Shown here: piece by piece, positions 1 through 64,000 of the stretch
Layout: every line of letters starts with the position of its first letter
How positions within the stretch are numbered: position 1 is the first letter of the stretch
NCBI RefSeq assembly: GCF_003071065.1
Contig: NZ_QCXX01000006.1
Coordinates: forward strand, 310,001 to 374,000
Reading direction: 5' to 3'
From: Sphingobacterium athyrii
GTDB taxonomy: Bacteria > Bacteroidota > Bacteroidia > Sphingobacteriales > Sphingobacteriaceae
DNA: 64,000 bases
The notes under the pieces: model-generated
The model's input: the letters and a program-made list of their open reading frames with translations, nothing else
Told to the model about the DNA's origin: nothing
Database searches by the model: none
Translations under genes and position numbers: made by a program

Positions 1-1
1 G

Positions 2-1135
2 GGAATTGATGGGATAGAAACGATTACAGAAACCCGTATCGGTGCGGACAATCTAGCGTGGGAAAGAGCCATTAAATCCAATCTGGGTATTGAAGGGAAG
101 CTCTTTAATAATAAAATTGATTTTGTTATAGACTTTTTCCAAGATCAACGGAACGGTATTTTTCAACCGCGGGTGCAAGTACCGGATTATGTGGGCGTAA
201 TTTCTAATCCGTATGCTAACGTGGGGCGCATGAAGAGTTCCGGCGCCGATGGTAATATTAGCTACACCACCAAGCTCAATAGTGATATGACCCTTACTTT
301 GAGAGGTAACTTTACTTATTCCAAAAATGTTGTGCAAAATTGGGAGCAAGCCTATCTGGAATATTCCTATCTAGAATTCAATGGTTATCCTCATAATTCC
401 ATTCGTGGTTATCAATCATTAGGTTTATTTAAAGACGAAGACGATATCAAATACAGCCCTACACAAAGCTTTGGAACGGTATTACCTGGTGATATCAAAT
501 ATAAAGATGTGAATGGTGATGGTATCATTAATACCCTTGATAAAGTTCCATTGACCCATAGTAACTATCCATTGATCATGTATGGATTCGGTGGAGAGTT
601 CCGTTACAAAAACCTATCTCTCGGGGTGCTATTCAAGGGTACAGGGAAGACTTCCTTCTTCTATGTAGGGCAGCCGATGAAATATAAAGATGTTACTGAG
701 GATACAGGTATGGGATATATGCCATTTTTTGGCGGTACAGATGGTAATATAATTACCCTAGCTAACGATCCTGCCAATCGTTGGATCCCGAGAGATTATG
801 CGCTACAGCATGGTATTGATCTATCTTTAGCTGAAAATCCGAATGCTAAATTCCCTCGTTTGCAATATGGTAATAACAGTAACAATAGTCAGTTATCCTC
901 ATTTTGGATGGATGATGCCCGTTATTTGCGATTGCAAGAACTTACCTTGAGTTATAATGTAAGTCCAAATTTCTTAAAGCGATTAGGTGTAAAATCCATG
1001 GATCTTCAGTTTGTTGGAAATAACCTATATATCTGGGATAACGTTAAGATTTTTGACCCCGAACAAGCGGCTTGGGGTGGACGCAAATACCCAATTCCGA
1101 CGACCTATTCGTTACAGGCTTATATTAATTTTTAG
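2..1135 (+). CDS. SusC-family TonB-dependent outer-membrane receptor, C-terminal part
   Basis: The reading frame is open from the left edge, so the start, signal peptide, plug domain and first half of the barrel lie outside the window. The visible 377 residues are SusC/RagA beta-barrel: aromatic, glycine-rich strands, the loop motif DVNGDGIINTLDK common in SusC barrels, WMDDARYLRLQELTLSYN near the end, and a C-terminal strand finishing in F. Proteins of this family form the TonB-powered pore that imports ligands handed over by a SusD lid. The susD gene follows after 23 bases, and two more lipoprotein genes after that, so this is one operon. The imported substrate cannot be read from this fragment. 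An internal GTG at 173 is not a credible start. Confidence 0.93.
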   Translation, partial: GIDGIETITETRIGADNLAWERAIKSNLGIEGKLFNNKIDFVIDFFQDQRNGIFQPRVQVPDYVGVISNPYANVGRMKSSGADGNISYTTKLNSDMTLTLRGNFTYSKNVVQNWEQAYLEYSYLEFNGYPHNSIRGYQSLGLFKDEDDIKYSPTQSFGTVLPGDIKYKDVNGDGIINTLDKVPLTHSNYPLIMYGFGGEFRYKNLSLGVLFKGTGKTSFFYVGQPMKYKDVTEDTGMGYMPFFGGTDGNIITLANDPANRWIPRDYALQHGIDLSLAENPNAKFPRLQYGNNSNNSQLSSFWMDDARYLRLQELTLSYNVSPNFLKRLGVKSMDLQFVGNNLYIWDNVKIFDPEQAAWGGRKYPIPTTYSLQAYINF

Positions 1136-1158
1136 TACTATTGAAATAATTGAAAGAC

Positions 1159-3207
1159 ATGAAAACGTCAATAATCATAAATAGAATAACCAAATCCAGC
1201 TTAGCGATACTAGCGTTGTTTATGGTGACATCTTGTAAGGACTATCTAAATATTGATCAATACTTTGACGATGAATTTAATATTGATTCGGCATATGCAA
1301 ATACACGTTATTTAGAAGCGTATATGTGGGGAGCAGCAGCTATGTTTCCTGACGAATCCAATACGATCAGATCAAATTATACGCCGGGGCCAATGGCAAC
1401 AGATGAAGCTATAAATGGCCTTACAGGTACTGGGACAACTAATATTTACTACGGGATGGATTTTGTAACTGGAAATATCACGCCCGATTTTTACGGTGGA
1501 CTTAACCAATGGGGAAAATATTATAAAATTATCCGTAAGGCGAACAATGTGTTGAAAAACATTGATGTGCCAAAGGACATGAGCTACGCAGATCGTAATC
1601 GTATCGAAGGCTATACGCGTTTTATTAGAGCTTATGCTTATTACAATCTCATTATAGATTTTGGCCCTCCAATTTTGTTAGGGGATGAAATTGTGAATAC
1701 CAATGAGGATATTGCATATTATGACCGTCCTCGGGCAACATATGATGAAGCCATGGAATATATCTGTGGTGAATTTGAAAAGGCTGCTATACAACTTCCT
1801 GTTGATGTTAGTCTATTGGATTTCGGCAAACCGACCAAAGGTGCCGCATTTGCGTTGATCGCTCGTTTGCGCTTGATTCATGCCAGTCCGTTGTTTAATG
1901 GTGGGCCGGTCGCTGCCTCCTATTTTGGCAATTGGATGCGCAAGACGGATGGGGTGCATTATGTATCGCAGCAATACGATGAAAAGCGTTGGGCCTTGGC
2001 TGCAGCAGCGGCCAAACGTGTTATGGATATGGGCCGCTATAAATTATATACAGTGCCTGCGGACGAAAGAACGCCTACACTTCCGGCCGGCGTAACTTCC
2101 GATCCAAATTTCTATGGAAGCTACCCGAATGGCGCGGGCGGTATTGATGCATTTAGATCATATTCTGATGTCTTTACCGGTGAAGCCGTAGCTTCAATTA
2201 ATCCCGAATATATCTGGGGGCGTAATACGGAGTATATCAGAACGGATTTGAACCAAGGTGCATTTCCACCAACCTTAGGGGGATGGGGGCGTTTTTCAGT
2301 GACACAAAAAGTCGTAGATGCTTATCTGATGGATGACGGGCGTAGCAAAGAAGAAGCACGTGGTGATACGTATTTTGAGGCAGTGGCTGACCTTCCTGCC
2401 GGTAGCACCTTTGGCGATTTATTTACGGCCCAACCACGTAATTTTTCGGGTTACCCACTGAATGCGGGGATATTTAAGATGTATGCAAACCGTGAAATGC
2501 GTTTTTATGCATCTATAGGTTTCAACGGTGCCGTGTGGCAGGCTTTGTCGAGTACAACGTTGAATACTCATACGGCTAAATATTTCTATCAAGAACCAGA
2601 CGGCCGTGGGGGTGTTTCGGCATCGTCACCCAACTATCCACTTACAGGCTATGTGATTAAGAAATGGGTGAACGCGTTTGATGCGATAACCGGTACAGGT
2701 GCTCGGATGATGCCCAAAGCATATCCTATTGTCCGTTATGCAGAGATATTACTTTCTTATGCAGAAGCTTTAAATAATCTTAGCGGAAGCCATGCAGTAC
2801 AGCTCGGTGATAGAACCTATACCGTAAGCCGGGATGAAAGTGAAATAAAAAGTTCTTTTAATGCTGTTCGGTATCGTGCAGGTTTACCGGGATTGTCGTC
2901 TGCGCAGCTTGCCAATAAAGCGGAGGTTCAGAAACAGGTGGAGCGTGAGCGAATGGTGGAGTTTCTATGGGAAAATAGACGTTTTTACGATGTACGCCGT
3001 TGGGGCAAGTACGAAGAGACCGAACGTGAACCTATTCGTGGTATGAACCCGGATGGTGCGGATCGGGAATCCTTCTACAAACGGGTTTCACCGGGTACAT
3101 CGTCTTTCTTGACACGTCAGGTAGACAAAAAATTGATTTGGGTGCCTATACCACGTGCCGAGATGCGGAGATTACCATCATTGGATCAAAATCCGGGGTA
3201 TAATTAG
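1159..3207 (+). CDS. SusD/RagB family outer-membrane lipoprotein
   Basis: This is the substrate-binding lid of the SusCD importer encoded just upstream. The ATG at 1159 is preferred to an in-frame TTG at 1150, because it places a compact signal peptide (residues 1-26) directly before the lipobox MVTSC. Mature Cys is followed by Lys-Asp, the usual surface-export signal in this phylum. The 682 residues are long for SusD (often 450-600) but show family landmarks: the TPR-like N-terminal half (RANNVLKNID, RFIRAYAYYNLI), RYAEILLSYAEALNN, the VERERMVEFLWENRRFYDVRRW block, and the ending PSLDQNPGYN. It probably binds a glycan or oligomer, given the DUF1735 and BACON partners, but the ligand is not determinable. 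Confidence 0.95.
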   Translation: MKTSIIINRITKSSLAILALFMVTSCKDYLNIDQYFDDEFNIDSAYANTRYLEAYMWGAAAMFPDESNTIRSNYTPGPMATDEAINGLTGTGTTNIYYGMDFVTGNITPDFYGGLNQWGKYYKIIRKANNVLKNIDVPKDMSYADRNRIEGYTRFIRAYAYYNLIIDFGPPILLGDEIVNTNEDIAYYDRPRATYDEAMEYICGEFEKAAIQLPVDVSLLDFGKPTKGAAFALIARLRLIHASPLFNGGPVAASYFGNWMRKTDGVHYVSQQYDEKRWALAAAAAKRVMDMGRYKLYTVPADERTPTLPAGVTSDPNFYGSYPNGAGGIDAFRSYSDVFTGEAVASINPEYIWGRNTEYIRTDLNQGAFPPTLGGWGRFSVTQKVVDAYLMDDGRSKEEARGDTYFEAVADLPAGSTFGDLFTAQPRNFSGYPLNAGIFKMYANREMRFYASIGFNGAVWQALSSTTLNTHTAKYFYQEPDGRGGVSASSPNYPLTGYVIKKWVNAFDAITGTGARMMPKAYPIVRYAEILLSYAEALNNLSGSHAVQLGDRTYTVSRDESEIKSSFNAVRYRAGLPGLSSAQLANKAEVQKQVERERMVEFLWENRRFYDVRRWGKYEETEREPIRGMNPDGADRESFYKRVSPGTSSFLTRQVDKKLIWVPIPRAEMRRLPSLDQNPGYN

Positions 3208-3237
3208 GATTAAACAATAGAAACAGAAATTATAAGC

Positions 3238-3269
3238 GTCTTCCCTTGACCGAAATGTTAAGGGAAGAC
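3238..3269 (+). other. Stem-loop between susD and the next lipoprotein gene
   Basis: A perfect 10-bp inverted repeat (GTCTTCCCTT at 3238-3247, AAGGGAAGAC at 3260-3269) closes a 12-base loop. No T run follows, so it is more likely an mRNA-stabilising or processing structure protecting the susCD part of the transcript than a terminator. It ends 16 bases before the next ATG. Confidence 0.55.
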
Positions 3270-3285
3270 ATTAAAATATTAAATT

Positions 3286-4179
3286 ATGAAACGAAGTTTT
3301 ATAGCTATACTAACGACTTCGATCGCTTTAGTTGCCTGTAAGGACAATGAAGTGTTCGAAAAAGAGATGTATAAAAATGAAGTGGCATTAATAAGTTCTG
3401 ATTATCACAATACATTCAAGGAAGTAGTCCGCCTGACCGGAGAAGAGGTGATTGGATATGTGGCAGCATCTTCAGGGGGTACACACGCACCTAGCAAAGA
3501 TCTTATCATTGGTCTGGAAGAGGATCCGGAACCATTGGTAAAATATAATTTTGCTGTGTATGATAATTCAGAAGACCTGTATGCCAAATCACTTCCCAAA
3601 GAAAAGTATGAGATCATGGACAACAAGATTGTGATCAAAGCAGGTGAGCTCACGGGTCGCACCATGGTCAAATTGCGGCCAGACGGTCTATCTCCAGATT
3701 CCACCTATTTTATCGGGTTAAAAGCAGTAAGTCTATCAGGTGTTGAAATAAAACCAAAGAAAAGTACGATGTTATATCAGGTTATAATCGAGAACGAGTA
3801 TGCGTCACAGGCCAAAAACACGACTTACTCGATGGTGGGTTTTGCCAATGGCCTGGCAACAGCGGCTAATAAACAGCTATTTCCATTAACCAGTAATAGT
3901 GTACGGATGGTGGCTGGAAGTGAGACTTTTGTATCCAAAGTACCTAATATCGCAAAGAATTGTCTTACACTGGAGATCGATGATTTTAATAATGTAAAAA
4001 TAAAACCGTACAAGGATATTCAGGTGGTGCAATTAGATAATGACCCCATGTATCCGAATAAATTTAAGGTAGAAGAAGCTTTCGGTATGCGCACGAACGT
4101 ATTCCTATTGTCATATCAGTATACGATAGACAATGTGACGACAATTATGAAGGAACGTGTTGAAATGCAGGTTAAATAA
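3286..4179 (+). CDS. DUF1735-like surface lipoprotein
   Basis: 297 residues. A lipoprotein signal (residues 1-19, lipobox ALVAC followed by KDNE) predicts outer-membrane anchoring. The body resembles BT_3987-like/DUF1735 proteins: a beta-rich N-terminal domain with the motif YEIMDNKIVIKAGELTG and a strand ending YQVIIEN, then a second beta domain. Such proteins commonly sit behind susD in polysaccharide loci as auxiliary surface glycan-binding proteins. That role is inferred from family and position. The next gene starts 4 bases after the stop, so the two are probably translated together. No enzyme motif is visible. Confidence 0.8.
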   Translation: MKRSFIAILTTSIALVACKDNEVFEKEMYKNEVALISSDYHNTFKEVVRLTGEEVIGYVAASSGGTHAPSKDLIIGLEEDPEPLVKYNFAVYDNSEDLYAKSLPKEKYEIMDNKIVIKAGELTGRTMVKLRPDGLSPDSTYFIGLKAVSLSGVEIKPKKSTMLYQVIIENEYASQAKNTTYSMVGFANGLATAANKQLFPLTSNSVRMVAGSETFVSKVPNIAKNCLTLEIDDFNNVKIKPYKDIQVVQLDNDPMYPNKFKVEEAFGMRTNVFLLSYQYTIDNVTTIMKERVEMQVK

Positions 4180-4183
4180 AATT

Positions 4184-5467
4184 ATGGAATCCATGAATAC
4201 GATTAACTATTACAAATTGGATACGCTTCCAAAATCAATATTTGTCTTTTGCCTTAGTTTGATAATGATACTGACATCCTGTAAAGATGATCTTGAGGTA
4301 GATGGTGCTTTTGCGTTAAAAGATAATCCATCAAAATTGGAAGCGGCAGCTAATGGGGTATCTGAAACCTACACTGTTCAGGCGAGTGGCAAATGGAAAG
4401 TTGAACCCCTCCGAAAAGAAAATTGGCTTAAAATTGATCCAATGGAGGGAAATGGAAATGGAACATTTACCGTTACCGTCAACAAAAATACCGATCCGGA
4501 AGCACGCGAACTGACATTGTTTTTTACTTTAAATGGAAAATTACAAAATAATGTGTTGAAGGTAGAACAGGCGGGGTTCACAGATCAAGGACAAGTGAAA
4601 AATCCCTATTTAAAAATAGATGGCTTATCCAACCGCCTGGAAGTTCTGGAAGCCGGTATGACTGGACAGTATATTCTCCGCTCTACAGGAAAATGGAAAG
4701 TTGCCTTGGAAGATGAATCTGAATGGGTGAAGGTTGCTCCTATGGAAGGTGAGGGCGATACCCCAATAACAATTACCATAGATAAAAATGCCGACATTGA
4801 GCGTACAGCAAATCTATTGTTATTTTTAGACGACGTGCAACAGGCATCTCCGCTTACTGTATATCAGAAAGGCGTGAAACTGCAGGTGGAGGGTGATGTT
4901 GTTCTCAAAGAAGACTTTAACTGGCTAACCTATGGAAGTGAAATTTTTAATGTGACTTCAGGCGAAACAAGGATTGCCTCGTGGAGTGCCGAAGAGCTGG
5001 ACAAGGGTTGGACCAGTACGATCAATACGACGGAAGGTGGAGGTAATTACGCATCGATTTACGCAAGACCAGGTTTTATTAAATTAGGGCGTACAAATTA
5101 TGGCGGCGATCTAATTTCACCGAAGCTGGGCAATGTACAGCGTACGAAAAATCTATTGGTTACCTTCAAAGCCGTGCGATATGCTACCGGTGATCATTAT
5201 CTACTCAATGTTGGTGTCAAAGGACCGGGAACGGTCAGTGTGAGCCAATTTAACGTGATGAACGTAGCTACTCCTAATTCGAATCTAGAATCGTGCAGAG
5301 CTGCATGGCAAGCTCCAGAGGCGACTTATTCTTTTGTTGTTACGGGAGCTACTGCGGAGACTCAAATTTGGTTATTGGGAGGCGCTTTTGATCAGCGTGC
5401 TGGTAATTGGCCCGCTACTGTTAACCGTATTTTTGTCGACGATATCGTTGTTACCGTAGCTAAATAA
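4184..5467 (+). CDS. Lipoprotein with two BACON domains and a beta-sandwich C-terminus
   Basis: The ATG at 4184 is chosen because it lies 4 bases after the preceding stop; ATG 4193 is also possible, and the longer GTG frame from 4157 would overlap the upstream gene. A signal peptide precedes the lipobox ILTSC, followed by KDD. Two tandem BACON domains follow, each with the hallmark SGKWKV or TGKWKV, W-hydrophobic-K and P-M-E-G, then V(T/E)(V/I)xKN. The last roughly 190 residues form a different beta-rich module (SKLGN, RIFVDDIVV) resembling carbohydrate-binding jelly rolls. BACON domains occur in Bacteroidota glycan systems and probably bind carbohydrate or mucin. No catalytic domain is seen, so a surface glycan-binding role is inferred. 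Confidence 0.85.
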   Translation: MESMNTINYYKLDTLPKSIFVFCLSLIMILTSCKDDLEVDGAFALKDNPSKLEAAANGVSETYTVQASGKWKVEPLRKENWLKIDPMEGNGNGTFTVTVNKNTDPEARELTLFFTLNGKLQNNVLKVEQAGFTDQGQVKNPYLKIDGLSNRLEVLEAGMTGQYILRSTGKWKVALEDESEWVKVAPMEGEGDTPITITIDKNADIERTANLLLFLDDVQQASPLTVYQKGVKLQVEGDVVLKEDFNWLTYGSEIFNVTSGETRIASWSAEELDKGWTSTINTTEGGGNYASIYARPGFIKLGRTNYGGDLISPKLGNVQRTKNLLVTFKAVRYATGDHYLLNVGVKGPGTVSVSQFNVMNVATPNSNLESCRAAWQAPEATYSFVVTGATAETQIWLLGGAFDQRAGNWPATVNRIFVDDIVVTVAK

Positions 5468-5475
5468 TAAAACTG

Positions 5476-5516
5476 GCCCATGTACTTTTTTGTGAAAAAT
5501 TACATGGGCTATTTTG
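5476..5516 (+). terminator. Intrinsic terminator of the first SusCD operon
   Basis: A perfect 9-bp stem (GCCCATGTA 5476-5484, TACATGGGC 5501-5509) is followed by TATTTTG. It starts 8 bases after the stop codon of the BACON lipoprotein gene and ends the operon. Confidence 0.8.
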
Positions 5517-5662
5517 TGCCCTCCTCCAGATAGTTTTTAACCGCTATCATAAGCTTAGAAGGCTTTTGCATGCTATTATTTGATCAGATCCCTAAAGTCT
5601 CGCATTTTCTTGCCACGATAAGTCTTTTGGCTATTGCTAGCCCTATAATCTTTTAAGAGAAA

Positions 5663-6358
5663 TTAATAAGTAATCTTGGGCTTGCCATTTTCACAGATAA
5701 CACCTTTAGCTGGCTTGTCATTTTTGTCTGAACAATTCAAGCTCTTGTCCTGTATTCTTTTGGCACTGTACAAATGATTATATTGTTCTGCCATATTTCC
5801 AAACTCAGCGAAGTTTTGTTTATCGGTATATAGTATGGGGATAAATTCACATTCTTTGCGCAAGGTAGCAATGTGCCATTTACTTGGATCGTTGCAGGGA
5901 ACGTCATCAAAAAAGGTCTGCAATTTGGGGAGCAGATCCGCCAATAGTTGATTGATTTCAGATAATTCCAGATCTCTAGCCGAAGCGACTTTCAGTTTAC
6001 CGGCGATGCAACGTATCCCAAAATGGGGTGGAAGATAATTAGGGGCTACACTAGTGTTGTACACAATCGGCCCTTTATATACTTTCTGTGCTCTTTCTTT
6101 AAGATCTGCGGCCTCGGCAAGTAATTTATTATAGGCTTGCTCGAAGCTCGGATGTACGGGTACATAGGTGTAATAGAGTGTGTCAATACGGCATTCCTTC
6201 AGATCATTGCAAGAAAGATTTTCAGTTAGTTTAACGGCTTGCTGAATTTTATCATCTGCTAGACTGGTGAGTTCTTCATAGCTGTCTTCTTTTTTGCATC
6301 CGGAAAATAAAAAAATACTCAATAAAATGGTGTAAAATAAGGTTGTTTTTTGCTTCAT
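5663..6358 (-). CDS. Uncharacterised lipoprotein with a tandem-duplicated Cys-containing domain
   Basis: 231 residues with lipobox LFSGC (Cys21), followed by KKED. I do not recognise the family. The mature part contains two copies of one unit. Cys50-Asn-Asp, Ile58, Thr60-Leu61, Cys117 and the G-K-x-K at 120-123 recur as Cys155-Asn-Asp, Ile163, Thr165-Leu166, Cys222 and G-K-x-K at 225-228. The spacing between the two Cys is 67 in both. The second unit also carries Cys170 and Cys209 and the first carries Cys56, so disulfides are plausible. A helical stretch precedes each unit. The gene is monocistronic, convergent with the BACON gene, and has its own upstream gap. The function is unknown; it is probably a periplasmic or surface protein. 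Confidence 0.75.
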   Translation of the reverse strand: MKQKTTLFYTILLSIFLFSGCKKEDSYEELTSLADDKIQQAVKLTENLSCNDLKECRIDTLYYTYVPVHPSFEQAYNKLLAEAADLKERAQKVYKGPIVYNTSVAPNYLPPHFGIRCIAGKLKVASARDLELSEINQLLADLLPKLQTFFDDVPCNDPSKWHIATLRKECEFIPILYTDKQNFAEFGNMAEQYNHLYSAKRIQDKSLNCSDKNDKPAKGVICENGKPKITY

Positions 6359-6532
6359 AATTTGGTTTTAATTACTTTGATAGTAATATAACGATCAATA
6401 TTAAAGTTTCGCTACAAAAATAAAAGTAAATATCAATACATTGAAGATGCGATAGTTCTATTGGGGGCACCTCCTAAATAATTATACCCTGTTTCATCGT
6501 TCGATTTGTTTAATCTACAATGTAATTAGATA

Positions 6533-6563
6533 TTGTATATAAAAGCAAATTTATCTAAGTTTG
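6533..6563 (+). promoter_or_regulatory. Vegetative promoter of the first ECF sigma gene
   Basis: TTG (6533-6535), a 20-base spacer and TAAGTTTG (6556-6563) match the Bacteroidota -33/-7 promoter. It lies about 55 bases upstream of the sigma factor ATG at 6619. The rest of 6359-6618 is AT-rich with no further recognisable element. Confidence 0.6.
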
Positions 6564-6618
6564 AAAACCAAATGTTTGTGGGTATGTTATTTTCATCCAT
6601 TTTGGAACCTATGTAAAA

Positions 6619-7233
6619 ATGCGAATGTTAAGCAGAAATAGCCTTAGTTGTGATATGGAAGAACGGGAGCAATTAACGCTTTTGAAGAAAGGAGACTATC
6701 ATGCTTTCGATGCGCTCTATAAAATCTATAGCCCCAAGATATTGGGCAGACTGATTCGTTTATTGGGAAGTGAGCATGTTGCCGAAGAAATTTTACAGGA
6801 TCTCTTTTTCCGAATTTGGGAAAAAAGGGCGCAGATAGATATTGATAGACCTTTTAAAGGCTATCTGTTTGCCATTGCGCAGAACCTTGTGTATGATCAC
6901 TTTCGGAAATTGAGTATCAATGAGCGGTATAGAGATGAGTTTGTACAGGGCTATTCGGAATTGTACGGACATGTAGAGGAGGACATTATCTTCAAACAGA
7001 CCGAAGAACGCCTAATGCAAGCGATCAATAAGCTGCCTCAGCAGTGTAGGCAAGTATATGTACTGTTTAAATTGGAAGGTAAAAGCTACGCTGAAATAGC
7101 AGAGCTAATGGGTATTAGCAAATCAACGATCAATAACCACTTGACGAAAGCAAACGCTGTTTTAAAAAAAGAATTCCCCTTTTTGGGCCATTGGATCGCA
7201 ATTGCCTTTACCATATTATGGCGCAGTTACTGA
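6619..7233 (+). CDS. FecI-like ECF RNA polymerase sigma factor
   Basis: 204 residues from ATG 6619; an in-frame ATG at 6655 fits family N-termini better (MEEREQLTLL) and may be the true start. Region 2 is present (HAFDALYKIYSPKILGRLIR, then EILQDLFFRIWEKR), as is region 4 with its helix-turn-helix (SYAEIAELMGISKSTINNHL). The last residues are hydrophobic (HWIAIAFTILW), as in the Bacteroides-expansion ECF group. It should direct polymerase to the downstream susC/susD operon when released by the FecR protein encoded next. A vegetative promoter lies upstream and a stem-loop separates it from fecR. Confidence 0.92.
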   Translation: MRMLSRNSLSCDMEEREQLTLLKKGDYHAFDALYKIYSPKILGRLIRLLGSEHVAEEILQDLFFRIWEKRAQIDIDRPFKGYLFAIAQNLVYDHFRKLSINERYRDEFVQGYSELYGHVEEDIIFKQTEERLMQAINKLPQQCRQVYVLFKLEGKSYAEIAELMGISKSTINNHLTKANAVLKKEFPFLGHWIAIAFTILWRSY

Positions 7234-7292
7234 ATGTGGACTTTACTAGATTGAGGTCAATTCATTTTATATTAAAAAAAAGTTAACTTTCT

Positions 7293-7341
7293 ATTAGGTA
7301 CTTTTTAATAGCAGTCCGTATTAGCTATTAAAGGACCTAAT
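7293..7341 (+). promoter_or_regulatory. Stem-loop covering the ribosome-binding region of the first fecR
   Basis: ATTAGGT (7293-7299) pairs with ACCTAAT (7335-7341), CTTT (7301-7304) with AAAG (7330-7333), and AATAGC (7307-7312) with GCTATT (7324-7329), leaving an 11-base loop. The purine-rich AAAGGA before the TTG start at 7345 is inside the right arm, so folding would limit fecR translation. A related shorter stem lies before the second fecR at 28110-28137. Confidence 0.5.
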
Positions 7342-7344
7342 CAA

Positions 7345-8535
7345 TTGAAAGAAAAAACGAATCTAAAGGAATTATTCAACCAGTATCTTACAGGAAAAGC
7401 TTCTGAAGGCGAACTCTTGCATTTACTGGATTTTTTTAAGCTGGAAGAAGATTCTGCCTTATTGCGTGCATTGATTTTAGCGGAACTTGAGAAGGAGGAA
7501 ACGCTGGAAACAACTGAAGAGCAGCAGGCGATTCTAAATCGGGTATCTTCTGTATTGGCACATGGTATCAGAAATGAGAAGGTTCGTCTACGTAAATTAT
7601 ATATCCGCTGGTCTGCTGCAGCTGCTGTAGTTATAATCGCTGGCTTTTGGATTGGTCTGGAGCGAATTCAGGAAGGTGCCGGAATTTTTTCAAGCACTCG
7701 AAAAGAAATTATTGCACCGGGGCAAGACAAAGCGATTCTGGAACTGGAAGACGGCCGGATAATTAACTTGGATAGCAGTATTGGACCAGATGCAAAAAAC
7801 AGCTATGTTTTTGCCGATACCAGTGGAATGATGACATTTAGTTCCCAAGATTTACCTGCTACTGATACGAAATCTGCAGAACGTACCCTCAGGACCCCTA
7901 AAGGTGGACAGTTCGCTGTTTTACTTTCGGATGGAACCAAAGTTTGGCTTAATGCTGAATCTTCCATCAGCTTTCCTGCAATTTTTGCTCAGCGTACAAG
8001 GGATGTAAGCATTACAGGCGAAGTTTACTTTGAGGTAACCAAAAATCCAACAAAACCTTTCTTGGTCCATGCCAGACAGCAAACGGTCAAAGTGCTGGGC
8101 ACCCATTTTAACATCAATGCCTATCCGGAAAATGACGCTGTACAAACCAGCTTGCTCGAAGGTAGTGTTGCTGTAATTGCCGGAGGAAAACAAGTGCAGT
8201 TACTTCCGGGGCAAATGTCGGTATGGCAAGAAAACCAAGGTGGACTGCAGGTTGGTCGAATCCCGGACCCAGAGAACCTGCTGTCATGGAAAGAAGGCAT
8301 GTTTTGTTTTGATAACAATAATATCGCCGAAATTATGCAGGTTCTGGCGCGCTGGTATGATATCGAATTCTCTTTTGAAAAAGGGGATTATAGCAACTGT
8401 GTTTTTGACGCAATGATTCCAAAGAAGAAAAGCATACAGGAAGTCCTGAATATTTTGGGTGCCTCGCAGCAATTGGAATTTAAAATAAATGGAAGAAAAG
8501 TAATCGTTTCCCAAGCGAAGAGTAATAGAAACTAA
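7345..8535 (+). CDS. FecR-family anti-sigma factor
   Basis: 396 residues. The only credible start is TTG at 7345, because stops lie in frame at 7306 and 7309 and no ATG precedes the conserved LKELFNQYLTGKASEGEL. The cytoplasmic N-terminal part (about 1-85) should bind the sigma factor. A single membrane segment follows at about 89-108 (WSAAAAVVIIAGFWIGL). The periplasmic FecR domain contains TPKGGQFAVLLSDGTKVWLN and GEVYFEVTKN, and the C-terminal DUF4974 domain ends IQEVLNILG...GRKVIVS. The protein relays receptor occupancy to the sigma factor. It is unusual in having a TTG start behind a stem-loop, which suggests deliberately low translation. Confidence 0.93.
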   Translation: MKEKTNLKELFNQYLTGKASEGELLHLLDFFKLEEDSALLRALILAELEKEETLETTEEQQAILNRVSSVLAHGIRNEKVRLRKLYIRWSAAAAVVIIAGFWIGLERIQEGAGIFSSTRKEIIAPGQDKAILELEDGRIINLDSSIGPDAKNSYVFADTSGMMTFSSQDLPATDTKSAERTLRTPKGGQFAVLLSDGTKVWLNAESSISFPAIFAQRTRDVSITGEVYFEVTKNPTKPFLVHARQQTVKVLGTHFNINAYPENDAVQTSLLEGSVAVIAGGKQVQLLPGQMSVWQENQGGLQVGRIPDPENLLSWKEGMFCFDNNNIAEIMQVLARWYDIEFSFEKGDYSNCVFDAMIPKKKSIQEVLNILGASQQLEFKINGRKVIVSQAKSNRN

Positions 8536-8599
8536 CAACAATTATGTCAAATAACCTAAACAGAAAAAAATATGTAAAAGATTTATCTACAGAAAAGTA

Positions 8600-8677
8600 A
8601 AGAAAAGTCCCGACGGCAATCGGGACTAAAATTGGAGCTAGCCTCTACAGAATTTATAGTGTTCATTAACTAACTCT
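8600..8677 (-). ncRNA. Candidate cis-antisense small RNA opposite the susC leader (DonS-like)
   Basis: On the minus strand a TACTTTTG box (8689-8682) ends exactly opposite the A of the susC ATG. A second box, TAGATTTG, lies at 8699-8692 with TTG 23 bases further upstream (8725-8723). Some 55 bases downstream is a perfect 8-bp stem (8606-8613 with 8620-8627, loop TTGCCG read on this strand) followed by TTTCTTTACTTTTC. On the plus strand the same stem has no T run. The RNA would be roughly 78-90 nt and complementary to the susC 5' leader. Bacteroides encodes antisense RNAs in the same place in sigma/anti-sigma loci, where they repress the operon. The ends given are estimates. Confidence 0.55.
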
Positions 8678-8688
8678 TAACCAAAAGT

Positions 8689-11600
8689 ATGCAAATCTAT
8701 TCGGATAAAAAAGCGCCTTTTGCAAGGTGGCTTTGCCGTATTCATTTGTCCTCTCCGAGCGATATGTCGGATATCAATCGCCTGAGGACGCAAAAAGTCT
8801 GGAGAATTATGAAATTAACTGGAGTTTTGACCTTTGTTCCGCTGTTGCACCTAAGCGCTTCTGTTTATTCGCAGCAGGTGACACTTAAAGGACAGCGGGT
8901 GAAAATAAAGGATGCCCTGCGAACAGTAACCAAACAGACAGGATATGGCTTTCTCTACAACTCCAAAATGTTGGATGTAGAAAGTAGTATTTCTGTTGAT
9001 CTGAACAATGCTCCCCTGTCTAAGGCCATGGAGGAAATATTGGCAGCAAAAGGATTTAATTATAGAATTGAAGAAAATACAATTGTTCTGTTGCCAAAGC
9101 ATGAACGGAGCATTGATACCAAAGAAACGCCTATCCAAAGAGGTATTCGGGGAAAGGTTACAGACGATAAGGGAAAACCGCTGACGGGTGTTTCCATTGT
9201 ATTTAGTAAGGATCTCTCTTTTACTACTGATGCAAAAGGTGAGTTTAAGCTTCCTGTATCGGTAGACGGAAAGGAAGCTACGTTCAGTTTTGTCGGCTAT
9301 AAAAAACATGTCCAGGTGTTAACGGCTAAATCCGGAGCCTATGAGATCAAGTTGCAATCGTCGCATGAGCAATTGAGTGATGTTGTTGTAACGGGCTATT
9401 TTAGCCGGACGAAACAAAGTGTAACGGGGTCTCAGGTCGTTGTATCCGGCGAGGATCTGAGAAAAGTAGGGTCGCTGAACCTGATGCAGGCGCTCAATGC
9501 ATTTGATCCTTCAGTGCGCATGGCACCAAATCTGGAGTTTGGCTCAGATCCGAACCGTGTTCCTGAAATCACCATAAGGGGAGAAAATGGATTTGATTTA
9601 CGTTCCAGTGCGGATGATTCACGAAGCAATCCGAATGGCCCTTTATATTTGCTCGACGGTATCGAAGTGTCTGCAACGCGAATCTACGACCTGGACATGA
9701 ATCGTATTGAGTCCTTCGTGATTTTGCGGGATGCATCTGCTACTTCCTTATATGGGTCAAGAGGTGCCAATGGGGTTATTCTGATCACGACTATACCACC
9801 CAAGGAAGGCGCTGTACGGGTGTCTTTCAATACGACTGCTAATGTGTCTGTTCCCGATCTGCGGGACTACAATCTGATGAATGCCGGTGAGAAACTTGAA
9901 TATGAACGATTGGCCGGTTTGTATACCAGTAGGACCAATAGCCGTGAAGAACAGATTCTCCTAGATCTTAAATATAGTGATAGACTGGCGGAAGTTGAAA
10001 GGGGGGTGGACACCTATTGGTTATCTAAGCCTCTTACAACCAGTGTCAATCAACGCTACAATGCTTTTGTTGAAGGGGGGGACCGAAGTTTCCGTTATGG
10101 TGTCAATTTGAATTACGATAAAGATAAAGGGGTGATGAAGGAATCTGGCCGTGATCGTTATGGTATCAATGTCAGCTTCAATTACTACCCAAGAAAAGAT
10201 TTTTTAATCCGAAACGATGTTTCTGTCAATAATGTAAAAGGTTTCAATTCTCCTTATGGGACTTTTGATTCCTATGCCAAACAAAATCCTATTGACCGCA
10301 TTTACGACAGGCAGACGGGGGATGTCATTCGTTTTTATGAATTTAATAGCACCTTGAATCCCATGCTCGACGCTTTCTTGCCCAATAAAGATTTCAATCG
10401 CTACACGGAAATTCAGGACAATTTCAATATGGATTGGCGAATTAACCCTAATTTCCGGGTTACAGGACGGGCTTCTTTAAGCAAAAAATTGGCTAAGGCT
10501 GAAAAGTATATCTCGCCGTTCTCTTCCAAATTCGATCGGGAGACCGAATCGGATAAAAAGGGCAGTTATGAGATTTATGACCAGGATGATCTGAATTTTG
10601 ATGGTACTGTTACTGCTTCATATAATAAGATATTCAGGGATAAAATTACCACGAATATCGGTGTTGGCGCGAATGCGGTAACGACTTCTGCCGTTGGAGA
10701 GGGATACACAGCGACCGGATTTTTGAGCGATAATATGAACTTTATCCAATATGCACAGCAGTTTAAGGAAAATACTAGCCCTAAGGGTTATTTTGACAAG
10801 TCAAAGATGATCGGTTTTTTCCTTAATGCCAATGTAGGTTATGAAAATCGTTATTTTGTCGACCTTTCCTTTCGTACGGACGGTTCCAGCCGTTTTGGAC
10901 GGGAATCGCGTTTCGCACCTTTCTGGTCCGCCGGTGTTGCGTGGAATGCGGATCGTGAAAAGTGGTGGGATAGTGATGCGACCCTGAAGGTCCGGGCTTC
11001 AGTTGGTAGTACCGGATCTGTTAATTTTTCGGCAGATCAGGCATTGACCAAGTATGGCTATGATCCGCTATATGAATACAATGGATATTATGGTGCTCGA
11101 TTACTAGGGTACGGTAACCCTGCATTGAAATGGCAAAATACACTGCAAAATAATATCGGTGCAGATTTGACAATGTTCAAAAACCTGCTCGTTTTAAATA
11201 TTGATGCCTATATCAAACAGACCCAAAATTTGTTGTTGCCAATTGATATTGCACCCTCGACCGGATTTTTGAGTTATACCGAAAACCTAGGTTCTATGGA
11301 AAATAGGGGGATGGATATGCGTTTACGCTTTAACGTCCTTCGTGGAAAAAATCCAGTCAATTGGAATTTTACATTGGGGGCAGCGACAAACAAAAACAAA
11401 ATCAAGCACCTCTCTAATGCTTTAGAGGCAATGAATGAGGAGGCTGGTAAGAAAGATAATGTTACCGGACCTAAGCCATTGCGTACTTACCAAGCTGGGC
11501 GATCGCAGAGCGCATTGATGGTAGTCGAATCGCTGGGCATTGACCCAATGACCGGTAATGAAATCTACCGGAAATTAAACGGTGACCTGACTTTCGATTA

Positions 11601-12087
11601 TGATCCGAAAGATAAAATTATTGTAGGGGATATGAACCCTACATGGATGGGAACCTTTCAGTCCAATCTACTGTATAAAGGATTCAATTTATATTTCATC
11701 TTGGCCTATGAATATGGTGGAAAGATTTATAATTCAACATTGGCGCAAAAGGTTGAAGGGTCCAATCCTCTTTTTAACGCAGACCGACGTGTACTTTACG
11801 AGCGCTGGAAAAACCCCGGTGACATTGCTCTGTATAAACGTATCGATGATACAGAACCGCCTTACCAAACGACAAGGTTGGTGCAAAGGAATGATTTCCT
11901 AAGATTACAAACCCTAACGTTGACTTATGATCTACCTGCCAATGTATTGACGAATCTAAAGCTGGAACGTGCCCGCATTATGCTGACTAGTAACGATCTG
12001 TTTCGTTTTTCCACAGTAAAAATGGAACGAGGAACAATCTATCCCTATGCGCAGACCTTTTCGCTGGCACTTAATCTGACATTCTAA
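8689..12087 (+). CDS. SusC-family TonB-dependent receptor with STN signalling domain
   Basis: 1132 residues. The N-terminus is long, with the hydrophobic signal core at about residues 43-58 and cleavage near VYSQ, as is usual for receptors downstream of FecR. An STN domain (about 63-135: VKIKDALRTVTKQTGYGFLY) contacts FecR and transmits ligand binding. A carboxypeptidase-D-like domain follows (about 150-230: GIRGKVTDDKGKPLTGVSI), then the plug (VVVTGYFSRTKQSV; TSLYGSRGANGVILITT) and the beta barrel, ending LALNLTF. It starts 62 bases after the stem-loop of the predicted antisense RNA. The operon continues with susD, DUF4843, PKD-like, esterase and thioredoxin genes. The substrate is unknown. 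Confidence 0.95.
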   Translation: MQIYSDKKAPFARWLCRIHLSSPSDMSDINRLRTQKVWRIMKLTGVLTFVPLLHLSASVYSQQVTLKGQRVKIKDALRTVTKQTGYGFLYNSKMLDVESSISVDLNNAPLSKAMEEILAAKGFNYRIEENTIVLLPKHERSIDTKETPIQRGIRGKVTDDKGKPLTGVSIVFSKDLSFTTDAKGEFKLPVSVDGKEATFSFVGYKKHVQVLTAKSGAYEIKLQSSHEQLSDVVVTGYFSRTKQSVTGSQVVVSGEDLRKVGSLNLMQALNAFDPSVRMAPNLEFGSDPNRVPEITIRGENGFDLRSSADDSRSNPNGPLYLLDGIEVSATRIYDLDMNRIESFVILRDASATSLYGSRGANGVILITTIPPKEGAVRVSFNTTANVSVPDLRDYNLMNAGEKLEYERLAGLYTSRTNSREEQILLDLKYSDRLAEVERGVDTYWLSKPLTTSVNQRYNAFVEGGDRSFRYGVNLNYDKDKGVMKESGRDRYGINVSFNYYPRKDFLIRNDVSVNNVKGFNSPYGTFDSYAKQNPIDRIYDRQTGDVIRFYEFNSTLNPMLDAFLPNKDFNRYTEIQDNFNMDWRINPNFRVTGRASLSKKLAKAEKYISPFSSKFDRETESDKKGSYEIYDQDDLNFDGTVTASYNKIFRDKITTNIGVGANAVTTSAVGEGYTATGFLSDNMNFIQYAQQFKENTSPKGYFDKSKMIGFFLNANVGYENRYFVDLSFRTDGSSRFGRESRFAPFWSAGVAWNADREKWWDSDATLKVRASVGSTGSVNFSADQALTKYGYDPLYEYNGYYGARLLGYGNPALKWQNTLQNNIGADLTMFKNLLVLNIDAYIKQTQNLLLPIDIAPSTGFLSYTENLGSMENRGMDMRLRFNVLRGKNPVNWNFTLGAATNKNKIKHLSNALEAMNEEAGKKDNVTGPKPLRTYQAGRSQSALMVVESLGIDPMTGNEIYRKLNGDLTFDYDPKDKIIVGDMNPTWMGTFQSNLLYKGFNLYFILAYEYGGKIYNSTLAQKVEGSNPLFNADRRVLYERWKNPGDIALYKRIDDTEPPYQTTRLVQRNDFLRLQTLTLTYDLPANVLTNLKLERARIMLTSNDLFRFSTVKMERGTIYPYAQTFSLALNLTF

Positions 12088-12097
12088 AGAAATAGAT

Positions 12098-13495
12098 ATG
12101 AATAAACAATTTATTCTGATGAAACTAAAACTTGTATTACTCCTGGGCTCTTTATTCTTTTTGTCAGCCTGTAATAAATGGCTGGATGTAGAATTGGCCG
12201 ATAAAGTGACGCAGGAGAAACTTTTCAGTACACCACAGGGCTACCAGGAAGCCTTGGCAGGTGTATATAGCCAAATGGCCGATTCCAGCCTCTATGGAAA
12301 AAAGCTAAGCATGGAGGTGATGGATTTAATGGGAGACTATTATGGTACCAATAATGTTGCCGCTAGATATGCTAAACTTCGGGCCTATGATTATAAAGAT
12401 GCAGGCTCACAGGTAATTATTGCAAAAATCTGGAACCAATTGTACAGCGCCATCGGCGGAGCCAATAATATTATTGCATGGGCCGATAAAGATGTAAGCG
12501 TATTAAGTCCTGATATGAAAAATCAGATATTGGGTGAAGCGTACGCGCTCAGAGCCTACCTTCACTGTGATCTGATACGTATGTTCTGTCCAGATGTCGT
12601 CGCTTCACCAAAAGCATCAGGAATTCCATATAATTTGGTGTTTGGAGTTTCATTGCCACCGGTTTATACGGTGGAGGAAAATGTACAATTGGTCATTGAC
12701 GATCTTAAAACCGCGGAAAAATACCTGGCAAACGATCCGATCACACAAGTAAAGCCTTATGAAATGATCAATAAAAACGAGGCCGACAAATATGTCGCCC
12801 GCTTTAATCTATATGGAGTCAAAGCATTGTTGGCCCGTGTAAGTCTAATGCGTGGGGATAAAAATAATGCGATCAGATATGCGAAGGAGGTCGTAGAATC
12901 CCAAAGATTTAGACTTTTGGATTTTGCCAGTGTGGACAAATCGGAAAAGGAAATTGATATGCTGTTCTCAGATGAGCATATTTTTTCATTGCGAAACAAA
13001 AAGCTTTCCGATTTTACGACCGAAATTCACTATTCCCATACCGATGACAAAGGCACCACAACCCTAGCTTTCTTGCCTTTCGCAAATGTAGCGCAACTGT
13101 ATGAGGCAAATAATGATGATATCCGTTATATCAAATGGTTCTCGACCACAGACGGTTCCTTTATCAAATATAAGGTGGATAATAAAGATAAGTTCTTCCC
13201 CAAAATGCCCATGATCAAACTTTCTGAGATGTATTTAATACTGGCCGAATGTTACCTCGGAAAAGATGATCAACAGGCCCAATCATATATCAATCAATTA
13301 CGCGATCATCGTATCCGGAACAATGCGCACTGGTCATATCTGACTAAGGAATATATTATGCGGGAGTCGCAACGGGAATTCTTGGGTGAAGGTCAGCTAT
13401 GGTACGCCGTGAAAAGATGGAGTCAGGGCACGCCGAATATTCTATTCGTATTCCCTATACCATTAAAAGAAATTGAAACAGGAAACCGAAATTAA
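12098..13495 (+). CDS. SusD/RagB family lipoprotein
   Basis: 465 residues, 10 bases after the receptor gene. ATG 12098 is used; an internal ATG at 12119 would also leave a complete signal peptide. The lipobox is LSAC, with mature sequence CNKWLDVELADKVTQEKLF, a classic SusD start. The TPR-like scaffold is visible in GYQEALAGVYSQM, LGEAYALRAYLHCDLIRMF and MPMIKLSEMYLILAECY. The C-terminal half is short, ending PIPLKEIETGNRN. It should cap the SusC-type pore encoded upstream and capture the ligand at the cell surface. Its smaller size than the other two SusD proteins here suggests a shorter or simpler ligand, which is only a guess. Confidence 0.94.
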   Translation: MNKQFILMKLKLVLLLGSLFFLSACNKWLDVELADKVTQEKLFSTPQGYQEALAGVYSQMADSSLYGKKLSMEVMDLMGDYYGTNNVAARYAKLRAYDYKDAGSQVIIAKIWNQLYSAIGGANNIIAWADKDVSVLSPDMKNQILGEAYALRAYLHCDLIRMFCPDVVASPKASGIPYNLVFGVSLPPVYTVEENVQLVIDDLKTAEKYLANDPITQVKPYEMINKNEADKYVARFNLYGVKALLARVSLMRGDKNNAIRYAKEVVESQRFRLLDFASVDKSEKEIDMLFSDEHIFSLRNKKLSDFTTEIHYSHTDDKGTTTLAFLPFANVAQLYEANNDDIRYIKWFSTTDGSFIKYKVDNKDKFFPKMPMIKLSEMYLILAECYLGKDDQQAQSYINQLRDHRIRNNAHWSYLTKEYIMRESQREFLGEGQLWYAVKRWSQGTPNILFVFPIPLKEIETGNRN

Positions 13496-13506
13496 AATGG
13501 AATAAT

Positions 13507-14277
13507 ATGAAACGTAGATATATTATCATGTTGCTGTCTTTGTTTGTCGCAGTGGTTCATTTTTCATCTTGTGACCAATCGATAGACAATTTATATACAG
13601 AAAAGGCGCGTATCCAATTTAGATATTATAAGGAAGATACCATCTTGCAGAAAATAACAAGGACTTATGTCGACCGGAGTGTTTATTCTTTCGGCATGGC
13701 CGCAACGGATATCACAGAAGACACGGCACGGATTGTCGTTGAATTTCTGGGTTCAGCTGCGGATAAAGACCGTACTTATGGCATTACTGTGGGAGCTGAC
13801 TCGACAACCGCCGTTGAGGGGGTACATTATAAACCGATTTCGCCCACGCAAACTTTTCGAGCTGGTAGAATGAAGGATACCCTAAAAATTGTTGTGTTGA
13901 GATCAAACTTAAACAGCAGCTTTATAACGCGTGAAGACCGTAGGATTGCCTTAGATCTGACACCCACGGATGACTTTAATCTTGGGATGAAAGGTGGGTT
14001 GAGAACCTACCTATATCTCAATAATTATTTGTCTCAACCGATATGGTGGACCGATCAGCTGCGCGGCCCTTACCTTGGATTCTATCATCCGAAAAAATGG
14101 AAAATATTGATTTCTTTCAATCCGAAATTCTCCAATAAAGATAAATGTGATTTTGATATTAACAATGTAGGGCGGGAATATTTTAATGGATTGACCAGGT
14201 ATTTGAATGCTGTACCAACTTTTGATGATGAGACCGGAGCTCGAATTTATATGGATAGGATGGTGTTGCAAGACTAA
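13507..14277 (+). CDS. DUF4843-type lipoprotein
   Basis: 256 residues. The signal peptide ends at the lipobox FSSC. The mature protein begins with a short linker, then RIQFRYYKEDTI, followed by an Ig-like fold with VEFLGSAADKDRTYGITVG, AVEGVHYKPISP and the TLKIVVLRS strand, features of DUF4843 proteins. These occur almost only next to SusC/SusD genes with a PKD-like lipoprotein, as here, and are thought to be surface accessory proteins. The molecular role is not established. It lies 11 bases after susD and 24 bases before the next gene, within the same operon. Confidence 0.85.
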   Translation: MKRRYIIMLLSLFVAVVHFSSCDQSIDNLYTEKARIQFRYYKEDTILQKITRTYVDRSVYSFGMAATDITEDTARIVVEFLGSAADKDRTYGITVGADSTTAVEGVHYKPISPTQTFRAGRMKDTLKIVVLRSNLNSSFITREDRRIALDLTPTDDFNLGMKGGLRTYLYLNNYLSQPIWWTDQLRGPYLGFYHPKKWKILISFNPKFSNKDKCDFDINNVGREYFNGLTRYLNAVPTFDDETGARIYMDRMVLQD

Positions 14278-14301
14278 TTAAGAACTCTATAGATAGCATA
14301 A

Positions 14302-15972
14302 ATGATGAAATTTTATAATAAACTAGTTCTAATGTTAACCCTCAGCGCAATGTTAGGTTCCTGTTATAAGGATTTGGGTACGGGCCCTGGGGATTATGTG
14401 GAAATCAATGAACTGACCATCGCAGGTATCGATAAACAATATGCCCGTGATATGGATGATAGTTTGAAGATAACACCTCAACTTCAGGGCACACATTATA
14501 GTGATACCAGCAAATTTAACTATAGCTGGGATATAAATAATACAATTGTTTCTAATAGTTTAAACCTAAATTTCAAGGTAGCGTTGACCCCCGGAAACAA
14601 AATATCCCGTTTTATTGTGGAAGATAAAGCCACCAAGGTGAAAAGTTACTTTCGGTTTGACCTTAATGTTTCCTCCTCCACAGCCGGAAATTTGATCATG
14701 GTATTGAGTAAGTCCAAGGGAAAAGCGGAATTGTCCTACTTGCGTTTGGATAAACCAGCTAATTGGGCAATCAACTATTATGAGTCTCGATTTGGAAAAC
14801 CTTTGGGGGTAAATCCGCAACGGTTGGATTTTTTGATGGTGGAACCGACCTCTCAGGTTGCGTTGACAAACATTGCTCCATTTGCCAATCAGTTTGGTAG
14901 AGTTCTGGTATTAGCAGACGATCGTCTAGTTCTTGTAGATAAGAGCACATTGGAACCCAATGTTGTTCCCATATTGGAAGGAGAAGCTTATACCCGTTCA
15001 GCATCTTATCCCGCTCCGGATATTAGCGGCTACAAACCGGAGTTTATGGCACAGGGAGTGGAGATGTGGCGTAATAATCCTTATGGAAGCAATTTCCATC
15101 AGAGCATACACTTTCAATTGATTTCCGGTGGCGCATTATATTTTGCGAATTTGGCTCCGCCGCCTTTTACAACGAGTTTCTCCTACAACCGCAAGAGCGC
15201 TTATGGTCCCACAGGCTATTTTTCACCATTTGGGTATTTTGATACGATGACACCAACCCCCAATGGGAACTTATTCCATCACGGTTATACCTTAGGTAAT
15301 TTTATGTTATTTGATCGTGTTTTTGGCCGTTTTACATATGCTAGTTATGGCAGTAGCTATGCTATACCAACGACGGAACTAAAAGCTTTTCCCGGTCATG
15401 ATCTTCTCTATGGGTCTGCTACAAGTCAAACAGGAACCTCGTTTGCAGTATTGAAAGCTTCCGCGAATGCCTTGAAATTTTTGTTATTGGGCAAATCGGG
15501 TAATAAATACAGCTTAGTAGGTGAAGTAAGCGGTGGCGTCGCAAATGATCAAAGTAAGTTTTACAATATGAAAACTTCACCTTATGTATTCTTCACAGCT
15601 GGTAACAAATTGTATAAGTATAATATTTTGGATGTGACATCCAATATGGTGCCTAATTCGGGACATGTTGCACTTTCACTCTCTTCACTAGGTTATACGG
15701 AGGATGCGGTGATTACCAGTATGACCGTATCGCGCACCGAGAAAACTTTGCTCTTGGGCGTATCGCGCTATGGTGCAGATAAAGATGGCAATGGTGATGC
15801 CAATAAAGGTGATATTTTACGGTTTGATCTTGATAAAACGAGCTTAGGGCTGACCTTAAAAGAGAAATACGAAGGTGTGTCCGGAATACCGGTCGATGTC
15901 AAGATTAAGTATCAGACACATTGGCGCGATGGTAGATCCAATGGCGGTGTAACAGAGTTAGATAATATTTAA
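14302..15972 (+). CDS. PKD-like domain surface lipoprotein
   Basis: 556 residues with lipobox LGSC followed by YKDLGTG. The N-terminal roughly 110 residues look like a PKD-like/Ig fold (YVEINELTIAGI, FNYSWDINNTI, ISRFIVEDKATKVKSYFRFDLNV), matching the PKD-like family that accompanies DUF4843. The remaining 400 residues have repeated beta-strand blades with periodic Y/F-G motifs and may form a propeller-like ligand-binding domain. That is inference from the pattern alone. It probably serves as a second surface-binding protein of this importer. Confidence 0.8.
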   Translation: MMKFYNKLVLMLTLSAMLGSCYKDLGTGPGDYVEINELTIAGIDKQYARDMDDSLKITPQLQGTHYSDTSKFNYSWDINNTIVSNSLNLNFKVALTPGNKISRFIVEDKATKVKSYFRFDLNVSSSTAGNLIMVLSKSKGKAELSYLRLDKPANWAINYYESRFGKPLGVNPQRLDFLMVEPTSQVALTNIAPFANQFGRVLVLADDRLVLVDKSTLEPNVVPILEGEAYTRSASYPAPDISGYKPEFMAQGVEMWRNNPYGSNFHQSIHFQLISGGALYFANLAPPPFTTSFSYNRKSAYGPTGYFSPFGYFDTMTPTPNGNLFHHGYTLGNFMLFDRVFGRFTYASYGSSYAIPTTELKAFPGHDLLYGSATSQTGTSFAVLKASANALKFLLLGKSGNKYSLVGEVSGGVANDQSKFYNMKTSPYVFFTAGNKLYKYNILDVTSNMVPNSGHVALSLSSLGYTEDAVITSMTVSRTEKTLLLGVSRYGADKDGNGDANKGDILRFDLDKTSLGLTLKEKYEGVSGIPVDVKIKYQTHWRDGRSNGGVTELDNI

Positions 15973-15985
15973 TAAAGATGATGTC

Positions 15986-17785
15986 ATGAAGAAGATTTTT
16001 AAGGAAATATATTTTTCGTTTCTATTATTATCTCTTTTTAGCTTTTCGGCCTGTGTCAAAGATACAAGCCTATATTTATCGCAAAATAAAAAAGAGGTCA
16101 ATGTAGATGACTACGATAAAGATGGAACAGGGCCTGGAGCCGTCGAGGGGGAACTGACGCCGGGGGTACAGCTGGTTAAATTAAAGGTGACCTATAACGG
16201 GAAGGAAACGGAACGCAGGTTTAAGTACTTTATGCCGGTATCAATAGTCAAATCAAAGCCGATTTCCCTGATATTTAATTTTCATGGGAGCTATGGTACA
16301 GGATCGGATCCGATTGCGGGTGTATCCATGAGTGACCCATTGGCACAATTGGCTATCCGCGAAAATTGTATTATTGTTTTTCCTGCCGGGGAGGATACCG
16401 GCGCTGCTGTAAATTGGCAGAATTCAGATTATCATTTTCCTTTTGTGGATGCCATGGTAAACTATTTTAAAACGCATACGCCTCTTGCGGATGAGAACCG
16501 GATCTATACCTGTGGCCAGTCTAGCGGTGCGATCTTTTCTTTTGTACTGGCCTATTATCGTTCCGAGGTATTTGCTGCGGCCGTACCCGTATCGGGGCAG
16601 ATGAAGCTCGTAGAATCGAATCTGCCTGTACGGGCAGTTCCTATTCGTGCATTCAATGGCAAGAATGATGACATCGTAGTTCATTCGGCAGCATTAGAAA
16701 ATATCAATGCATGGGCTAATTTGGTCGGTGGGTATTTCGCTTCGGATGCAGCGGTGAGTGATACGTTGAAGATTGATAACTACAAGTCTTACATGACCAG
16801 AAAATGGAACGGTGGTAAGGCAGATATTGAATTCTATACGATATTAGATGAAGGACATGGTGTAAGCTGGTATTATATTGCTCCATTAATGTGGGAATTT
16901 ATGAATACCCATCCTAAAAATGCGGCTTCTACCAACATTTACCTGTCCTCACAGCTGAAACGCTTTGATGCGGTCGAGGGGCAGCCTTTTAGCTCGGAAA
17001 TCCGCTGTAACCAAGGTGCTGTGCTTAGTCTTGTGGCTGCTCCATCAGATTGGACTGTTACCTTATCGGGAAACACCCTAAAGGTAAAGGCACCAAATGA
17101 TTTCTTTGCGGCAACTACAGTCAATAGAAAAGGTGAGATTAAATTACGGGCACAGTATAATGGGAAAACAGCAGAATTATCTTTGCCTTATAGTCTAGCT
17201 GCACCAAAGACGTTTTTTGAGTTAGGTGATCTTGTGTACGATGCGGATTTTAAACCTACAGGTGTTGTTTTCTGGGTAAACTCCACAAATGTTAAAGAAG
17301 CCAAGATTATAGCTTTAGAACACACGGCGAGACCTTTCGGTGCCGTGGGAACAGCTTTCTTTACACCGAATCCAACGGATGGTTATGGCAATACATTGGC
17401 TCTGGTCGAACGCAATAAAGAACAGAATTTGGGACTGAATGCGGCCACGAGTGGATTTATGTATGCGTATGAATATAAAGCCGGTGCCGGCAAGACTGCG
17501 GGCTGGTATCTCCCCGCCGTAGATGAGCTGAAATTGGTCGATGCAAATCTGACAGCTGTGAATAATGCGATAAAAGCCAATGCTGGGACTGTACTGGACA
17601 TTTCTTCAGCGACAGGATCTTATCATTTGTCGTCGACGGTGACCAATAGTGCCGGGAAAAAGCTGTTCAATACCTTTGACTTCAATACGAATCCAAGCTG
17701 GCATGGGTATTATAATATAGCCGCGAATACGGCTGATAATTCACCTAATGTCTCCACGAGACCAATTAAACGGGTAACGAAGTAA
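15986..17785 (+). CDS. LpqC-like alpha/beta-hydrolase esterase lipoprotein with extra C-terminal domains
   Basis: 599 residues. The lipobox is FSAC (Cys23). The esterase domain (about 60-310) resembles polyhydroxybutyrate depolymerase/feruloyl esterases: the oxyanion motif HG at 100-101, nucleophile elbow GQSSG with Ser179, an acidic pair NDD at 227-229, and His291 in DEGHGVSW. After about residue 325 comes an Ig-like segment (EGQPFSSEIRCNQG), then a region resembling Lcl/DUF1566 (GWYLPAVDELKLV, ending STRPIKRV). The protein would hydrolyse an ester on or near the outer membrane before import by the adjacent SusCD pair. The substrate (acetylated or feruloylated glycan, or polyester) is not readable. 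The fusion is unusual. Confidence 0.85.
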   Translation: MKKIFKEIYFSFLLLSLFSFSACVKDTSLYLSQNKKEVNVDDYDKDGTGPGAVEGELTPGVQLVKLKVTYNGKETERRFKYFMPVSIVKSKPISLIFNFHGSYGTGSDPIAGVSMSDPLAQLAIRENCIIVFPAGEDTGAAVNWQNSDYHFPFVDAMVNYFKTHTPLADENRIYTCGQSSGAIFSFVLAYYRSEVFAAAVPVSGQMKLVESNLPVRAVPIRAFNGKNDDIVVHSAALENINAWANLVGGYFASDAAVSDTLKIDNYKSYMTRKWNGGKADIEFYTILDEGHGVSWYYIAPLMWEFMNTHPKNAASTNIYLSSQLKRFDAVEGQPFSSEIRCNQGAVLSLVAAPSDWTVTLSGNTLKVKAPNDFFAATTVNRKGEIKLRAQYNGKTAELSLPYSLAAPKTFFELGDLVYDADFKPTGVVFWVNSTNVKEAKIIALEHTARPFGAVGTAFFTPNPTDGYGNTLALVERNKEQNLGLNAATSGFMYAYEYKAGAGKTAGWYLPAVDELKLVDANLTAVNNAIKANAGTVLDISSATGSYHLSSTVTNSAGKKLFNTFDFNTNPSWHGYYNIAANTADNSPNVSTRPIKRVTK

Positions 17786-17819
17786 TAATTATAGGGGAAT
17801 ATGTGTTAAAAAAAATAAA

Positions 17820-19010
17820 ATGAAGAAAATTATCACAGCATTACTACTGTTTGTAGGGATATTATCGCTACGTGCACAAGATCATATCGCTTTTCAGAAA
17901 ATCGGTTTTGAGGACGCGAAGAAACAGGCCAAAGAAACTGGCAAATTGATATTTTTGGACGGCTATACCTCTTGGTGTGTTCCGTGTAAATGGATGGAGG
18001 GGAATGTCTTCAACCAAAGTCAGGTCGTACAGTATTTCAATACGAAGTTTATCAATGTAAAGTTTGATAGCGAAGCGGGAGAAGGGATAGCAATTGCGAA
18101 AAACTATCAGATTAGGAGCTTTCCTACTTATCTCTTCATCAATGGCGACGGTGAGTTGATTTACCGAACACAATCGAAGATGGAAGCAAATGAGTTTTTA
18201 GAGCAGGGCCAACGCGCAAATATGCGTGAATATCAGATTCCTCTATTGAAAGCAGCTTTCCTGGCTGGTGATCGTCAACCAAATTTTTTGCTGCGCTATA
18301 TATTGGTCATGAATAATGTCGACCAAGCTTTGGCAGAAGAGGGAAGAAAGGCTTTGGCTGGCGTTGCGAACGATAACTTTTTGAAAAGCCCGGATGGCTG
18401 GGAGGTCATCAAAATGATGGCGAGATCAGATCAGGATAAATATGCACGTTTTTTTCTGGAGAATAAAGCCTATTTCAAATCCATTGCTAAACCCGAAGAT
18501 TTTGAAGCGAAGGAGACATACTTGATACGTTATGCAATGTACGGATTTATCCGTGATGGTAAAAAAGCTGATTTTGATGCAGGGCTGGTCTATTTTTCCG
18601 GTTTGAAAGGAGCTGAGGCCAAAATAGAAATTGCGTTGTTTCGTGCGGAATGGGTCGGTATTCAAGGGACACCGGAAGAATTTGTCCGTGTGACGAATGA
18701 GCTTAGAAAAGGCGTACTGAAAGAGGAGGATCAGCGGTTGAGCTTTATTGCGCGCCGTTTTGCAAAAGATGCGGAGAAAGGAGTAAAGAACATAAAGCTG
18801 CGGCAATGTTATGTTTTGGCCAAACAGGCCGTGCAACTGAACCCGAATGATTACTCCAATCAAGGGACATTGGCGGACATTTGTATCCAGCTGAAAAAGA
18901 AAAAAGAAGCGGTCAAAGCTGCGGAGGCGGCCAGAGCATTGGCAGAACTTGAAACGTCTAAAATAATCAAACTTGCCGACGCTTTGTTGGCGCGAGCAAA
19001 AAGTATCTAA
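17820..19010 (+). CDS. Secreted thioredoxin-fold protein with helical C-terminal region
   Basis: 396 residues. The signal peptide ends LRAQ. The thioredoxin domain covers about 22-140, with active site CVPC (Cys53, Cys56) in YTSWCVPCKWME and a cis-Pro in RSFPTYLFI. The remainder is helical with a TPR-like end (CYVLAKQAVQLNPNDYSNQGTLADICIQLKKKKEAVKAAEAA). It probably reduces or isomerises disulfides in the periplasm. It lies three bases before another thioredoxin-fold gene, and both close this operon, suggesting that a component or the substrate carries disulfides. The partner is unknown. Confidence 0.88.
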   Translation: MKKIITALLLFVGILSLRAQDHIAFQKIGFEDAKKQAKETGKLIFLDGYTSWCVPCKWMEGNVFNQSQVVQYFNTKFINVKFDSEAGEGIAIAKNYQIRSFPTYLFINGDGELIYRTQSKMEANEFLEQGQRANMREYQIPLLKAAFLAGDRQPNFLLRYILVMNNVDQALAEEGRKALAGVANDNFLKSPDGWEVIKMMARSDQDKYARFFLENKAYFKSIAKPEDFEAKETYLIRYAMYGFIRDGKKADFDAGLVYFSGLKGAEAKIEIALFRAEWVGIQGTPEEFVRVTNELRKGVLKEEDQRLSFIARRFAKDAEKGVKNIKLRQCYVLAKQAVQLNPNDYSNQGTLADICIQLKKKKEAVKAAEAARALAELETSKIIKLADALLARAKSI

Positions 19011-19013
19011 AAC

Positions 19014-20162
19014 ATGAAAATTCTATCTACAATAACATTAATGGCTTGTATGGTAATAGGTTCCCTACAGGCCCAAGAAAATAGCTTTAGCATCCGTATT
19101 GTTTCTCAGAAGCCTACCGATAAAAATGCCAAAGTGTTTGTACGCTATTTCAAGGAAAATCAATTGGTATTGGATTCTGTGATGTTGGGAAATAGGCAGG
19201 CGACTTATACAGGCCTTTGTCTCGAGCCTACACTGGTTAATTTGTATTATTCGCCTGACGGAACTCCATTTTTTGGAAGAAAAGTGAACAGGTATATGGA
19301 TCGTGTCAACCTTTATGTCGATCAGGGGGCAACTGTGGTGACCTTGAAAGATGAAATTGCGGATGCAGTTATAAAGGGTGGTGCTACTCAGACAGCTTAC
19401 GCGCACTATGCTGACTATATGAAAAATCTGGAGGCTGAAACGGAAGGGTTGATCGCTAAGCGATCGACGCTATATCAGCAAAAGGAAAGTGCGGATCAAA
19501 AAGAACTGAATGCTATTTTGCAGGCAATCAATGATCTTGACCATCGCAAGGACAAGGCCAAAGAACAGTATATAAAGTCCAATCCTACTTCTTACTTTAG
19601 CTTGCTGGCGTTGAAGGAGCTAGCTGGCTACGCTATCGATGTAAATTATGTAAACCCCTTATTCCAGCTTTTGAGCGCTGACCTAAAATCCAGAAAAGAG
19701 GGACTGGCTTTGGCAAAAGGAATTGAGATCGCAAAACGGCTTGCAATTGGAAATATAGCCCCCGATTTTACACAGCCAGATGTCAACGGAAAGACTGTGA
19801 GACTAGCCGATTTTAGAGGACAATATGTTCTTTTGGATTTTTGGGCTTCCTGGTGTGGACCCTGCCGCGCAGATAATCCTAATTTAGTCAAAGCTTATGC
19901 TGCGTTTAAAGATAAGAAATTTACGATTCTTGGGCTATCCTTGGATCGTCCGGGTAAAAAAGAGGATTGGTTGAAAGCGATCGAAAAGGATGGACTGCCC
20001 TGGCATCATGTAAGTGATCTGACGGGTTGGAAAAATGAAGTAGCCCTATTGTATGGGATACAAGCGATTCCACAGAATTTCTTAATTGACCCTCAGGGTA
20101 AAATCATCGCGAAAAACCTCCACGGTGATGCCCTGAGTAATCTGTTGAAGACGCTTTTATAA
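19014..20162 (+). CDS. TlpA/ResA-like periplasmic disulfide reductase
   Basis: 382 residues with a signal peptide ending LQAQ. The N-terminal roughly 120 residues are a beta-rich DUF4369-like domain, followed by a helical linker rich in Lys and Glu. The TlpA-type domain (about 245-382) has the active site WCGPC (Cys281, Cys284) in LLDFWASWCGPCRADNP and the cis-Pro in QAIPQNFLIDPQG. A second protein of the same design is encoded at 43549-44646. Such proteins keep exported thiols reduced. The operon ends here; a weak stem (TATCTC/GAGATA) follows the stop, without a clear T run. Confidence 0.92.
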   Translation: MKILSTITLMACMVIGSLQAQENSFSIRIVSQKPTDKNAKVFVRYFKENQLVLDSVMLGNRQATYTGLCLEPTLVNLYYSPDGTPFFGRKVNRYMDRVNLYVDQGATVVTLKDEIADAVIKGGATQTAYAHYADYMKNLEAETEGLIAKRSTLYQQKESADQKELNAILQAINDLDHRKDKAKEQYIKSNPTSYFSLLALKELAGYAIDVNYVNPLFQLLSADLKSRKEGLALAKGIEIAKRLAIGNIAPDFTQPDVNGKTVRLADFRGQYVLLDFWASWCGPCRADNPNLVKAYAAFKDKKFTILGLSLDRPGKKEDWLKAIEKDGLPWHHVSDLTGWKNEVALLYGIQAIPQNFLIDPQGKIIAKNLHGDALSNLLKTLL

Positions 20163-20265
20163 AAGATGATCTATCTCAATGAGATAAAGAAGCTGCTCAA
20201 TAAGTAGATTGCCCCTGAGAATTGAAAATTCGAAAGGAGATCGCAAGGACCGAACAAAAAAGAAA

Positions 20266-20316
20266 AATAGGGATGTCCGACTTTGAAGTGACCCCAGAAA
20301 GTTGGACACCCCTATT
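20266..20316. mobile_element. Probable remnant of IS3-family terminal inverted repeats
   Basis: The arms at 20266-20284 and 20298-20316 are inverted repeats of 19 bases with two mismatches around a 13-base centre. The right half reads GTGACCCCAGAAAGTTGGAC (20288-20307) and continues with A; the left half reads TGTCCGACTTT (20274-20284). TGTCCAACTTT with a nearby GGGGTCA is the kind of terminus seen in IS3-family (IS150-like) elements. No transposase remains, so this would be a collapsed copy with the two ends fused. The rest of the 20163-20385 gap holds only the dnaX promoter. Confidence 0.4.
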
Positions 20317-20373
20317 AATTACTGACTTGCGATTTTTAGGTTTTAGTTTCTCCATTTTCTTTTTTAAAATCCG

Positions 20374-20381
20374 TATCTTCG
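20374..20381 (+). promoter_or_regulatory. Putative -7 element of dnaX
   Basis: TATCTTCG differs from the Bacteroidota consensus TAnnTTTG at one base. It ends only 5 bases before the dnaX ATG, so transcripts would be leaderless or nearly so. No good -33 element is seen. Confidence 0.35.
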
Positions 20382-20385
20382 TGCA

Positions 20386-22242
20386 ATGGATAATTTTATT
20401 GTTTCTGCACGTAAATACCGCCCGATTACCTTTGATTCGGTTGTAGGTCAGCAACACATTACAGGCACCTTAAAAAATGCAATTCACAACAATCAGTTGG
20501 CGCAGGCATTTTTATTCTGTGGTCCACGGGGTGTTGGTAAAACTACTTGCGCGCGTATTTTGGCCAAAACAATAAATTGCGAACAGATCTTACCCGGAAC
20601 TGAGCCTTGTGGCGAATGTGACAGCTGTAAATCCTTCCAAAACGGTAATTCGTTCAGTATTCATGAACTTGATGCCGCATCCAACAACTCGGTAGATGAT
20701 ATCCGTAATCTCATTGATCAGGTCCGTATACCACCGCAGGCCGGAAAGTATAAGATCTATATCATCGATGAGGTGCATATGCTCTCGCAGGCTGCTTTCA
20801 ACGCATTTTTGAAAACATTGGAAGAACCGCCTTCCTACGCGATTTTTATCTTGGCTACAACGGAGAAACATAAGATTTTACCGACGATCCTTTCACGTTG
20901 TCAGATCTTTGATTTCAATCGTATAAAGGTGGAGGACATGGCAGGTCATCTGGCGAGAATCGCTGACCGTGAGACGATCGCTTATGACCAAGATGGTTTA
21001 CATATCATTGCACAAAAGGCGGATGGTGGTCTCCGTGACGCCTTGTCTATGTTTGATCAAATTGTCAGTTTCTCAAATAAGAACGTAACCTATCAAGCTG
21101 TGATCGATAATCTGAACATCCTGGATTACGATTATTATTTTAAGCTAACGGATTCGATCTTGGCTGAAGATGCTGCGCAAACGCTTTTGACATTTAATGA
21201 GATTTTGAACCATGGCTTTGACGGAAGTCATTTCATTGCTGGTTTGTCGGCTCATTTCCGTAACCTGTTGGTGGCCCGAGAGCCCGCGACGTTAAAACTA
21301 TTGGAAGTTAGCGATAGTATACGTCAAAAATATCTACAGCAAGCGCAAAAAGCTTCTTCGGGGCTTCTATTGTCGGCATTGAATATTTCAAATCAGTGTG
21401 AAATAAATTACAAGACCAGCAAAAACCAACGCTTACAGGTAGAGCTTGCTTTGTTAAAAATGTGTCACATCGCAAGTGCCATTAAATTAAGTCAGCTTGG
21501 TTCCGTACAGATTCCTTCAGCTGCTGAAGGAGTAAAAAAAAAACTCCCTGAGCCAGTAGTTTCGCAGGCAAAGGAAAGTCCTTCTGCGGCAGCATCTTCT
21601 GGAAATACAGGACAAAATGGGACATCAGCACCAGCTGTATCGACTCAGGCGCCTGTCCCCAACCCGCCAACAACAGTTTCCAATCCCCAGACTTCAACCG
21701 TCAAGCCCGAGGTTAAAAATGAGGCAGTTTCAAATGTGCCGCCAAAAGTTAAAAAGGGGGGATGGGGATCCTCAGCTTCAGCGATTATTCCATCATTGCC
21801 GGATTTGAACACCATTTATGACAACAACGCTGTTGCCAAAGAGGGGGATGAACCTGAATTAATAAGAGGTACCGAACAACGTGAGGTAAGCTTTAATCAA
21901 TTTATTGCGATTTGGAATGCTTATGCTGAGCAGTTGAAGACAGAAAATAAAATCAATCTATATACGATGATGACGGCTACGCAACCTCGCTTGAAGGGCA
22001 CATTGATCGAGATAGATGTCGAGAATGGTGTACAGATGGATGTATTGCAAAGCGCGAAAGTGGATGTATTGAATTATCTTCGCGTCAAGCTGCAAAATTT
22101 TGCGCTCGATCTACAAGGGGTTATGATGGAATTTACGGTTTCCCGCAAACCGTACACTTCGCAGGAAAAGTATCAGGCAATGGTAACCAAAAATCCGCTT
22201 TTAGATACTTTGCGTAAAGAGTTCAACTTAGGTTTAAGCTAA
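20386..22242 (+). CDS. dnaX: DNA polymerase III subunit gamma/tau
   Basis: 618 residues. This is the clamp-loader ATPase of the replication machinery. Walker A is GPRGVGKT (46-53), zinc-binding cysteines are at 65, 75, 78 and 81, DEVH is at 128-131, and the sensor region reads ATTEKHKILPTILSRCQ. The collar domain extends to about 370, then a low-complexity Pro/Ser/Ala/Gln linker (about 385-460), then a C-terminal tau domain. Codons 383-386 read GTA AAA AAA AAA within a run of ten A. Both other frames stop almost at once, which points to production of a short gamma form (described at 21527-21551). Confidence 0.97.
   Translation: MDNFIVSARKYRPITFDSVVGQQHITGTLKNAIHNNQLAQAFLFCGPRGVGKTTCARILAKTINCEQILPGTEPCGECDSCKSFQNGNSFSIHELDAASNNSVDDIRNLIDQVRIPPQAGKYKIYIIDEVHMLSQAAFNAFLKTLEEPPSYAIFILATTEKHKILPTILSRCQIFDFNRIKVEDMAGHLARIADRETIAYDQDGLHIIAQKADGGLRDALSMFDQIVSFSNKNVTYQAVIDNLNILDYDYYFKLTDSILAEDAAQTLLTFNEILNHGFDGSHFIAGLSAHFRNLLVAREPATLKLLEVSDSIRQKYLQQAQKASSGLLLSALNISNQCEINYKTSKNQRLQVELALLKMCHIASAIKLSQLGSVQIPSAAEGVKKKLPEPVVSQAKESPSAAASSGNTGQNGTSAPAVSTQAPVPNPPTTVSNPQTSTVKPEVKNEAVSNVPPKVKKGGWGSSASAIIPSLPDLNTIYDNNAVAKEGDEPELIRGTEQREVSFNQFIAIWNAYAEQLKTENKINLYTMMTATQPRLKGTLIEIDVENGVQMDVLQSAKVDVLNYLRVKLQNFALDLQGVMMEFTVSRKPYTSQEKYQAMVTKNPLLDTLRKEFNLGLS
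21527..21551 (+). other. Putative slippage site producing a gamma-like DnaX
   Basis: AAGGAG (21527-21532) is followed after one base by ten A (21534-21543). Reading one base back, or one inserted A, gives Thr-Pro then TGA at 21549-21551, about 388 residues in all. Losing one A reaches TAG at 21557-21559. A weak stem (21564-21587) lies downstream. The arrangement of SD-like sequence, A run and early stop resembles E. coli dnaX. Confidence 0.55.
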
Positions 22243-22248
22243 TTTTTG

Positions 22249-22256
22249 TACCTTTG
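22249..22256 (+). promoter_or_regulatory. -7 element of rlmB
   Basis: TACCTTTG is a perfect TAnnTTTG match 35 bases before the rlmB ATG and just after the dnaX stop. This implies a separate transcript. A -33 element is not evident. Confidence 0.5.
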
Positions 22257-22291
22257 CAATCTCTTCAATTTGGAAGGTAATATTTAGTTTT

Positions 22292-23086
22292 ATGATGCAA
22301 GGAAATTTTCAGAGACGTGATCGCGATCACGGCGAAAGACGTGAAGTAAATCAGATGGTATTCGGTATCCGTGCCGTTATTGAGGCGATTGATAGTGGTA
22401 AAGAAATTGAATCGTTATTTGTACAACGCGGATTAAGCGGTAGTCTGATTCTGGAATTGAAGTCCTTATTGAAAGAACATGATATTGCTTTTCAGCAGGT
22501 ACCTATTGAGAAACTGAACCGTATTACACGGAAAAATCATCAGGGGGTTATCGCGGTGATATCGCCAATTACTTATCAAAATATTGAAGATCTCTTACCT
22601 CAGATCTATGAGAAAGGTGAAACTCCTTTGCTTTTGATGTTAGACGGGGTGACTGACGTCCGTAATATGGGGGCTATTGCACGTACGGCAGAATGTTCAG
22701 GTGTGCATGCGATCATTGTGCCTAAAAAAGGATCTGCTGAAATAAATCCGGATGCAATTAAAACATCAGCTGGTGCGCTGTATAAAATCCCGGTCTGTCG
22801 TCACGACAGCCTTTCTAAAGTGGGTAAATTTCTGATAGATTCAGGCGTACAATTGGTTGTTAGTACGGAAAAAACAACATCAAGCATCTATGACGTGGAT
22901 TATACTGCACCGACTTGTGTCATCATGGGGGCTGAAGATGTCGGCGTATCAAATGATTTAATCCGTATTGCAGATAATCTTGCCAAGATACCCATGTATG
23001 GCGAAATAGGTTCCCTTAACGTGTCTGTATCGGCCGCCGTTGTTATTTATGAGGCAATTCGTCAACGTCTGCCGAAGAAGTCGTAA
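22292..23086 (+). CDS. rlmB: 23S rRNA (guanosine-2'-O-)-methyltransferase RlmB, SpoU/TrmH family
   Basis: 264 residues. The N-terminal substrate-binding domain (about 20-95: VFGIRAVIEAIDSGKEIESLFV) precedes the SPOUT knot. All three SpoU motifs are present: DGVTDVRNMGAIARTAECSG, then INPDAIKTSAGALYKIPV, then the knot IMGAEDVGVS...GSLNVSVSAAVVIYEA. It probably uses SAM to methylate a guanosine ribose of 23S rRNA (G2251 in E. coli numbering). The first ten residues are basic and extended. The start could be either of two adjacent ATGs (22292 or 22295). It has its own promoter and a good terminator. Confidence 0.93.
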   Translation: MMQGNFQRRDRDHGERREVNQMVFGIRAVIEAIDSGKEIESLFVQRGLSGSLILELKSLLKEHDIAFQQVPIEKLNRITRKNHQGVIAVISPITYQNIEDLLPQIYEKGETPLLLMLDGVTDVRNMGAIARTAECSGVHAIIVPKKGSAEINPDAIKTSAGALYKIPVCRHDSLSKVGKFLIDSGVQLVVSTEKTTSSIYDVDYTAPTCVIMGAEDVGVSNDLIRIADNLAKIPMYGEIGSLNVSVSAAVVIYEAIRQRLPKKS

Positions 23087-23111
23087 GCGTAAAAAAAATC
23101 TACGATATAAC

Positions 23112-23144
23112 ATAGCTTTTGTCTCTGACAAAGGCTATTTTTTT
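23112..23144 (+). terminator. Intrinsic terminator of rlmB
   Basis: A 12-bp stem with one G-U pair (23112-23123 with 23127-23138) and a 3-base loop is followed by six T. The remaining 23145-23308 holds an eight-G run and short TGATTCTTA-like repeats but no gene. Confidence 0.85.
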
Positions 23145-23308
23145 GAATACCGATCTTATTGAGTTTCAATTTGATTCTTAAACAAGGGGGGGGATTTTAT
23201 ACTGATCTTACTGATTCTTATTTCAATACATGGACAAAAACACCTGGCCCAGTTACTGACGTCTTAGATGCTTTGTTGTTTGCCCCTAAGATCTGCTTGT
23301 CTATCTCG

Positions 23309-25072
23309 TTAAGTATTGTAGATTGCCTCAACCTCTTTTTCATACTTCTGGAGAATGATTTTCCGCTTCATTTTTAAAGTCGGGGTTAATTCTCCAGTCT
23401 CTATCGTCATTTCGTTCGGAATAATCGCAAATTTCTTGATCTGCTCCCAGTTACCAAAATTTTGATTGATGCGATTGAGTTCGGACTCAATCTGTTGTTT
23501 GACTTCAGCGCTGTTGAGAAATTCTATTTTCGACAGTTTTGCCAATGAAGGGGTGGCGTTTTTGCTCCATTCCAACAGATTGGCATAGTTTGGAACAATA
23601 AGAGCTGCGGGGAATTTTTGTGACTCACCAATTACCATCACTTGCTCAATCAGAGAAGATTCCGCAATTTTGGACTCAAGCTGTTGTGGAACAATGTATT
23701 TTCCGCCGGAAGTCTTAAACATTTCTTTTTTACGGTCAATGATTTTAAGAAATTTGCCGTCAACCCATTGACCAATATCACCTGTATACAGCCAACCGTC
23801 TTTCAGGACCTCAGCAGTGGCTTCTTCATTTTTATAATAGCCAATCATATTGTTTTCCCCTTTGGTGAGAATCTCCCCATCATCGGCAAGTCTGATTTCG
23901 ATATTGATCAGTGGCAGACCGACTGTGCCGATTTTCATCCCTCTTTTAAAACAGTTTACAGCAATACAGGGGCCTGCTTCAGTTAAACCATAGCCTTCAT
24001 ATATCGGTATTCCGGCAGCCATGTATAGTCGAATTAATCTTTCCTGTAAAGCTGCACTGCCCGATGCGATACCTTTGATATCTCCGCCTAATGCCGCTCT
24101 CCATTTCGAAAAGACTAATTTTCGTGCAATACTTAATTTAATGTCATACCACCAGGAACGGTTATCCAATGTATATTGTTCACCGATACGAAGCGACCAA
24201 AAGAATATCTTGCGTTTGAATCCGGTCAGCTTTTCACCGGTTGCAATAATTTTTTCATATACTTTTTCAAGTACACGGGGCACGGCTGAAAAGATATGTG
24301 GTCGGACTGATTTGAAATCTTCTCCAATGGTATCCATCGACTGGGCAAAAAAGATTGTTAAGCCTTTATACATATAGACATATTGGAATACACGTTCGTA
24401 GGCATGGCAAACGGGTAGAAAGGAAAGTGCACGGTCGCCGCGTTCAACAGGGAAGGAATACTCACTGCTCATGGTATCGGCCAATAGATTTCGGTGGGCT
24501 AGCATAACTCCCTTTGGATTTCCGGTTGTCCCCGATGTATAAATGATTGAAGCCAGGTTATCGGTATTGACGGCATTTCGAAGTGTTTCAAGCTGCTCAT
24601 CAGCGATGGAAGAGCCCTCAGCTATGAAATGCTGCCAATGTGGTACATGCTCTTCTTTATCTAAGGTGAAAATATGCTCCAGGAGCGGGCATGAGTCTTT
24701 GATCGCAGTGATTTTGGTGTATAATTTTCTGGAGCTTACGATACAATTTCTGATCTCAGCATGGTTGAATATATACCTGTAGTCTGATTCAGAAATATTC
24801 GGATAAATCGCGACAACAACAGCGCCGATCTGCTGGATTGCAAAATCAAGAATATTCCATTCGATACGGTTTTCACTGATTAAAGCAACTTTTTCTCCTG
24901 CTTGAACACCTAATGCAATGAGACCTTTGGATACCTGATTGACCTGTTCGATAAAGTCTGTATTGCTTACCGCTACCCAATTTGTTCCGTTTTTGTAGGA
25001 AAACATAGGAAAGCCGGGCGCAGTTTCTTGTTGCAGATAGGCTAAATCAAATAATCGTGTTGCTGTTAGCAT
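23309..25072 (-). CDS. Long-chain fatty acid--CoA ligase, AMP-binding family
   Basis: 587 residues. The protein activates fatty acids to acyl-adenylate and then acyl-CoA, at the cytoplasmic membrane. The P-loop-like motif IIYTSGTTGNPKGVML, the adenine motif YEGYGLTEAGP and the hinge GWLYTGDIGQWVDGKFLKIIDRKK are all intact. The length and the C-terminal linker fit FadD15-like ligases of this phylum. It is preceded by the helicase gene on the same strand, but a terminator lies between them, so it is probably transcribed from its own unseen promoter. No beta-oxidation genes are adjacent. Confidence 0.93.
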   Translation of the reverse strand: MLTATRLFDLAYLQQETAPGFPMFSYKNGTNWVAVSNTDFIEQVNQVSKGLIALGVQAGEKVALISENRIEWNILDFAIQQIGAVVVAIYPNISESDYRYIFNHAEIRNCIVSSRKLYTKITAIKDSCPLLEHIFTLDKEEHVPHWQHFIAEGSSIADEQLETLRNAVNTDNLASIIYTSGTTGNPKGVMLAHRNLLADTMSSEYSFPVERGDRALSFLPVCHAYERVFQYVYMYKGLTIFFAQSMDTIGEDFKSVRPHIFSAVPRVLEKVYEKIIATGEKLTGFKRKIFFWSLRIGEQYTLDNRSWWYDIKLSIARKLVFSKWRAALGGDIKGIASGSAALQERLIRLYMAAGIPIYEGYGLTEAGPCIAVNCFKRGMKIGTVGLPLINIEIRLADDGEILTKGENNMIGYYKNEEATAEVLKDGWLYTGDIGQWVDGKFLKIIDRKKEMFKTSGGKYIVPQQLESKIAESSLIEQVMVIGESQKFPAALIVPNYANLLEWSKNATPSLAKLSKIEFLNSAEVKQQIESELNRINQNFGNWEQIKKFAIIPNEMTIETGELTPTLKMKRKIILQKYEKEVEAIYNT

Positions 25073-25217
25073 GATGGAAATCCCGTTCGTATAATTGAGC
25101 TAATTTACGGATTTTTGGGGAGATTAAAGCAGTTGGGAAATGGAATATCGTGCATGAAACTGACGAGAAGGGGAGGAGTATAACTGGTTGTGGACCCGTC
25201 GGGGGATTATAAATGAA

Positions 25218-25263
25218 AAAGACTCTGATCTGCAAAGCCGGGGCTTCCCAAATCAGAGTCTTT
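25218..25263 (-). terminator. Intrinsic terminator of the DEAD-box helicase gene
   Basis: AAAGACTCTGAT (25218-25229) and ATCAGAGTCTTT (25252-25263) are perfectly complementary. On the minus strand the stem is followed by TTTTTCATTT. It lies 24 bases beyond the helicase stop codon. Confidence 0.85.
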
Positions 25264-25286
25264 ATACGTTTATCTAAATACTAAAT

Positions 25287-27155
25287 CTAGTATTTGCTTT
25301 TAGATTCTTTACGTTTACCTGAGAAATCACGGAAACCTCCGCCATTGCTACCACGGTCGCGTTTTTCGCTGCTGAATCCGCCTTCACGTCTTCCGCCACG
25401 GTCACCGCCACCATATCCGCCTTCACGTCTTCCGCTGCGATCACCACCACGGTATCCGCCTTCGCGTCTTCCGCCACGGTCACCACCACGACTTCTTCCA
25501 CGATCACCACCACGGCCTTCGCTTTTTGCTTCTCCAGATACTTCGATACGTACTTGACGACCGTTGTAATCCACACCTTGGAATCCTTGGAATACTTTCT
25601 CTACTTCAGCATCTTGAACTTCAAAGAATGTAAACACACCTTTTAAGTCAATTTTACCGATAGATTTTCCTGAGATATTCGCATTGTTACAGATAAAGCC
25701 TAACATGTCTCCACGAGAGAATTCATCTACTGAACCTAAGTTCATAAACAAACGTGTATAACCTTTCGAACCTTCGCGAGAACGACCATCACGTCTGTCA
25801 CCACGATCTTCACGAGAACCTTCGCGGGCTTCGATATTTAAATCAGGTGCATTTTTATAATAATCTAAGAAACGGTTAAATTCAAGAGAAGCAAATCTTT
25901 TGATAATATCTTCTTTTGAAAGAGATTCCAAGTTCTCCATAATTGCAGGCAAGAATGGACTGATTTGTTCATCATTTACTTCTACGTTTTCAATCTTCTT
26001 AACGATAGAGAACAATTGTTTTTCGCAAACTTCAGCGCCTTGAGGAACTTGTTTTTTCTCAAAAGCTTTACCGATAATCTTTTCAAGATGACGGATTTTG
26101 CTGAGCTCTTTTACGTTTACCAATGAAAGAGAGATACCAGTTTTACCTGCACGGGCTGTACGGCCTGAACGGTGTGTATAGTTTTCTGTTTCATCAGGTA
26201 AAGAGAAGTTGATTACGTGAGTTACATCACTTACATCAATACCACGAGCTGCTACGTCTGTTGCGATCAATAATTGTAAACTACGGTCACGGTAACGTTT
26301 CATTACTTTATCACGTTGTTGTTGGGACAAGTCACCGTGCAACGAATCTGCATTGTAACCATCTTTGATCAACGCTTCAGCGATATCCTGTGTTTCGATT
26401 TTTGTACGACAAAATACGATACCAAAGATATCAGGGTTTGAATCCACAATACGTTTGAACGCAGCATATTTATCTTTTGCTTTGATCAAATAATAATGGT
26501 GTTCAATATTGGCGTTACCTGTGTTTTTTGTACCTACAGTAAGCTCAACAGGATCGGTCATATAATTCTTCGCAATACGACGTACCTCGGAAGGCATTGT
26601 CGCCGAAAATAACCAAGTTTTTTTCTCGTCAGGAGTTTCTGACAAAATGTTGTTGATGTCTTCTTTGAAGCCCATATTGAGCATCTCATCCGCTTCATCT
26701 AATACAACATACTTAACATTTGAAAAATCAATTGCATTTCTGCCAATGATATCCAACATACGACCCGGGGTCGCTACTACAATTTGCACTCCACGTCTGA
26801 TTTGACGTAGCTGGTCTGAGATATTTGCACCTCCATATACAGCAACAACATGTACGTTGTCAACGTATTTAGCAAATTTTTCTAAATCTTTTGAGATTTG
26901 TAAACATAATTCCCGAGTTGGGCAAAGAATTAATGCCTGTGGGTGTTTTTGAGAAAAGTCTAATTGCTCTAATAATGGAAGACCAAATGCCGCGGTCTTT
27001 CCTGTGCCAGTTTGGGCTAATCCGACAAAATCGTCGTTACCAGTCAATAAAACAGGAATGGCTTTTTCCTGAATTTCAGAAGGTTTTTCGAAACCTAATT
27101 CTGAGATGGCATTAACAACTTCCTCACGGATTCCCAGTTCTAAAAATGGGTTCAT
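25287..27155 (-). CDS. DEAD-box ATP-dependent RNA helicase, DeaD/CsdA type
   Basis: 622 residues. The Q motif and all helicase motifs are visible: AQTGTGKT (Walker A), PTRELC, TPGR, DEAD, SAT, then FCRTK, ATDVAARGIDV and HRSGRTARAGKTG. After the two RecA domains comes a DbpA-like RNA-binding domain (RLFMNLGSVDEFSRGDMLGFI) and a basic RGG tail with 13-residue repeats. It unwinds RNA in ribosome assembly and mRNA decay, often at low temperature. A strong Bacteroidota promoter lies upstream. The GC-rich repeats in the tail stand out from the otherwise AT-rich coding sequence. Confidence 0.96.
   Translation of the reverse strand: MNPFLELGIREEVVNAISELGFEKPSEIQEKAIPVLLTGNDDFVGLAQTGTGKTAAFGLPLLEQLDFSQKHPQALILCPTRELCLQISKDLEKFAKYVDNVHVVAVYGGANISDQLRQIRRGVQIVVATPGRMLDIIGRNAIDFSNVKYVVLDEADEMLNMGFKEDINNILSETPDEKKTWLFSATMPSEVRRIAKNYMTDPVELTVGTKNTGNANIEHHYYLIKAKDKYAAFKRIVDSNPDIFGIVFCRTKIETQDIAEALIKDGYNADSLHGDLSQQQRDKVMKRYRDRSLQLLIATDVAARGIDVSDVTHVINFSLPDETENYTHRSGRTARAGKTGISLSLVNVKELSKIRHLEKIIGKAFEKKQVPQGAEVCEKQLFSIVKKIENVEVNDEQISPFLPAIMENLESLSKEDIIKRFASLEFNRFLDYYKNAPDLNIEAREGSREDRGDRRDGRSREGSKGYTRLFMNLGSVDEFSRGDMLGFICNNANISGKSIGKIDLKGVFTFFEVQDAEVEKVFQGFQGVDYNGRQVRIEVSGEAKSEGRGGDRGRSRGGDRGGRREGGYRGGDRSGRREGGYGGGDRGGRREGGFSSEKRDRGSNGGGFRDFSGKRKESKSKY
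25378..25494 (-). repeat. Three 39-bp tandem repeats coding the RGG tail of the helicase
   Basis: Units at 25378-25416, 25417-25455 and 25456-25494 each encode 13 residues of the form GGDRGGRREGGYR with few substitutions. Copy number is likely to vary between strains by slippage without breaking the frame. Confidence 0.8.
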
Positions 27156-27195
27156 GAAATATTATATACAATAGGCACTATTGCCTAAGGCGTTG

Positions 27196-27226
27196 CAAAG
27201 GTAAGAATAATATTTGAATAATCAAA
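27196..27226 (-). promoter_or_regulatory. Promoter of the DEAD-box helicase gene
   Basis: On the minus strand TTTG (27226-27223), a 19-base spacer and TACCTTTG (27203-27196) match the Bacteroidota consensus. The leader would be about 35 nt. Nothing else is recognised in the 27156-27417 divergent gap; no convincing promoter for the sigma gene is seen. Confidence 0.7.
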
Positions 27227-27417
27227 GAATTTAAATGATTGATTTTTAGTGAGATTGAAGGATTTCAAATTAAGGGGATAAAAACTTTAGTCGCGCTGTA
27301 TAGGTAAGGATAAGCTGAAAAGTATTATTTTGATTGTAAACTATTTTGCTTCTTTGTGCTTTCTTTATTCATTTATTAATAAAAACTTAATATCCTAACC
27401 TTATTTTTGATATTAGT

Positions 27418-28032
27418 ATGGAGCAAGTACCAATGATATATCAACAGTGGCTAAGGGCTATTAAAGAGCAGAATGATACCACTGCTTATGCTGCATTATA
27501 TCAGTATTGCTGGAAAGACCTTTATCAACATGCTGCCCGGCGTATTCTTGATGCGCAGGATGTAGAAGATATTCTCCAGGAACTGTTTGTTCAGTTTTGG
27601 GAAAAACGTCATACGATCGATATCCAGATGAACCTTCCTGCCTATCTAAAGGGAATGCTCAAATATAAGATTATCGATTTTTTCAATTCCAATAAGGCAA
27701 AAGACAAACTCTTGGATCATTGGAGCAAACATATTTTTGATTATGTACAGCATCATCCCGAAGAGCTTGAAACTTACCTCATGCTTGAAAAGATGTTGGA
27801 AGATGAACTGGAAATTATGCCGCATAATATGCGGCAGGTGCTCTTATTGAAGTGGGAGCATCTATCAATTCGTGAAATAGCACTGCGGATGGGACTCTCT
27901 GAACAAACCGTAAAAAATAACCTTACCGAAGCGTCTAAAAGACTAAAGAAAGCAATAACCGGCTATCAAAATGTCCAAAATGGCAGCTTTACACTCCTGC
28001 TTATTTTTGTTCTGGAAGAACTTTCCAAGTAA
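27418..28032 (+). CDS. FecI-like ECF RNA polymerase sigma factor
   Basis: 204 residues, a second ECF factor of the Bacteroidota type. Region 2 is DLYQHAARRILDAQDVEDILQELFVQFWEKR, with the usual QE-F-FWEKR core. Region 4 contains MRQVLLLKWEHLSIREIALRMGLSEQTVKNNLTEA, and the tail is hydrophobic (FTLLLIFVL). It should activate the TonB-receptor operon at 29243-35072 when the adjacent FecR protein is signalled. It differs substantially from the first sigma factor in the window, so cross-talk is unlikely but untested. Confidence 0.92.
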   Translation: MEQVPMIYQQWLRAIKEQNDTTAYAALYQYCWKDLYQHAARRILDAQDVEDILQELFVQFWEKRHTIDIQMNLPAYLKGMLKYKIIDFFNSNKAKDKLLDHWSKHIFDYVQHHPEELETYLMLEKMLEDELEIMPHNMRQVLLLKWEHLSIREIALRMGLSEQTVKNNLTEASKRLKKAITGYQNVQNGSFTLLLIFVLEELSK

Positions 28033-28109
28033 GGATTGTACGTTTAAAAACGATCGCAGGAATAAAAATCAACTTAACAATTCTTTTATAAAACATTAAC
28101 TATTTCTTG

Positions 28110-28137
28110 AAGTACTTTCTGGCTTTTTTAAAGACTT
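28110..28137 (+). promoter_or_regulatory. Stem-loop before the second fecR
   Basis: AAGT (28110-28113) pairs with ACTT (28134-28137) and CTTT (28115-28118) with AAAG (28130-28133), with one bulged A and an 11-base loop. The core GT-A-CTTT...AAAG-AC and the loop length recall the stem before the first fecR. TTAAC lies about 11 bases upstream in both. Here AAGGA at 28151-28155 before the GTG start stays outside the stem. Confidence 0.35.
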
Positions 28138-28160
28138 GTATATAAACAGCAAGGAAAAAA

Positions 28161-29123
28161 GTGAAAAGAAGAATTTTTGAATCCTTAATCTATCGCTATC
28201 AGCAGAACAAAGCCAACAAGGCTGAGCAGTCCCTGATTGATCGCTGGTACGATACGCTTGATCAGGAAGAACTTCCTGTAAAGGAGATAGATGAGGTTCG
28301 GTTGTGGAATAGTATACAAGAACGTATTGGAAATACAGCTCCTAAAAAATCAGCGAATCGGAAAATCAGCTATTGGAGTGGGGCAGTGGCAGCAAGCCTG
28401 CTGTTGTGCTTTGGAATTTTATTTTGGAAACAACAGCATGAGCTTAATTTAATCGCAAAAGAAACGCATTTAAAACCGGGTTACCGGATTTTTGAAACCG
28501 GGGCCTCACAGCGTAAACGGGTACTTTTGGCCGACGGATCAATCATTGTAATGAATGCCTATTCCAAAATTAAATTGGATACGGTTTCTTATGACAGGAG
28601 GGACCGTGTTGTAGAGCTTCTTGCTGGAGAGGCGTTTTTTGAGGTCAAGAAAGATTCTGCAAAGGCTTTCATTGTGCATACCCAACAAGTACAGACAAAG
28701 GTCTTGGGAACCTCGTTTACCGTAAAGAACTACACTGGATTGGATGATATATCGGTGTCTGTATTTACAGGTAAAGTACAGGTCATGGCCAATAATCATC
28801 CGTTGGGTGTGTTAACTCGTGGCGAAGAGGTCCGATATTCCAAAAATAACCACCATAGCAATCAGACGGTTTTTGATCTGACGACACGTAATAGCTGGAT
28901 TGAGGGAAGAGTTTATCTTAAGCAAAGCAGTTTTGCAGAATTGGCACGGGCGGTCAAAAATATTTATGATGTGGATATTAAAGCTGGCGACCAGCGGATT
29001 GCCCAACAACGTTATAGCATGCCGATATCAAAGCAGCTCTCCTGGACGGCAACCCTGGAAAGTATCAAAGCAATTCATCACAACAAATCCAGAAAGGAGG
29101 GCGGGATAGTGCATATTTACTAA
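28161..29123 (+). CDS. FecR-family anti-sigma factor
   Basis: 320 residues starting at GTG 28161, which follows AAGGA by five bases. The cytoplasmic region (1-75) should hold the sigma factor. The membrane segment is about 77-94 (GAVAASLLLCFGILFW). The periplasmic FecR domain shows RKRVLLADGSIIVMNAYSKI, then GEAFFEVKKDSAKAFIVHT and VLGTSFTVKNY. The C-terminal DUF4974-like part is shorter than in the first FecR of the window. It is coupled with the preceding ECF sigma and the following STN-type receptor to form a cell-surface signalling chain. The non-ATG start parallels the TTG start of the other fecR. Confidence 0.9.
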   Translation: MKRRIFESLIYRYQQNKANKAEQSLIDRWYDTLDQEELPVKEIDEVRLWNSIQERIGNTAPKKSANRKISYWSGAVAASLLLCFGILFWKQQHELNLIAKETHLKPGYRIFETGASQRKRVLLADGSIIVMNAYSKIKLDTVSYDRRDRVVELLAGEAFFEVKKDSAKAFIVHTQQVQTKVLGTSFTVKNYTGLDDISVSVFTGKVQVMANNHPLGVLTRGEEVRYSKNNHHSNQTVFDLTTRNSWIEGRVYLKQSSFAELARAVKNIYDVDIKAGDQRIAQQRYSMPISKQLSWTATLESIKAIHHNKSRKEGGIVHIY

Positions 29124-29132
29124 TTCGGGGAC

Positions 29133-29231
29133 AAAAAAAGAGCTGACGACGGCCATCGTCAACTCTGAATCATACACCATTTGGAGATGGTATAATAACA
29201 TATACAACAACTTATAGAGATATTATATACG
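29133..29231 (-). ncRNA. Candidate cis-antisense small RNA opposite the TonB-receptor leader (DonS-like)
   Basis: On the minus strand TTTG (29270-29267), a 23-base spacer and TAAATTTG (29243-29236) form a promoter whose -7 box ends exactly at the receptor ATG. About 70 bases downstream a stem (29139-29149 with 29156-29166, one mismatch, loop TGGCCG on this strand) is followed by seven T. The predicted RNA is about 99 nt and complementary to the receptor leader. The layout, the closing pairs CGA/TCG, the GCCG loop and an upstream CTCCAA match the candidate at 8600-8677. The ends are estimates. Confidence 0.6.
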
Positions 29232-29242
29232 CATACAAATTT

Positions 29243-32200
29243 ATGAAATTTAAGCAATACGTTACGCAAAACGATATTAAGTTTATGATAAGGACATCGT
29301 TGGTAGGTTTACTTCTTTCGATCGTGTCGGCCGAAATGCTTTTTGCTTCGGGCGCATACGGCCAGTTACTCAATAAAAAGATCGCAATTTCTTTTAATGA
29401 ATCCACTATTCCGGCAGCTTTCGAGCGTTTGGAATCCAAAAATATACCTATCGCTTTCGATGCAGCGAAATATAATCTGGCAAAGAAAAAGGTCAATGCC
29501 AAAATTTTCAAAAGCAACAGTGTCCGGGATATCATGCATTATCTGCTCAAGGAAACGAACTTGATGGCGCATGACAACGGGGTCTATATTACATTGGTCG
29601 AAAAGCCGGTACAGCAGGATGGGCGTATCGCAGGTAAAGTGATTGATGATCGCGGTCAGCCTTTGGCCAATGCCAGCATCAAACTGATTGGTGCCAATAA
29701 ATCCACACAGAGCGGTATCGACGGTAGCTATGTGCTGAATGCCGAACCGGGAACCTACATACTGGAAGTCAGTTATCTCTCTTACCAGACCCAACGTATT
29801 GAGGGGGTCAAAATACAGGCTGGACAGCGGACAGGACTAAATATTGCCATGAAGACGCAGGTGAATGCGTTGGAAACGGCAGTTGTCAGTGTATCGTTTA
29901 AAAAAGCTTCTGTAGCGGGACTTTATGCAGCACAAAAGAACGCAGCGTCGGTGACCGATGGTATTTCGGCTGAACAGATCGCCCGCACACCAGACAATGA
30001 TATGGGACAGGTTTTGAAACGTGTTACCGGAGTGACGACGGTCAACAACCGGAACGTCATCGTACGGGGGATGTCGGACCGCTACAATCAGGCCATGCTG
30101 GACGGAGTCGTGATTCCAAGCACTTCACAGAATAGACGGGATTTTTCTTTTGATATTATCCCAACAGAAATGGTGAGCTCGGTAGTTGTTAATAAAACAG
30201 CAACACCAGATGTGTCCGCTGAATTTTCGGGCGGGCAGGTTTCGGTGAATACATTAGATATTCCGGAGAAGGATTTTACGACAATACAATATGGGATAGG
30301 CGGAAATTCCCGCACAACAGGCAAAGATTTTTACAGGCTGGGGGAGCGGCATACGAGCGAATATTTCGGTTTTTTTGACAAATCTTCTAAAATGCCTGAT
30401 GGAATAAAGACTTGGCAGTGGAATAGTCGGGCGATACAATTGGACGCGCCTCCCGGTTATATTTTGACTGACCCTGAATTGAACAATACCCCTTTAAATC
30501 CAACTGAGTTTGGCGATGTCGTGAAGTATAACGATTTGGATGCTATAGCACAGTCCAAGCGCTTTAATAATGACGCACTGCGACAATATAAATATAAAGC
30601 ATACCCTAATCAGAACATGCGTTTTTCGCTAGGACGGGTTTATCAACTAAATAACGGACAGCGATTGGGGTTTGTAGCATCCGCAAATTTTAGAAACGAA
30701 CAAAACACTATTGCATTTAATAATGCACGTAATTCAACTCAGGCTAATTATATAGATAGTTTGGGAGTAGGTGATAATGGAGCTGGCATATCTTATCGCT
30801 TCAATAGTAATGGCGGGTTGATGGCCAATGTTGGATGGCAAGGCCAAGGCTTTAAGGTTTCCTTAAAGAATACATATGCGCGTACTTATAGTGATGTTTA
30901 TAATGAGTCTATTCAAAAACCTTATAACGATGCTATTCCGGTAGCTTATAAAATGATTTATCAATTGCCGGAAGCAATGTCTTTGCAGCAACATCAGTTG
31001 ACAGGAGAGTATCAGTTACCATGGGAAATAAAAGCTGAAGGAATGTTTACTGTTAACAAAATCAAACAACAGATTTTAGATGAACGAAAACTTTCTTATA
31101 GGATAACTACTACGATAGATAATATACCTTATTTTCAAACCCCCAGCCTAATGACCAACAGCAGCTCATCGGTGGCGGGGGTTTTCAAAGACTCCAGAAG
31201 ATGGACGCATATTGATGAGACGGATTATAATTGGAGTACGGCATTTTCTCGAAAATTTGGTGTGAATTCAGCAGTGCCAACCTTGGTGAAATTAGGCTAT
31301 CAGGCTTGGTCAAAGAAGAGAACGCTAGATTTATTCAATTTCGTTCCCTGGACAAGATCTTGGGCGGAGGGCACTACGAATCAACCGCCTCCCGCAATAG
31401 AAATACCATACCATGAATTGTTCAACGCTGATAATATAGGTAATGGAAACGGTCAGGCCTATTATTACGCAGACGCATTGGGTGGGCGATATTATGATGG
31501 TGAAATGTCTTCACAGGCGGTGTATCTGATGGCGGATCAAATGCTATGGCATAAATTACGTTTGGTATATGGTGTTCGTGCAGAGTTTTTTAATTTAAAC
31601 TCTAAGCAAGAGGAATTATATAGGAGAACTTATCAGGATGAACCAGATCCCAATGACGTGCAACGGCACCGTTTCGGTGTGAAAGAAAATAATTGGCGTT
31701 TTCTACCTTCCCTTAATGCTACTTATAGGGTAACAAACGATTTTAATATCCGAAGCAGTTACGCAAGGACGGTAATTCGGCCAGATTTTAGAGAAGTTGG
31801 TATGTTTGCCATGTATGATTATGAGTTAGACGGTTACGTTTATGGAGAGCAAGTTAAATCCACGTTGATCGATAATGTAGATCTTCGATTTGAATGGTAT
31901 CCCTCACCAGGTGAAATAATTTCGATAACAGGATACTATAAATACTTGGATAAACCCATAGAACTTGTTCATAGTGGGGGGAACACGTATACTTTTGCCA
32001 ACATGGAAAATGCGAAAAATCTTGGACTCGAAATGGAGATTAGGAAAAATTTGACATTTCTATCGGATAAGGACTGGTTAAAAGACCTATTTATATATGC
32101 TAACGGAACACTGCTCAAATCGAAGGTCAATGTCTTAAGTCATTGGGAATGGATCAATAACCCTGAAACCCAAGTTGCTGAGCGCGTTCAACAGCGCTAT

Positions 32201-32617
32201 CCCAATCAAGATAGACCACTGATGGGGCAGTCACCTTGGTTATTGAATCTAGGCGTAGGATATTGGGGTGAGCTTTTTGGGGTAACAGCAAGCTATAATC
32301 ATCGAGGGTATCGAACAAATTTAACCAATGTTAATATGAACAATGTCGAATATGAGTTGGCCCCAAAACAATTGGATGCACAACTTTATACACGTTTTCT
32401 AAAGGGCAAGATGGAAGTAAAATTCAATATGGCCAACCTATTGGATGAATGGACTCGGTATTATATGAATGTTCAAGATTATGAACAAGATGATACAAAA
32501 TTTTATGTGTTGAAAAAAGGTAAATCTATAAAATATAATAAAGAAGAAGGAGATATTATTACCTACCGTCGAAAAGACGGTCGACGTTTTAATCTCTCAG
32601 TGACTTATAATTTTTAA
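29243..32617 (+). CDS. TonB-dependent receptor with STN domain, not SusC-type
   Basis: 1124 residues. The signal peptide ends near GAYGQ. The STN domain (about 45-125) begins IAISFNESTIPAAFERLE and contacts FecR. A carboxypeptidase-D-like domain follows (GRIAGKVIDDRGQPLANASI). The plug carries NDMGQVLKRVTGVTTVNNRN and RGMSDRYNQAMLDGVVIPS, with VVVNKTATPDVSAEFSGGQV. This differs from SusC plugs and is closer to FecA/CirA-like receptors. The barrel ends RRFNLSVTYNF. No SusD follows; instead come two lipoproteins. The ligand is unknown: a small metal complex, vitamin or oligopeptide is possible. It is controlled by the sigma/FecR pair upstream and perhaps by the antisense RNA. Confidence 0.93.
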   Translation: MKFKQYVTQNDIKFMIRTSLVGLLLSIVSAEMLFASGAYGQLLNKKIAISFNESTIPAAFERLESKNIPIAFDAAKYNLAKKKVNAKIFKSNSVRDIMHYLLKETNLMAHDNGVYITLVEKPVQQDGRIAGKVIDDRGQPLANASIKLIGANKSTQSGIDGSYVLNAEPGTYILEVSYLSYQTQRIEGVKIQAGQRTGLNIAMKTQVNALETAVVSVSFKKASVAGLYAAQKNAASVTDGISAEQIARTPDNDMGQVLKRVTGVTTVNNRNVIVRGMSDRYNQAMLDGVVIPSTSQNRRDFSFDIIPTEMVSSVVVNKTATPDVSAEFSGGQVSVNTLDIPEKDFTTIQYGIGGNSRTTGKDFYRLGERHTSEYFGFFDKSSKMPDGIKTWQWNSRAIQLDAPPGYILTDPELNNTPLNPTEFGDVVKYNDLDAIAQSKRFNNDALRQYKYKAYPNQNMRFSLGRVYQLNNGQRLGFVASANFRNEQNTIAFNNARNSTQANYIDSLGVGDNGAGISYRFNSNGGLMANVGWQGQGFKVSLKNTYARTYSDVYNESIQKPYNDAIPVAYKMIYQLPEAMSLQQHQLTGEYQLPWEIKAEGMFTVNKIKQQILDERKLSYRITTTIDNIPYFQTPSLMTNSSSSVAGVFKDSRRWTHIDETDYNWSTAFSRKFGVNSAVPTLVKLGYQAWSKKRTLDLFNFVPWTRSWAEGTTNQPPPAIEIPYHELFNADNIGNGNGQAYYYADALGGRYYDGEMSSQAVYLMADQMLWHKLRLVYGVRAEFFNLNSKQEELYRRTYQDEPDPNDVQRHRFGVKENNWRFLPSLNATYRVTNDFNIRSSYARTVIRPDFREVGMFAMYDYELDGYVYGEQVKSTLIDNVDLRFEWYPSPGEIISITGYYKYLDKPIELVHSGGNTYTFANMENAKNLGLEMEIRKNLTFLSDKDWLKDLFIYANGTLLKSKVNVLSHWEWINNPETQVAERVQQRYPNQDRPLMGQSPWLLNLGVGYWGELFGVTASYNHRGYRTNLTNVNMNNVEYELAPKQLDAQLYTRFLKGKMEVKFNMANLLDEWTRYYMNVQDYEQDDTKFYVLKKGKSIKYNKEEGDIITYRRKDGRRFNLSVTYNF

Positions 32618-32833
32618 GAAAAATACCAACTGCGCGAGGCAGGTTCATGCTAACCCATAAATACTTAAAACAGCGTTCCAAGACTTGTCCAATAGCACAA
32701 TCTGGAAGATATTCAAATTTATCATAATGGGGGAATGAATAACTATGCAACTATAGGAATAGCTATCCGCTATAGAAGCATAGTCTAAAAAGTGATCTTG
32801 TGATGGCTAAGTTATGTAAAAGTTAACAAAAAA

Positions 32834-34195
32834 ATGAAAAAAATCTTAACGCTAGCAAGTGTATGCGCAATCGCATTGGCATCTTGTAACAAGGACAACT
32901 TGACTCCGGTAAATGGTTCAACAGCTGGATTACCATCTTTACCTCAAGCAACAGTTCCAACTGATGCTAATGGTCTAATCACTGTAACAACCCTTACTTC
33001 GGATAAAGTATGGAAAATTGATGGTGTAGCCTTTGTAAAACCAGGTACAACATTGACCATCCAACCAGGTACTTTTATTACTTCTGGTGTAACCAAAGCG
33101 TATCCAGATCAAATCACTGGTATTACACAGAACATCAAAGGTGTATTGGTTGTACCTAAGACTGCAAAATTAATCGCTAATGGCACAGCGACAGCGCCTA
33201 TTGTATTTACTTCACCAAATGCAGCTGGATCACGTAATCCAGGTGATTTCGGAGGCGTTGTATTGTTGGGGTCATCAACGACAAACCAACCTGTTACCAA
33301 AAGAATTGAAGGTATTCCTCAGCCTGTAAACGTTGATGTTACGTATGGTGGTTCAGTACCTGCAGACAATTCAGGTTCGTTGAAATATGTACGTATCGAG
33401 TTTGCTGGTTACAATTTGACTGCTGACAATGAAATTAACGGTTTGACTTTGGGTGGTGTCGGTTCAGGTACTGTATTGGAAAACATCCAAGTTTCTTGGG
33501 GTAAAGATGATGCGTTCGAATTCTTTGGTGGTACCGTAAATGCGAAATATCTAGTTGCCTTATCAAATGACGATGATGATTTCGATTTTGACCATGGTTA
33601 TAAAGGTACGATCCAATATGCCCTGTCCTTAAAAGATCCTAATTCAACGAATAGTACTTCAAGCGGTAGCTCAGATTCAAATGGTTTAGAATCTGATAAC
33701 GAAGCAAACTCACCTTGGTCGGCTACACCTAAAACACGTCCAGTTTTGAGAAACTTTACGTTCTTGGGTATCGGCAATTCTTCCTTAGCTGGTACTAAAT
33801 TAAAATTTGGTAACCGTTGGAGAAGAGGTACTGAATTGGATATCGAGAGATCAATTATTGCTGGTTATGCCACAGGTGCTGCTTTCCAAGATGGTGCTAC
33901 CGGCAATTTTAGCAACAATGTAGTTCAGGCTTATACTGCAGCTTTTAGTGGAACTACTCCAGGTACGGGAAATGCAACTAATATTGGTTCAACTCCAAAT
34001 AGCTATTTATTATTAGGAGGTGCTGGTATAAATCCTTTCTACACAACAACTGCTGCAGCTAGTTTTGATGTATGGAACTTGGTTCCATCTTCTACAAGTC
34101 CTGCTGCTGGCGTAAATTATAAAGGTGCATTTGACCCTGCTGCAACGACCTTGTGGACAGATAATTGGACGAAATTTACTCCAAAGACTTATTAA
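32834..34195 (+). CDS. Secreted lipoprotein with repetitive beta-helix-like architecture
   Basis: 453 residues. The lipobox is LASC (Cys18), followed by NKDNLTP. The body has repeated short strands and turns (GTTLTIQPGTFITSG, IKGVLVVPKTAKLIANGTATAPIVFTS, SLKYVRIEFAGYN) like a right-handed parallel beta-helix. It contains an acidic DDDDFDFDHGYKG loop that could bind a metal or cation, and a conserved-looking W-T-D-N-W-T-K-F end. Homologues with this ending are common beside TonB receptors in Bacteroidota, but I know of no proven function. Codon choice (GGT, GTA, CCA, AAA) looks like that of a strongly expressed gene. It follows the receptor by 216 bases and is closed by a terminator. Confidence 0.78.
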   Translation: MKKILTLASVCAIALASCNKDNLTPVNGSTAGLPSLPQATVPTDANGLITVTTLTSDKVWKIDGVAFVKPGTTLTIQPGTFITSGVTKAYPDQITGITQNIKGVLVVPKTAKLIANGTATAPIVFTSPNAAGSRNPGDFGGVVLLGSSTTNQPVTKRIEGIPQPVNVDVTYGGSVPADNSGSLKYVRIEFAGYNLTADNEINGLTLGGVGSGTVLENIQVSWGKDDAFEFFGGTVNAKYLVALSNDDDDFDFDHGYKGTIQYALSLKDPNSTNSTSSGSSDSNGLESDNEANSPWSATPKTRPVLRNFTFLGIGNSSLAGTKLKFGNRWRRGTELDIERSIIAGYATGAAFQDGATGNFSNNVVQAYTAAFSGTTPGTGNATNIGSTPNSYLLLGGAGINPFYTTTAAASFDVWNLVPSSTSPAAGVNYKGAFDPAATTLWTDNWTKFTPKTY

Positions 34196-34212
34196 CTATT
34201 ATTTATAACATA

Positions 34213-34251
34213 TGTGATCCTGCCCTATATTACGGCAGGATTACATTTTTT
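34213..34251 (+). terminator. Intrinsic terminator inside the receptor operon
   Basis: A 12-bp stem with one wobble (34213-34224 with 34234-34245) is followed by six T. The next lipoprotein gene starts only 15 bases later without a visible promoter, so partial read-through would set lower expression of 34266-35400. Confidence 0.85.
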
Positions 34252-34265
34252 ACTACATCCATTCT

Positions 34266-35072
34266 ATGAAAAGACTATCAGCAGCTTTTATTGTTTTCCT
34301 AACATTAATCATTTCTTCTTGCCAAAAAGGGGAACATGTTGAGATATTTCAAAAATTTACTAATGTTTTTATTAAAGATCTTAGTATGCTAACTGGTCCA
34401 GACAAGGGCAAATTGCTGATCGATGATCAGACGATATCTATAAGTAACAATGAGACGGTAAAAATAATTCCTGGACAAAAGAAATTTACGCTTCTGGATA
34501 GTATGGGGAATATTCTGTTTAATGACACTCTTTCTATTGGAGATAATACGGACACGTTACAGTACGTGAAGATTAGCGATGATATCCCTCCAAGCTTGAT
34601 AAAAATGAAAGCGGAAACTCGGGTCGAAGGAAAGCTGAAAATTCGAATCGTAAATGGTAATAAAGAGTTGAACACGCTATTGGGAGGAGAGAAATTCCAC
34701 TTGGTTTTCTACCACGTTGTAGAAAGGTTATCAGGACCGCCTTCTAGAAGAAAAATTGTGTATAGTGCGACAGGAGATACAATAAAAAATATCGGAAAAA
34801 CTTTGCCTGCAGATTATCAATTACTTACACTGCCGAGTGCGGATGTTCTTTTTAACTATGGTTTTTATGGTAGAGCACAGATTTTAAAGGAAGATTTCAA
34901 GCCGCTTTTGATCAATGGTATGGAGGCTTATTACGGGTATTCTATAGACTATCATAATTATGGTGTCCTAACCTCATTTACAACCAATAATTCGGGAGCA
35001 GCCAATAGCCCTGCTGCTAATATCCCAACATATTGGGAGTTTGCAGGTTTAGAGGTTGCATTTGGCAATTAA
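34266..35072 (+). CDS. Uncharacterised lipoprotein
   Basis: 268 residues with a signal peptide and lipobox ISSC, followed by QKGEH. The first half of the mature protein is beta-rich, with repeated short strands (KLLIDDQTISISNNETVKIIPGQKKFTLLD). The second half contains a longer domain ending in an aromatic segment (AYYGYSIDYHNYGVL, YWEFAGLEVAFGN). I do not recognise the family and see no catalytic motif. It is in line with the receptor and beta-helix genes but behind a terminator. By analogy with other loci it may be a surface accessory protein; that is inference from context only. Confidence 0.75.
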   Translation: MKRLSAAFIVFLTLIISSCQKGEHVEIFQKFTNVFIKDLSMLTGPDKGKLLIDDQTISISNNETVKIIPGQKKFTLLDSMGNILFNDTLSIGDNTDTLQYVKISDDIPPSLIKMKAETRVEGKLKIRIVNGNKELNTLLGGEKFHLVFYHVVERLSGPPSRRKIVYSATGDTIKNIGKTLPADYQLLTLPSADVLFNYGFYGRAQILKEDFKPLLINGMEAYYGYSIDYHNYGVLTSFTTNNSGAANSPAANIPTYWEFAGLEVAFGN

Positions 35073-35085
35073 AAAGGGATAAATT

Positions 35086-35400
35086 ATGAAAGGCATAAAC
35101 GAAATCAAACACCAGCGCTTACTGCATCTGATGATCGAGATGCAGTATAAGTTGGCATCCGATGGTGACGGGGTTCTGATCAACAAACTACAAGCTGAAG
35201 GTGAGAATTTACAAACTTTATATCTTCGTTATTTAAAGCTACTGGATGAGGTAGGTACAGTGGTGAAAGACTATGAGCTCAAAGAACGGCAAGTCCGTTC
35301 GGGCTTATTGTCTAAGCGTATTCGCATGTTATCAAGAAGAAGTGGTAATGATTCACCTATAGCTTCTTGGATCTCTACGATCAATTCTTGCGCGCGTTAG
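35086..35400 (+). CDS. Small uncharacterised helical protein
   Basis: 104 residues starting 13 bases after the preceding lipoprotein gene, with AAAAAGGGAT just upstream of the ATG. There is no signal peptide. The sequence is mostly helical with heptad-like leucines (LLHLMIEMQYKLA, LQTLYLRYLKLLDEV), then a basic end (SKRIRMLSRRSG). It could form a small coiled coil. Codon use and spacing support a real gene, but I recognise no family and assign no function. Confidence 0.55.
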   Translation: MKGINEIKHQRLLHLMIEMQYKLASDGDGVLINKLQAEGENLQTLYLRYLKLLDEVGTVVKDYELKERQVRSGLLSKRIRMLSRRSGNDSPIASWISTINSCAR

Positions 35401-35418
35401 CTAGCCTTTTATTCTTTT

Positions 35419-36783
35419 TTATTTGTCCTTTTCAAATGTTGAGAGGAGCAGAGGAAATGTCATAGGAATGGCGCGATAGCTGCTACCGAAATACGGCGAA
35501 GTAAACGTTTTTGCACTAGTACTAGCTTTTCTGTTGAGTGATTGTGTTGTCTTGTTCGCTATGATGTTCAACGCCTGTTGTAGCAATGGGTCTTTTTCAT
35601 CGCCAAAGGGAAGCAAGGGCAATTGTGCAAATTCATCTGTATGGTAATGCGGGATGAGTCCACTGCTGTAATCACCAGATCCATCTCTGTTGTAAATTTT
35701 GTATACCAGCGGCATCAGCAACCAAGCACGTTGATTACCACTGACCTGGGGTGGTGAGGAAAGGGTAGTCGAAGCCATATCCTTGCCTAAGGTTTCTGTA
35801 CCGATCTGAATGACCTCGATATAAGGTTTTAAACTGTTGATCAACATCTCCGAAGCAGATGCGGTGTTAGGGCCTGTTAGTACAAAGATTCGTTTTAGTT
35901 GCAGTCCGCTCCGTAGAAGCTCTTCTGCTTGAAAGCTGTAACCTTCGGGCTGCTGAGCTAAAGCAGATTGAAAGGTTTCCTCTCTGTTGCCCAATTTCTC
36001 GTTGCCCCTGAACCTGACAAATACAGAATTCGGCGCAATATCAGCAAGTGTTAATGAGCAAAAAGAGGCAAAGGCTACTTGTCCGCCAGTATTATAGCGA
36101 AGATCAAGAATCAAATCTTGCACCAGGCCAGCTTTAAGTTTTTGGATAGCCTCCAATATCGAATAACCACCGCTGAAATCAAACTGACTTAAAAATAGGT
36201 AGCCCACATTTGTTTGCTTATGAAAGATCTGACTGGTGTAGACTACCGGCTGGGATATATAGGAAGCGGGCAACTTCATTTTCTTCCCATTCTGCAATTG
36301 CAATTGGATAGAAGGTAGTTTCAACGCCGCTTCTAACACAGGAGCAAAATTGTATGCTTCTAAGGGTTGCATGTTGACTTGTTGGATGGTGTCACCTCTA
36401 TGTAGGCCGGCTAAGTCTGCTTCTGAAAAGGGAACTACTTGTGTCACCAATTGCATGGTCTGCCCATTGTGCTGAAGCTGAGCTATATCAAACCCAAAGG
36501 TATTCGCGAGCGTATTGCCATAGGTGTCACTGTTGAGGACTTGTAGAATAGTAGAATAATGGTCGTCACGATACAATAGATTTTTGAAAAAGATATTTGG
36601 CTTGCCATCGAGTGTAACTTGATTGGGCAACTTGCTGTTCCAATAATAATATTGCTGCATTTGCTCTAGCGTCCATTCATTGATTGCTTCATTTGACCCT
36701 GGTTCGTTCAGAGGCGGGTCTTTTTCACAGGATAAGAGAACCGCTGAAAACAAAGCCAAAAGAATAGTTTTTGATTGACGCAT
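35419..36783 (-). CDS. S41-family peptidase lipoprotein (CtpA/Tsp-like)
   Basis: 454 residues. The lipobox is LLSC (Cys19). An N-terminal helical region (NEAINEWTLEQMQQYYYWNSKLP) is typical of Bacteroidota S41 proteins. A PDZ domain (about 95-165: VTQVVPFSEADLAGLHRGDTI) precedes the protease core with LILDLRYNTGGQ (225-235), then TASASE with probable nucleophile Ser309 and Lys334 in GTETLGKD. These are the Ser/Lys dyad positions of the family. It should process or degrade envelope proteins in the periplasm. It is convergent with the small gene at 35400, 18 bases away, and stands alone. Confidence 0.9.
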   Translation of the reverse strand: MRQSKTILLALFSAVLLSCEKDPPLNEPGSNEAINEWTLEQMQQYYYWNSKLPNQVTLDGKPNIFFKNLLYRDDHYSTILQVLNSDTYGNTLANTFGFDIAQLQHNGQTMQLVTQVVPFSEADLAGLHRGDTIQQVNMQPLEAYNFAPVLEAALKLPSIQLQLQNGKKMKLPASYISQPVVYTSQIFHKQTNVGYLFLSQFDFSGGYSILEAIQKLKAGLVQDLILDLRYNTGGQVAFASFCSLTLADIAPNSVFVRFRGNEKLGNREETFQSALAQQPEGYSFQAEELLRSGLQLKRIFVLTGPNTASASEMLINSLKPYIEVIQIGTETLGKDMASTTLSSPPQVSGNQRAWLLMPLVYKIYNRDGSGDYSSGLIPHYHTDEFAQLPLLPFGDEKDPLLQQALNIIANKTTQSLNRKASTSAKTFTSPYFGSSYRAIPMTFPLLLSTFEKDK

Positions 36784-37088
36784 TTTTTTGTTTTTGGTAG
36801 ATTAAAAATACGACTTATTATACTTGAATGGATGTTATCTTTTTGTTGCTCCAATGTTTAATTGCTTTAAAATTAGGTGCTAACAAATGAAAGCGCCATT
36901 GGCGGTATCTGAAAGATTGATCTATTCTCAATTGGTTATATCGTTAAGTTATTGCGAAGTTGGGTTGTACTTAAATCGCAATGACTGAGTGGCGGCTAGG
37001 AATGGAATGGGTAGTTATATTAAAAAGAAAAGCTGCCCCAATAAACTTGAGACAGCTTTTTTCTTAATATATCTTGAAGATGTATCGA
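36784..37088. other. Intergenic region between S41 peptidase and OmpA-like genes
   Basis: About 300 bases, AT-rich near the S41 start. It holds the OmpA-gene terminator (37025-37064) and a short palindrome CGCCATTGGCG. No perfect TAnnTTTG box was found for the S41 gene. Confidence 0.5.
37025..37064 (-). terminator. Intrinsic terminator of the OmpA-like gene
   Basis: AAAAGCTG (37028-37035) pairs with CAGCTTTT (37053-37060), with A and T tracts on the two sides, so it can act in either direction. It lies 29 bases after the OmpA-like stop codon. Confidence 0.8.
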
Positions 37089-38435
37089 TTAATAAAGTGT
37101 AAACTCTACGCGACGGTTTTGTTGACGACCATCAGCAGTTTTATTAGTTGCAATAGGTTGGTCAGGACCATATCCTGTCGCTTCAATACGTGAAGCGTTT
37201 GCACCTTGAGATACCAAGTAAGCTTTCACTGACTCAGCACGCTCTTTGGATAAACGCATGTTCAATTCGCGTGAACCTGTATTATCGGTGTGACCCGCTA
37301 ATTTCAAGCTAAAGTTTTTCTCAATCAATAATTCAGCAACTTTGTTCAATGTTGCATAAGAAGTAGGACGGATGGTTGATTTGCTTAAATCGAACTCTAA
37401 GTTTTTGATCGCGTCAGCAACGACTTTTCGGTCTGCTTCCGTAACAACAACTTTCTCTACAACTTTAGTTTCGTTTTTCACTACAATTGGACAACCTGCA
37501 CCATCTACCTGTACACCAGAAGGTGTGCCTGGACATTTGTCGTATTTGTTTGCTACACCATCGCCATCATCATCTTTCAAATCACTGTTCAAACCATCCA
37601 ATTGACTTTGTAAAGCTTGATTTTTTGCGTTTAACGCATCATTTTGGGCTTTTAAGTCATCGTATTTTACCGTATAATCACTTACTAGGGTCGCGACCGG
37701 GTTTGAGTTGTTCAAGGCTGGTTTGCTACTACTACCCAAAGCAAACTCTAGACCTGCGTGTGCGTAAGTGAACAAGTCGTTTTTGTCAATTTTTGGTCCG
37801 CTAGCTGGGTTAGCCAAATTGTCGAAGCGTTGATTTACCCAGTTCAGCTGATAGCCCAATTCAAAATTGATACCTTTTGCAACGGCAAATTTAAAACCGA
37901 AATCAGCAGGTACAAAGATTTTTGAATAAGAATCGCCATACTCACCTCTGTTTCCTCCAGTAATTCCAGCGGTTTCGGCATTCATTACACCCACACCGAT
38001 AGATGCGTAAGGTTTGATGAAGCTATTGAAGAATCTCCAGTTGGTGTTTGCCGCCAAAAATTCTCCAGATAGAGCTACTGACCAAGGTGTTTTTGTTTCA
38101 AAACCGGTTTGCTTGTCATCAGCCGTATAGCCAGAAGTTTTGCCCCCAAAATAAGTTGCCTTGATTCCGAATGAAGGTGAGATTTGCTTTTTGATATAAG
38201 CACTGTAACCTAAGTTCCAGTCCAGTTTATCATAACCTCCATTATTTAATTTGGCAATATTCTGCAAACTCGTAACACCGGCCCCCACACCGATTGACCA
38301 AGTCCTGTATTGTGTTGCCGGACCAAATGGTGATGTGCCTTCAATTGATGACTGCTTTGCGCTCTGTGCAAAGGATGCTGTCGAGATGATTCCTGCCGCG
38401 ATTAGTAATCCTGATTTTTTAAGGCTAATTTTCAT
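37089..38435 (-). CDS. OmpA-family outer-membrane protein
   Basis: 448 residues. The signal peptide ends ASFAQ. The N-terminal half is an eight-strand-like beta barrel (about 40-235). A coiled segment (YDDLKAQNDALNAKNQALQSQL, about 258-280) follows, then a calcium-binding TSP3-like repeat DDDGDGVANKYDKCPGTP. The C-terminal OmpA domain (about 335-448) has NLEFDLSKSTIRPTSYATL, the signature LAGHTDNTGSRELNMRLSKERAESV and GYGPDQPIATNKT. It links the outer membrane to peptidoglycan and is probably abundant. It is monocistronic with a strong terminator. Confidence 0.95.
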   Translation of the reverse strand: MKISLKKSGLLIAAGIISTASFAQSAKQSSIEGTSPFGPATQYRTWSIGVGAGVTSLQNIAKLNNGGYDKLDWNLGYSAYIKKQISPSFGIKATYFGGKTSGYTADDKQTGFETKTPWSVALSGEFLAANTNWRFFNSFIKPYASIGVGVMNAETAGITGGNRGEYGDSYSKIFVPADFGFKFAVAKGINFELGYQLNWVNQRFDNLANPASGPKIDKNDLFTYAHAGLEFALGSSSKPALNNSNPVATLVSDYTVKYDDLKAQNDALNAKNQALQSQLDGLNSDLKDDDGDGVANKYDKCPGTPSGVQVDGAGCPIVVKNETKVVEKVVVTEADRKVVADAIKNLEFDLSKSTIRPTSYATLNKVAELLIEKNFSLKLAGHTDNTGSRELNMRLSKERAESVKAYLVSQGANASRIEATGYGPDQPIATNKTADGRQQNRRVEFTLY

Positions 38436-38525
38436 AATGTGTTCTTGTAAAATTTTCTACTATAAAATTCTTGTTAAATTAACTCATTGACTACTCTTGC
38501 AATAAATTTGCCAAAAATTATTTGG

Positions 38526-39368
38526 TCAATCCACTCGACCGAAAAAGTTTGGCACCTCAATTTCGAAAGCCATGTGCTTAACAATATTTTCAGTAAAAAT
38601 GTTTTGAAAAAAAGTTTTCCTACTTTTTGTAATCAAAATCACATCAATATCTTCATCTCTGATAATCGTATGTATTCCGTTTGCGATGTTCTCTCGTGAA
38701 CCGGCGAAATAGCTCGGCGCTTTGACAATATATGAAATGTCTTCAATGCCTGTTTCAGCAATAATCTGTTCAATCCATTTTTCGAGTTTCTGACCTAATA
38801 TATTGATTTCCAGTTCACTTTTGTTGATGTGGATAAGCTGTAAATGAAAATTATTTCCATACAAAGGAATCGCTTGCTTAAGCACTTCAAGCTCACCGGG
38901 CTTAAAATTAGTCAGTAATGCAATGTTATCTCTTTTTAATTTTACGGCATTTTTTGGGATCGCCAATACGGGAATTTTTGACTCTTTAATAACGTCATAA
39001 GTGTTGCTTCCGATTAGTACAGATTCAAGTCCGGTGACTCCTTTTGTTCCCATAATCACGGTCCGATAGCTATCTTTTATCTCTTGTTTATCCAAAGATT
39101 CTGCTAAAATCCCGTTCGTAAACAGAGTAGAAATTTTTATCGAAGGATATTTTTGTAGAAGTTCAGCGACAAGTTTTTCCATGTTACGATGTGCTTCTTC
39201 TTCAGTAGGGTCTACTAAATGCTTCGCATTTGCAAATTTATTGATATGTGAAGTGAAGGAGTGAAAGAGTGTAATTTCATCATGTGTTTCCTGCGCGATC
39301 TGAGCAGCATAGTCTGCTGCGATTCGAGCATTTTCGGAAAAATCTACGGGTATTAATAATTTAGACAT
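38526..39368 (-). CDS. Universal stress protein with two UspA domains
   Basis: 280 residues, cytoplasmic. Two UspA folds in tandem: the first (1-143) starts KLLIPVDFSENARIAADYAAQ and has the nucleotide-site motif VIMGTKGVTGLESVLIGSNTYDVIK. The second (about 150-280) is degenerate, ending VILITKSRKTFFQNIFTENIVKHM. The first domain keeps a G-x2-G-x9-GS/T-like ATP-binding pattern. It is a paralogue of the next gene upstream (39383-40231), 14 bases away and co-transcribed. UspA proteins aid survival under starvation or low oxygen; the specific role here is not known. Confidence 0.92.
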   Translation of the reverse strand: MSKLLIPVDFSENARIAADYAAQIAQETHDEITLFHSFTSHINKFANAKHLVDPTEEEAHRNMEKLVAELLQKYPSIKISTLFTNGILAESLDKQEIKDSYRTVIMGTKGVTGLESVLIGSNTYDVIKESKIPVLAIPKNAVKLKRDNIALLTNFKPGELEVLKQAIPLYGNNFHLQLIHINKSELEINILGQKLEKWIEQIIAETGIEDISYIVKAPSYFAGSRENIANGIHTIIRDEDIDVILITKSRKTFFQNIFTENIVKHMAFEIEVPNFFGRVD

Positions 39369-39382
39369 AGCGATATACTTAA

Positions 39383-40231
39383 TTATGCTTTGGTAAAAAA
39401 TATTGGAACTAAAGGATGGCTAAACAATGCTTTTGCCACTGATCGGGTGAAAGCACGTTCAAAAAACGATTTTCGCGAACGTGTCACCAGTAATATCTTG
39501 ATCTTTTCGGCATGGATCATTTCATTGATGACCTCAGGGACGGTGTCCAGATCCTCAATATCTCCCTGTATAGAGTCGACTTCAATGGCGATGTTGGTGA
39601 CGCCGATATATTTTTTGATTTTATATTTCCACACTTCCAATTTGTCTTCAATCCGGTTTTCTGAAGAATGATCATAATGTACATGCATCAGTTTTAATTC
39701 AAAATCTTTGCCCATGATATTGACAAAATCCTGAACCGTCTGCACTTCTTCTTCCTTGAAATTGGACAGTAAACCAACTTTGTCAAGTTGTTCAAATGAA
39801 ACTTCTGCGGGGATGGCCAAAACGGGAATTTTTGATTTTTTACTAATGACATAGGTTGTACTGCCGATAAGTTGACTGTCATCATTTGTAATCCCTTTTG
39901 TGCCCATGATCACGAAATCAAAGCGATCAGGTGTAGCGATGTCAGATAAAGTTTCTGTGATTATGCCGCGCTCACATTGGGTCGTAACCTCAAGAGCAGC
40001 ATTTCTGGATGTTATCTGCTCGGCAAGCTTCTTAATCAGAATATCAGCTTTAAATATAGGACTCTGTTTACCTGTGGAACCTGTTTCCTCCTCGAATACA
40101 GCAGAAGCTGAGGTATAATTGTGGTAAAGGTGAATGCTGTACCCTTTCTGAGTTGCCAGATCCACAGCGTAATTTACCGCATTGTTAGAATGTGCCGAAA
40201 AATCTACGGGTAGTAGAATGTTTTTTTTCAT
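39383..40231 (-). CDS. Universal stress protein with two UspA domains (paralogue)
   Basis: 282 residues, with the same two-domain design as its neighbour. The first domain starts NILLPVDFSAHSNNAVNYAVDLA and carries VIMGTKGITNDDSQLIGSTTYVISK. The second ends ILLVTRSRKSFFERAFTRSVAKALF. The pair arose by tandem duplication and then diverged. A TACATTTG box lies about 100 bases upstream on this strand (40335-40328), possibly its promoter, though without a well-spaced -33 element. It is probably an ATP-binding stress protein. Confidence 0.92.
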   Translation of the reverse strand: MKKNILLPVDFSAHSNNAVNYAVDLATQKGYSIHLYHNYTSASAVFEEETGSTGKQSPIFKADILIKKLAEQITSRNAALEVTTQCERGIITETLSDIATPDRFDFVIMGTKGITNDDSQLIGSTTYVISKKSKIPVLAIPAEVSFEQLDKVGLLSNFKEEEVQTVQDFVNIMGKDFELKLMHVHYDHSSENRIEDKLEVWKYKIKKYIGVTNIAIEVDSIQGDIEDLDTVPEVINEMIHAEKIKILLVTRSRKSFFERAFTRSVAKALFSHPLVPIFFTKA

Positions 40232-40660
40232 TGGAAGGAATTTTATCTGCGCTATCTTATCTTAAATTTCTATTTCGGTATAGGGTAACTATTCAAAAGA
40301 ATCGTTGTTGAGACCCCTTATCCCTATCAAATGTAATAAAACAAATGCAATTGTGAATGCGTATCAGTCAAAATGTTTTTATTGTTAAACGTATTGGACC
40401 TAATTATGATGATACAAAGTTGGATAACATTTAATGCTTTTAAAATGTTGTATTTAATGTATAATTGTGATTACTGTCATCTTGAAAATAGAATAACCCT
40501 GTCCGTCTGAATCTTAAGTCCTGATCTTTTTGTTAGAAAAGTCAATTTCCTATGGAGAAGAAAGGCTGTTAAAATCGTTGAATCGAGGTTATTATCTCGT
40601 ATTCTACATTGCATAACAGACCAATTTTGAGTAAGTTTGCACATATTTTTAGATAATTAA
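40232..40660. other. Divergent intergenic region upstream of alaS
   Basis: About 430 AT-rich bases between the divergent stress-protein and alaS genes. It contains the alaS promoter (40609-40639), a candidate minus-strand -7 box (40328-40335) and a weak inverted repeat AACATTT/AAATGTT near 40428. I see no gene or RNA fold that I can name. Confidence 0.5.
40609..40639 (+). promoter_or_regulatory. Promoter of alaS
   Basis: TTG (40609-40611), a 20-base spacer and TAAGTTTG (40632-40639) lie 21 bases before the ATG. The -33, spacer and -7 layout equals that before the first sigma gene and pyrC. Confidence 0.7.
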
Positions 40661-43276
40661 ATGACAAGTAGAGAAATTCGTCAAGCCTTTTTAGACTTTT
40701 TTAAAAGCAAGGGGCATCAGATAGTACCTTCAGCACCAGTAGTTGTAAAAAATGATCCGACATTGATGTTTACCAATGCAGGGATGAACCAGTTCAAGGA
40801 TTTATTCTTGGGAGAAGCACCAATTAAATTTCCGCGTGTTGCAGATACGCAGCGTTGTTTGCGTGTTTCAGGTAAGCATAATGATTTAGAGGAAGTTGGT
40901 ATAGATACTTACCACCATACCTTATTCGAGATGTTAGGAAACTGGAGCTTTGGCGATTACTTCAAGAAGGAAGCTATTGCTTGGGCCTGGGAGCTATTGA
41001 CCGAAGTCTATAAGCTCGACAAAGATCGTTTATATGTGACCATTTTTGAAGGTGATGCAAGTGAAGGTTTGGACAGAGACATGGAAGCATTCGATTTCTG
41101 GAAGCAGTGGATAGCCGAAGATCGTATCTTGCTTGGCAACAAAAAGGACAATTTCTGGGAAATGGGAGAGACCGGTCCTTGTGGACCTTGTTCTGAAATC
41201 CATTTTGATATGCGTAGCGCGGAAGAACGTGCACAGGTTTCGGGGCAAAGTCTGGTCAATGCAGACCATCCACAGGTGATCGAAATCTGGAATTTGGTCT
41301 TTATGCAATTTAATCGCTTGAAAGATGGTTCACTTCAAACTTTACCTGCGAAACATGTGGATACAGGGATGGGCTTTGAGCGTCTTGTCAGATGTATTCA
41401 AGGCAAAACCTCAAATTATGATACAGATGTGTTTACGCCGACCATTGATTTTATTGCTGCGAAGTCGGGGATAAAATATGGCTTAGACGAAAAGAGTGAT
41501 ATCGCAATGCGTGTGGTATCTGATCATATCCGTGCCGTTAGTTTCGCGATAGCGGATGGACAATTGCCCTCTAACAATAAAGCGGGCTACGTAATCCGAC
41601 GTATTTTACGCCGTGCTGTACGTTATGCTTATACGTTTTTGGGATTTAAAACGCCATTTATTCATGAGCTTGTTCCAGTACTGGCGGCACAATTCAGTGG
41701 TGTATTTGATGAATTGATCCAACAGCAGGATTTCGTGCAGAAAGTAATCCTGGAGGAAGAGGTTTCATTTTTAAGAACCTTGTCCACTGGTGTGCAACGT
41801 TTTGAAAATTACGTGGAAGATCATACGCTTATTAATGGTGACTTTGCGTTCGAATTATACGATACTTACGGTTTTCCGATCGATCTAACTGAATTACTAG
41901 CGCGCGAGAAAGGATTGTCTGTTGATATGGATGGTTTTAAACAGGCACTTCAGATTCAAAAGGATCGCTCCCGTGCGGCAACAGCGATAGATACCGGTGA
42001 CTGGATTGTTGTTAATGATGATGAGGGCTTCGAGTTTGTAGGTTACGATACATTGACAGCAAAGACAGAAATCGTAAAATACCGTAAAGTTGTCGCAAAA
42101 AATAAGGAGCAATACCAATTGGTACTTTCTGTCAGTCCGTTTTATGCGGAAGGAGGAGGTCAGGTAGGTGATTCCGGTGAATTGATTTCGGAGGAAACCG
42201 GCGAAAAGATCTACATTACGGATACAAAAAAGGAAAATGGAATCTTCGTCCATTTTACCAATAAGTTGCCATTGGATCTGAACGGAACCTTTGTCGCCGA
42301 GGTTGACAGAACCAAACGATTGGATACGGAAAATAATCACTCCGCAACCCACCTATTGCATGCTGCACTAAAACAGGTATTAGGTACGCATGTAAATCAA
42401 AAAGGTTCATTGGTCAATGCGGATATTTTACGTTTTGATATTTCTCACTTTGCAAAGATGAGTGAAGATGAGATCAAACAGGTAGAAGATATCGTGAATG
42501 CTAAAATCCGCGCAAATATTCCATTAAAAGAAGAACGTAATATACCTTATCAGCAGGCTTTGGACTCCGGTGTCACGGCTTTGTTTGGTGAAAAATACGG
42601 TGATTTTGTTCGTGTGATTACTTTTGAAGATCAATTTTCCAAAGAGTTATGCGGTGGGACCCACGTGAAAGCAACGGGGCAGATCGGATTCTTTAAGATT
42701 GTTTCTGAATCGGCTGTTGCTGCAGGAGTACGTCGTATTGAAGCGATTACCGGGACGCGTTCAGCTGCGGTAATTCGTGAGCATTTTGAACTGGTACATC
42801 ATTTAAAAGAACTCATGAACAATCCGAAGGACTTTGTGTCAGCCTTGGGTAAGATCATCGACGAAAACGGTGCACTGAAAAAGGAAATTGAGAAAAGTAT
42901 TACCGAGAAATCTTTGGCGTTGAAATCGGATTTGGAAGCAAAGATCGAACAAGTTGGTGATGTCAACTTTTTATCGACTCTGGTTGATCTCCCTAATGCA
43001 GAAGCGGTAAAAACGTTAGCCTATGCTGTAAAGGGAGCTGTCAATAATTTGTTTTTGGTTATAGGAGCGGAATTCGACGGCAAACCAAGTTTAACTGTTG
43101 TTATTTCAGATGATTTAGCAAAAGAAAAAGGTTTGAATGCAAGCAATATCGTACGTGATCTGGCAAAAGATATCCAAGGCGGCGGTGGCGGCCAACCTTT
43201 CTTTGCAACAGCGGGAGGTAAAAATTCTGCGGGATTAAAAACGGCTATTGAACGTGCGAAGGAATTTTTAAGTTAA
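40661..43276 (+). CDS. alaS: Alanine--tRNA ligase
   Basis: 871 residues, full length. It charges tRNA-Ala with alanine. The class II catalytic domain is seen from MTSREIRQAFLDFFKSKGH, with motif 1 around FTNAGMNQFKDLFLG and motif 2 in RVADTQRCLRVSGKHNDLEEVG. The tRNA-recognition region includes SNNKAGYVIRRILRRAVRYAY. The editing domain has the zinc motifs NNHSATHLLHAAL and CGGTHVKATGQIG. A C-Ala domain ends with the glycine-rich GGGGGQPFFATAGGK. It is monocistronic under a consensus promoter. Confidence 0.98.
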   Translation: MTSREIRQAFLDFFKSKGHQIVPSAPVVVKNDPTLMFTNAGMNQFKDLFLGEAPIKFPRVADTQRCLRVSGKHNDLEEVGIDTYHHTLFEMLGNWSFGDYFKKEAIAWAWELLTEVYKLDKDRLYVTIFEGDASEGLDRDMEAFDFWKQWIAEDRILLGNKKDNFWEMGETGPCGPCSEIHFDMRSAEERAQVSGQSLVNADHPQVIEIWNLVFMQFNRLKDGSLQTLPAKHVDTGMGFERLVRCIQGKTSNYDTDVFTPTIDFIAAKSGIKYGLDEKSDIAMRVVSDHIRAVSFAIADGQLPSNNKAGYVIRRILRRAVRYAYTFLGFKTPFIHELVPVLAAQFSGVFDELIQQQDFVQKVILEEEVSFLRTLSTGVQRFENYVEDHTLINGDFAFELYDTYGFPIDLTELLAREKGLSVDMDGFKQALQIQKDRSRAATAIDTGDWIVVNDDEGFEFVGYDTLTAKTEIVKYRKVVAKNKEQYQLVLSVSPFYAEGGGQVGDSGELISEETGEKIYITDTKKENGIFVHFTNKLPLDLNGTFVAEVDRTKRLDTENNHSATHLLHAALKQVLGTHVNQKGSLVNADILRFDISHFAKMSEDEIKQVEDIVNAKIRANIPLKEERNIPYQQALDSGVTALFGEKYGDFVRVITFEDQFSKELCGGTHVKATGQIGFFKIVSESAVAAGVRRIEAITGTRSAAVIREHFELVHHLKELMNNPKDFVSALGKIIDENGALKKEIEKSITEKSLALKSDLEAKIEQVGDVNFLSTLVDLPNAEAVKTLAYAVKGAVNNLFLVIGAEFDGKPSLTVVISDDLAKEKGLNASNIVRDLAKDIQGGGGGQPFFATAGGKNSAGLKTAIERAKEFLS

Positions 43277-43362
43277 ATTTGCGTATTTAGATTGGAGACT
43301 TAGGATACTTGCTTGAATAAATTTCAAGCTTATCGGAAGTCTCTCCGAAAATGCTATGCGAT

Positions 43363-43471
43363 GAAACTATCCTATTTATCCAAACCGAGTGTAACGAGTT
43401 CATAAATATGGCTGAAGAGCAATTTATGAATGAATAATAACAAGGACGGGCGTAATAAATAGGATAGTTTC
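43363..43471. repeat. Nested palindromic element between alaS and a TlpA-like gene
   Basis: Outer arms of 17 perfectly complementary bases (43363-43379 and 43455-43471) enclose a second perfect 9-bp inverted repeat (TTCATAAAT 43399-43407, ATTTATGAA 43422-43430). AAACCGAGTG occurs inside (43382-43391) and again just outside (43488-43497). No T run makes it a simple terminator. It may be a miniature mobile element or a structured RNA; its copy number in the genome cannot be seen here. Confidence 0.55.
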
Positions 43472-43548
43472 TACAATTAAAAAAGAAACCGAGTGCTATT
43501 AACATCTAGTTATGGATGGACTTGAAGCACTCACAAAACGATATGTAG

Positions 43549-44646
43549 ATGAAAAAGGCAATTTTTTTAGTAGCTGGAGTGGTTGGATTGATGTTTGGTT
43601 GCCAGAATAAAGAGCAGTTTACCATCGAAGGAAATATAGAAAACCCCGGTAATATAAAAGTTATCTCCTTGTACGAAGGGGATACCAAGCTGGATTCTAT
43701 GTTTTTTAGCGATAATAACAAATTTCAGTTTGTACGTCAAGCGAGTCAATCTAGGCTGTTGTCGTTACGCGTCGGCAAAAATCGTTATGATCTGATCGCT
43801 TCTCCGGGTGAGACAATTTCATTTAAGGCAGATTTGCATAAGAACGTCAATGATTATCTTGTTGAAGGATCTGAATTGTCGAAAACAATACAGCCATTTG
43901 CTAGGGAACGAAACCACCGCGATTACGTGCAAGATTCTCTTCAGGGTGTCTTTTCCAAATTAACAGCGAATTCGACTACTGACGAAATTGAAAAACTTCG
44001 TGCAGAATATAAAGCCAAATTTGCGGATGAACTTCGTGACTATACCAGCAAGGCAGTCGATTTTTCCGCTAAGCATAATGATCTAGCTGGATTTTACGCC
44101 ATCTCAACACTGGATCCTGAAGTAGCAGAGGCAGAAATAATTGCTTATGCAGATAAAATTAAAAATGAATTTACGGAAAATAGATATGTGACGCAGTTTA
44201 AGGAGGAAACCCAAAAACTGAAGAAGATGGCTATTGGTCAACCGGCACCGGAACTAACCTCCTTTACACCTACTAACAAAGAAGTAAAGCTGTCCAGTTT
44301 CAAAGGGAAATATACTTTAGTGGACTTTTGGGCTTCTTGGTGTATGCCCTGCCGTCAGGAAAATCCGAACCTCGTTAAGTTGTATAATGCTTATCATACC
44401 AAAGGTTTCGATATTCTATCTGTTTCATTTGACGACAATCCCGGTTCGTGGATGCGGGCTATTGCAGACGATAAACTTACGTGGACACATGTGTCTGACT
44501 TGAAAGCTTGGACGTCTCCGGTCGTAATTGATTATCGGGTGAAGGCATTGCCAACATCCTATATCCTCGACCCCAACGGTATTATCGTTGCAAAGAACTT
44601 GCGTGGCGAAGAGCTGGCAGATTTTCTGAAGAAAACAATTAAGTAA
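43549..44646 (+). CDS. TlpA-like thioredoxin-fold lipoprotein with DUF4369 domain
   Basis: 365 residues. A lipobox MFGC anchors it to a membrane. The N-terminal DUF4369-like domain (FTIEGNIENPGNIKVISLYEGDTKLDSMFF) is followed by a helical linker and a TlpA domain (about 225-365). Its active site is WCMPC in LVDFWASWCMPCRQENPN, and the cis-Pro is in VKALPTSYILDPNG. The layout and even the ending (IVAKNLRGEELADFLKKTI) resemble the protein at 19014-20162. It is probably a periplasm-facing reductase for cytochrome maturation or oxidised proteins. It is expressed alone. Confidence 0.92.
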   Translation: MKKAIFLVAGVVGLMFGCQNKEQFTIEGNIENPGNIKVISLYEGDTKLDSMFFSDNNKFQFVRQASQSRLLSLRVGKNRYDLIASPGETISFKADLHKNVNDYLVEGSELSKTIQPFARERNHRDYVQDSLQGVFSKLTANSTTDEIEKLRAEYKAKFADELRDYTSKAVDFSAKHNDLAGFYAISTLDPEVAEAEIIAYADKIKNEFTENRYVTQFKEETQKLKKMAIGQPAPELTSFTPTNKEVKLSSFKGKYTLVDFWASWCMPCRQENPNLVKLYNAYHTKGFDILSVSFDDNPGSWMRAIADDKLTWTHVSDLKAWTSPVVIDYRVKALPTSYILDPNGIIVAKNLRGEELADFLKKTIK

Positions 44647-44748
44647 TCAATGTGTTATTGTTAATTGAAATATTACTTAATGATTTGGTAACATTAGATT
44701 AACCGATTGTTATCATTTTGTTCATATTTTAGCAAAAAAATAAGACAA

Positions 44749-45444
44749 ATGAGTTCTTCGAAACAAAAGATTTTAATTGTTGATGACGAAAAGGATATCT
44801 TGGATTTAATTGCATTCAACTTAAATCGTGAAGGTTATCAGGTCTCTACAGCGCAAAATGGGGAAGAGGCAATACAGGTTGCCAAACAAGTAAACCCAGA
44901 TCTGATCATCTTGGATGTGATGATGCCCAAGATGGACGGTATTGAAGCTTGTCGCATCATGCGCGCGATGCCTGAATTCAAAAATACCTTTATGGTATTT
45001 TTGACTGCCAGAAGTGAAGAATATTCGGAAATTGCCGGATTTCATGTTGGAGCGGATGATTATATTGCCAAGCCAATTAAGCCCCGTGCGCTGATGAGCC
45101 GCATCAATGCGATATTGAGAAGAAATGCGTCGGAGGAGTCTGATTCTTCTGTACAGGACAAAATCGAGATCGCAGATCTGGTGATAGACAGAGATTCGTT
45201 CTTAGTCTACAAAGGAGAGCAAAAGATTGTGCTTGCCAAAAAAGAGTTTGAATTACTCTACTTGCTGGCATCCAAACCCAATAAAGTTTTCACTAGAGAA
45301 CAAATCCTAAAAAGTATCTGGGAGGACTCGGTGGTTGTCACCAATCGTACGATAGATGTGCATATTCGTAAGCTTCGTGAAAAAATAGGCGACGATTATG
45401 TGACCACTGTAAAAGGAGTGGGTTACAAATTTGATAAAGAATAA
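44749..45444 (+). CDS. OmpR/PhoB-type response regulator
   Basis: 231 residues from ATG 44749; an upstream start at 44707 would add a non-conserved extension. The receiver domain shows VDDEKD (11-16), phospho-acceptor Asp56 in LIILDVMMPKMDG, Thr86 in LTARSEE and Lys108 in DDYIAKPIKP. The winged-helix DNA-binding domain (about 135-231) contains KKEFELLYLLASKPNKVFTREQIL and the recognition part VTNRTIDVHIRKLREKIGDDYVTTVKGVGYKF. It resembles RprY-like regulators of this phylum. No histidine kinase gene is adjacent, so its partner must lie elsewhere. Confidence 0.95.
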   Translation: MSSSKQKILIVDDEKDILDLIAFNLNREGYQVSTAQNGEEAIQVAKQVNPDLIILDVMMPKMDGIEACRIMRAMPEFKNTFMVFLTARSEEYSEIAGFHVGADDYIAKPIKPRALMSRINAILRRNASEESDSSVQDKIEIADLVIDRDSFLVYKGEQKIVLAKKEFELLYLLASKPNKVFTREQILKSIWEDSVVVTNRTIDVHIRKLREKIGDDYVTTVKGVGYKFDKE

Positions 45445-45447
45445 AAG

Positions 45448-45469
45448 AAGAGACTTAGGTCTCTTTTTT
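45448..45469 (+). terminator. Intrinsic terminator of the response regulator gene
   Basis: AAGAGAC (45448-45454) and GTCTCTT (45459-45465) form a 7-bp stem with a 4-base loop, followed by more T. It begins 4 bases after the stop codon. Confidence 0.88.
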
Positions 45470-45539
45470 GTTTTAGGGATAAGGATGAGTTTTATCTGCT
45501 TTTTATCGTCTTATTTGGGCAACTCTTTGAACAGATAAC

Positions 45540-45570
45540 TTGATATCACGGCAACAAATCTTTACTTTTG
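45540..45570 (+). promoter_or_regulatory. Promoter of pyrC and following genes
   Basis: TTG (45540-45542), a 20-base spacer and TACTTTTG (45563-45570) match the Bacteroidota consensus. It lies 27 bases before the pyrC ATG, so the longer frame starting at 45540 would overlap it and is rejected. Confidence 0.7.
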
Positions 45571-45596
45571 ACAGATACCAAAGTAAAGAGATCAAC

Positions 45597-46934
45597 ATGT
45601 CATCTATTCTTATAAAATCTGCGCAACTTGTTAACGAAGGTAAAGTTGAGGCTGCTGATGTATACATCAGCAATGGGCGAATCGAAATGATCGCACAGGA
45701 GATTAATCATCCTGCGGATCAGGAAATCAATGCTGAGGGACTGCACTTGTTTCCGGGATTAATTGACGATCAGGTTCACTTTAGGGAGCCCGGATTAACT
45801 TATAAAGCAGATATATGGCATGAAAGTCGCGCTGCGGTTACAGGTGGTACTACCTCTTTTATGGAGATGCCGAATACGGTTCCCAATACCTTGACACAGC
45901 AACTGCTTCAGGATAAATATGATATAGCAGGAAAGAATGCATTAGCCAATTATTCATTCTTTATGGGAGCAGCTAACGATAATTTAGAAGAGGTTTTGAA
46001 AACCAATCCGCGTGATGTCTGCGGTATAAAGGTGTTTATGGGTTCATCCACTGGAAATATGCTGGTGGATAATGAGAAAGCATTGGAAGGTATTTTTGCC
46101 AACGCTCCCACATTAATTGCCACACACTGCGAGGACGAAGCAACGATAAAGGCCAATCTGGCAGCATTCAAGGAGAAATACGGTGAGGACGGATTGAAGA
46201 TCGAGATGCATCCGTTGATCCGCTCTGCGGAAGCTTGCTACCTGTCTTCATCTAAGGCTGTGGAATTGGCCAAAAAGCATAATACAAGATTACATATTTT
46301 ACACATATCAACGGCAAAGGAGATTGCGCTATTTCGGAATGACATTCCATTAAAGGACAAGAAAATCACAGCCGAAGCTTGCATCCATCATCTTTGGTTT
46401 TCTGATCAGGATTACACGACAAAGGGGAATTTTATCAAGTGGAATCCGGCTGTTAAGACGGCCAACGATCGCGACCATATTCTTAAGGCCGTATTGGACG
46501 GACATATTGACGTGATTGCAACAGATCACGCGCCGCATACGATCGAAGAAAAAATGCAGCCTTACGCCACAGCTCCGAGTGGTGGCCCCTTGGTTCAACA
46601 TGCTTTACAAGCATTATTGGATATGGTCAAAGCAGGTAAAATGACGCTGGAACAATTGGTTCAAAAGTCAGCACATAATACCGCAACATTGTTTCAGGTC
46701 GAAGATCGCGGTTATATCCGAGAGGGTTATTGGGCGGATCTTGTTTTGGTGGACCTAAATAAACCATATACTGTTTCCAAAGAAAATATCCTTTCTAAAT
46801 GCGGATGGTCGCCATTTGAAGGACATACGTTTAGTTCAACGATCGAACATACCATTGTATCGGGTAAAGTCGCATTTTCTAAAGGACAGATTATTGAGAA
46901 AGGTGCCGGAGAGCGTCTATTGTTCAATAGATAA
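45597..46934 (+). CDS. pyrC: Dihydroorotase
   Basis: 445 residues from ATG 45597. It converts carbamoyl-aspartate to dihydroorotate in pyrimidine synthesis. Amidohydrolase landmarks are GLIDDQVHFREPGLTYK, GGTTSFMEMPNTVP, GIKVFMGSSTGNML (the Lys that is carbamylated in the family), ATHCEDEA, LHILHIS, and IATDHAPHTIEEK near the end. The first metal motif reads QVH rather than the usual HVH; I believe DDQVHFREPG is common among Bacteroidota dihydroorotases. The next gene, an LD-carboxypeptidase, begins 12 bases after the stop and is probably co-transcribed. Confidence 0.93.
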   Translation: MSSILIKSAQLVNEGKVEAADVYISNGRIEMIAQEINHPADQEINAEGLHLFPGLIDDQVHFREPGLTYKADIWHESRAAVTGGTTSFMEMPNTVPNTLTQQLLQDKYDIAGKNALANYSFFMGAANDNLEEVLKTNPRDVCGIKVFMGSSTGNMLVDNEKALEGIFANAPTLIATHCEDEATIKANLAAFKEKYGEDGLKIEMHPLIRSAEACYLSSSKAVELAKKHNTRLHILHISTAKEIALFRNDIPLKDKKITAEACIHHLWFSDQDYTTKGNFIKWNPAVKTANDRDHILKAVLDGHIDVIATDHAPHTIEEKMQPYATAPSGGPLVQHALQALLDMVKAGKMTLEQLVQKSAHNTATLFQVEDRGYIREGYWADLVLVDLNKPYTVSKENILSKCGWSPFEGHTFSSTIEHTIVSGKVAFSKGQIIEKGAGERLLFNR

Positions 46935-46945
46935 GTTAGCGTAAT

Positions 46946-48001
46946 ATGGAGAAAAGGGCTTTTATAAAATCAATTGCTTTGGGCGCATTGGCTATTCCGG
47001 TGTTGGGAGCTGGGCGTTCTACAGCAATCGCTGGGGAGCTAGCAGAGCTAGCTTCTCTATTGGCAAAGAAGCTACAGCTCGGGGATACGATCGGATTGAT
47101 CACTCCCGCAGGTGTATTGGACGATGAGGAATCAATTATTATCGCTCGCGAGATCTTTGAAACATTGGGTTTTAAAGTGAAGGAGGGAAAACATATCCGT
47201 AGCCGTTACGGTAATTTAGCGGGGACAGATCAGGAACGTATTGCTGATATACATGATATGTTCGCTGATAAGGCTGTTAAAGCAATAGTTTGTGTAAGGG
47301 GAGGCTCGGGAACTTCCCGTCTTTTGGACCGGCTTGATTATAAGCTGATTGCTCAAAATCCTAAAATTTTGTTGGGCTATTCAGATATAACGGCGTTAAT
47401 TCTGGCGTTGTATGCGAAAACAGGACTTGTTACTTTCCATGGTGCGGTCGGTATAAGCACATGGACGAAGAAGCTTGCCGATGCATTTAATGCGCAATTT
47501 GTAACGAATAAACCTGCGGTATTTGAAAATCCTAAATCAAAAGGGGACAATATTGTACAGACTAAAGACCGGATTGCCACAATTTCTCCGGGTACTGTCG
47601 ATGGCGTACTGCTCGGTGGAAATTTGACCGTATTGACGGGGTTGTGTGGTTCGCCTTATCTACCCGACTTTAGAGAAAAGATACTTTTTATTGAGGAGGT
47701 GGATGAAGATATGGAACGCGTTGACCGCATGTTTTGCCAATTAAAAAATGCAGGAATATTAGCTGTGATCAAAGGTTTTATTTTTGGGAAATGTACCAAT
47801 TGTAAGCCGTCGGGAGGCTATGGCTCTGTGACATTGGATCAGCTATTCAATGATTATATCAAGCCCTTAAAGGTGCCTGCTTATAGCGGAGCTGTCATTG
47901 GGCATATTGCGGAGCAATTTATCCTTCCGGTAGGTGCACAGGTGAGAATGGATGCATCGCAAGGAACGATTATCTTACTTGAAGCGGCCTTAAAAGACTA
48001 A
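46946..48001 (+). CDS. LD-carboxypeptidase, peptidase family S66 (YkfA/LdcA-like)
   Basis: 351 residues. It removes the terminal D-Ala from murein tetrapeptides in the family. A short N-terminal hydrophobic stretch (FIKSIALGALAIPVLG) after KR suggests export, possibly Tat-like though only one Arg is present. The nucleophile Ser146 is in GYSDITAL, the Glu is in LFIEEVDED, and the His is in GAVIGHIAEQFILPVG, which make the S66 triad. VRGGSGTSRLLDRLDY is also typical. It sits between pyrC and an M14 peptidase gene one base downstream. Homologues of B. subtilis ykfB and ykfC are 7-9 kb away on the other strand. Confidence 0.92.
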   Translation: MEKRAFIKSIALGALAIPVLGAGRSTAIAGELAELASLLAKKLQLGDTIGLITPAGVLDDEESIIIAREIFETLGFKVKEGKHIRSRYGNLAGTDQERIADIHDMFADKAVKAIVCVRGGSGTSRLLDRLDYKLIAQNPKILLGYSDITALILALYAKTGLVTFHGAVGISTWTKKLADAFNAQFVTNKPAVFENPKSKGDNIVQTKDRIATISPGTVDGVLLGGNLTVLTGLCGSPYLPDFREKILFIEEVDEDMERVDRMFCQLKNAGILAVIKGFIFGKCTNCKPSGGYGSVTLDQLFNDYIKPLKVPAYSGAVIGHIAEQFILPVGAQVRMDASQGTIILLEAALKD

Positions 48002-48002
48002 G

Positions 48003-49406
48003 ATGAATTTAGTAAAAGAAGATTTGCTCAAAGCCTTTTCTTTATATGAAGAAAAGGCTTTGCAGCATAGACGATTTAAACATGCTGATATCTTGCCACT
48101 TTTGCAAGGAATAGAGGCCAGTAAACAATTTACCGTTGAAGAGATTGGACAGTCAGTGGAGGATCGTTCGATTTTTAGATTGAAATATGGGCAAGGGCCG
48201 ATAAAGGTTTTGTTATGGTCGCAGATGCATGGGGACGAACCTACGGCAACAATGGCGCTATTTGATCTGTTTAATTTCTTAAATGGGGAGGCGGATGGCT
48301 TTGATGCCTTGCGAAAGGAGATGGGGGATAAACTGAGCTTATACTTTATTCCGATGCTGAACCCTGACGGTGCTGAGCGTTATCAGCGGCGGACTGCCAT
48401 GGATGTGGATATGAACCGGGATGCGCGTGCGCTTGCAACGGTGGAGGGCAGCCTTTTAAAAGCACAGGCGATGCTACTTAAGCCAGACTTTGCTTTTAAT
48501 CTCCATAATCAGAATAATTACTACAATATTCCAGGCAGCGCCACTCCGGTAACAATTTCCTTGTTGGCACCAGCATACGATTATGCGAGAAGTGTGAATA
48601 CAGTTCGGGCAGATGCCATGCGGCTTATCGTTGGGATAAACAAGATATTACAGGAGTTTATACCGAATGCTGTCGCGAAATATGATGATGAACATACCCC
48701 ACGTGGTTTTGGAGACAATTTTCAAAAATGGGGGGCGCGTACCATTCTGATTGAATCAGGAGCCTACGCCGGTGACCCTGAAAAACTGGAAGTTCGAAAA
48801 TATAATTTCATTGCGCTTTTACACGCCTTTCAGGAAATCGCTTCGGGATCCTATCTAGTACATGATATTGCAGATTACAACGCAATTCCTTTTAATGACG
48901 AAAAGCTGCATGATGTTTTGATTCGAAACTTATCCATCGAAAAAAATGGTAAAAGGATGTTGGTGGATGTGGCTATTCGACAAAATGAAAAAACTGTTGT
49001 AGATGACTATTATGTGGAGGGAGTGATCGAAGATATAGGCGATCTGAAGGACTTCTATGGATATACGGATCTTGATGTCAAAGGACTCCAATTTATTCCC
49101 GCAAAAATGTATACAGACCAGGTCTTTTCACTGGCTGAATTAACCTTACCTATTGTGATTGAGTTGTTGAAACAGGGATACGGTTCGCTGAAAGTTTCTG
49201 ATAGGGACGAAGGTACGCAGCTGCATGATTTTCCGATTCAGGTGCTGAATGGTGCCAATTTTGTTGCTGATACCTGTCTGAGATTAGGGGGGGGCGCTGA
49301 TTTTTTTATTGGGTCCGAAAAGGAGATACAATATGCAGTGATAAATGGTTATTTAATCAATTTTACGCAATCGATTGATACTAAATCAAAAAATGTAGTG
49401 AAATAA
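48003..49406 (+). CDS. M14-family zinc carboxypeptidase-like protein
   Basis: 467 residues without a signal peptide. The zinc motif HGDE (His76, Glu79) lies in WSQMHGDEPTATMAL. MLNPDGAERYQRR and DVDMNRDA follow, with substrate-binding Asn-Arg. A third ligand is plausibly the His in FNLHNQNNYY, and ILIESGAYAGDPE supplies the catalytic Glu region. The last 170 residues form an extra domain. M14 members such as MpaA cleave gamma-D-Glu-diaminopimelate bonds, which would fit the neighbouring LD-carboxypeptidase; that specificity is inferred. A run of eight G (49287-49294) lies within the 3' end of the gene. Confidence 0.85.
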   Translation: MNLVKEDLLKAFSLYEEKALQHRRFKHADILPLLQGIEASKQFTVEEIGQSVEDRSIFRLKYGQGPIKVLLWSQMHGDEPTATMALFDLFNFLNGEADGFDALRKEMGDKLSLYFIPMLNPDGAERYQRRTAMDVDMNRDARALATVEGSLLKAQAMLLKPDFAFNLHNQNNYYNIPGSATPVTISLLAPAYDYARSVNTVRADAMRLIVGINKILQEFIPNAVAKYDDEHTPRGFGDNFQKWGARTILIESGAYAGDPEKLEVRKYNFIALLHAFQEIASGSYLVHDIADYNAIPFNDEKLHDVLIRNLSIEKNGKRMLVDVAIRQNEKTVVDDYYVEGVIEDIGDLKDFYGYTDLDVKGLQFIPAKMYTDQVFSLAELTLPIVIELLKQGYGSLKVSDRDEGTQLHDFPIQVLNGANFVADTCLRLGGGADFFIGSEKEIQYAVINGYLINFTQSIDTKSKNVVK

Positions 49407-49520
49407 TACTGTTTTATCGGCTCTGAAGATGGAATTCGATTTGCGTCTATCAAAGGACTTATTGGATCTAACAATTAATCTAGCTAAGCAAAATGTTAAA
49501 ACAAACTTTATCAACCTAAT

Positions 49521-49570
49521 TAAATAAATTCAAAAAGGCCAATTATTAGTGGCCTTTTTGAATTTATTTA
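49521..49570. terminator. Bidirectional intrinsic terminator between convergent operons
   Basis: Arms 49521-49540 and 49551-49570 are perfectly complementary over 20 bases, with a 10-base loop, and contain A5 and T5 tracts suited to both directions. It separates the M14 gene from the converging susD, whose stop is 3 bases away. The remaining 49407-49520 shows no other feature. Confidence 0.9.
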
Positions 49571-49572
49571 AT

Positions 49573-51060
49573 TTAGTATCCGGGGTTCTGCTGGTCTTTC
49601 AACGTCGGATTGGCATTGATTTCCGATTGAGGGATTGGCAGGATATACTTTTCAAAAGTTCGGTCAATTTCCTTAGGACGGGTTTTGATCGTCAATCCCT
49701 GAAAGTCATCATTGAATGTGATTTTCTTGTTGAGCCGGATCATATCCCAGTATCGATGCCCTTCACCAAACAACTCTTTGCTCTTTTCATTAAGGATGGC
49801 ATCTTCGTTGACCGTGGCCGAAGAGAATGCAGGACGGTTCGGAGAGCGTTTACTGATAGCATTTAATAGTTCTGCCGATTTTGCGGGATCTGCGCTTGGC
49901 TTTTTTAATGCAGCCTCCGCAGCGATAAGGTAAATTTCAGAAAGCCTGATTACTTTGATATTCACAGCCGTATTATTTGTGTTTCCTTTGTCCCCAAGTG
50001 AATTGAGTGGTAAGGAGGTATTGGTATTTACACTACCTAGATTTTTATAAACGGCTCCCATACGTGTTGCCGAACTTTCGTCTCTTCCCAAAATTGCCCA
50101 ACGCACATCACTGTTGTCCTCTTTCATGCGATTGAGATAATAATCACTTGCGTAGAACATTCCACCCTGTCCACCTGTTCTCCGCATCAGGTAATAACCC
50201 AAGCTTGCTGTACCCAAGTCAGCTTCACCTTCGTTAATACCAAGTTCATAGATAGATTCTGTGCCATACATGCTCGCCCAAGAAGACGTCCATTTCTCAT
50301 TCTCATACAATTTATAGGTACCACTAGTGATGATCTCATTTGCTTTTGAATAGGCATTTTCATAGTCCGCCATTGTCAGATAAACCCTGCTTTGTATGGC
50401 TAAGTTCGCATAATAATTGATATACCCATTGTCAATAGCTTTATTTGCTCCAAGTAGCTCCTGGCCGGTTTTGAGATCTTTTAGAATCTGGGTGTAGACT
50501 TCTTCTACAGTTGCTCTGGCTGGTTTACTGTTATAGGATGCCGGACTGATAACAATGGGAACCCCCCGAGAAGCTTTATCCTGCGTATATGATTTTCCAT
50601 ATAAACGAACGAGGTCAAAATAAAATAATGCCCGTAAAGTAAGTAACTGTCCCTGTGCATTTGCATATTGCGCTCTGGAATCCATAGCCACTTGGTCAAT
50701 TTTTTCCAATACGTCATTTGTCTGGGCAATACAATAATAAATCTGTGACCAGAAACCCGAAAAGTTATTTGTTTCTGCATCTTGATTAAATGAATACAGT
50801 TGATCAAGCCCTCTTCCTTGGGAATAAACCGTTAGATCGCCCCCTTTGACCTCGCCATATAGTTCAAAGTTTCGACCGTAATAACTTGATGAAGCGATCA
50901 GTCTGCTTAATCCGTTTATTCTATTGCGGGCATCATTGGCGCCATTAAGTGCTGTTCCTGCATCAATGGAATTGCCCGGTTCAACGTCTAGAAAATCCTT
51001 GCAGCTGCTGAAGGACGTTACCAGAGCTGCGGCTATAATAGATATTTTAAATATTTTCAT
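49573..51060 (-). CDS. SusD/RagB family lipoprotein
   Basis: 495 residues. The lipobox is FSSC, with mature start CKDFLDVEPGNSIDA, a classic SusD beginning. TPR-like motifs are seen in ANAQGQLLTLRALFYFDLVRLYGKSY and the SusD C-terminal block in VIRLSEIYLIAAEAALKK and FGEGHRYWDMIRLNKK, ending PTLKDQQNPGY. It follows its susC by 18 bases. The whole unit follows an NlpC/P60 peptidase and a dipeptide epimerase on the same strand, suggesting that this importer handles peptides, perhaps muropeptides, rather than glycans. That is inference from neighbours. Confidence 0.95.
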   Translation of the reverse strand: MKIFKISIIAAALVTSFSSCKDFLDVEPGNSIDAGTALNGANDARNRINGLSRLIASSSYYGRNFELYGEVKGGDLTVYSQGRGLDQLYSFNQDAETNNFSGFWSQIYYCIAQTNDVLEKIDQVAMDSRAQYANAQGQLLTLRALFYFDLVRLYGKSYTQDKASRGVPIVISPASYNSKPARATVEEVYTQILKDLKTGQELLGANKAIDNGYINYYANLAIQSRVYLTMADYENAYSKANEIITSGTYKLYENEKWTSSWASMYGTESIYELGINEGEADLGTASLGYYLMRRTGGQGGMFYASDYYLNRMKEDNSDVRWAILGRDESSATRMGAVYKNLGSVNTNTSLPLNSLGDKGNTNNTAVNIKVIRLSEIYLIAAEAALKKPSADPAKSAELLNAISKRSPNRPAFSSATVNEDAILNEKSKELFGEGHRYWDMIRLNKKITFNDDFQGLTIKTRPKEIDRTFEKYILPIPQSEINANPTLKDQQNPGY

Positions 51061-51078
51061 TTCTTAAAAGATTAACGA

Positions 51079-54000
51079 TTAAAAACCCAGTTCTATACCA
51101 AATGTGTAGGTCTTCCCTAGCGGTGTTTCCCAGCCGCGTGTTGCGTATTGACCAACCTCAGGGTCGGCAATTTTATACTTTGATGCGGTCAATAGATTAG
51201 TTCCATTGAAATATACTCTGGCATTGCTAAATCCTATTTTGTTCAAAACAGTTTTCGGTAATCTATAACCAAAATTGATATTTTTTAGCCGAAGGAATGA
51301 GGCATCATGTAGTTGTCTGGAACTATATTTTTGAGGGTCAGTCAGGTCGTTCCCGTCTAATTTTGGTAAGGTGCCGGATGTATTGTTTTCGGTCCACATA
51401 TGCTCAAAGGCATATTCCGAGCGAATCCTTTCCCAGTAGTAACCATCATCGGCTACATCTTTGAATGCTCCATCGTATAGTTTACCGCCAAGTTTGTATA
51501 TAAAATTGAAGCCTAGATTGAAGTTTTTGTACTCAAAATCAGTATTTATACCACCGCTGACATTCGGAATACCATTTCCGATGATTGTATAATCGGCTTG
51601 GTTAAAGTCATAAGTTGCTTTTCGACCATTGTAGTCAAATATACCCGAACCTGTGTTGCTGTTATTGGTATAATAGACGTTTTTGCCATTGGTCGCGTCA
51701 ACGCCTGCCCATTCGTAACCATAAAACGCGAGTGTTGACTGCCCTTCTCTATAAATAAATTGCGCACGGGCATCACCGCTCCCCTTCGTATCATTGCCCA
51801 CTGAGCCAGTAGGATCATACCAGATAATATCCTGGTTGTCATTTAGCTTTTGGACTTTTGAATTGATGAAAGCTGCGTTTACATTTGCACTCCATCTAAA
51901 ATCATCTTTTTTGATAATGTCACCTGCTAATTCAATTTCTATTCCTTTGTTGTTGATCTGTCCTACGTTTCTCAATACGGTGCTGAATCCGGTTGTTTGT
52001 GAGGTTGGGACATCCTGTAATAAGTTTTTAGAAGTGCGGTTGAAGTATTCTACTGACCCCGTGATTCTGTTGTTTAAGAAGCCAAATTTCAGCCCGGCAT
52101 TAGTAGTGTAAGAGGTTTCCCAGGTAATATCCGGGTCTGGGTTGGAGACAAGGTTACCTCCCGGTTGTCCTTTATAATTGAAGTTGTTAAAAGATACAAG
52201 TCTTCTCCATCCAAAATTGTCCGTTGGTAAGGTTCCGTTGACACCGTAAGAGGCTTTCAGACGTAATGTACTGATGGCATCGTTTTCACGCAAAGACGGA
52301 AGGTTTTTCAAACTATAAGCACCCGATATCGACCAAAAATCTCCCCATCGGTTTTTCGGACCTAGTTTTGAAGAACCATCACGGCGATAGGAAGCCGCTA
52401 AAAAATAAGTGTTGTCATAATTGTATTCCGCCCTTCCGAGAAATGACATCAGGTTATAACCCCAGCTATACGCATTGGCTTCAAACTTACCTGCCGAAGA
52501 AATGTAAGGAAGCTCGGCGGAACCCAAATTGCGGCCTGTTGTGCGCATAAAATCCGTCTTATTTTTTTCGGCCTCAAATCCAGCGAGTAAGTTTATAGTG
52601 TGCTTGTCAAATGATTTATTATAATTTACGGTATTTGAAGTTACCAATTTCAGCATATTCGTGTTAAATTGGTGCACTACACCACCATCGCTGATACCAT
52701 TGAAATGTTTAGCGCTATAATATAAATAGTCCTTCATGTCCGTATAATCATATGAGAATACAGTTTTTGCTGTCAGTTCGGGAAGAATTGTCCAGGTCAG
52801 GTTGCTGATGACGCCTAGCTTATTTGTTTTCGAGTTGTTGTCCCATTGTTGGTCATAATAGTCGGCATTATAGGCATAGCTACCATAGCGGTCTGTCCAG
52901 GCCTCACCCGTTTTATAGTTTGTAGGCCAGTATAATGGCCACAGGAGATTTCTGGATTGTAGAAAATAGTTCGATCCCGTATTGCGGGTGTCGTTAAAAC
53001 CTTTTTTCTTGTTGTGACCGATATTGATATTCGTCCCAAATTCCAGGTTATCAACTATTTTTTGCGTTAGATTGAGACGACCTGAGATACGTTCGAAATC
53101 ATTGACCCTAATTCTACTTTTATCTGTGGTGTAACCTAAAGAGGAAAAGTATTTCGTTGACTCGGTTCCCCCTGAAAGTGAAAGATTGTTGTCCTGATAA
53201 ATTCCTGTGCGAAACAGGGCTTTATCCCAATCATAATATTTGCCTTCACGGTTTTCAATTCCATCAGTCATTCCTAAGATGCTAATGTTGCTCATTCTCA
53301 AGGGATCACTGACTTCAAATCGGTAACCATGTTTGTTAAATTTGTTATTTAGCTGTCCAAGGGCGTAAGTACTGGCATCCGTATCGGTATAGTTTACACC
53401 AGTTTTTGGATTGACGTTTGACGTGCGGTAATCATGAAATATCTGATACAGCATGTTAACTTGATCCTGAGGCGACGCTGTTTCGTAATTATCTGTTGCC
53501 CAGGTTGGCGTAAAGCCGATAGAGCTTTTAAAATTGACCGTGGGTTTTCCCGTTTTGCCTTTTTTGGTCGTTATTAAGATGACACCATTTGCTGCTCTGG
53601 AACCATATAGGGAGGAGGCCGCCGCATCTTTTAGTACGGTAATCGTTTCAATATCATCGGGATTGAGATTTCCCATCACATTGTTGGATGTGTAGATATA
53701 ATCGCCCATTTGACCACCCGAACCGGAATTGGCAGGAACACCATCTATAACATAGAGCGGTTCGTTCGAAGCATTCATCGAGCCTACGCCCCGAATACGA
53801 ATGCTAGGTGTTGAGCCTGCTTGTCCAGAGGGAGTAGAAACTGTCAGACCCGCAACGCGTCCACTTAGGGCACTTTCAAATGAGGTTGTGGGAACATTAT
53901 CTATGTCTTTGGCTTTTACTGTTGCCGCAGATCCAGTATATGTACTTTTTTTTGCTGTACCATAAGCGACAACCATGACCTCATCCAAAGCCTGTTCGCC

Positions 54001-54291
54001 ACTGGCAAGTGTAATACTGATTGTTTTTCGGCCATTGACCTGAATCTCCTGTGCTTTATAGCCGACAGCAGATAGCATTAGTGTAGCATTTGAATTTGCA
54101 TTAAGGGTGAATAAGCCTTGATCATTGGTCGATGTCCCTTGGCTGGATCCTTTGACATTTATGGTAACTCCACTGATGGGATTTCCATTGCTGTCTGTGA
54201 TTTTTCCGGCAATCTGAATCTGTTGCGCATATAGAGACTGCATCGAACTACAGGCTATGAGACACAACGTTGTGAGTACATGTTGTTTCAT
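51079..54291 (-). CDS. SusC/RagA family TonB-dependent receptor
   Basis: 1070 residues. The signal peptide ends SLYAQ. There is no STN domain, matching the absence of a sigma/anti-sigma pair. The carboxypeptidase-D-like domain (about 25-95) has AGKITDSNGNPISGVTINVKG. The plug follows (VAYGTAKKSTYTGSAATVKAKDI, VLKDAAASSLYGSRAANGVI), then a 22-strand-type barrel ending TFGIELGF. With the following susD it forms a TonB-driven importer of the RagAB/SusCD kind. No antisense promoter box is present at its start, unlike the two sigma-controlled receptors. Confidence 0.95.
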   Translation of the reverse strand: MKQHVLTTLCLIACSSMQSLYAQQIQIAGKITDSNGNPISGVTINVKGSSQGTSTNDQGLFTLNANSNATLMLSAVGYKAQEIQVNGRKTISITLASGEQALDEVMVVAYGTAKKSTYTGSAATVKAKDIDNVPTTSFESALSGRVAGLTVSTPSGQAGSTPSIRIRGVGSMNASNEPLYVIDGVPANSGSGGQMGDYIYTSNNVMGNLNPDDIETITVLKDAAASSLYGSRAANGVILITTKKGKTGKPTVNFKSSIGFTPTWATDNYETASPQDQVNMLYQIFHDYRTSNVNPKTGVNYTDTDASTYALGQLNNKFNKHGYRFEVSDPLRMSNISILGMTDGIENREGKYYDWDKALFRTGIYQDNNLSLSGGTESTKYFSSLGYTTDKSRIRVNDFERISGRLNLTQKIVDNLEFGTNINIGHNKKKGFNDTRNTGSNYFLQSRNLLWPLYWPTNYKTGEAWTDRYGSYAYNADYYDQQWDNNSKTNKLGVISNLTWTILPELTAKTVFSYDYTDMKDYLYYSAKHFNGISDGGVVHQFNTNMLKLVTSNTVNYNKSFDKHTINLLAGFEAEKNKTDFMRTTGRNLGSAELPYISSAGKFEANAYSWGYNLMSFLGRAEYNYDNTYFLAASYRRDGSSKLGPKNRWGDFWSISGAYSLKNLPSLRENDAISTLRLKASYGVNGTLPTDNFGWRRLVSFNNFNYKGQPGGNLVSNPDPDITWETSYTTNAGLKFGFLNNRITGSVEYFNRTSKNLLQDVPTSQTTGFSTVLRNVGQINNKGIEIELAGDIIKKDDFRWSANVNAAFINSKVQKLNDNQDIIWYDPTGSVGNDTKGSGDARAQFIYREGQSTLAFYGYEWAGVDATNGKNVYYTNNSNTGSGIFDYNGRKATYDFNQADYTIIGNGIPNVSGGINTDFEYKNFNLGFNFIYKLGGKLYDGAFKDVADDGYYWERIRSEYAFEHMWTENNTSGTLPKLDGNDLTDPQKYSSRQLHDASFLRLKNINFGYRLPKTVLNKIGFSNARVYFNGTNLLTASKYKIADPEVGQYATRGWETPLGKTYTFGIELGF

Positions 54292-54455
54292 ATGAAAAAG
54301 ATTTGTCTTTTATAGGTCATATGGAATAGCCCGTCGAGTTACATCGGTGTTGTACTTTTCAAACGTGGATATTTCATAAAAGCTATGAATTGATTAATTT
54401 AGTTTGTTAATGTTTTGGTTGCTATTGGCCTTTGCTTACAAATGCTATAGCGAAA

Positions 54456-54499
54456 TCAATGCAATGTTCTTCTTGTAAGACCGAAAAACATTGCATTGA
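54456..54499 (-). terminator. Stem-loop after the epimerase gene, before susC
   Basis: TCAATGCAATGT (54456-54467) and ACATTGCATTGA (54488-54499) form a perfect 12-bp stem with a 20-base loop, 9 bases beyond the epimerase stop. Only a short T stretch follows, so termination may be partial and set different levels for the enzymes and susCD. The rest of 54292-54507 has no clear promoter box. Confidence 0.6.
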
Positions 54500-54507
54500 A
54501 TATAATC

Positions 54508-55563
54508 TTATTTTCTTAAAATTCCAATTCCCGGACGGTTAGGTAAGATACAGTTGCCATCGATTACCGTCATGCCATCATAGATATCGTTATCGATCAG
54601 GAGTGCCCCATCTAAATCTGCCCAATCGGTTAGTGGTGCCAATTGTGCCGCTGCACTGATGGCACAGGAAGTTTCGGTCATACAGCCGATCATTACTTTC
54701 ATTTCAAGGGAACGTGCAAGTTCAGCCATCCGCTTAGCTTCACGCATACCGGTACATTTCATAAGCTTGATATTGATGCCGCTGTAGACACCTTTTAATG
54801 CTGGTACATCAGCCAATCGTTGACATCCCTCGTCAGCAATAGTCGGTATTGGACTGCGCTCGGTTAACCAGGCATTATCGTCAATCTGTTCTTTGGGCAT
54901 CGGTTGTTCGAGAAAAGCGACGTTACGCTCCGCCAGCCAATGTGCCATTTCCAATGCCTCTTCTCGGGTTTTCCACCCTTGGTTGACGTCTGCACACAAT
55001 GGGCGATCTGTTGCCTGCCGAATGGTTTCAATAATCATTTTATCGGTATCCAGACCCAATTTTACTTTTAGAATCTTAAACTGATCTGCTTCAGCAACCT
55101 TTTTGCGGATCATGTCCTCCGTATCAATACCAATTGTGTAAGAAGTTGGCGGAATAAGATCCGGATTTAATCCCCATATTTTATAGAAGGGCTGGCCCAT
55201 AATTTTACCAAGCACATCATGTAAGGCAATATCTATCGCTGCTTTTGCGGCAGTATTCTTTGCTGCTACTTGGTCTACATAATGTAGGATCTCCTCCGTT
55301 TGGAAAGGGGAGTTGAATGCTGATAAGTCAATTTGATTTAAAAAAGCGATCACGCTTTCCTGCGACTCACCAAGGTAAGGCGGCATGCTGGCCTCACCAT
55401 AGCCGATGATACCCTCGTACTCCAGTTCGGTCAATACAACAGGTGTCGTACTTCGGCTGTAAGAAGCGACGGTAAAGACATGGCGCAATGTTAGGGTATA
55501 TGGACGGAACCTTAGCTTAAAGGCCCCAAAGTCCTTGCTGATCCATTCAGATTGATTGCTCAT
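54508..55563 (-). CDS. Dipeptide epimerase, L-Ala-D/L-Glu type (YkfB/YcjG-like)
   Basis: 351 residues of the enolase superfamily. It should convert L-Ala-D-Glu from murein into L-Ala-L-Glu for ordinary peptidases. The acid/base Lys pair K166-x-K168 (LKVKLG), metal ligands Asp192 (ADVNQGW), Glu219 (FLEQP) and Asp244 (IADEG), and Lys266 are in place. The dipeptide-binding motif D316-L-D318 near the end is characteristic of the Ala-Glu epimerases. No signal peptide is present, so it acts in the cytoplasm. It begins 6 bases after the NlpC/P60 gene, the same pairing as ykfB-ykfC in Bacillus. Confidence 0.93.
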   Translation of the reverse strand: MSNQSEWISKDFGAFKLRFRPYTLTLRHVFTVASYSRSTTPVVLTELEYEGIIGYGEASMPPYLGESQESVIAFLNQIDLSAFNSPFQTEEILHYVDQVAAKNTAAKAAIDIALHDVLGKIMGQPFYKIWGLNPDLIPPTSYTIGIDTEDMIRKKVAEADQFKILKVKLGLDTDKMIIETIRQATDRPLCADVNQGWKTREEALEMAHWLAERNVAFLEQPMPKEQIDDNAWLTERSPIPTIADEGCQRLADVPALKGVYSGINIKLMKCTGMREAKRMAELARSLEMKVMIGCMTETSCAISAAAQLAPLTDWADLDGALLIDNDIYDGMTVIDGNCILPNRPGIGILRK

Positions 55564-55569
55564 TATGGT

Positions 55570-56796
55570 TTATTTGTTGATGTAGTAATTGCTTTCAGCG
55601 ATTTTTTGAATTGCAGAATCCTTGGCACCTAAATAACGACGGGCAGCAACAACGGTACGTGTCTGAAAATCGTCGTAATCAGCAGCATCTTTCAGCATGC
55701 TGTTAATGCGAACCAATCCTGCAGCATGGATAAAAGTGCCATTGCCTATATAAAGCGCTACATGGGTTACGCGTGCATTGGGATTACTATTTTTGCCTGC
55801 AGCAAAAAAGAGTAAATCTGCTGGTTTCAGGTTTTTAAGCGCTTTGTCAGGATCAAAATGCCCCTCGCTGTCCAAGATATCTATCTTTTCGCCTGCTAAA
55901 ACCTGTTGTGATGCATCTCTAGGGATAACGAAGCCATTCATAAAGAAGCTTGTCTTGGTAAATCCGCTACAATCGACCCCTTTGACCGATGTGCCGCCCC
56001 ACAAATAAGGTAGTCCCAACATGGTTTTTGCACTTGCGATAATATGGTCAGCGGTAGGATTACGCGTATCCAGCCAATTTTTTAGCGTTAGGCTTTCAGA
56101 TTTCTTGATATAACCTTTGCGGCCATCGGGGTATGCGATTTCATAAAAACTGCCTTTTTGTCCGGTTAATTTCAAGATATCCCCATATACAAGATCCGAT
56201 ACTCGTTGGCTTTTCTCATTGGGTTCGGAATAAGATTTTCCGAATTCAGTGGTGTAGATCAGCTTTTCTGATTGTCTCCAGTTGTCAATCTCGGCCTGAT
56301 CCATGACAGCTATTGAAGATGCTGGCACCCAAGCGATATAACCATCGGGGGTACGTACCCGGTATTCACCACTTTTCTTCTGTAGCAGATCTACTTGTGT
56401 ACCCAATAAAACTTGGCTTGTCAATTCCGCGGAATTATCCGGGAAGGTACGCATGTTGGCAACTGAAAGTCTGATTACCCCTACAGTTTTTCCCTCAACA
56501 CTGGCGTCCGGTAAAAGCTGAACTTGGATATTCGCGGATATTTCTTTCGCTTTTTGTTCCAGAACAAACTTAGCATCTTTTTCGGTTGTTTCGAGGATAT
56601 ATAGATTTTGGGGAACATCCGCTTTTTGAATAGCCACTATTTTCGTTCTCCGATCCGGTGCAAATTCACGTTTTACGTTTTCTTGCAATTCTTTGATTTT
56701 GAAATAAGTGGTGGAATCTACTTGCTGTGCATGGCCATGACTTGTGCCAATAAGACTTGCACATGCTAAAATAGCGAATTTTAGTGTGTTTTTCAT
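55570..56796 (-). CDS. NlpC/P60 gamma-D-glutamyl-L-diamino acid endopeptidase, YkfC-like
   Basis: 408 residues. The signal peptide ends HAQQ. An N-terminal domain (about 25-100) is followed by two SH3b domains (about 105-165 and 190-235: GYIAWVPAS, GRKGYIKKS), then the NlpC/P60 domain (about 250-395). Catalytic Cys276 is in VDCSGFTK, with His345 (THVALYIG) and His357 (FIHAAG). The SH3b-NlpC layout is that of YkfC and Spr-like enzymes that cut D-Glu/diaminopimelate in free muropeptides. With the epimerase it forms a two-gene unit ahead of susCD. It probably acts in the periplasm. Confidence 0.93.
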   Translation of the reverse strand: MKNTLKFAILACASLIGTSHGHAQQVDSTTYFKIKELQENVKREFAPDRRTKIVAIQKADVPQNLYILETTEKDAKFVLEQKAKEISANIQVQLLPDASVEGKTVGVIRLSVANMRTFPDNSAELTSQVLLGTQVDLLQKKSGEYRVRTPDGYIAWVPASSIAVMDQAEIDNWRQSEKLIYTTEFGKSYSEPNEKSQRVSDLVYGDILKLTGQKGSFYEIAYPDGRKGYIKKSESLTLKNWLDTRNPTADHIIASAKTMLGLPYLWGGTSVKGVDCSGFTKTSFFMNGFVIPRDASQQVLAGEKIDILDSEGHFDPDKALKNLKPADLLFFAAGKNSNPNARVTHVALYIGNGTFIHAAGLVRINSMLKDAADYDDFQTRTVVAARRYLGAKDSAIQKIAESNYYINK

Positions 56797-57116
56797 GCTG
56801 ATTAGTTTGTTTCTAAAGATAGGATTAATTCACAATATAAATCAACGTTTGTTGTCGATTTTTGAGTGATTTGAATATTGTGTTGCTAAAAAACGAACCT
56901 TTGGGCCTAATTTTAATTAATTTGTCTATTTGCTAAAACCATTTTGTATTATTGCTTATTGATCGCAAAACCGTCGATTGTTTTTGAATCTCACTGCCAA
57001 AAAGCAGGTTAGCGATTGCGAATTGTGGCAATGAACAATTAAAAACGAATTATTCATGCTTGTAAAATGCCGGACGGTGGAGGCAAACAGGTTATTAAAA
57101 GACAAATAGTTTATAT
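56797..57116. other. Divergent intergenic region between NlpC/P60 and glycosylasparaginase genes
   Basis: 320 AT-rich bases that must carry promoters for both directions. I find no perfect TAnnTTTG box with good spacing, no stem-loop and no RNA gene. Confidence 0.4.
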
Positions 57117-58145
57117 ATGAGTTCTAGACGTAATTTTATTAAACAAGGTTTTATGGCTGCTACGGCGATAGGTACCTTGAGCGCATTTGATACAAAAGGG
57201 CTGACGATTGCATCCGATGATAAGGTGAAAAAATATCCGATTGTCATATCAACCTGGGATTTTGGAATAGCGGCAAATAAGGCGGCCTGGGAGATCTTAT
57301 CGAAAGGCGGAAAAGCTCTTGATGCTGTCGAACAAGGTGTGCGTGTACCCGAAGCGGACTTGAAAAATATGACCGTCGGAAAAGGAGGGTATCCGGATCG
57401 TGATGGACATGTGACCTTAGATGCCTGTATTATGGATGCTGATGGTAATTGTGGTGCTGTGGCTGGTATGGAAAAAATCGGACATCCGATATCGGTGGCC
57501 CGCTTGGTTATGGAAAAAACTCCACATGTCATGCTAGTTGGAGAGGGGGCATTGCAATTTGCGTTGGAAAACGGTTTCAAAGAAGAGAATTTATTGACGC
57601 CTGAGGGAGAGAAAGCTTGGAAGGAGTGGTTAAAGGAGAAGAAATACAAGCCAGTCGTTAATATCGAAAATAAAACTTTTGCTGCGGAGCGCCTGCCGGG
57701 CAACCAATATAATCACGATACCATTGGTATGCTAGCCTTAGACGCCAATGGAAATATATCCGGTGCTTGTACAACCAGTGGAATGGCATTTAAAATGCAC
57801 GGCCGGGTGGGAGATAGCCCGATCATCGGCGCTGGCTTATATGTTGACAATGAAGTTGGTGGGGCTACTTCGACTGGGGTAGGTGAAGAAGTTATCCGTA
57901 ATGTAGGCAGTTTTTTGGTGGTTGAATTGATGCGTCAGGGTTACTCGCCAGAAGATGCCTGTAAGGAAGCTGTGATGCGTATCGTGAAGAAAAAGCCTGC
58001 AATTGCCAAAGAGATACAAGTTGGATTTTTGGCGATTAACAAGAAAGGTGAGTATGGAGCTTTTGCATTGCAGGAAGGATTCTCTTACGCCGTTTGTGAC
58101 AGTAAGCAGCAGGACCTATTGATCAAAGGAAAACATTATTATTAG
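57117..58145 (+). CDS. N4-(beta-N-acetylglucosaminyl)-L-asparaginase, Ntn-hydrolase family
   Basis: 342 residues. A twin-arginine signal (SSRRNFIKQGF) predicts Tat export to the periplasm. It is a glycosylasparaginase-type Ntn hydrolase: the precursor cleaves itself before Thr202 in NHDTIGML, freeing the Thr nucleophile. Landmarks are DAVEQGVRVPE, VTLDACIMDADG, GAVAGMEKIGHPISVARLVME, and after cleavage GRVGDSPIIGAGLYVDNEVGGATSTG. The enzyme splits the GlcNAc-Asn link left after glycoprotein breakdown; isoaspartyl-peptidase activity is the alternative. It stands alone next to the muropeptide genes; a shared role is only suggestive. Confidence 0.92.
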   Translation: MSSRRNFIKQGFMAATAIGTLSAFDTKGLTIASDDKVKKYPIVISTWDFGIAANKAAWEILSKGGKALDAVEQGVRVPEADLKNMTVGKGGYPDRDGHVTLDACIMDADGNCGAVAGMEKIGHPISVARLVMEKTPHVMLVGEGALQFALENGFKEENLLTPEGEKAWKEWLKEKKYKPVVNIENKTFAAERLPGNQYNHDTIGMLALDANGNISGACTTSGMAFKMHGRVGDSPIIGAGLYVDNEVGGATSTGVGEEVIRNVGSFLVVELMRQGYSPEDACKEAVMRIVKKKPAIAKEIQVGFLAINKKGEYGAFALQEGFSYAVCDSKQQDLLIKGKHYY

Positions 58146-58213
58146 GAATCACTCAATACGCACACTAAATATAGAATACACGTTTAGATAGAAGTATTAA
58201 ATTGAATAATGAT

Positions 58214-58221
58214 TATCTTTG
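58214..58221 (+). promoter_or_regulatory. -7 element of msrA
   Basis: TATCTTTG perfectly matches TAnnTTTG and lies about 95 bases before the msrA ATG. No -33 TTG at the usual spacing is seen. Confidence 0.4.
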
Positions 58222-58316
58222 TGTGGGCATTGTGGAAGTAAAAAAATAATATAACGAGCGTGCTAAGGGCTTATAAAATTAAAGTCTAAATACTCAGTAC
58301 TCAATACTATAAAAAT

Positions 58317-58832
58317 ATGAAAGCAACATTTGGAGGTGGATGTTTTTGGTGTACGGAAGTGATTTTCCAAAATACCGAAGGAGTGACATCCGTATTGCCA
58401 GGATATATGGGAGGTCATGTAGACCATCCTACTTATGAGCAGGTATGTACAGGTACAACCGATCACGTGGAAGTGGTGGAGTTGGAGTATGACGATGAAC
58501 TGGTCAATTATGAGGATCTGTTGAAGATTTTCTTCAAAACACATAATCCGACAACATTGAACCGTCAGGGTAATGATGTGGGTACGCAGTATCGTTCTGT
58601 AGTCTTCTATCATAACGAAGAACAGGAGATCTTAGCGAAAAACTTTATTGATGAGTTGGAAAACGAGGATATCTATGAAGATCCAATTGTAACAGCGGTA
58701 GAACCGGCGTCAATATTTTGGCTGGCCGAAGATTATCATCATAATTATTTTAATGATCATCCTGAAAATCCGTTCTGTTCAGTAGTCATTGCACCGAAGC
58801 TCCAAAAATTCTTAAAAGAATTTAAAGCCTAA
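58317..58832 (+). CDS. msrA: Peptide-methionine (S)-S-oxide reductase MsrA
   Basis: 171 residues, cytoplasmic. It repairs oxidised methionine. The active-site motif GGGCFWCTE gives the nucleophile Cys9. GYMGGHVDHPTYEQVCTGTTDHVEVV and GNDVGTQYRSVVFY are the standard MsrA signatures. The length is typical for a single-domain MsrA and no MsrB fusion is present. Resolving thiols may include Cys12 or Cys153. It is monocistronic with a strong terminator downstream. Confidence 0.97.
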   Translation: MKATFGGGCFWCTEVIFQNTEGVTSVLPGYMGGHVDHPTYEQVCTGTTDHVEVVELEYDDELVNYEDLLKIFFKTHNPTTLNRQGNDVGTQYRSVVFYHNEEQEILAKNFIDELENEDIYEDPIVTAVEPASIFWLAEDYHHNYFNDHPENPFCSVVIAPKLQKFLKEFKA

Positions 58833-58963
58833 AGTAAAGGTTTTAATGGGGAGTTTTGTGTTTAGCGTAGCAAATTGATGGTGGGCTGTTTATTAGGGGG
58901 CGAGGAGGATTGAAACAAGGCCTTGGTTACCTTTGAGGAATACCCTGTGATCATTATAATATA

Positions 58964-58994
58964 AAAAGGCTCGAATATGATATTCGAGCCTTTT
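58964..58994. terminator. Bidirectional terminator between msrA and parC
   Basis: A perfect 14-bp stem (58964-58977 with 58981-58994) with a 3-base loop carries A4 and T4 flanks, serving msrA on one strand and parC, ending at 59025, on the other. The bases from 58833 to here show nothing else. Confidence 0.88.
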
Positions 58995-59024
58995 CTTATG
59001 CGGATTACTTATTGAAAAATGCTG

Positions 59025-61757
59025 TTAAAACATTTCCATTTGCCCTTTGTCATCAATTTGGATGTCGTCAGGATTAGTGATTTCTAATTTGATATCATCT
59101 TCTTTTTTATCCTTAGTGGCATCCGCTGATATTTCATCAGTTGCCGCATCGGATTTGGTCTCTCCGGATTTTGTTTCGCCACCTTCTGAAGCGACTTCAG
59201 CTTTCTCCTTTCCTTTTTCACTTAGATCTTCATCAGCCGTGATCAAGGTGACAGATTTTACGGTATGGAAGGACAGACGGTTGCCTTGTGCTTTTATACC
59301 CTTTATGTCAATAATTTCAGTCAACGGTTGTTCCAGTGTTTCCTCCGTTTGTGATTTACCTTTCAGGATGTCCAATCTGACGGTCGGCTCAGCAGCATTG
59401 CTCATAAGCACTAATTTTGAACCGGGTTCTTCGTTGATAAACGAAATACGTTTACCAATAGGCTGGTCATCAAATTTAAAACGTTTGACAAAATAAGTAC
59501 CACTCTTACCATCTTGATGTACCACGGTATAGATATGTTCCGGGTAGAATTTTTCTATACGGATCATTTTTTCATCAAAGTGGTTACTCAGGTCGAAGTT
59601 CGATAACTCGTAGCTACCGTCGGAAAGCACAATTAATATTTTATCATCACCATCAAATTCCCCTAGATACTGACCACGTTCATCGGCATTTAAGCGTTTC
59701 ATGATGCTGTCATACCAAATTTTTCGTCCTGCGAGCGTTGAAATACCTGAGCTTTTGAAGGCGATTTTCTTGACAGGGTATTTGGAAACAATATTGCCCT
59801 GAGATGCACGACCTTTAATGGCAATTTCAGCGAAGTCCATATCGAAATTCAATTTACGCAATTTCGTGTGTGGTTTGAGCTGTATATTGACCACTTCGGC
59901 CTCACCATTTGGATTAGCAGTGAAATATAAAACTTTTGATCCTTTCGATCCTTTGGATACATCATACTCCTTATCGCGGGTAACGCCGACGACAGAGAAG
60001 CGTTTGATATAACTCGTACCGGTTTCGCCTTCTTTATAGATCACGTTGTATATGGTACGTTCGTCCCCTTTTTTGAAGACCGCTACATGGATAATTCCCT
60101 TTCCGACAAATACTTTATCCTGGATTTTGCTGACGACATATTTGCCATCTTCGCGGAAAACAATGATATCGTCGATATCCGAGCAATCACAGACAAATTC
60201 ATCTTTCTTCATTCCTGAACCGATGAAACCTTCTTCGCGATTGACGTACAGCTTCGCATTGGCTAAAGCAACTTGTGTTGCCTCAACTTTATCAAAGATG
60301 CGTAATTCAGTCTTGCGTTCGCGATCTTTACTGTATTTTTCACGTAGTTTTTCATACCATGCAATAGCATATTCCGTCAATTGACGCAAATGGCGCTTCA
60401 CCTCTTTGATCTCATTTTCGAGCGTCTTCATCGTTTCGTCTGATTTTTTTACATCGAAACGTGTGATACTACTCATTGGTTTATCGATCAGTTTCTTATA
60501 ATCCTCCGGAAGAATTTCACGATAAAACTGTTCAAAGAATGGCTCAAACAAGCGATTTAAAACCTGTACGACAGTGTCAAAGTCACCGGCATTTTCATAA
60601 TCGGCATGTTTGTACATCCCCTCTTGGATGAATATTTTTAATAAACTATTGAAGAATATTTTTTCCTGAAGATCATTTAAACGGATCTCCAATTCCCGCT
60701 TCAATAGATTTTTGGTGTTTTTGGTATTTTCAATCAAGATGTCATTGACGCTCATAAAATGAGGTTTCTCATCTTTGATGACACAGGTATTTGGCGAAAT
60801 GGAAACCTCGCAGGCAGTGAATGCATACAAGGCATCGATAGTAACGTCAGGAGATATTCCCGGCGCTAAATGCACGATGATTTCAACATTTCCAGCGGTG
60901 TTGTCCTCAATTTTCTTGATTTTGATTTTGCCCTTTTCATTGGCTGTCACTACACTTTCGATCAAGCCGCCTGTAGTAGTGCCAAAAGGAATTTCTGTGA
61001 TCGCCAGGGTCTTTTTATCCCTTTCCTCGATTTTAGCGCGCACGCGGATCTTTCCACCGCGTTGTCCCTCGTTATAGTTGGACACATCGGCCATACCACC
61101 TGTCGGAAAATCGGGAAGAATATTTGGTCGTTCGCCATTCAGTACCTGAATTGAGCCATCTATAAGCTCAATAAAGTTGTGGGGCATAATCTTGGTTGCC
61201 AAACCTACAGCAATACCTTCTGCTCCCTGAGCCAGAAGCAATGGAAATTTAACAGGTAAAGTAACTGGCTCACGGTTACGTCCATCGTAGCTCTGTTGCC
61301 ATTCTGTCGTTTCCGGATTGAAGACAACTTCATTCGCAAATTTAGAAAGCCGTCCTTCGATATAACGTGGTGCTGCAGCCGAATCACCCGTGATCGGGAA
61401 GCCCCAGTTACCCTGACAATCGATCAGCAGGTCTTTCTGTCCCAATTGAACCATGGCATCTCCGATGGAAGCATCTCCATGCGGGTGATATTTCATGGTA
61501 TTACCAATCACGTTGGCAGCCTTATTATATCGTCCATCATCCATTTCTTTTAAGGAATGGAGGATACGACGTTGTACGGGTTTCAAGCCGTCATTTATAT
61601 GGGGTACAGCTCTATCCAAGATCACATAGGACGCATAATCCAAAAACCAGTTCTCGTACAGTCCAGATAAAGGTATTGTCTGACTTCCGCCCTCTGTTTT
61701 TCCTGCTCCTAATTCTTCTTGGTTATCTTCCGTTGGGAAGTTTGTTTCGTCACTCAT
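59025..61757 (-). CDS. parC: DNA topoisomerase IV subunit A
   Basis: 910 residues. It is the DNA-cutting subunit of a type IIA topoisomerase. The active Tyr132 is in AAPRYIEGRLS, and the region HPHGDASIGDAMVQ (91-104) corresponds to the quinolone-resistance segment. Its position matching E. coli ParC Ser80 is Ala96 here, which I believe is common in Bacteroidota ParC. Coiled-coil and tower domains follow, then a C-terminal region with beta-pinwheel-like repeats (GSKGSKVLYFT, GRASQGNIVSKYPVKKI, GIKAQGNRLSF) and an acidic Lys/Glu/Asp-rich tail (about 835-905). The ParC assignment over GyrA rests on similarity to Bacteroidota topoisomerase IV; no parE is adjacent. Confidence 0.92.
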   Translation of the reverse strand: MSDETNFPTEDNQEELGAGKTEGGSQTIPLSGLYENWFLDYASYVILDRAVPHINDGLKPVQRRILHSLKEMDDGRYNKAANVIGNTMKYHPHGDASIGDAMVQLGQKDLLIDCQGNWGFPITGDSAAAPRYIEGRLSKFANEVVFNPETTEWQQSYDGRNREPVTLPVKFPLLLAQGAEGIAVGLATKIMPHNFIELIDGSIQVLNGERPNILPDFPTGGMADVSNYNEGQRGGKIRVRAKIEERDKKTLAITEIPFGTTTGGLIESVVTANEKGKIKIKKIEDNTAGNVEIIVHLAPGISPDVTIDALYAFTACEVSISPNTCVIKDEKPHFMSVNDILIENTKNTKNLLKRELEIRLNDLQEKIFFNSLLKIFIQEGMYKHADYENAGDFDTVVQVLNRLFEPFFEQFYREILPEDYKKLIDKPMSSITRFDVKKSDETMKTLENEIKEVKRHLRQLTEYAIAWYEKLREKYSKDRERKTELRIFDKVEATQVALANAKLYVNREEGFIGSGMKKDEFVCDCSDIDDIIVFREDGKYVVSKIQDKVFVGKGIIHVAVFKKGDERTIYNVIYKEGETGTSYIKRFSVVGVTRDKEYDVSKGSKGSKVLYFTANPNGEAEVVNIQLKPHTKLRKLNFDMDFAEIAIKGRASQGNIVSKYPVKKIAFKSSGISTLAGRKIWYDSIMKRLNADERGQYLGEFDGDDKILIVLSDGSYELSNFDLSNHFDEKMIRIEKFYPEHIYTVVHQDGKSGTYFVKRFKFDDQPIGKRISFINEEPGSKLVLMSNAAEPTVRLDILKGKSQTEETLEQPLTEIIDIKGIKAQGNRLSFHTVKSVTLITADEDLSEKGKEKAEVASEGGETKSGETKSDAATDEISADATKDKKEDDIKLEITNPDDIQIDDKGQMEMF

Positions 61758-61794
61758 TTATTCAGCAATAGATTAAATTGTACAATACAGAAAT

Positions 61795-61819
61795 GTTCGA
61801 AATTTTATTTTATTCGAAC
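61795..61819. other. Short palindrome upstream of parC
   Basis: GTTCGAA (61795-61801) and TTCGAAC (61813-61819) flank 11 AT bases, about 40 bases before the parC start. It could be an operator or part of the terminator for the upstream acetyltransferase transcript. The evidence is weak. Confidence 0.3.
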
Positions 61820-61915
61820 GTGTAAAAATACAAAACCATTTTGTTTTATCCCAGTGAAAGTATAAAAAGTTAAAAAAATTAGTTTTTAAAGCTAATATAG
61901 TTAGTTTTGTGCCGA

Positions 61916-62449
61916 TTACTCGACCAGGTCGTACCAATAACATTGGATGTCCCAACGGTCGAAATAAAACTCTTCGGTGACCTGAAAACCCACTTTTTCC
62001 AATACATGCCTTGATCCTTTGTTTTCGGTATGGGTGATGGCATGGAGCTCGAAATGAGTCAGGTGTTCCCGATAATACTGCATACAGGCTAATGCCGCCT
62101 CAGTGGCATATCCTTTACCCCAGGATTCTACCCTGAAACGATAGCCTAGATCTAGGAATCCGATACGTCCGTTTTCCAATTCATCAATATATTTAAAACC
62201 CGTCCAGCCGATCCATTGGTTGCTTGATTTTTCAATAACTCCCAGTCGGCCAATACCGTATTTTTCATATTGTTGCCGAATGAGAGCGATCACTTTTTCC
62301 ATTTCTTCGATGGATTGAACTGGCTCTTTATTGAGGAAGGTATGTACCTCAGCCTGTGAATCCATGGCAAAAAAATAGTCCTTATCGTCCATGCTTATCG
62401 GACGGATGATTAGACGTTCCGTTTCTAATGTTGGTAGGTATTTTTCCAT
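61916..62449 (-). CDS. GNAT-family N-acetyltransferase, RimJ/RimL type
   Basis: 177 residues. It starts LETERLIIRPISMDDKDYFFAMDS, the common opening of RimJ/RimL-like enzymes. The acetyl-CoA-binding segment is RVESWGKGYATEAALACMQY (Q/R-x-x-G-x-G/A type) and the fold ends with HAITHTENKGSRHVLEKVGFQV. It transfers acetyl from acetyl-CoA to an amine; whether the target is a protein N-terminus or a small molecule cannot be told. It lies 27 bases downstream of the ABC ATPase gene on the same strand and may be co-transcribed. Confidence 0.9.
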   Translation of the reverse strand: MEKYLPTLETERLIIRPISMDDKDYFFAMDSQAEVHTFLNKEPVQSIEEMEKVIALIRQQYEKYGIGRLGVIEKSSNQWIGWTGFKYIDELENGRIGFLDLGYRFRVESWGKGYATEAALACMQYYREHLTHFELHAITHTENKGSRHVLEKVGFQVTEEFYFDRWDIQCYWYDLVE

Positions 62450-62476
62450 CTGGTATATTTTAGGTTTTAGTGGCTT

Positions 62477-63154
62477 TTAAAGCCACAGTTTATCAATATC
62501 TTTTTTCAATATTTTCTCTTTCATTTCTTCTTCAAAATTACCGAACTGTTCTTTTTTAACAGTCTTGCTGATCCGACCTTCTTCCAAAACCAATATCTCA
62601 TCACAGGTATCCTTTAGTGTCGAAAATATATGCGATGAGATCAGGATGGTTTTGCCCATTGCTTTAAGACGTAGTATGATTTCGGTCAGGATAATACTGC
62701 TTTGTAGATCGATTCCGTTAAAAGGTTCATCCAGAATGTAGAAACTGTTGTTCTGGAGCAGAGTCGCTGTCAGTGCCAGTTTCTTTTTCATCCCCGTGGA
62801 ATAAGAGCTCGCATACTCTTTTAATGGTAATTCGAAGATATTTCTTTCGCTTAGATGCTGAATACTTTTCCCTCGGGCATCTGTAAGGAGGTAGATGTAT
62901 TCTTCACCTGTGAGTTTCGATAAGAAATACGGATCTGATGTCAGGTAACCTAAATGGTTCTTAAGTGGTTGCAGATTTGCGCTGATCTTTCCCGAAGCTG
63001 TTTCCAGCCCTGCTATACAGCGAAATAAGGTTGTTTTTCCAGCCCCGTTTTCGCCTACGATGCCGTAGACTTTTCCGTCCTCAAAAGTAAAGGAGACCTC
63101 ATGCAAGACCTGATGCTGCCCAAAGGATTTACTGATATGAATAAGTTCGATCAT
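62477..63154 (-). CDS. ABC transporter ATP-binding protein
   Basis: 225 residues. Walker A is GENGAGKT (34-41), the signature is reduced to YSTGMKKKLALTATLL, Walker B is FYILDEPFNGID, and the switch His is in ILISSHIFSTL. The form without the canonical LSGGQ fits the CcmA/ABC-2 exporter type. The start overlaps the end of the upstream membrane-protein gene by four bases (ATGA), so the two are translationally coupled as an ABC-2-like exporter. The substrate is unknown. Confidence 0.93.
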   Translation of the reverse strand: MIELIHISKSFGQHQVLHEVSFTFEDGKVYGIVGENGAGKTTLFRCIAGLETASGKISANLQPLKNHLGYLTSDPYFLSKLTGEEYIYLLTDARGKSIQHLSERNIFELPLKEYASSYSTGMKKKLALTATLLQNNSFYILDEPFNGIDLQSSIILTEIILRLKAMGKTILISSHIFSTLKDTCDEILVLEEGRISKTVKKEQFGNFEEEMKEKILKKDIDKLWL

Positions 63155-63999
63155 AAATAGTTCTTTAGATTTTTGAGGGCTTTAAAGTAATAGAAAGGTA
63201 ATAATGCCAATATCAATGGATAGAAGCTGAAACATAATACCAGCGCAAAAACCTCCGGAAAATTGATCTCTCGTGGATAAGCGACATATTTTAAGGTAAT
63301 GGCAAAAGGGAGTAGGAATAGTATACCGCCCAAAACAATTAGTGCATTAAACCATTCTGATGAAAAAATAAAGGCGTATGTCAGTAGGAGCGGAAAGGCA
63401 AATAAAAGGCATTGCAGTATTCCATGCCTAAATTTCCGCAGCAGAAATCTGGCCGGTGACTCTCGGCTGTTCCAAAGATAAAATATAGGTTCCGGTAATT
63501 GATAGTAGAATACAGCGGTAAGTGCAATACCAGCGATACAAAATAGAACGAGGTTAGGGTTCATTACATAGAAGCCGATTGCTCCGAGTATATACAGAAT
63601 GAAAATTAGCAGGTAACTCCTTCGGAATCCAATAATAAATTCAAATGGTTTCTTTGTAAACGGAGTTGGGATAGATTTACCAAAAGCTTTAAAGATCAAA
63701 AAAGCAAATACAAGAGCTAGTGCAATGAGCGCCGCGCCATATAGCCATAGCCCTAGAAATAGAAAAATAGCCATGGTCGGTAAAATCACGAATCCATTTT
63801 CCACTAGCCTGATCGTATAAAAATTTTTTTTACTAAAGGTATTTTTAAGAAAATCGTTCCTGTTTTTTTCGGTCAGGAGAAAGAGTAACTGAAAATTGCT
63901 AAGCAGCAGGGCATAGCTTCCAAAAACAGGATACTGGAGCAGAAGGTAATAGGCAAGATAACTGGTTCCAATAAACAAAAGTGGTGCAACCACAATCGG
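63151..63999 (-). CDS. ABC-2-like exporter membrane protein, N-terminus outside the window
   Basis: The frame is open to the right edge beyond a GTG at 63993, so the true start probably lies outside. About 280 residues show eight or more hydrophobic segments (for example LLFIGTSYLAYYLLLQYPVF, FVILPTMAIFLFLGLWLYGA, FALVLCFSFYPLILALLPFYYF) and few motifs. It is the membrane partner of the ATPase whose gene overlaps its stop codon. No family more specific than ABC-2-like permease can be assigned. Confidence 0.8.
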   Translation of the reverse strand, partial: PIVVAPLLFIGTSYLAYYLLLQYPVFGSYALLLSNFQLLFLLTEKNRNDFLKNTFSKKNFYTIRLVENGFVILPTMAIFLFLGLWLYGAALIALALVFAFLIFKAFGKSIPTPFTKKPFEFIIGFRRSYLLIFILYILGAIGFYVMNPNLVLFCIAGIALTAVFYYQLPEPIFYLWNSRESPARFLLRKFRHGILQCLLFAFPLLLTYAFIFSSEWFNALIVLGGILFLLPFAITLKYVAYPREINFPEVFALVLCFSFYPLILALLPFYYFKALKNLKNYL

Positions 64000-64000
64000 A

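Follow-up and report, generated by a model that had tools for sequence, protein, structure and literature searches.

The fecR-susC locus

The window (the whole stretch of DNA analysed, 64 kb) contains genes for an ECF sigma factor and a FecR anti-sigma protein followed by genes for a SusC-type receptor and a SusD-type lipoprotein, with a gap of 153 nt between fecR and susC. The features of this locus, and those of the corresponding gap at a second locus in the window, are as follows.

6619-7233, plus strand: ECF sigma factor gene (Pfam Sigma70_r2, Sigma70_r4_2)
7345-8535, plus strand: FecR anti-sigma gene (Pfam FecR, FecR_C)
8544-8600, plus strand: micro-ORF of 18 codons, putatively coding, between fecR and the hairpin
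8592-8605, minus strand: T-rich tract 3' of the hairpin
8597-8677, minus strand: predicted antisense RNA, about 81 nt (start placed by a G peak, end by the T tract)
8606-8627, minus strand: terminator hairpin of 8 bp with loop TTGCCG
8682-8689, minus strand: -7 promoter box TACTTTTG, sharing the A of the susC ATG
8689-12087, plus strand: SusC-type receptor gene with STN domain, the presumed target (Pfam STN, CarbopepD_reg_2, Plug)
8692-8699, minus strand: second, upstream box TAGATTTG, alternative or spare
8723-8725, minus strand: TTG (CAA on the plus strand), proposed earlier as a -33 element
12098-13495, plus strand: SusD-type lipoprotein gene (Pfam SusD-like_3, SusD_RagB)
3' of the SusD gene: genes for a DUF4843 protein and a PKD-like protein
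29139-29166, minus strand: terminator hairpin of the second locus, then a T run
29236-29243, minus strand: box TAAATTTG of the second locus, at the receptor ATG (29243)

A sequence-only reading of this DNA had described a minus-strand promoter box at the susC start codon with a terminator beyond it, and we recovered both. The first T of TACTTTTG lies opposite the A (8689) of the ATG, the plus strand at 8682-8689 being CAAAAGTA. The stem is perfect over 8 bp (AGTCCCGA, 8606-8613, with TCGGGACT, 8620-8627), its loop on the minus strand is TTGCCG, and the T-rich tract that follows on that strand is TTTTCTTTACTTTT; no T run follows the stem on the plus strand. Two further elements of that reading are present but fared less well. 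The second box (CAAATCTA on the plus strand) is not the one whose register is conserved, which is the box at the ATG, and the TTG 23 nt before the second box lies off the weak excess of TTG seen 18-20 nt upstream of the box in related loci.

Both the stem and the loop of the window hairpin are identical in the closest relative (L083). The predicted 81-nt RNA folds into two hairpins at -23.5 kcal/mol (z -3.42). The plus strand of the same stretch also folds, hairpin included, with a z of -1.98.

Frequency of the box and the terminator

Hairpins with a stem of at least 8 bp and at least five G-C pairs were treated as terminator-like. Counting both strands, we found 78 boxes of the form TAnnTTTG and 8 terminator-like hairpins in the window. 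Only two of these boxes precede a terminator by 30-90 nt, one in each fecR-susC gap of the window and both on the minus strand (hairpins at 8627 and 29166). The corresponding count for both strands of 400 kb from this genome is 515 boxes and two box-terminator pairs. A looser terminator scan of 6400-9200 gave 3 hits where 2.5 were expected, which taken by itself is unremarkable. The two pairs from the 400 kb (L043, 10495-10408, minus strand; L047, 17181-17280, plus strand) are candidates for further small RNAs.

Survey of the genome

FecR matches number 41 in the genome that contains the window (6.85 Mb, 17 contigs), and 40 of them are followed by a large ORF; the one without (L041) was left out. 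We called a gap of at least 85 nt long, which gave 24 long and 16 short fecR gaps. The box is locked on the receptor ATG in 15 of the 24 long gaps, as CAAAnnTATG in 11 and as CAAATGTA in 4. A minus-strand terminator is present in 19 of them and a plus-strand terminator in 2, and box and minus-strand terminator occur together in 14. The 16 short gaps have no boxes and one terminator.

Such signals are scarce at other genes. Among 89 control genes with a gap of at least 85 nt behind a gene on the same strand, none has the box, two have a terminator and none has both; for all 265 control genes the counts are one box (CAAAnnTATG), three terminators and again none with both. The 20 susC genes that do not adjoin a listed FecR gene have one box and no terminator. 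Not every long gap carries the signals: under the rule used the terminator is missing in 5 of 24, and under a relaxed rule a box near the ATG is missing in 7 of 24. Depending on whether both parts or the terminator is asked for, the genome would hold 14 to 19 candidate antisense RNAs. The window locus is one of two predicted antisense RNA genes in the window and is kept by selection.

Distribution among relatives

For the relatives we relaxed the box rule to positions -15 to +25 of the ATG. Given in the order box, terminator, both, the counts under this rule are 17, 19 and 16 of 24 long gaps in the same genome; 12, 12 and 10 of 17 in the genus; 24, 27 and 20 of 32 in the family; 8, 15 and 8 of 29 in the class set; and 41, 44 and 31 of 62 in a set of named genomes. 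Summed over the five sets, 102 of 164 long gaps have the box, 117 the terminator and 85 both. The stem and box are thus conserved in related fecR-susC gaps at the level of genome, genus, family and class, a check that the sequence-only reading had named. Short gaps in all sets (n=68) have three boxes, three terminators and no case of both, a zero that is partly built in, because short gaps leave little room for a terminator; the fairer comparison is of the box alone, with 102 of 164 long gaps against 3 of 68 short ones.

Several limits of sampling apply to these sets. Left out were 4 of 23 loci of the genus set (L090, L092, L093 and L099, of which L093 has a hairpin), 3 of 50 of the family set (L115, L137 and L116, the last a duplicate of L001) and 2 of 49 of the class set (L145, L203). 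The class set also takes in three loci of the same family or genus (L146, L149, L152), and its following ORFs include some that do not encode receptors. The named set was drawn as the best 80 of at least 594 candidates, with L270 (gap of 932) left out, and is partly dependent on the other sets: the hairpin of L231 is that of L133, and the loop of L278 is that of L015.

Named loci with both parts come from Bacteroides propionicigenes, Parabacteroides faecis, P. goldsteinii, Tannerella, Marinifilum, Carboxylicivirga and Prolixibacteraceae, and from Pedobacter, Mucilaginibacter, Sphingobacterium, Chitinophaga pinensis, Ferruginibacter and Dyadobacter beijingensis. A near box accompanies the terminator in two Flavobacterium loci (L255, L280) and two Prevotella loci (L223, L233). 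Neither part was found in the short gaps of five further Flavobacterium loci (L247, L256, L267, L273, L279) and of Bacteroides fluxus (L219). Another 25 loci came from searching 198 genomes of the phylum. Seven were within the class, two of these with long gaps and one with both parts. Outside the class were 16 loci with a following ORF, some of these ORFs doubtful, and their 8 long gaps contained no box and no terminator. Because these eight gaps have neither part, the arrangement seems restricted to the class, taken here to be Bacteroidia in the GTDB scheme, although the sample outside it is small.

The probable transcribed strand

The hairpin search treated G-U and A-C pairs alike, and so favoured neither strand. 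A hairpin was found in 110 long gaps. Where its stem departs from Watson-Crick pairing, the pair reads as G-U on the minus strand in 99 cases and on the plus strand in 14 (binomial p 6e-17). Of these hairpins, 96 are followed by a T tract on the minus strand and 4 on the plus strand. These biases are direct evidence of selection acting on the antisense RNA, and they mark the minus strand as the one probably transcribed.

Changes within the stems were followed in whole-gap alignments of 18 groups (29 comparisons), which were chosen by eye from the likeness of the receptor N-termini and may include some loci that are not strict orthologues. Pairing survives in 69 of 112 changed stem pairs, including 25 in which both sides have changed. 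In slid controls, with the partners moved by 1-3 columns, 300 of 747 pair, 51 of them changed on both sides. The 69 of 112 include one poorly aligned group (L135, L181, L228) with 14 of its 20 ungapped pairs broken; without it, 63 of 92 changed pairs still pair, against 253 of 642 in the controls. One pair is changed from A-T to G-C between L207 and L255, with the rest of the stem unchanged. The stems of different loci have no common sequence.

The promoter box and the predicted start of the RNA

In the 85 loci that combine box and terminator, the start of the box falls at -7 relative to the A of the ATG in 54, at -3 in 21, at -8 in 7 and elsewhere in 3, and its letters are kept while the register shifts. 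The conserved element is the -7 box of what would be the RNA's own promoter, of Bacteroidota type. A G peak of 48% occurs 5 nt after TTTG in these loci, and this G is likely to be the transcription start site. From the G peak and the T tract, the window RNA would start near 8677 and be about 81 nt long. TTG occurs 18-20 nt upstream of the box 17 times in the 85 loci; given this weak excess, the -33 TTG was set aside as support.

In many receptors behind long gaps the signal peptide is preceded by 10-45 residues (often beginning MYKN or MKKN), as in the window at 8689-8808. These residues are encoded by the DNA of the antisense promoter, and the true start codon may lie further in. The true start of susC could be an internal Met at the signal peptide, in which case the box would fall in the leader.

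The hairpin loop

Once trimmed to a closing Watson-Crick pair, the 69 hairpin loops include 39 of 6 nt and 19 of 7 nt. The form C N2-4 AA, or its reverse complement, is found in 28 of the 69 loops and in 2 of 107 control hairpins; 2000 shuffles gave a mean of 1.9 and a maximum of 7. The set of 69 omits the class loci without a box, except for three, and when all 73 loops are taken 29 fit. In the named set, examined after the rule had been made, 20 of 45 loops fit, with a mean of 1.09 and a maximum of 6 in 3000 shuffles. The window loop, TTGCCG (complement CGGCAA), is among those that obey the rule, and more than half of all loops do not fit it exactly.

The two orientations of the loop are about equally common, with 9 and 11 in the named set. 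In the related loci L124 (CAGCAA) and L134 (TTGCTG) the loops are reverse complements of each other, as if inverted between the arms of the stem. Termination does not call for a fixed loop, and a protein-binding site would fix one strand. A loop pair that is workable either way round suggests loop-loop recognition between antisense and sense RNA, and the recurring loop (C..CAA or its complement) points the same way.

A larger picture can be drawn only tentatively, and we hold it to be somewhat less probable than not. The class may have an old antisense system, in which a -7 box lies inside the receptor start codon and every RNA contacts its own leader through complementary kissing loops of 6-7 nt that share one grammar (approximately C-K-S-C-A-A against U-U-G-S-M-G; the consensus letters are inflated, as 63 hexaloops were turned to the better-fitting strand, and the shuffle counts are independent of this orienting). 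Since the loop and its reverse complement can replace each other between relatives (L124 and L134), what is conserved would be the sense-antisense loop pair and not one strand.

Two other ideas about the loops were rejected. Loop diversity within the genome was considered as a sign of private pairing, and 17 of 17 short loops are distinct, but 17 loops drawn at random from other genomes would all differ with a probability of 0.39, so the diversity is uninformative. U-turn loops follow the motif YUNR, and many of the loops do not fit it.

Relation to known antisense RNAs

DonS is described as the representative of a family of antisense RNAs of 78-128 nt, divergent to susC homologues and lowering their expression (PMC7366714). 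In Bacteroides thetaiotaomicron, 32 antisense RNAs associated with polysaccharide utilization loci (PULs) are reported, with both negative and positive correlations to the PULs (PMC10994844); the positive ones count against a reading as repressors. For B. fragilis, such RNAs are reported for 15 PULs (PMC9723704), and the mechanism of DonS is called unknown in a 2025 paper (PMC11697453). We found no description of DonS-type RNAs outside Bacteroides in the open-licence literature, and Rfam at gathering scores gave no match for the window or for 16 loci.

The predicted window RNA resembles the DonS family in being divergently encoded opposite the start region of a susC homologue, in lying at a locus with ECF sigma and anti-sigma genes, as the earlier reading had described, and in its predicted length of 81 nt (ends inferred), which is within the 78-128 nt range (PMC7366714). 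Named loci of Bacteroides and Parabacteroides (L240, L216, L252) have the same box and hairpin as the window. It differs in that it comes from another family of the class and is predicted from sequence, DonS itself having been compared by description only. The window RNA may work like DonS, as far as its sequence goes. The earlier proposal that Sphingobacteriaceae use the same control as Bacteroides is upheld in the conserved box and terminator, the strand, the place and the predicted length, and is weak in its -33 part.

A second comparison is with ColE1 RNA I and RNA II, a plasmid kissing-loop system in which a short cis-antisense RNA has a loop complementary to that of its target. Here too a stem is closed by a loop of 6-7 nt, and the loop sequences are non-random. 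The present RNAs differ in being chromosomal, receptor-linked and in many copies per genome, in that loop contact is putative, and in that the sense hairpin has A-C mismatches opposite the antisense G-U pairs.

DonS-type RNAs have so far been in print for a few Bacteroides species. The present survey adds breadth across the class, a promoter box overlapping the receptor start codon and a recurring loop. New cases can be sought from sequence alone by means of the register of the box, the loop rule and the strand bias of G-U pairs. If the prediction is true, any genome of this class with numerous fecR-susC loci holds a large number of these RNAs (14 to 19 candidates in the present one), and the choice of receptor is set by an RNA layer besides the sigma factors.

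Proposed mechanism and alternatives

Box, terminator, strand and upkeep by selection are all shown by the comparison of loci. We consider it probable, with some confidence, that the fecR-susC gap is a small cis-antisense RNA gene whose RNA is made, pairs with the susC leader and represses the receptor; that the RNA is produced, that it pairs with susC mRNA and that repression follows is what we infer from these features. A housekeeping-type -7 box (TAnnTTTG), overlapping the susC start codon, would fire away from susC, and the resulting RNA of about 80-120 nt (about 81 nt in the window) would stop at the strong terminator hairpin. The part of the susC leader complementary to this RNA would run from about 12 to about 92 nt upstream of the ATG. 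Because the promoter is of the housekeeping type, the RNA should be made while the ECF sigma factor is idle. As long as FecR keeps the sigma factor in that state, the antisense RNA would pair with stray susC leader RNA and mask the ribosome-loading stretch in front of the ATG, and so keep the receptor off. Strong sigma-driven transcription would then override the antisense RNA, which would act as a threshold. Ribosome loading in the Bacteroidota depends on an open A-rich leader and not on a Shine-Dalgarno site. The region complementary to the RNA takes in a conserved stretch near the ATG, for example TTTAACCCAAAC in 3 of 4 aligned Mucilaginibacter-type loci, and pairing at this place would hinder ribosome loading.

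The same DNA could instead serve the plus strand, the hairpin being the end or an attenuator of the sigma-fecR mRNA, or a structure of the susC leader, and the box an A-rich start context. The hairpin does fold on the plus strand too, plus-strand signals resembling terminators occur in 2 of 24 gaps of the same genome and in L208 and L209, and Bacteroidota leaders are A-rich. Yet the G-U pairs (99 to 14) and the T tracts (96 to 4) favour the minus strand, the box stays whole though its register moves between -8, -7 and -3, and CAAAnnTATG occurs in 1 of 265 control genes; we consider this explanation quite unlikely. Transcription interference, in which a polymerase from the antisense promoter collides with or displaces the sense polymerase and the RNA is a by-product, is unlikely as well. 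It would suit a box that sits on the start codon and fires toward where the sense promoter must lie, but the transcript is short and has a dedicated terminator, and a by-product needs no fixed loop, yet 29 of 73 and 20 of 45 loops fit the rule. That a common AT-rich box merely happens to lie near an unrelated hairpin is scarcely credible: single boxes are frequent enough (78 in the window and 515 in the 400 kb, both strands), yet the box-terminator pair, found twice in 400 kb, is present in 85 of 164 long fecR gaps.

Other features of the gaps

The micro-ORF of the window (8544-8600), between the fecR stop codon and the hairpin, reads MSNNLNRKKYVKDLSTEK. Micro-ORFs in the gaps often encode short basic peptides, such as MKRIKGKAS, MKRKLPAAA and MMKKHRQNE. 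Of 91 gaps, 70 have one on the plus strand; 300 single-letter shuffles gave a mean of 43 and a maximum of 57.

Shine-Dalgarno sites are rare in this group. A Shine-Dalgarno-like AGGAGG, or a sequence like AAGGAGG, lies directly 3' of fecR in L008, L017, L021, L022 and L028, and also in the relatives L089, L091, L092, L097 and L098. Several of these sites precede a tiny ORF (for example ATG-TAA), and some of the gaps concerned are without the antisense box and hairpin.

In two loci of the survey (L004, L026) an extra inverted repeat, centred on GACGAC, lies past the hairpin and just upstream of the receptor ATG. The repeat of L004 is conserved in L104 and L105, and is possibly an operator.
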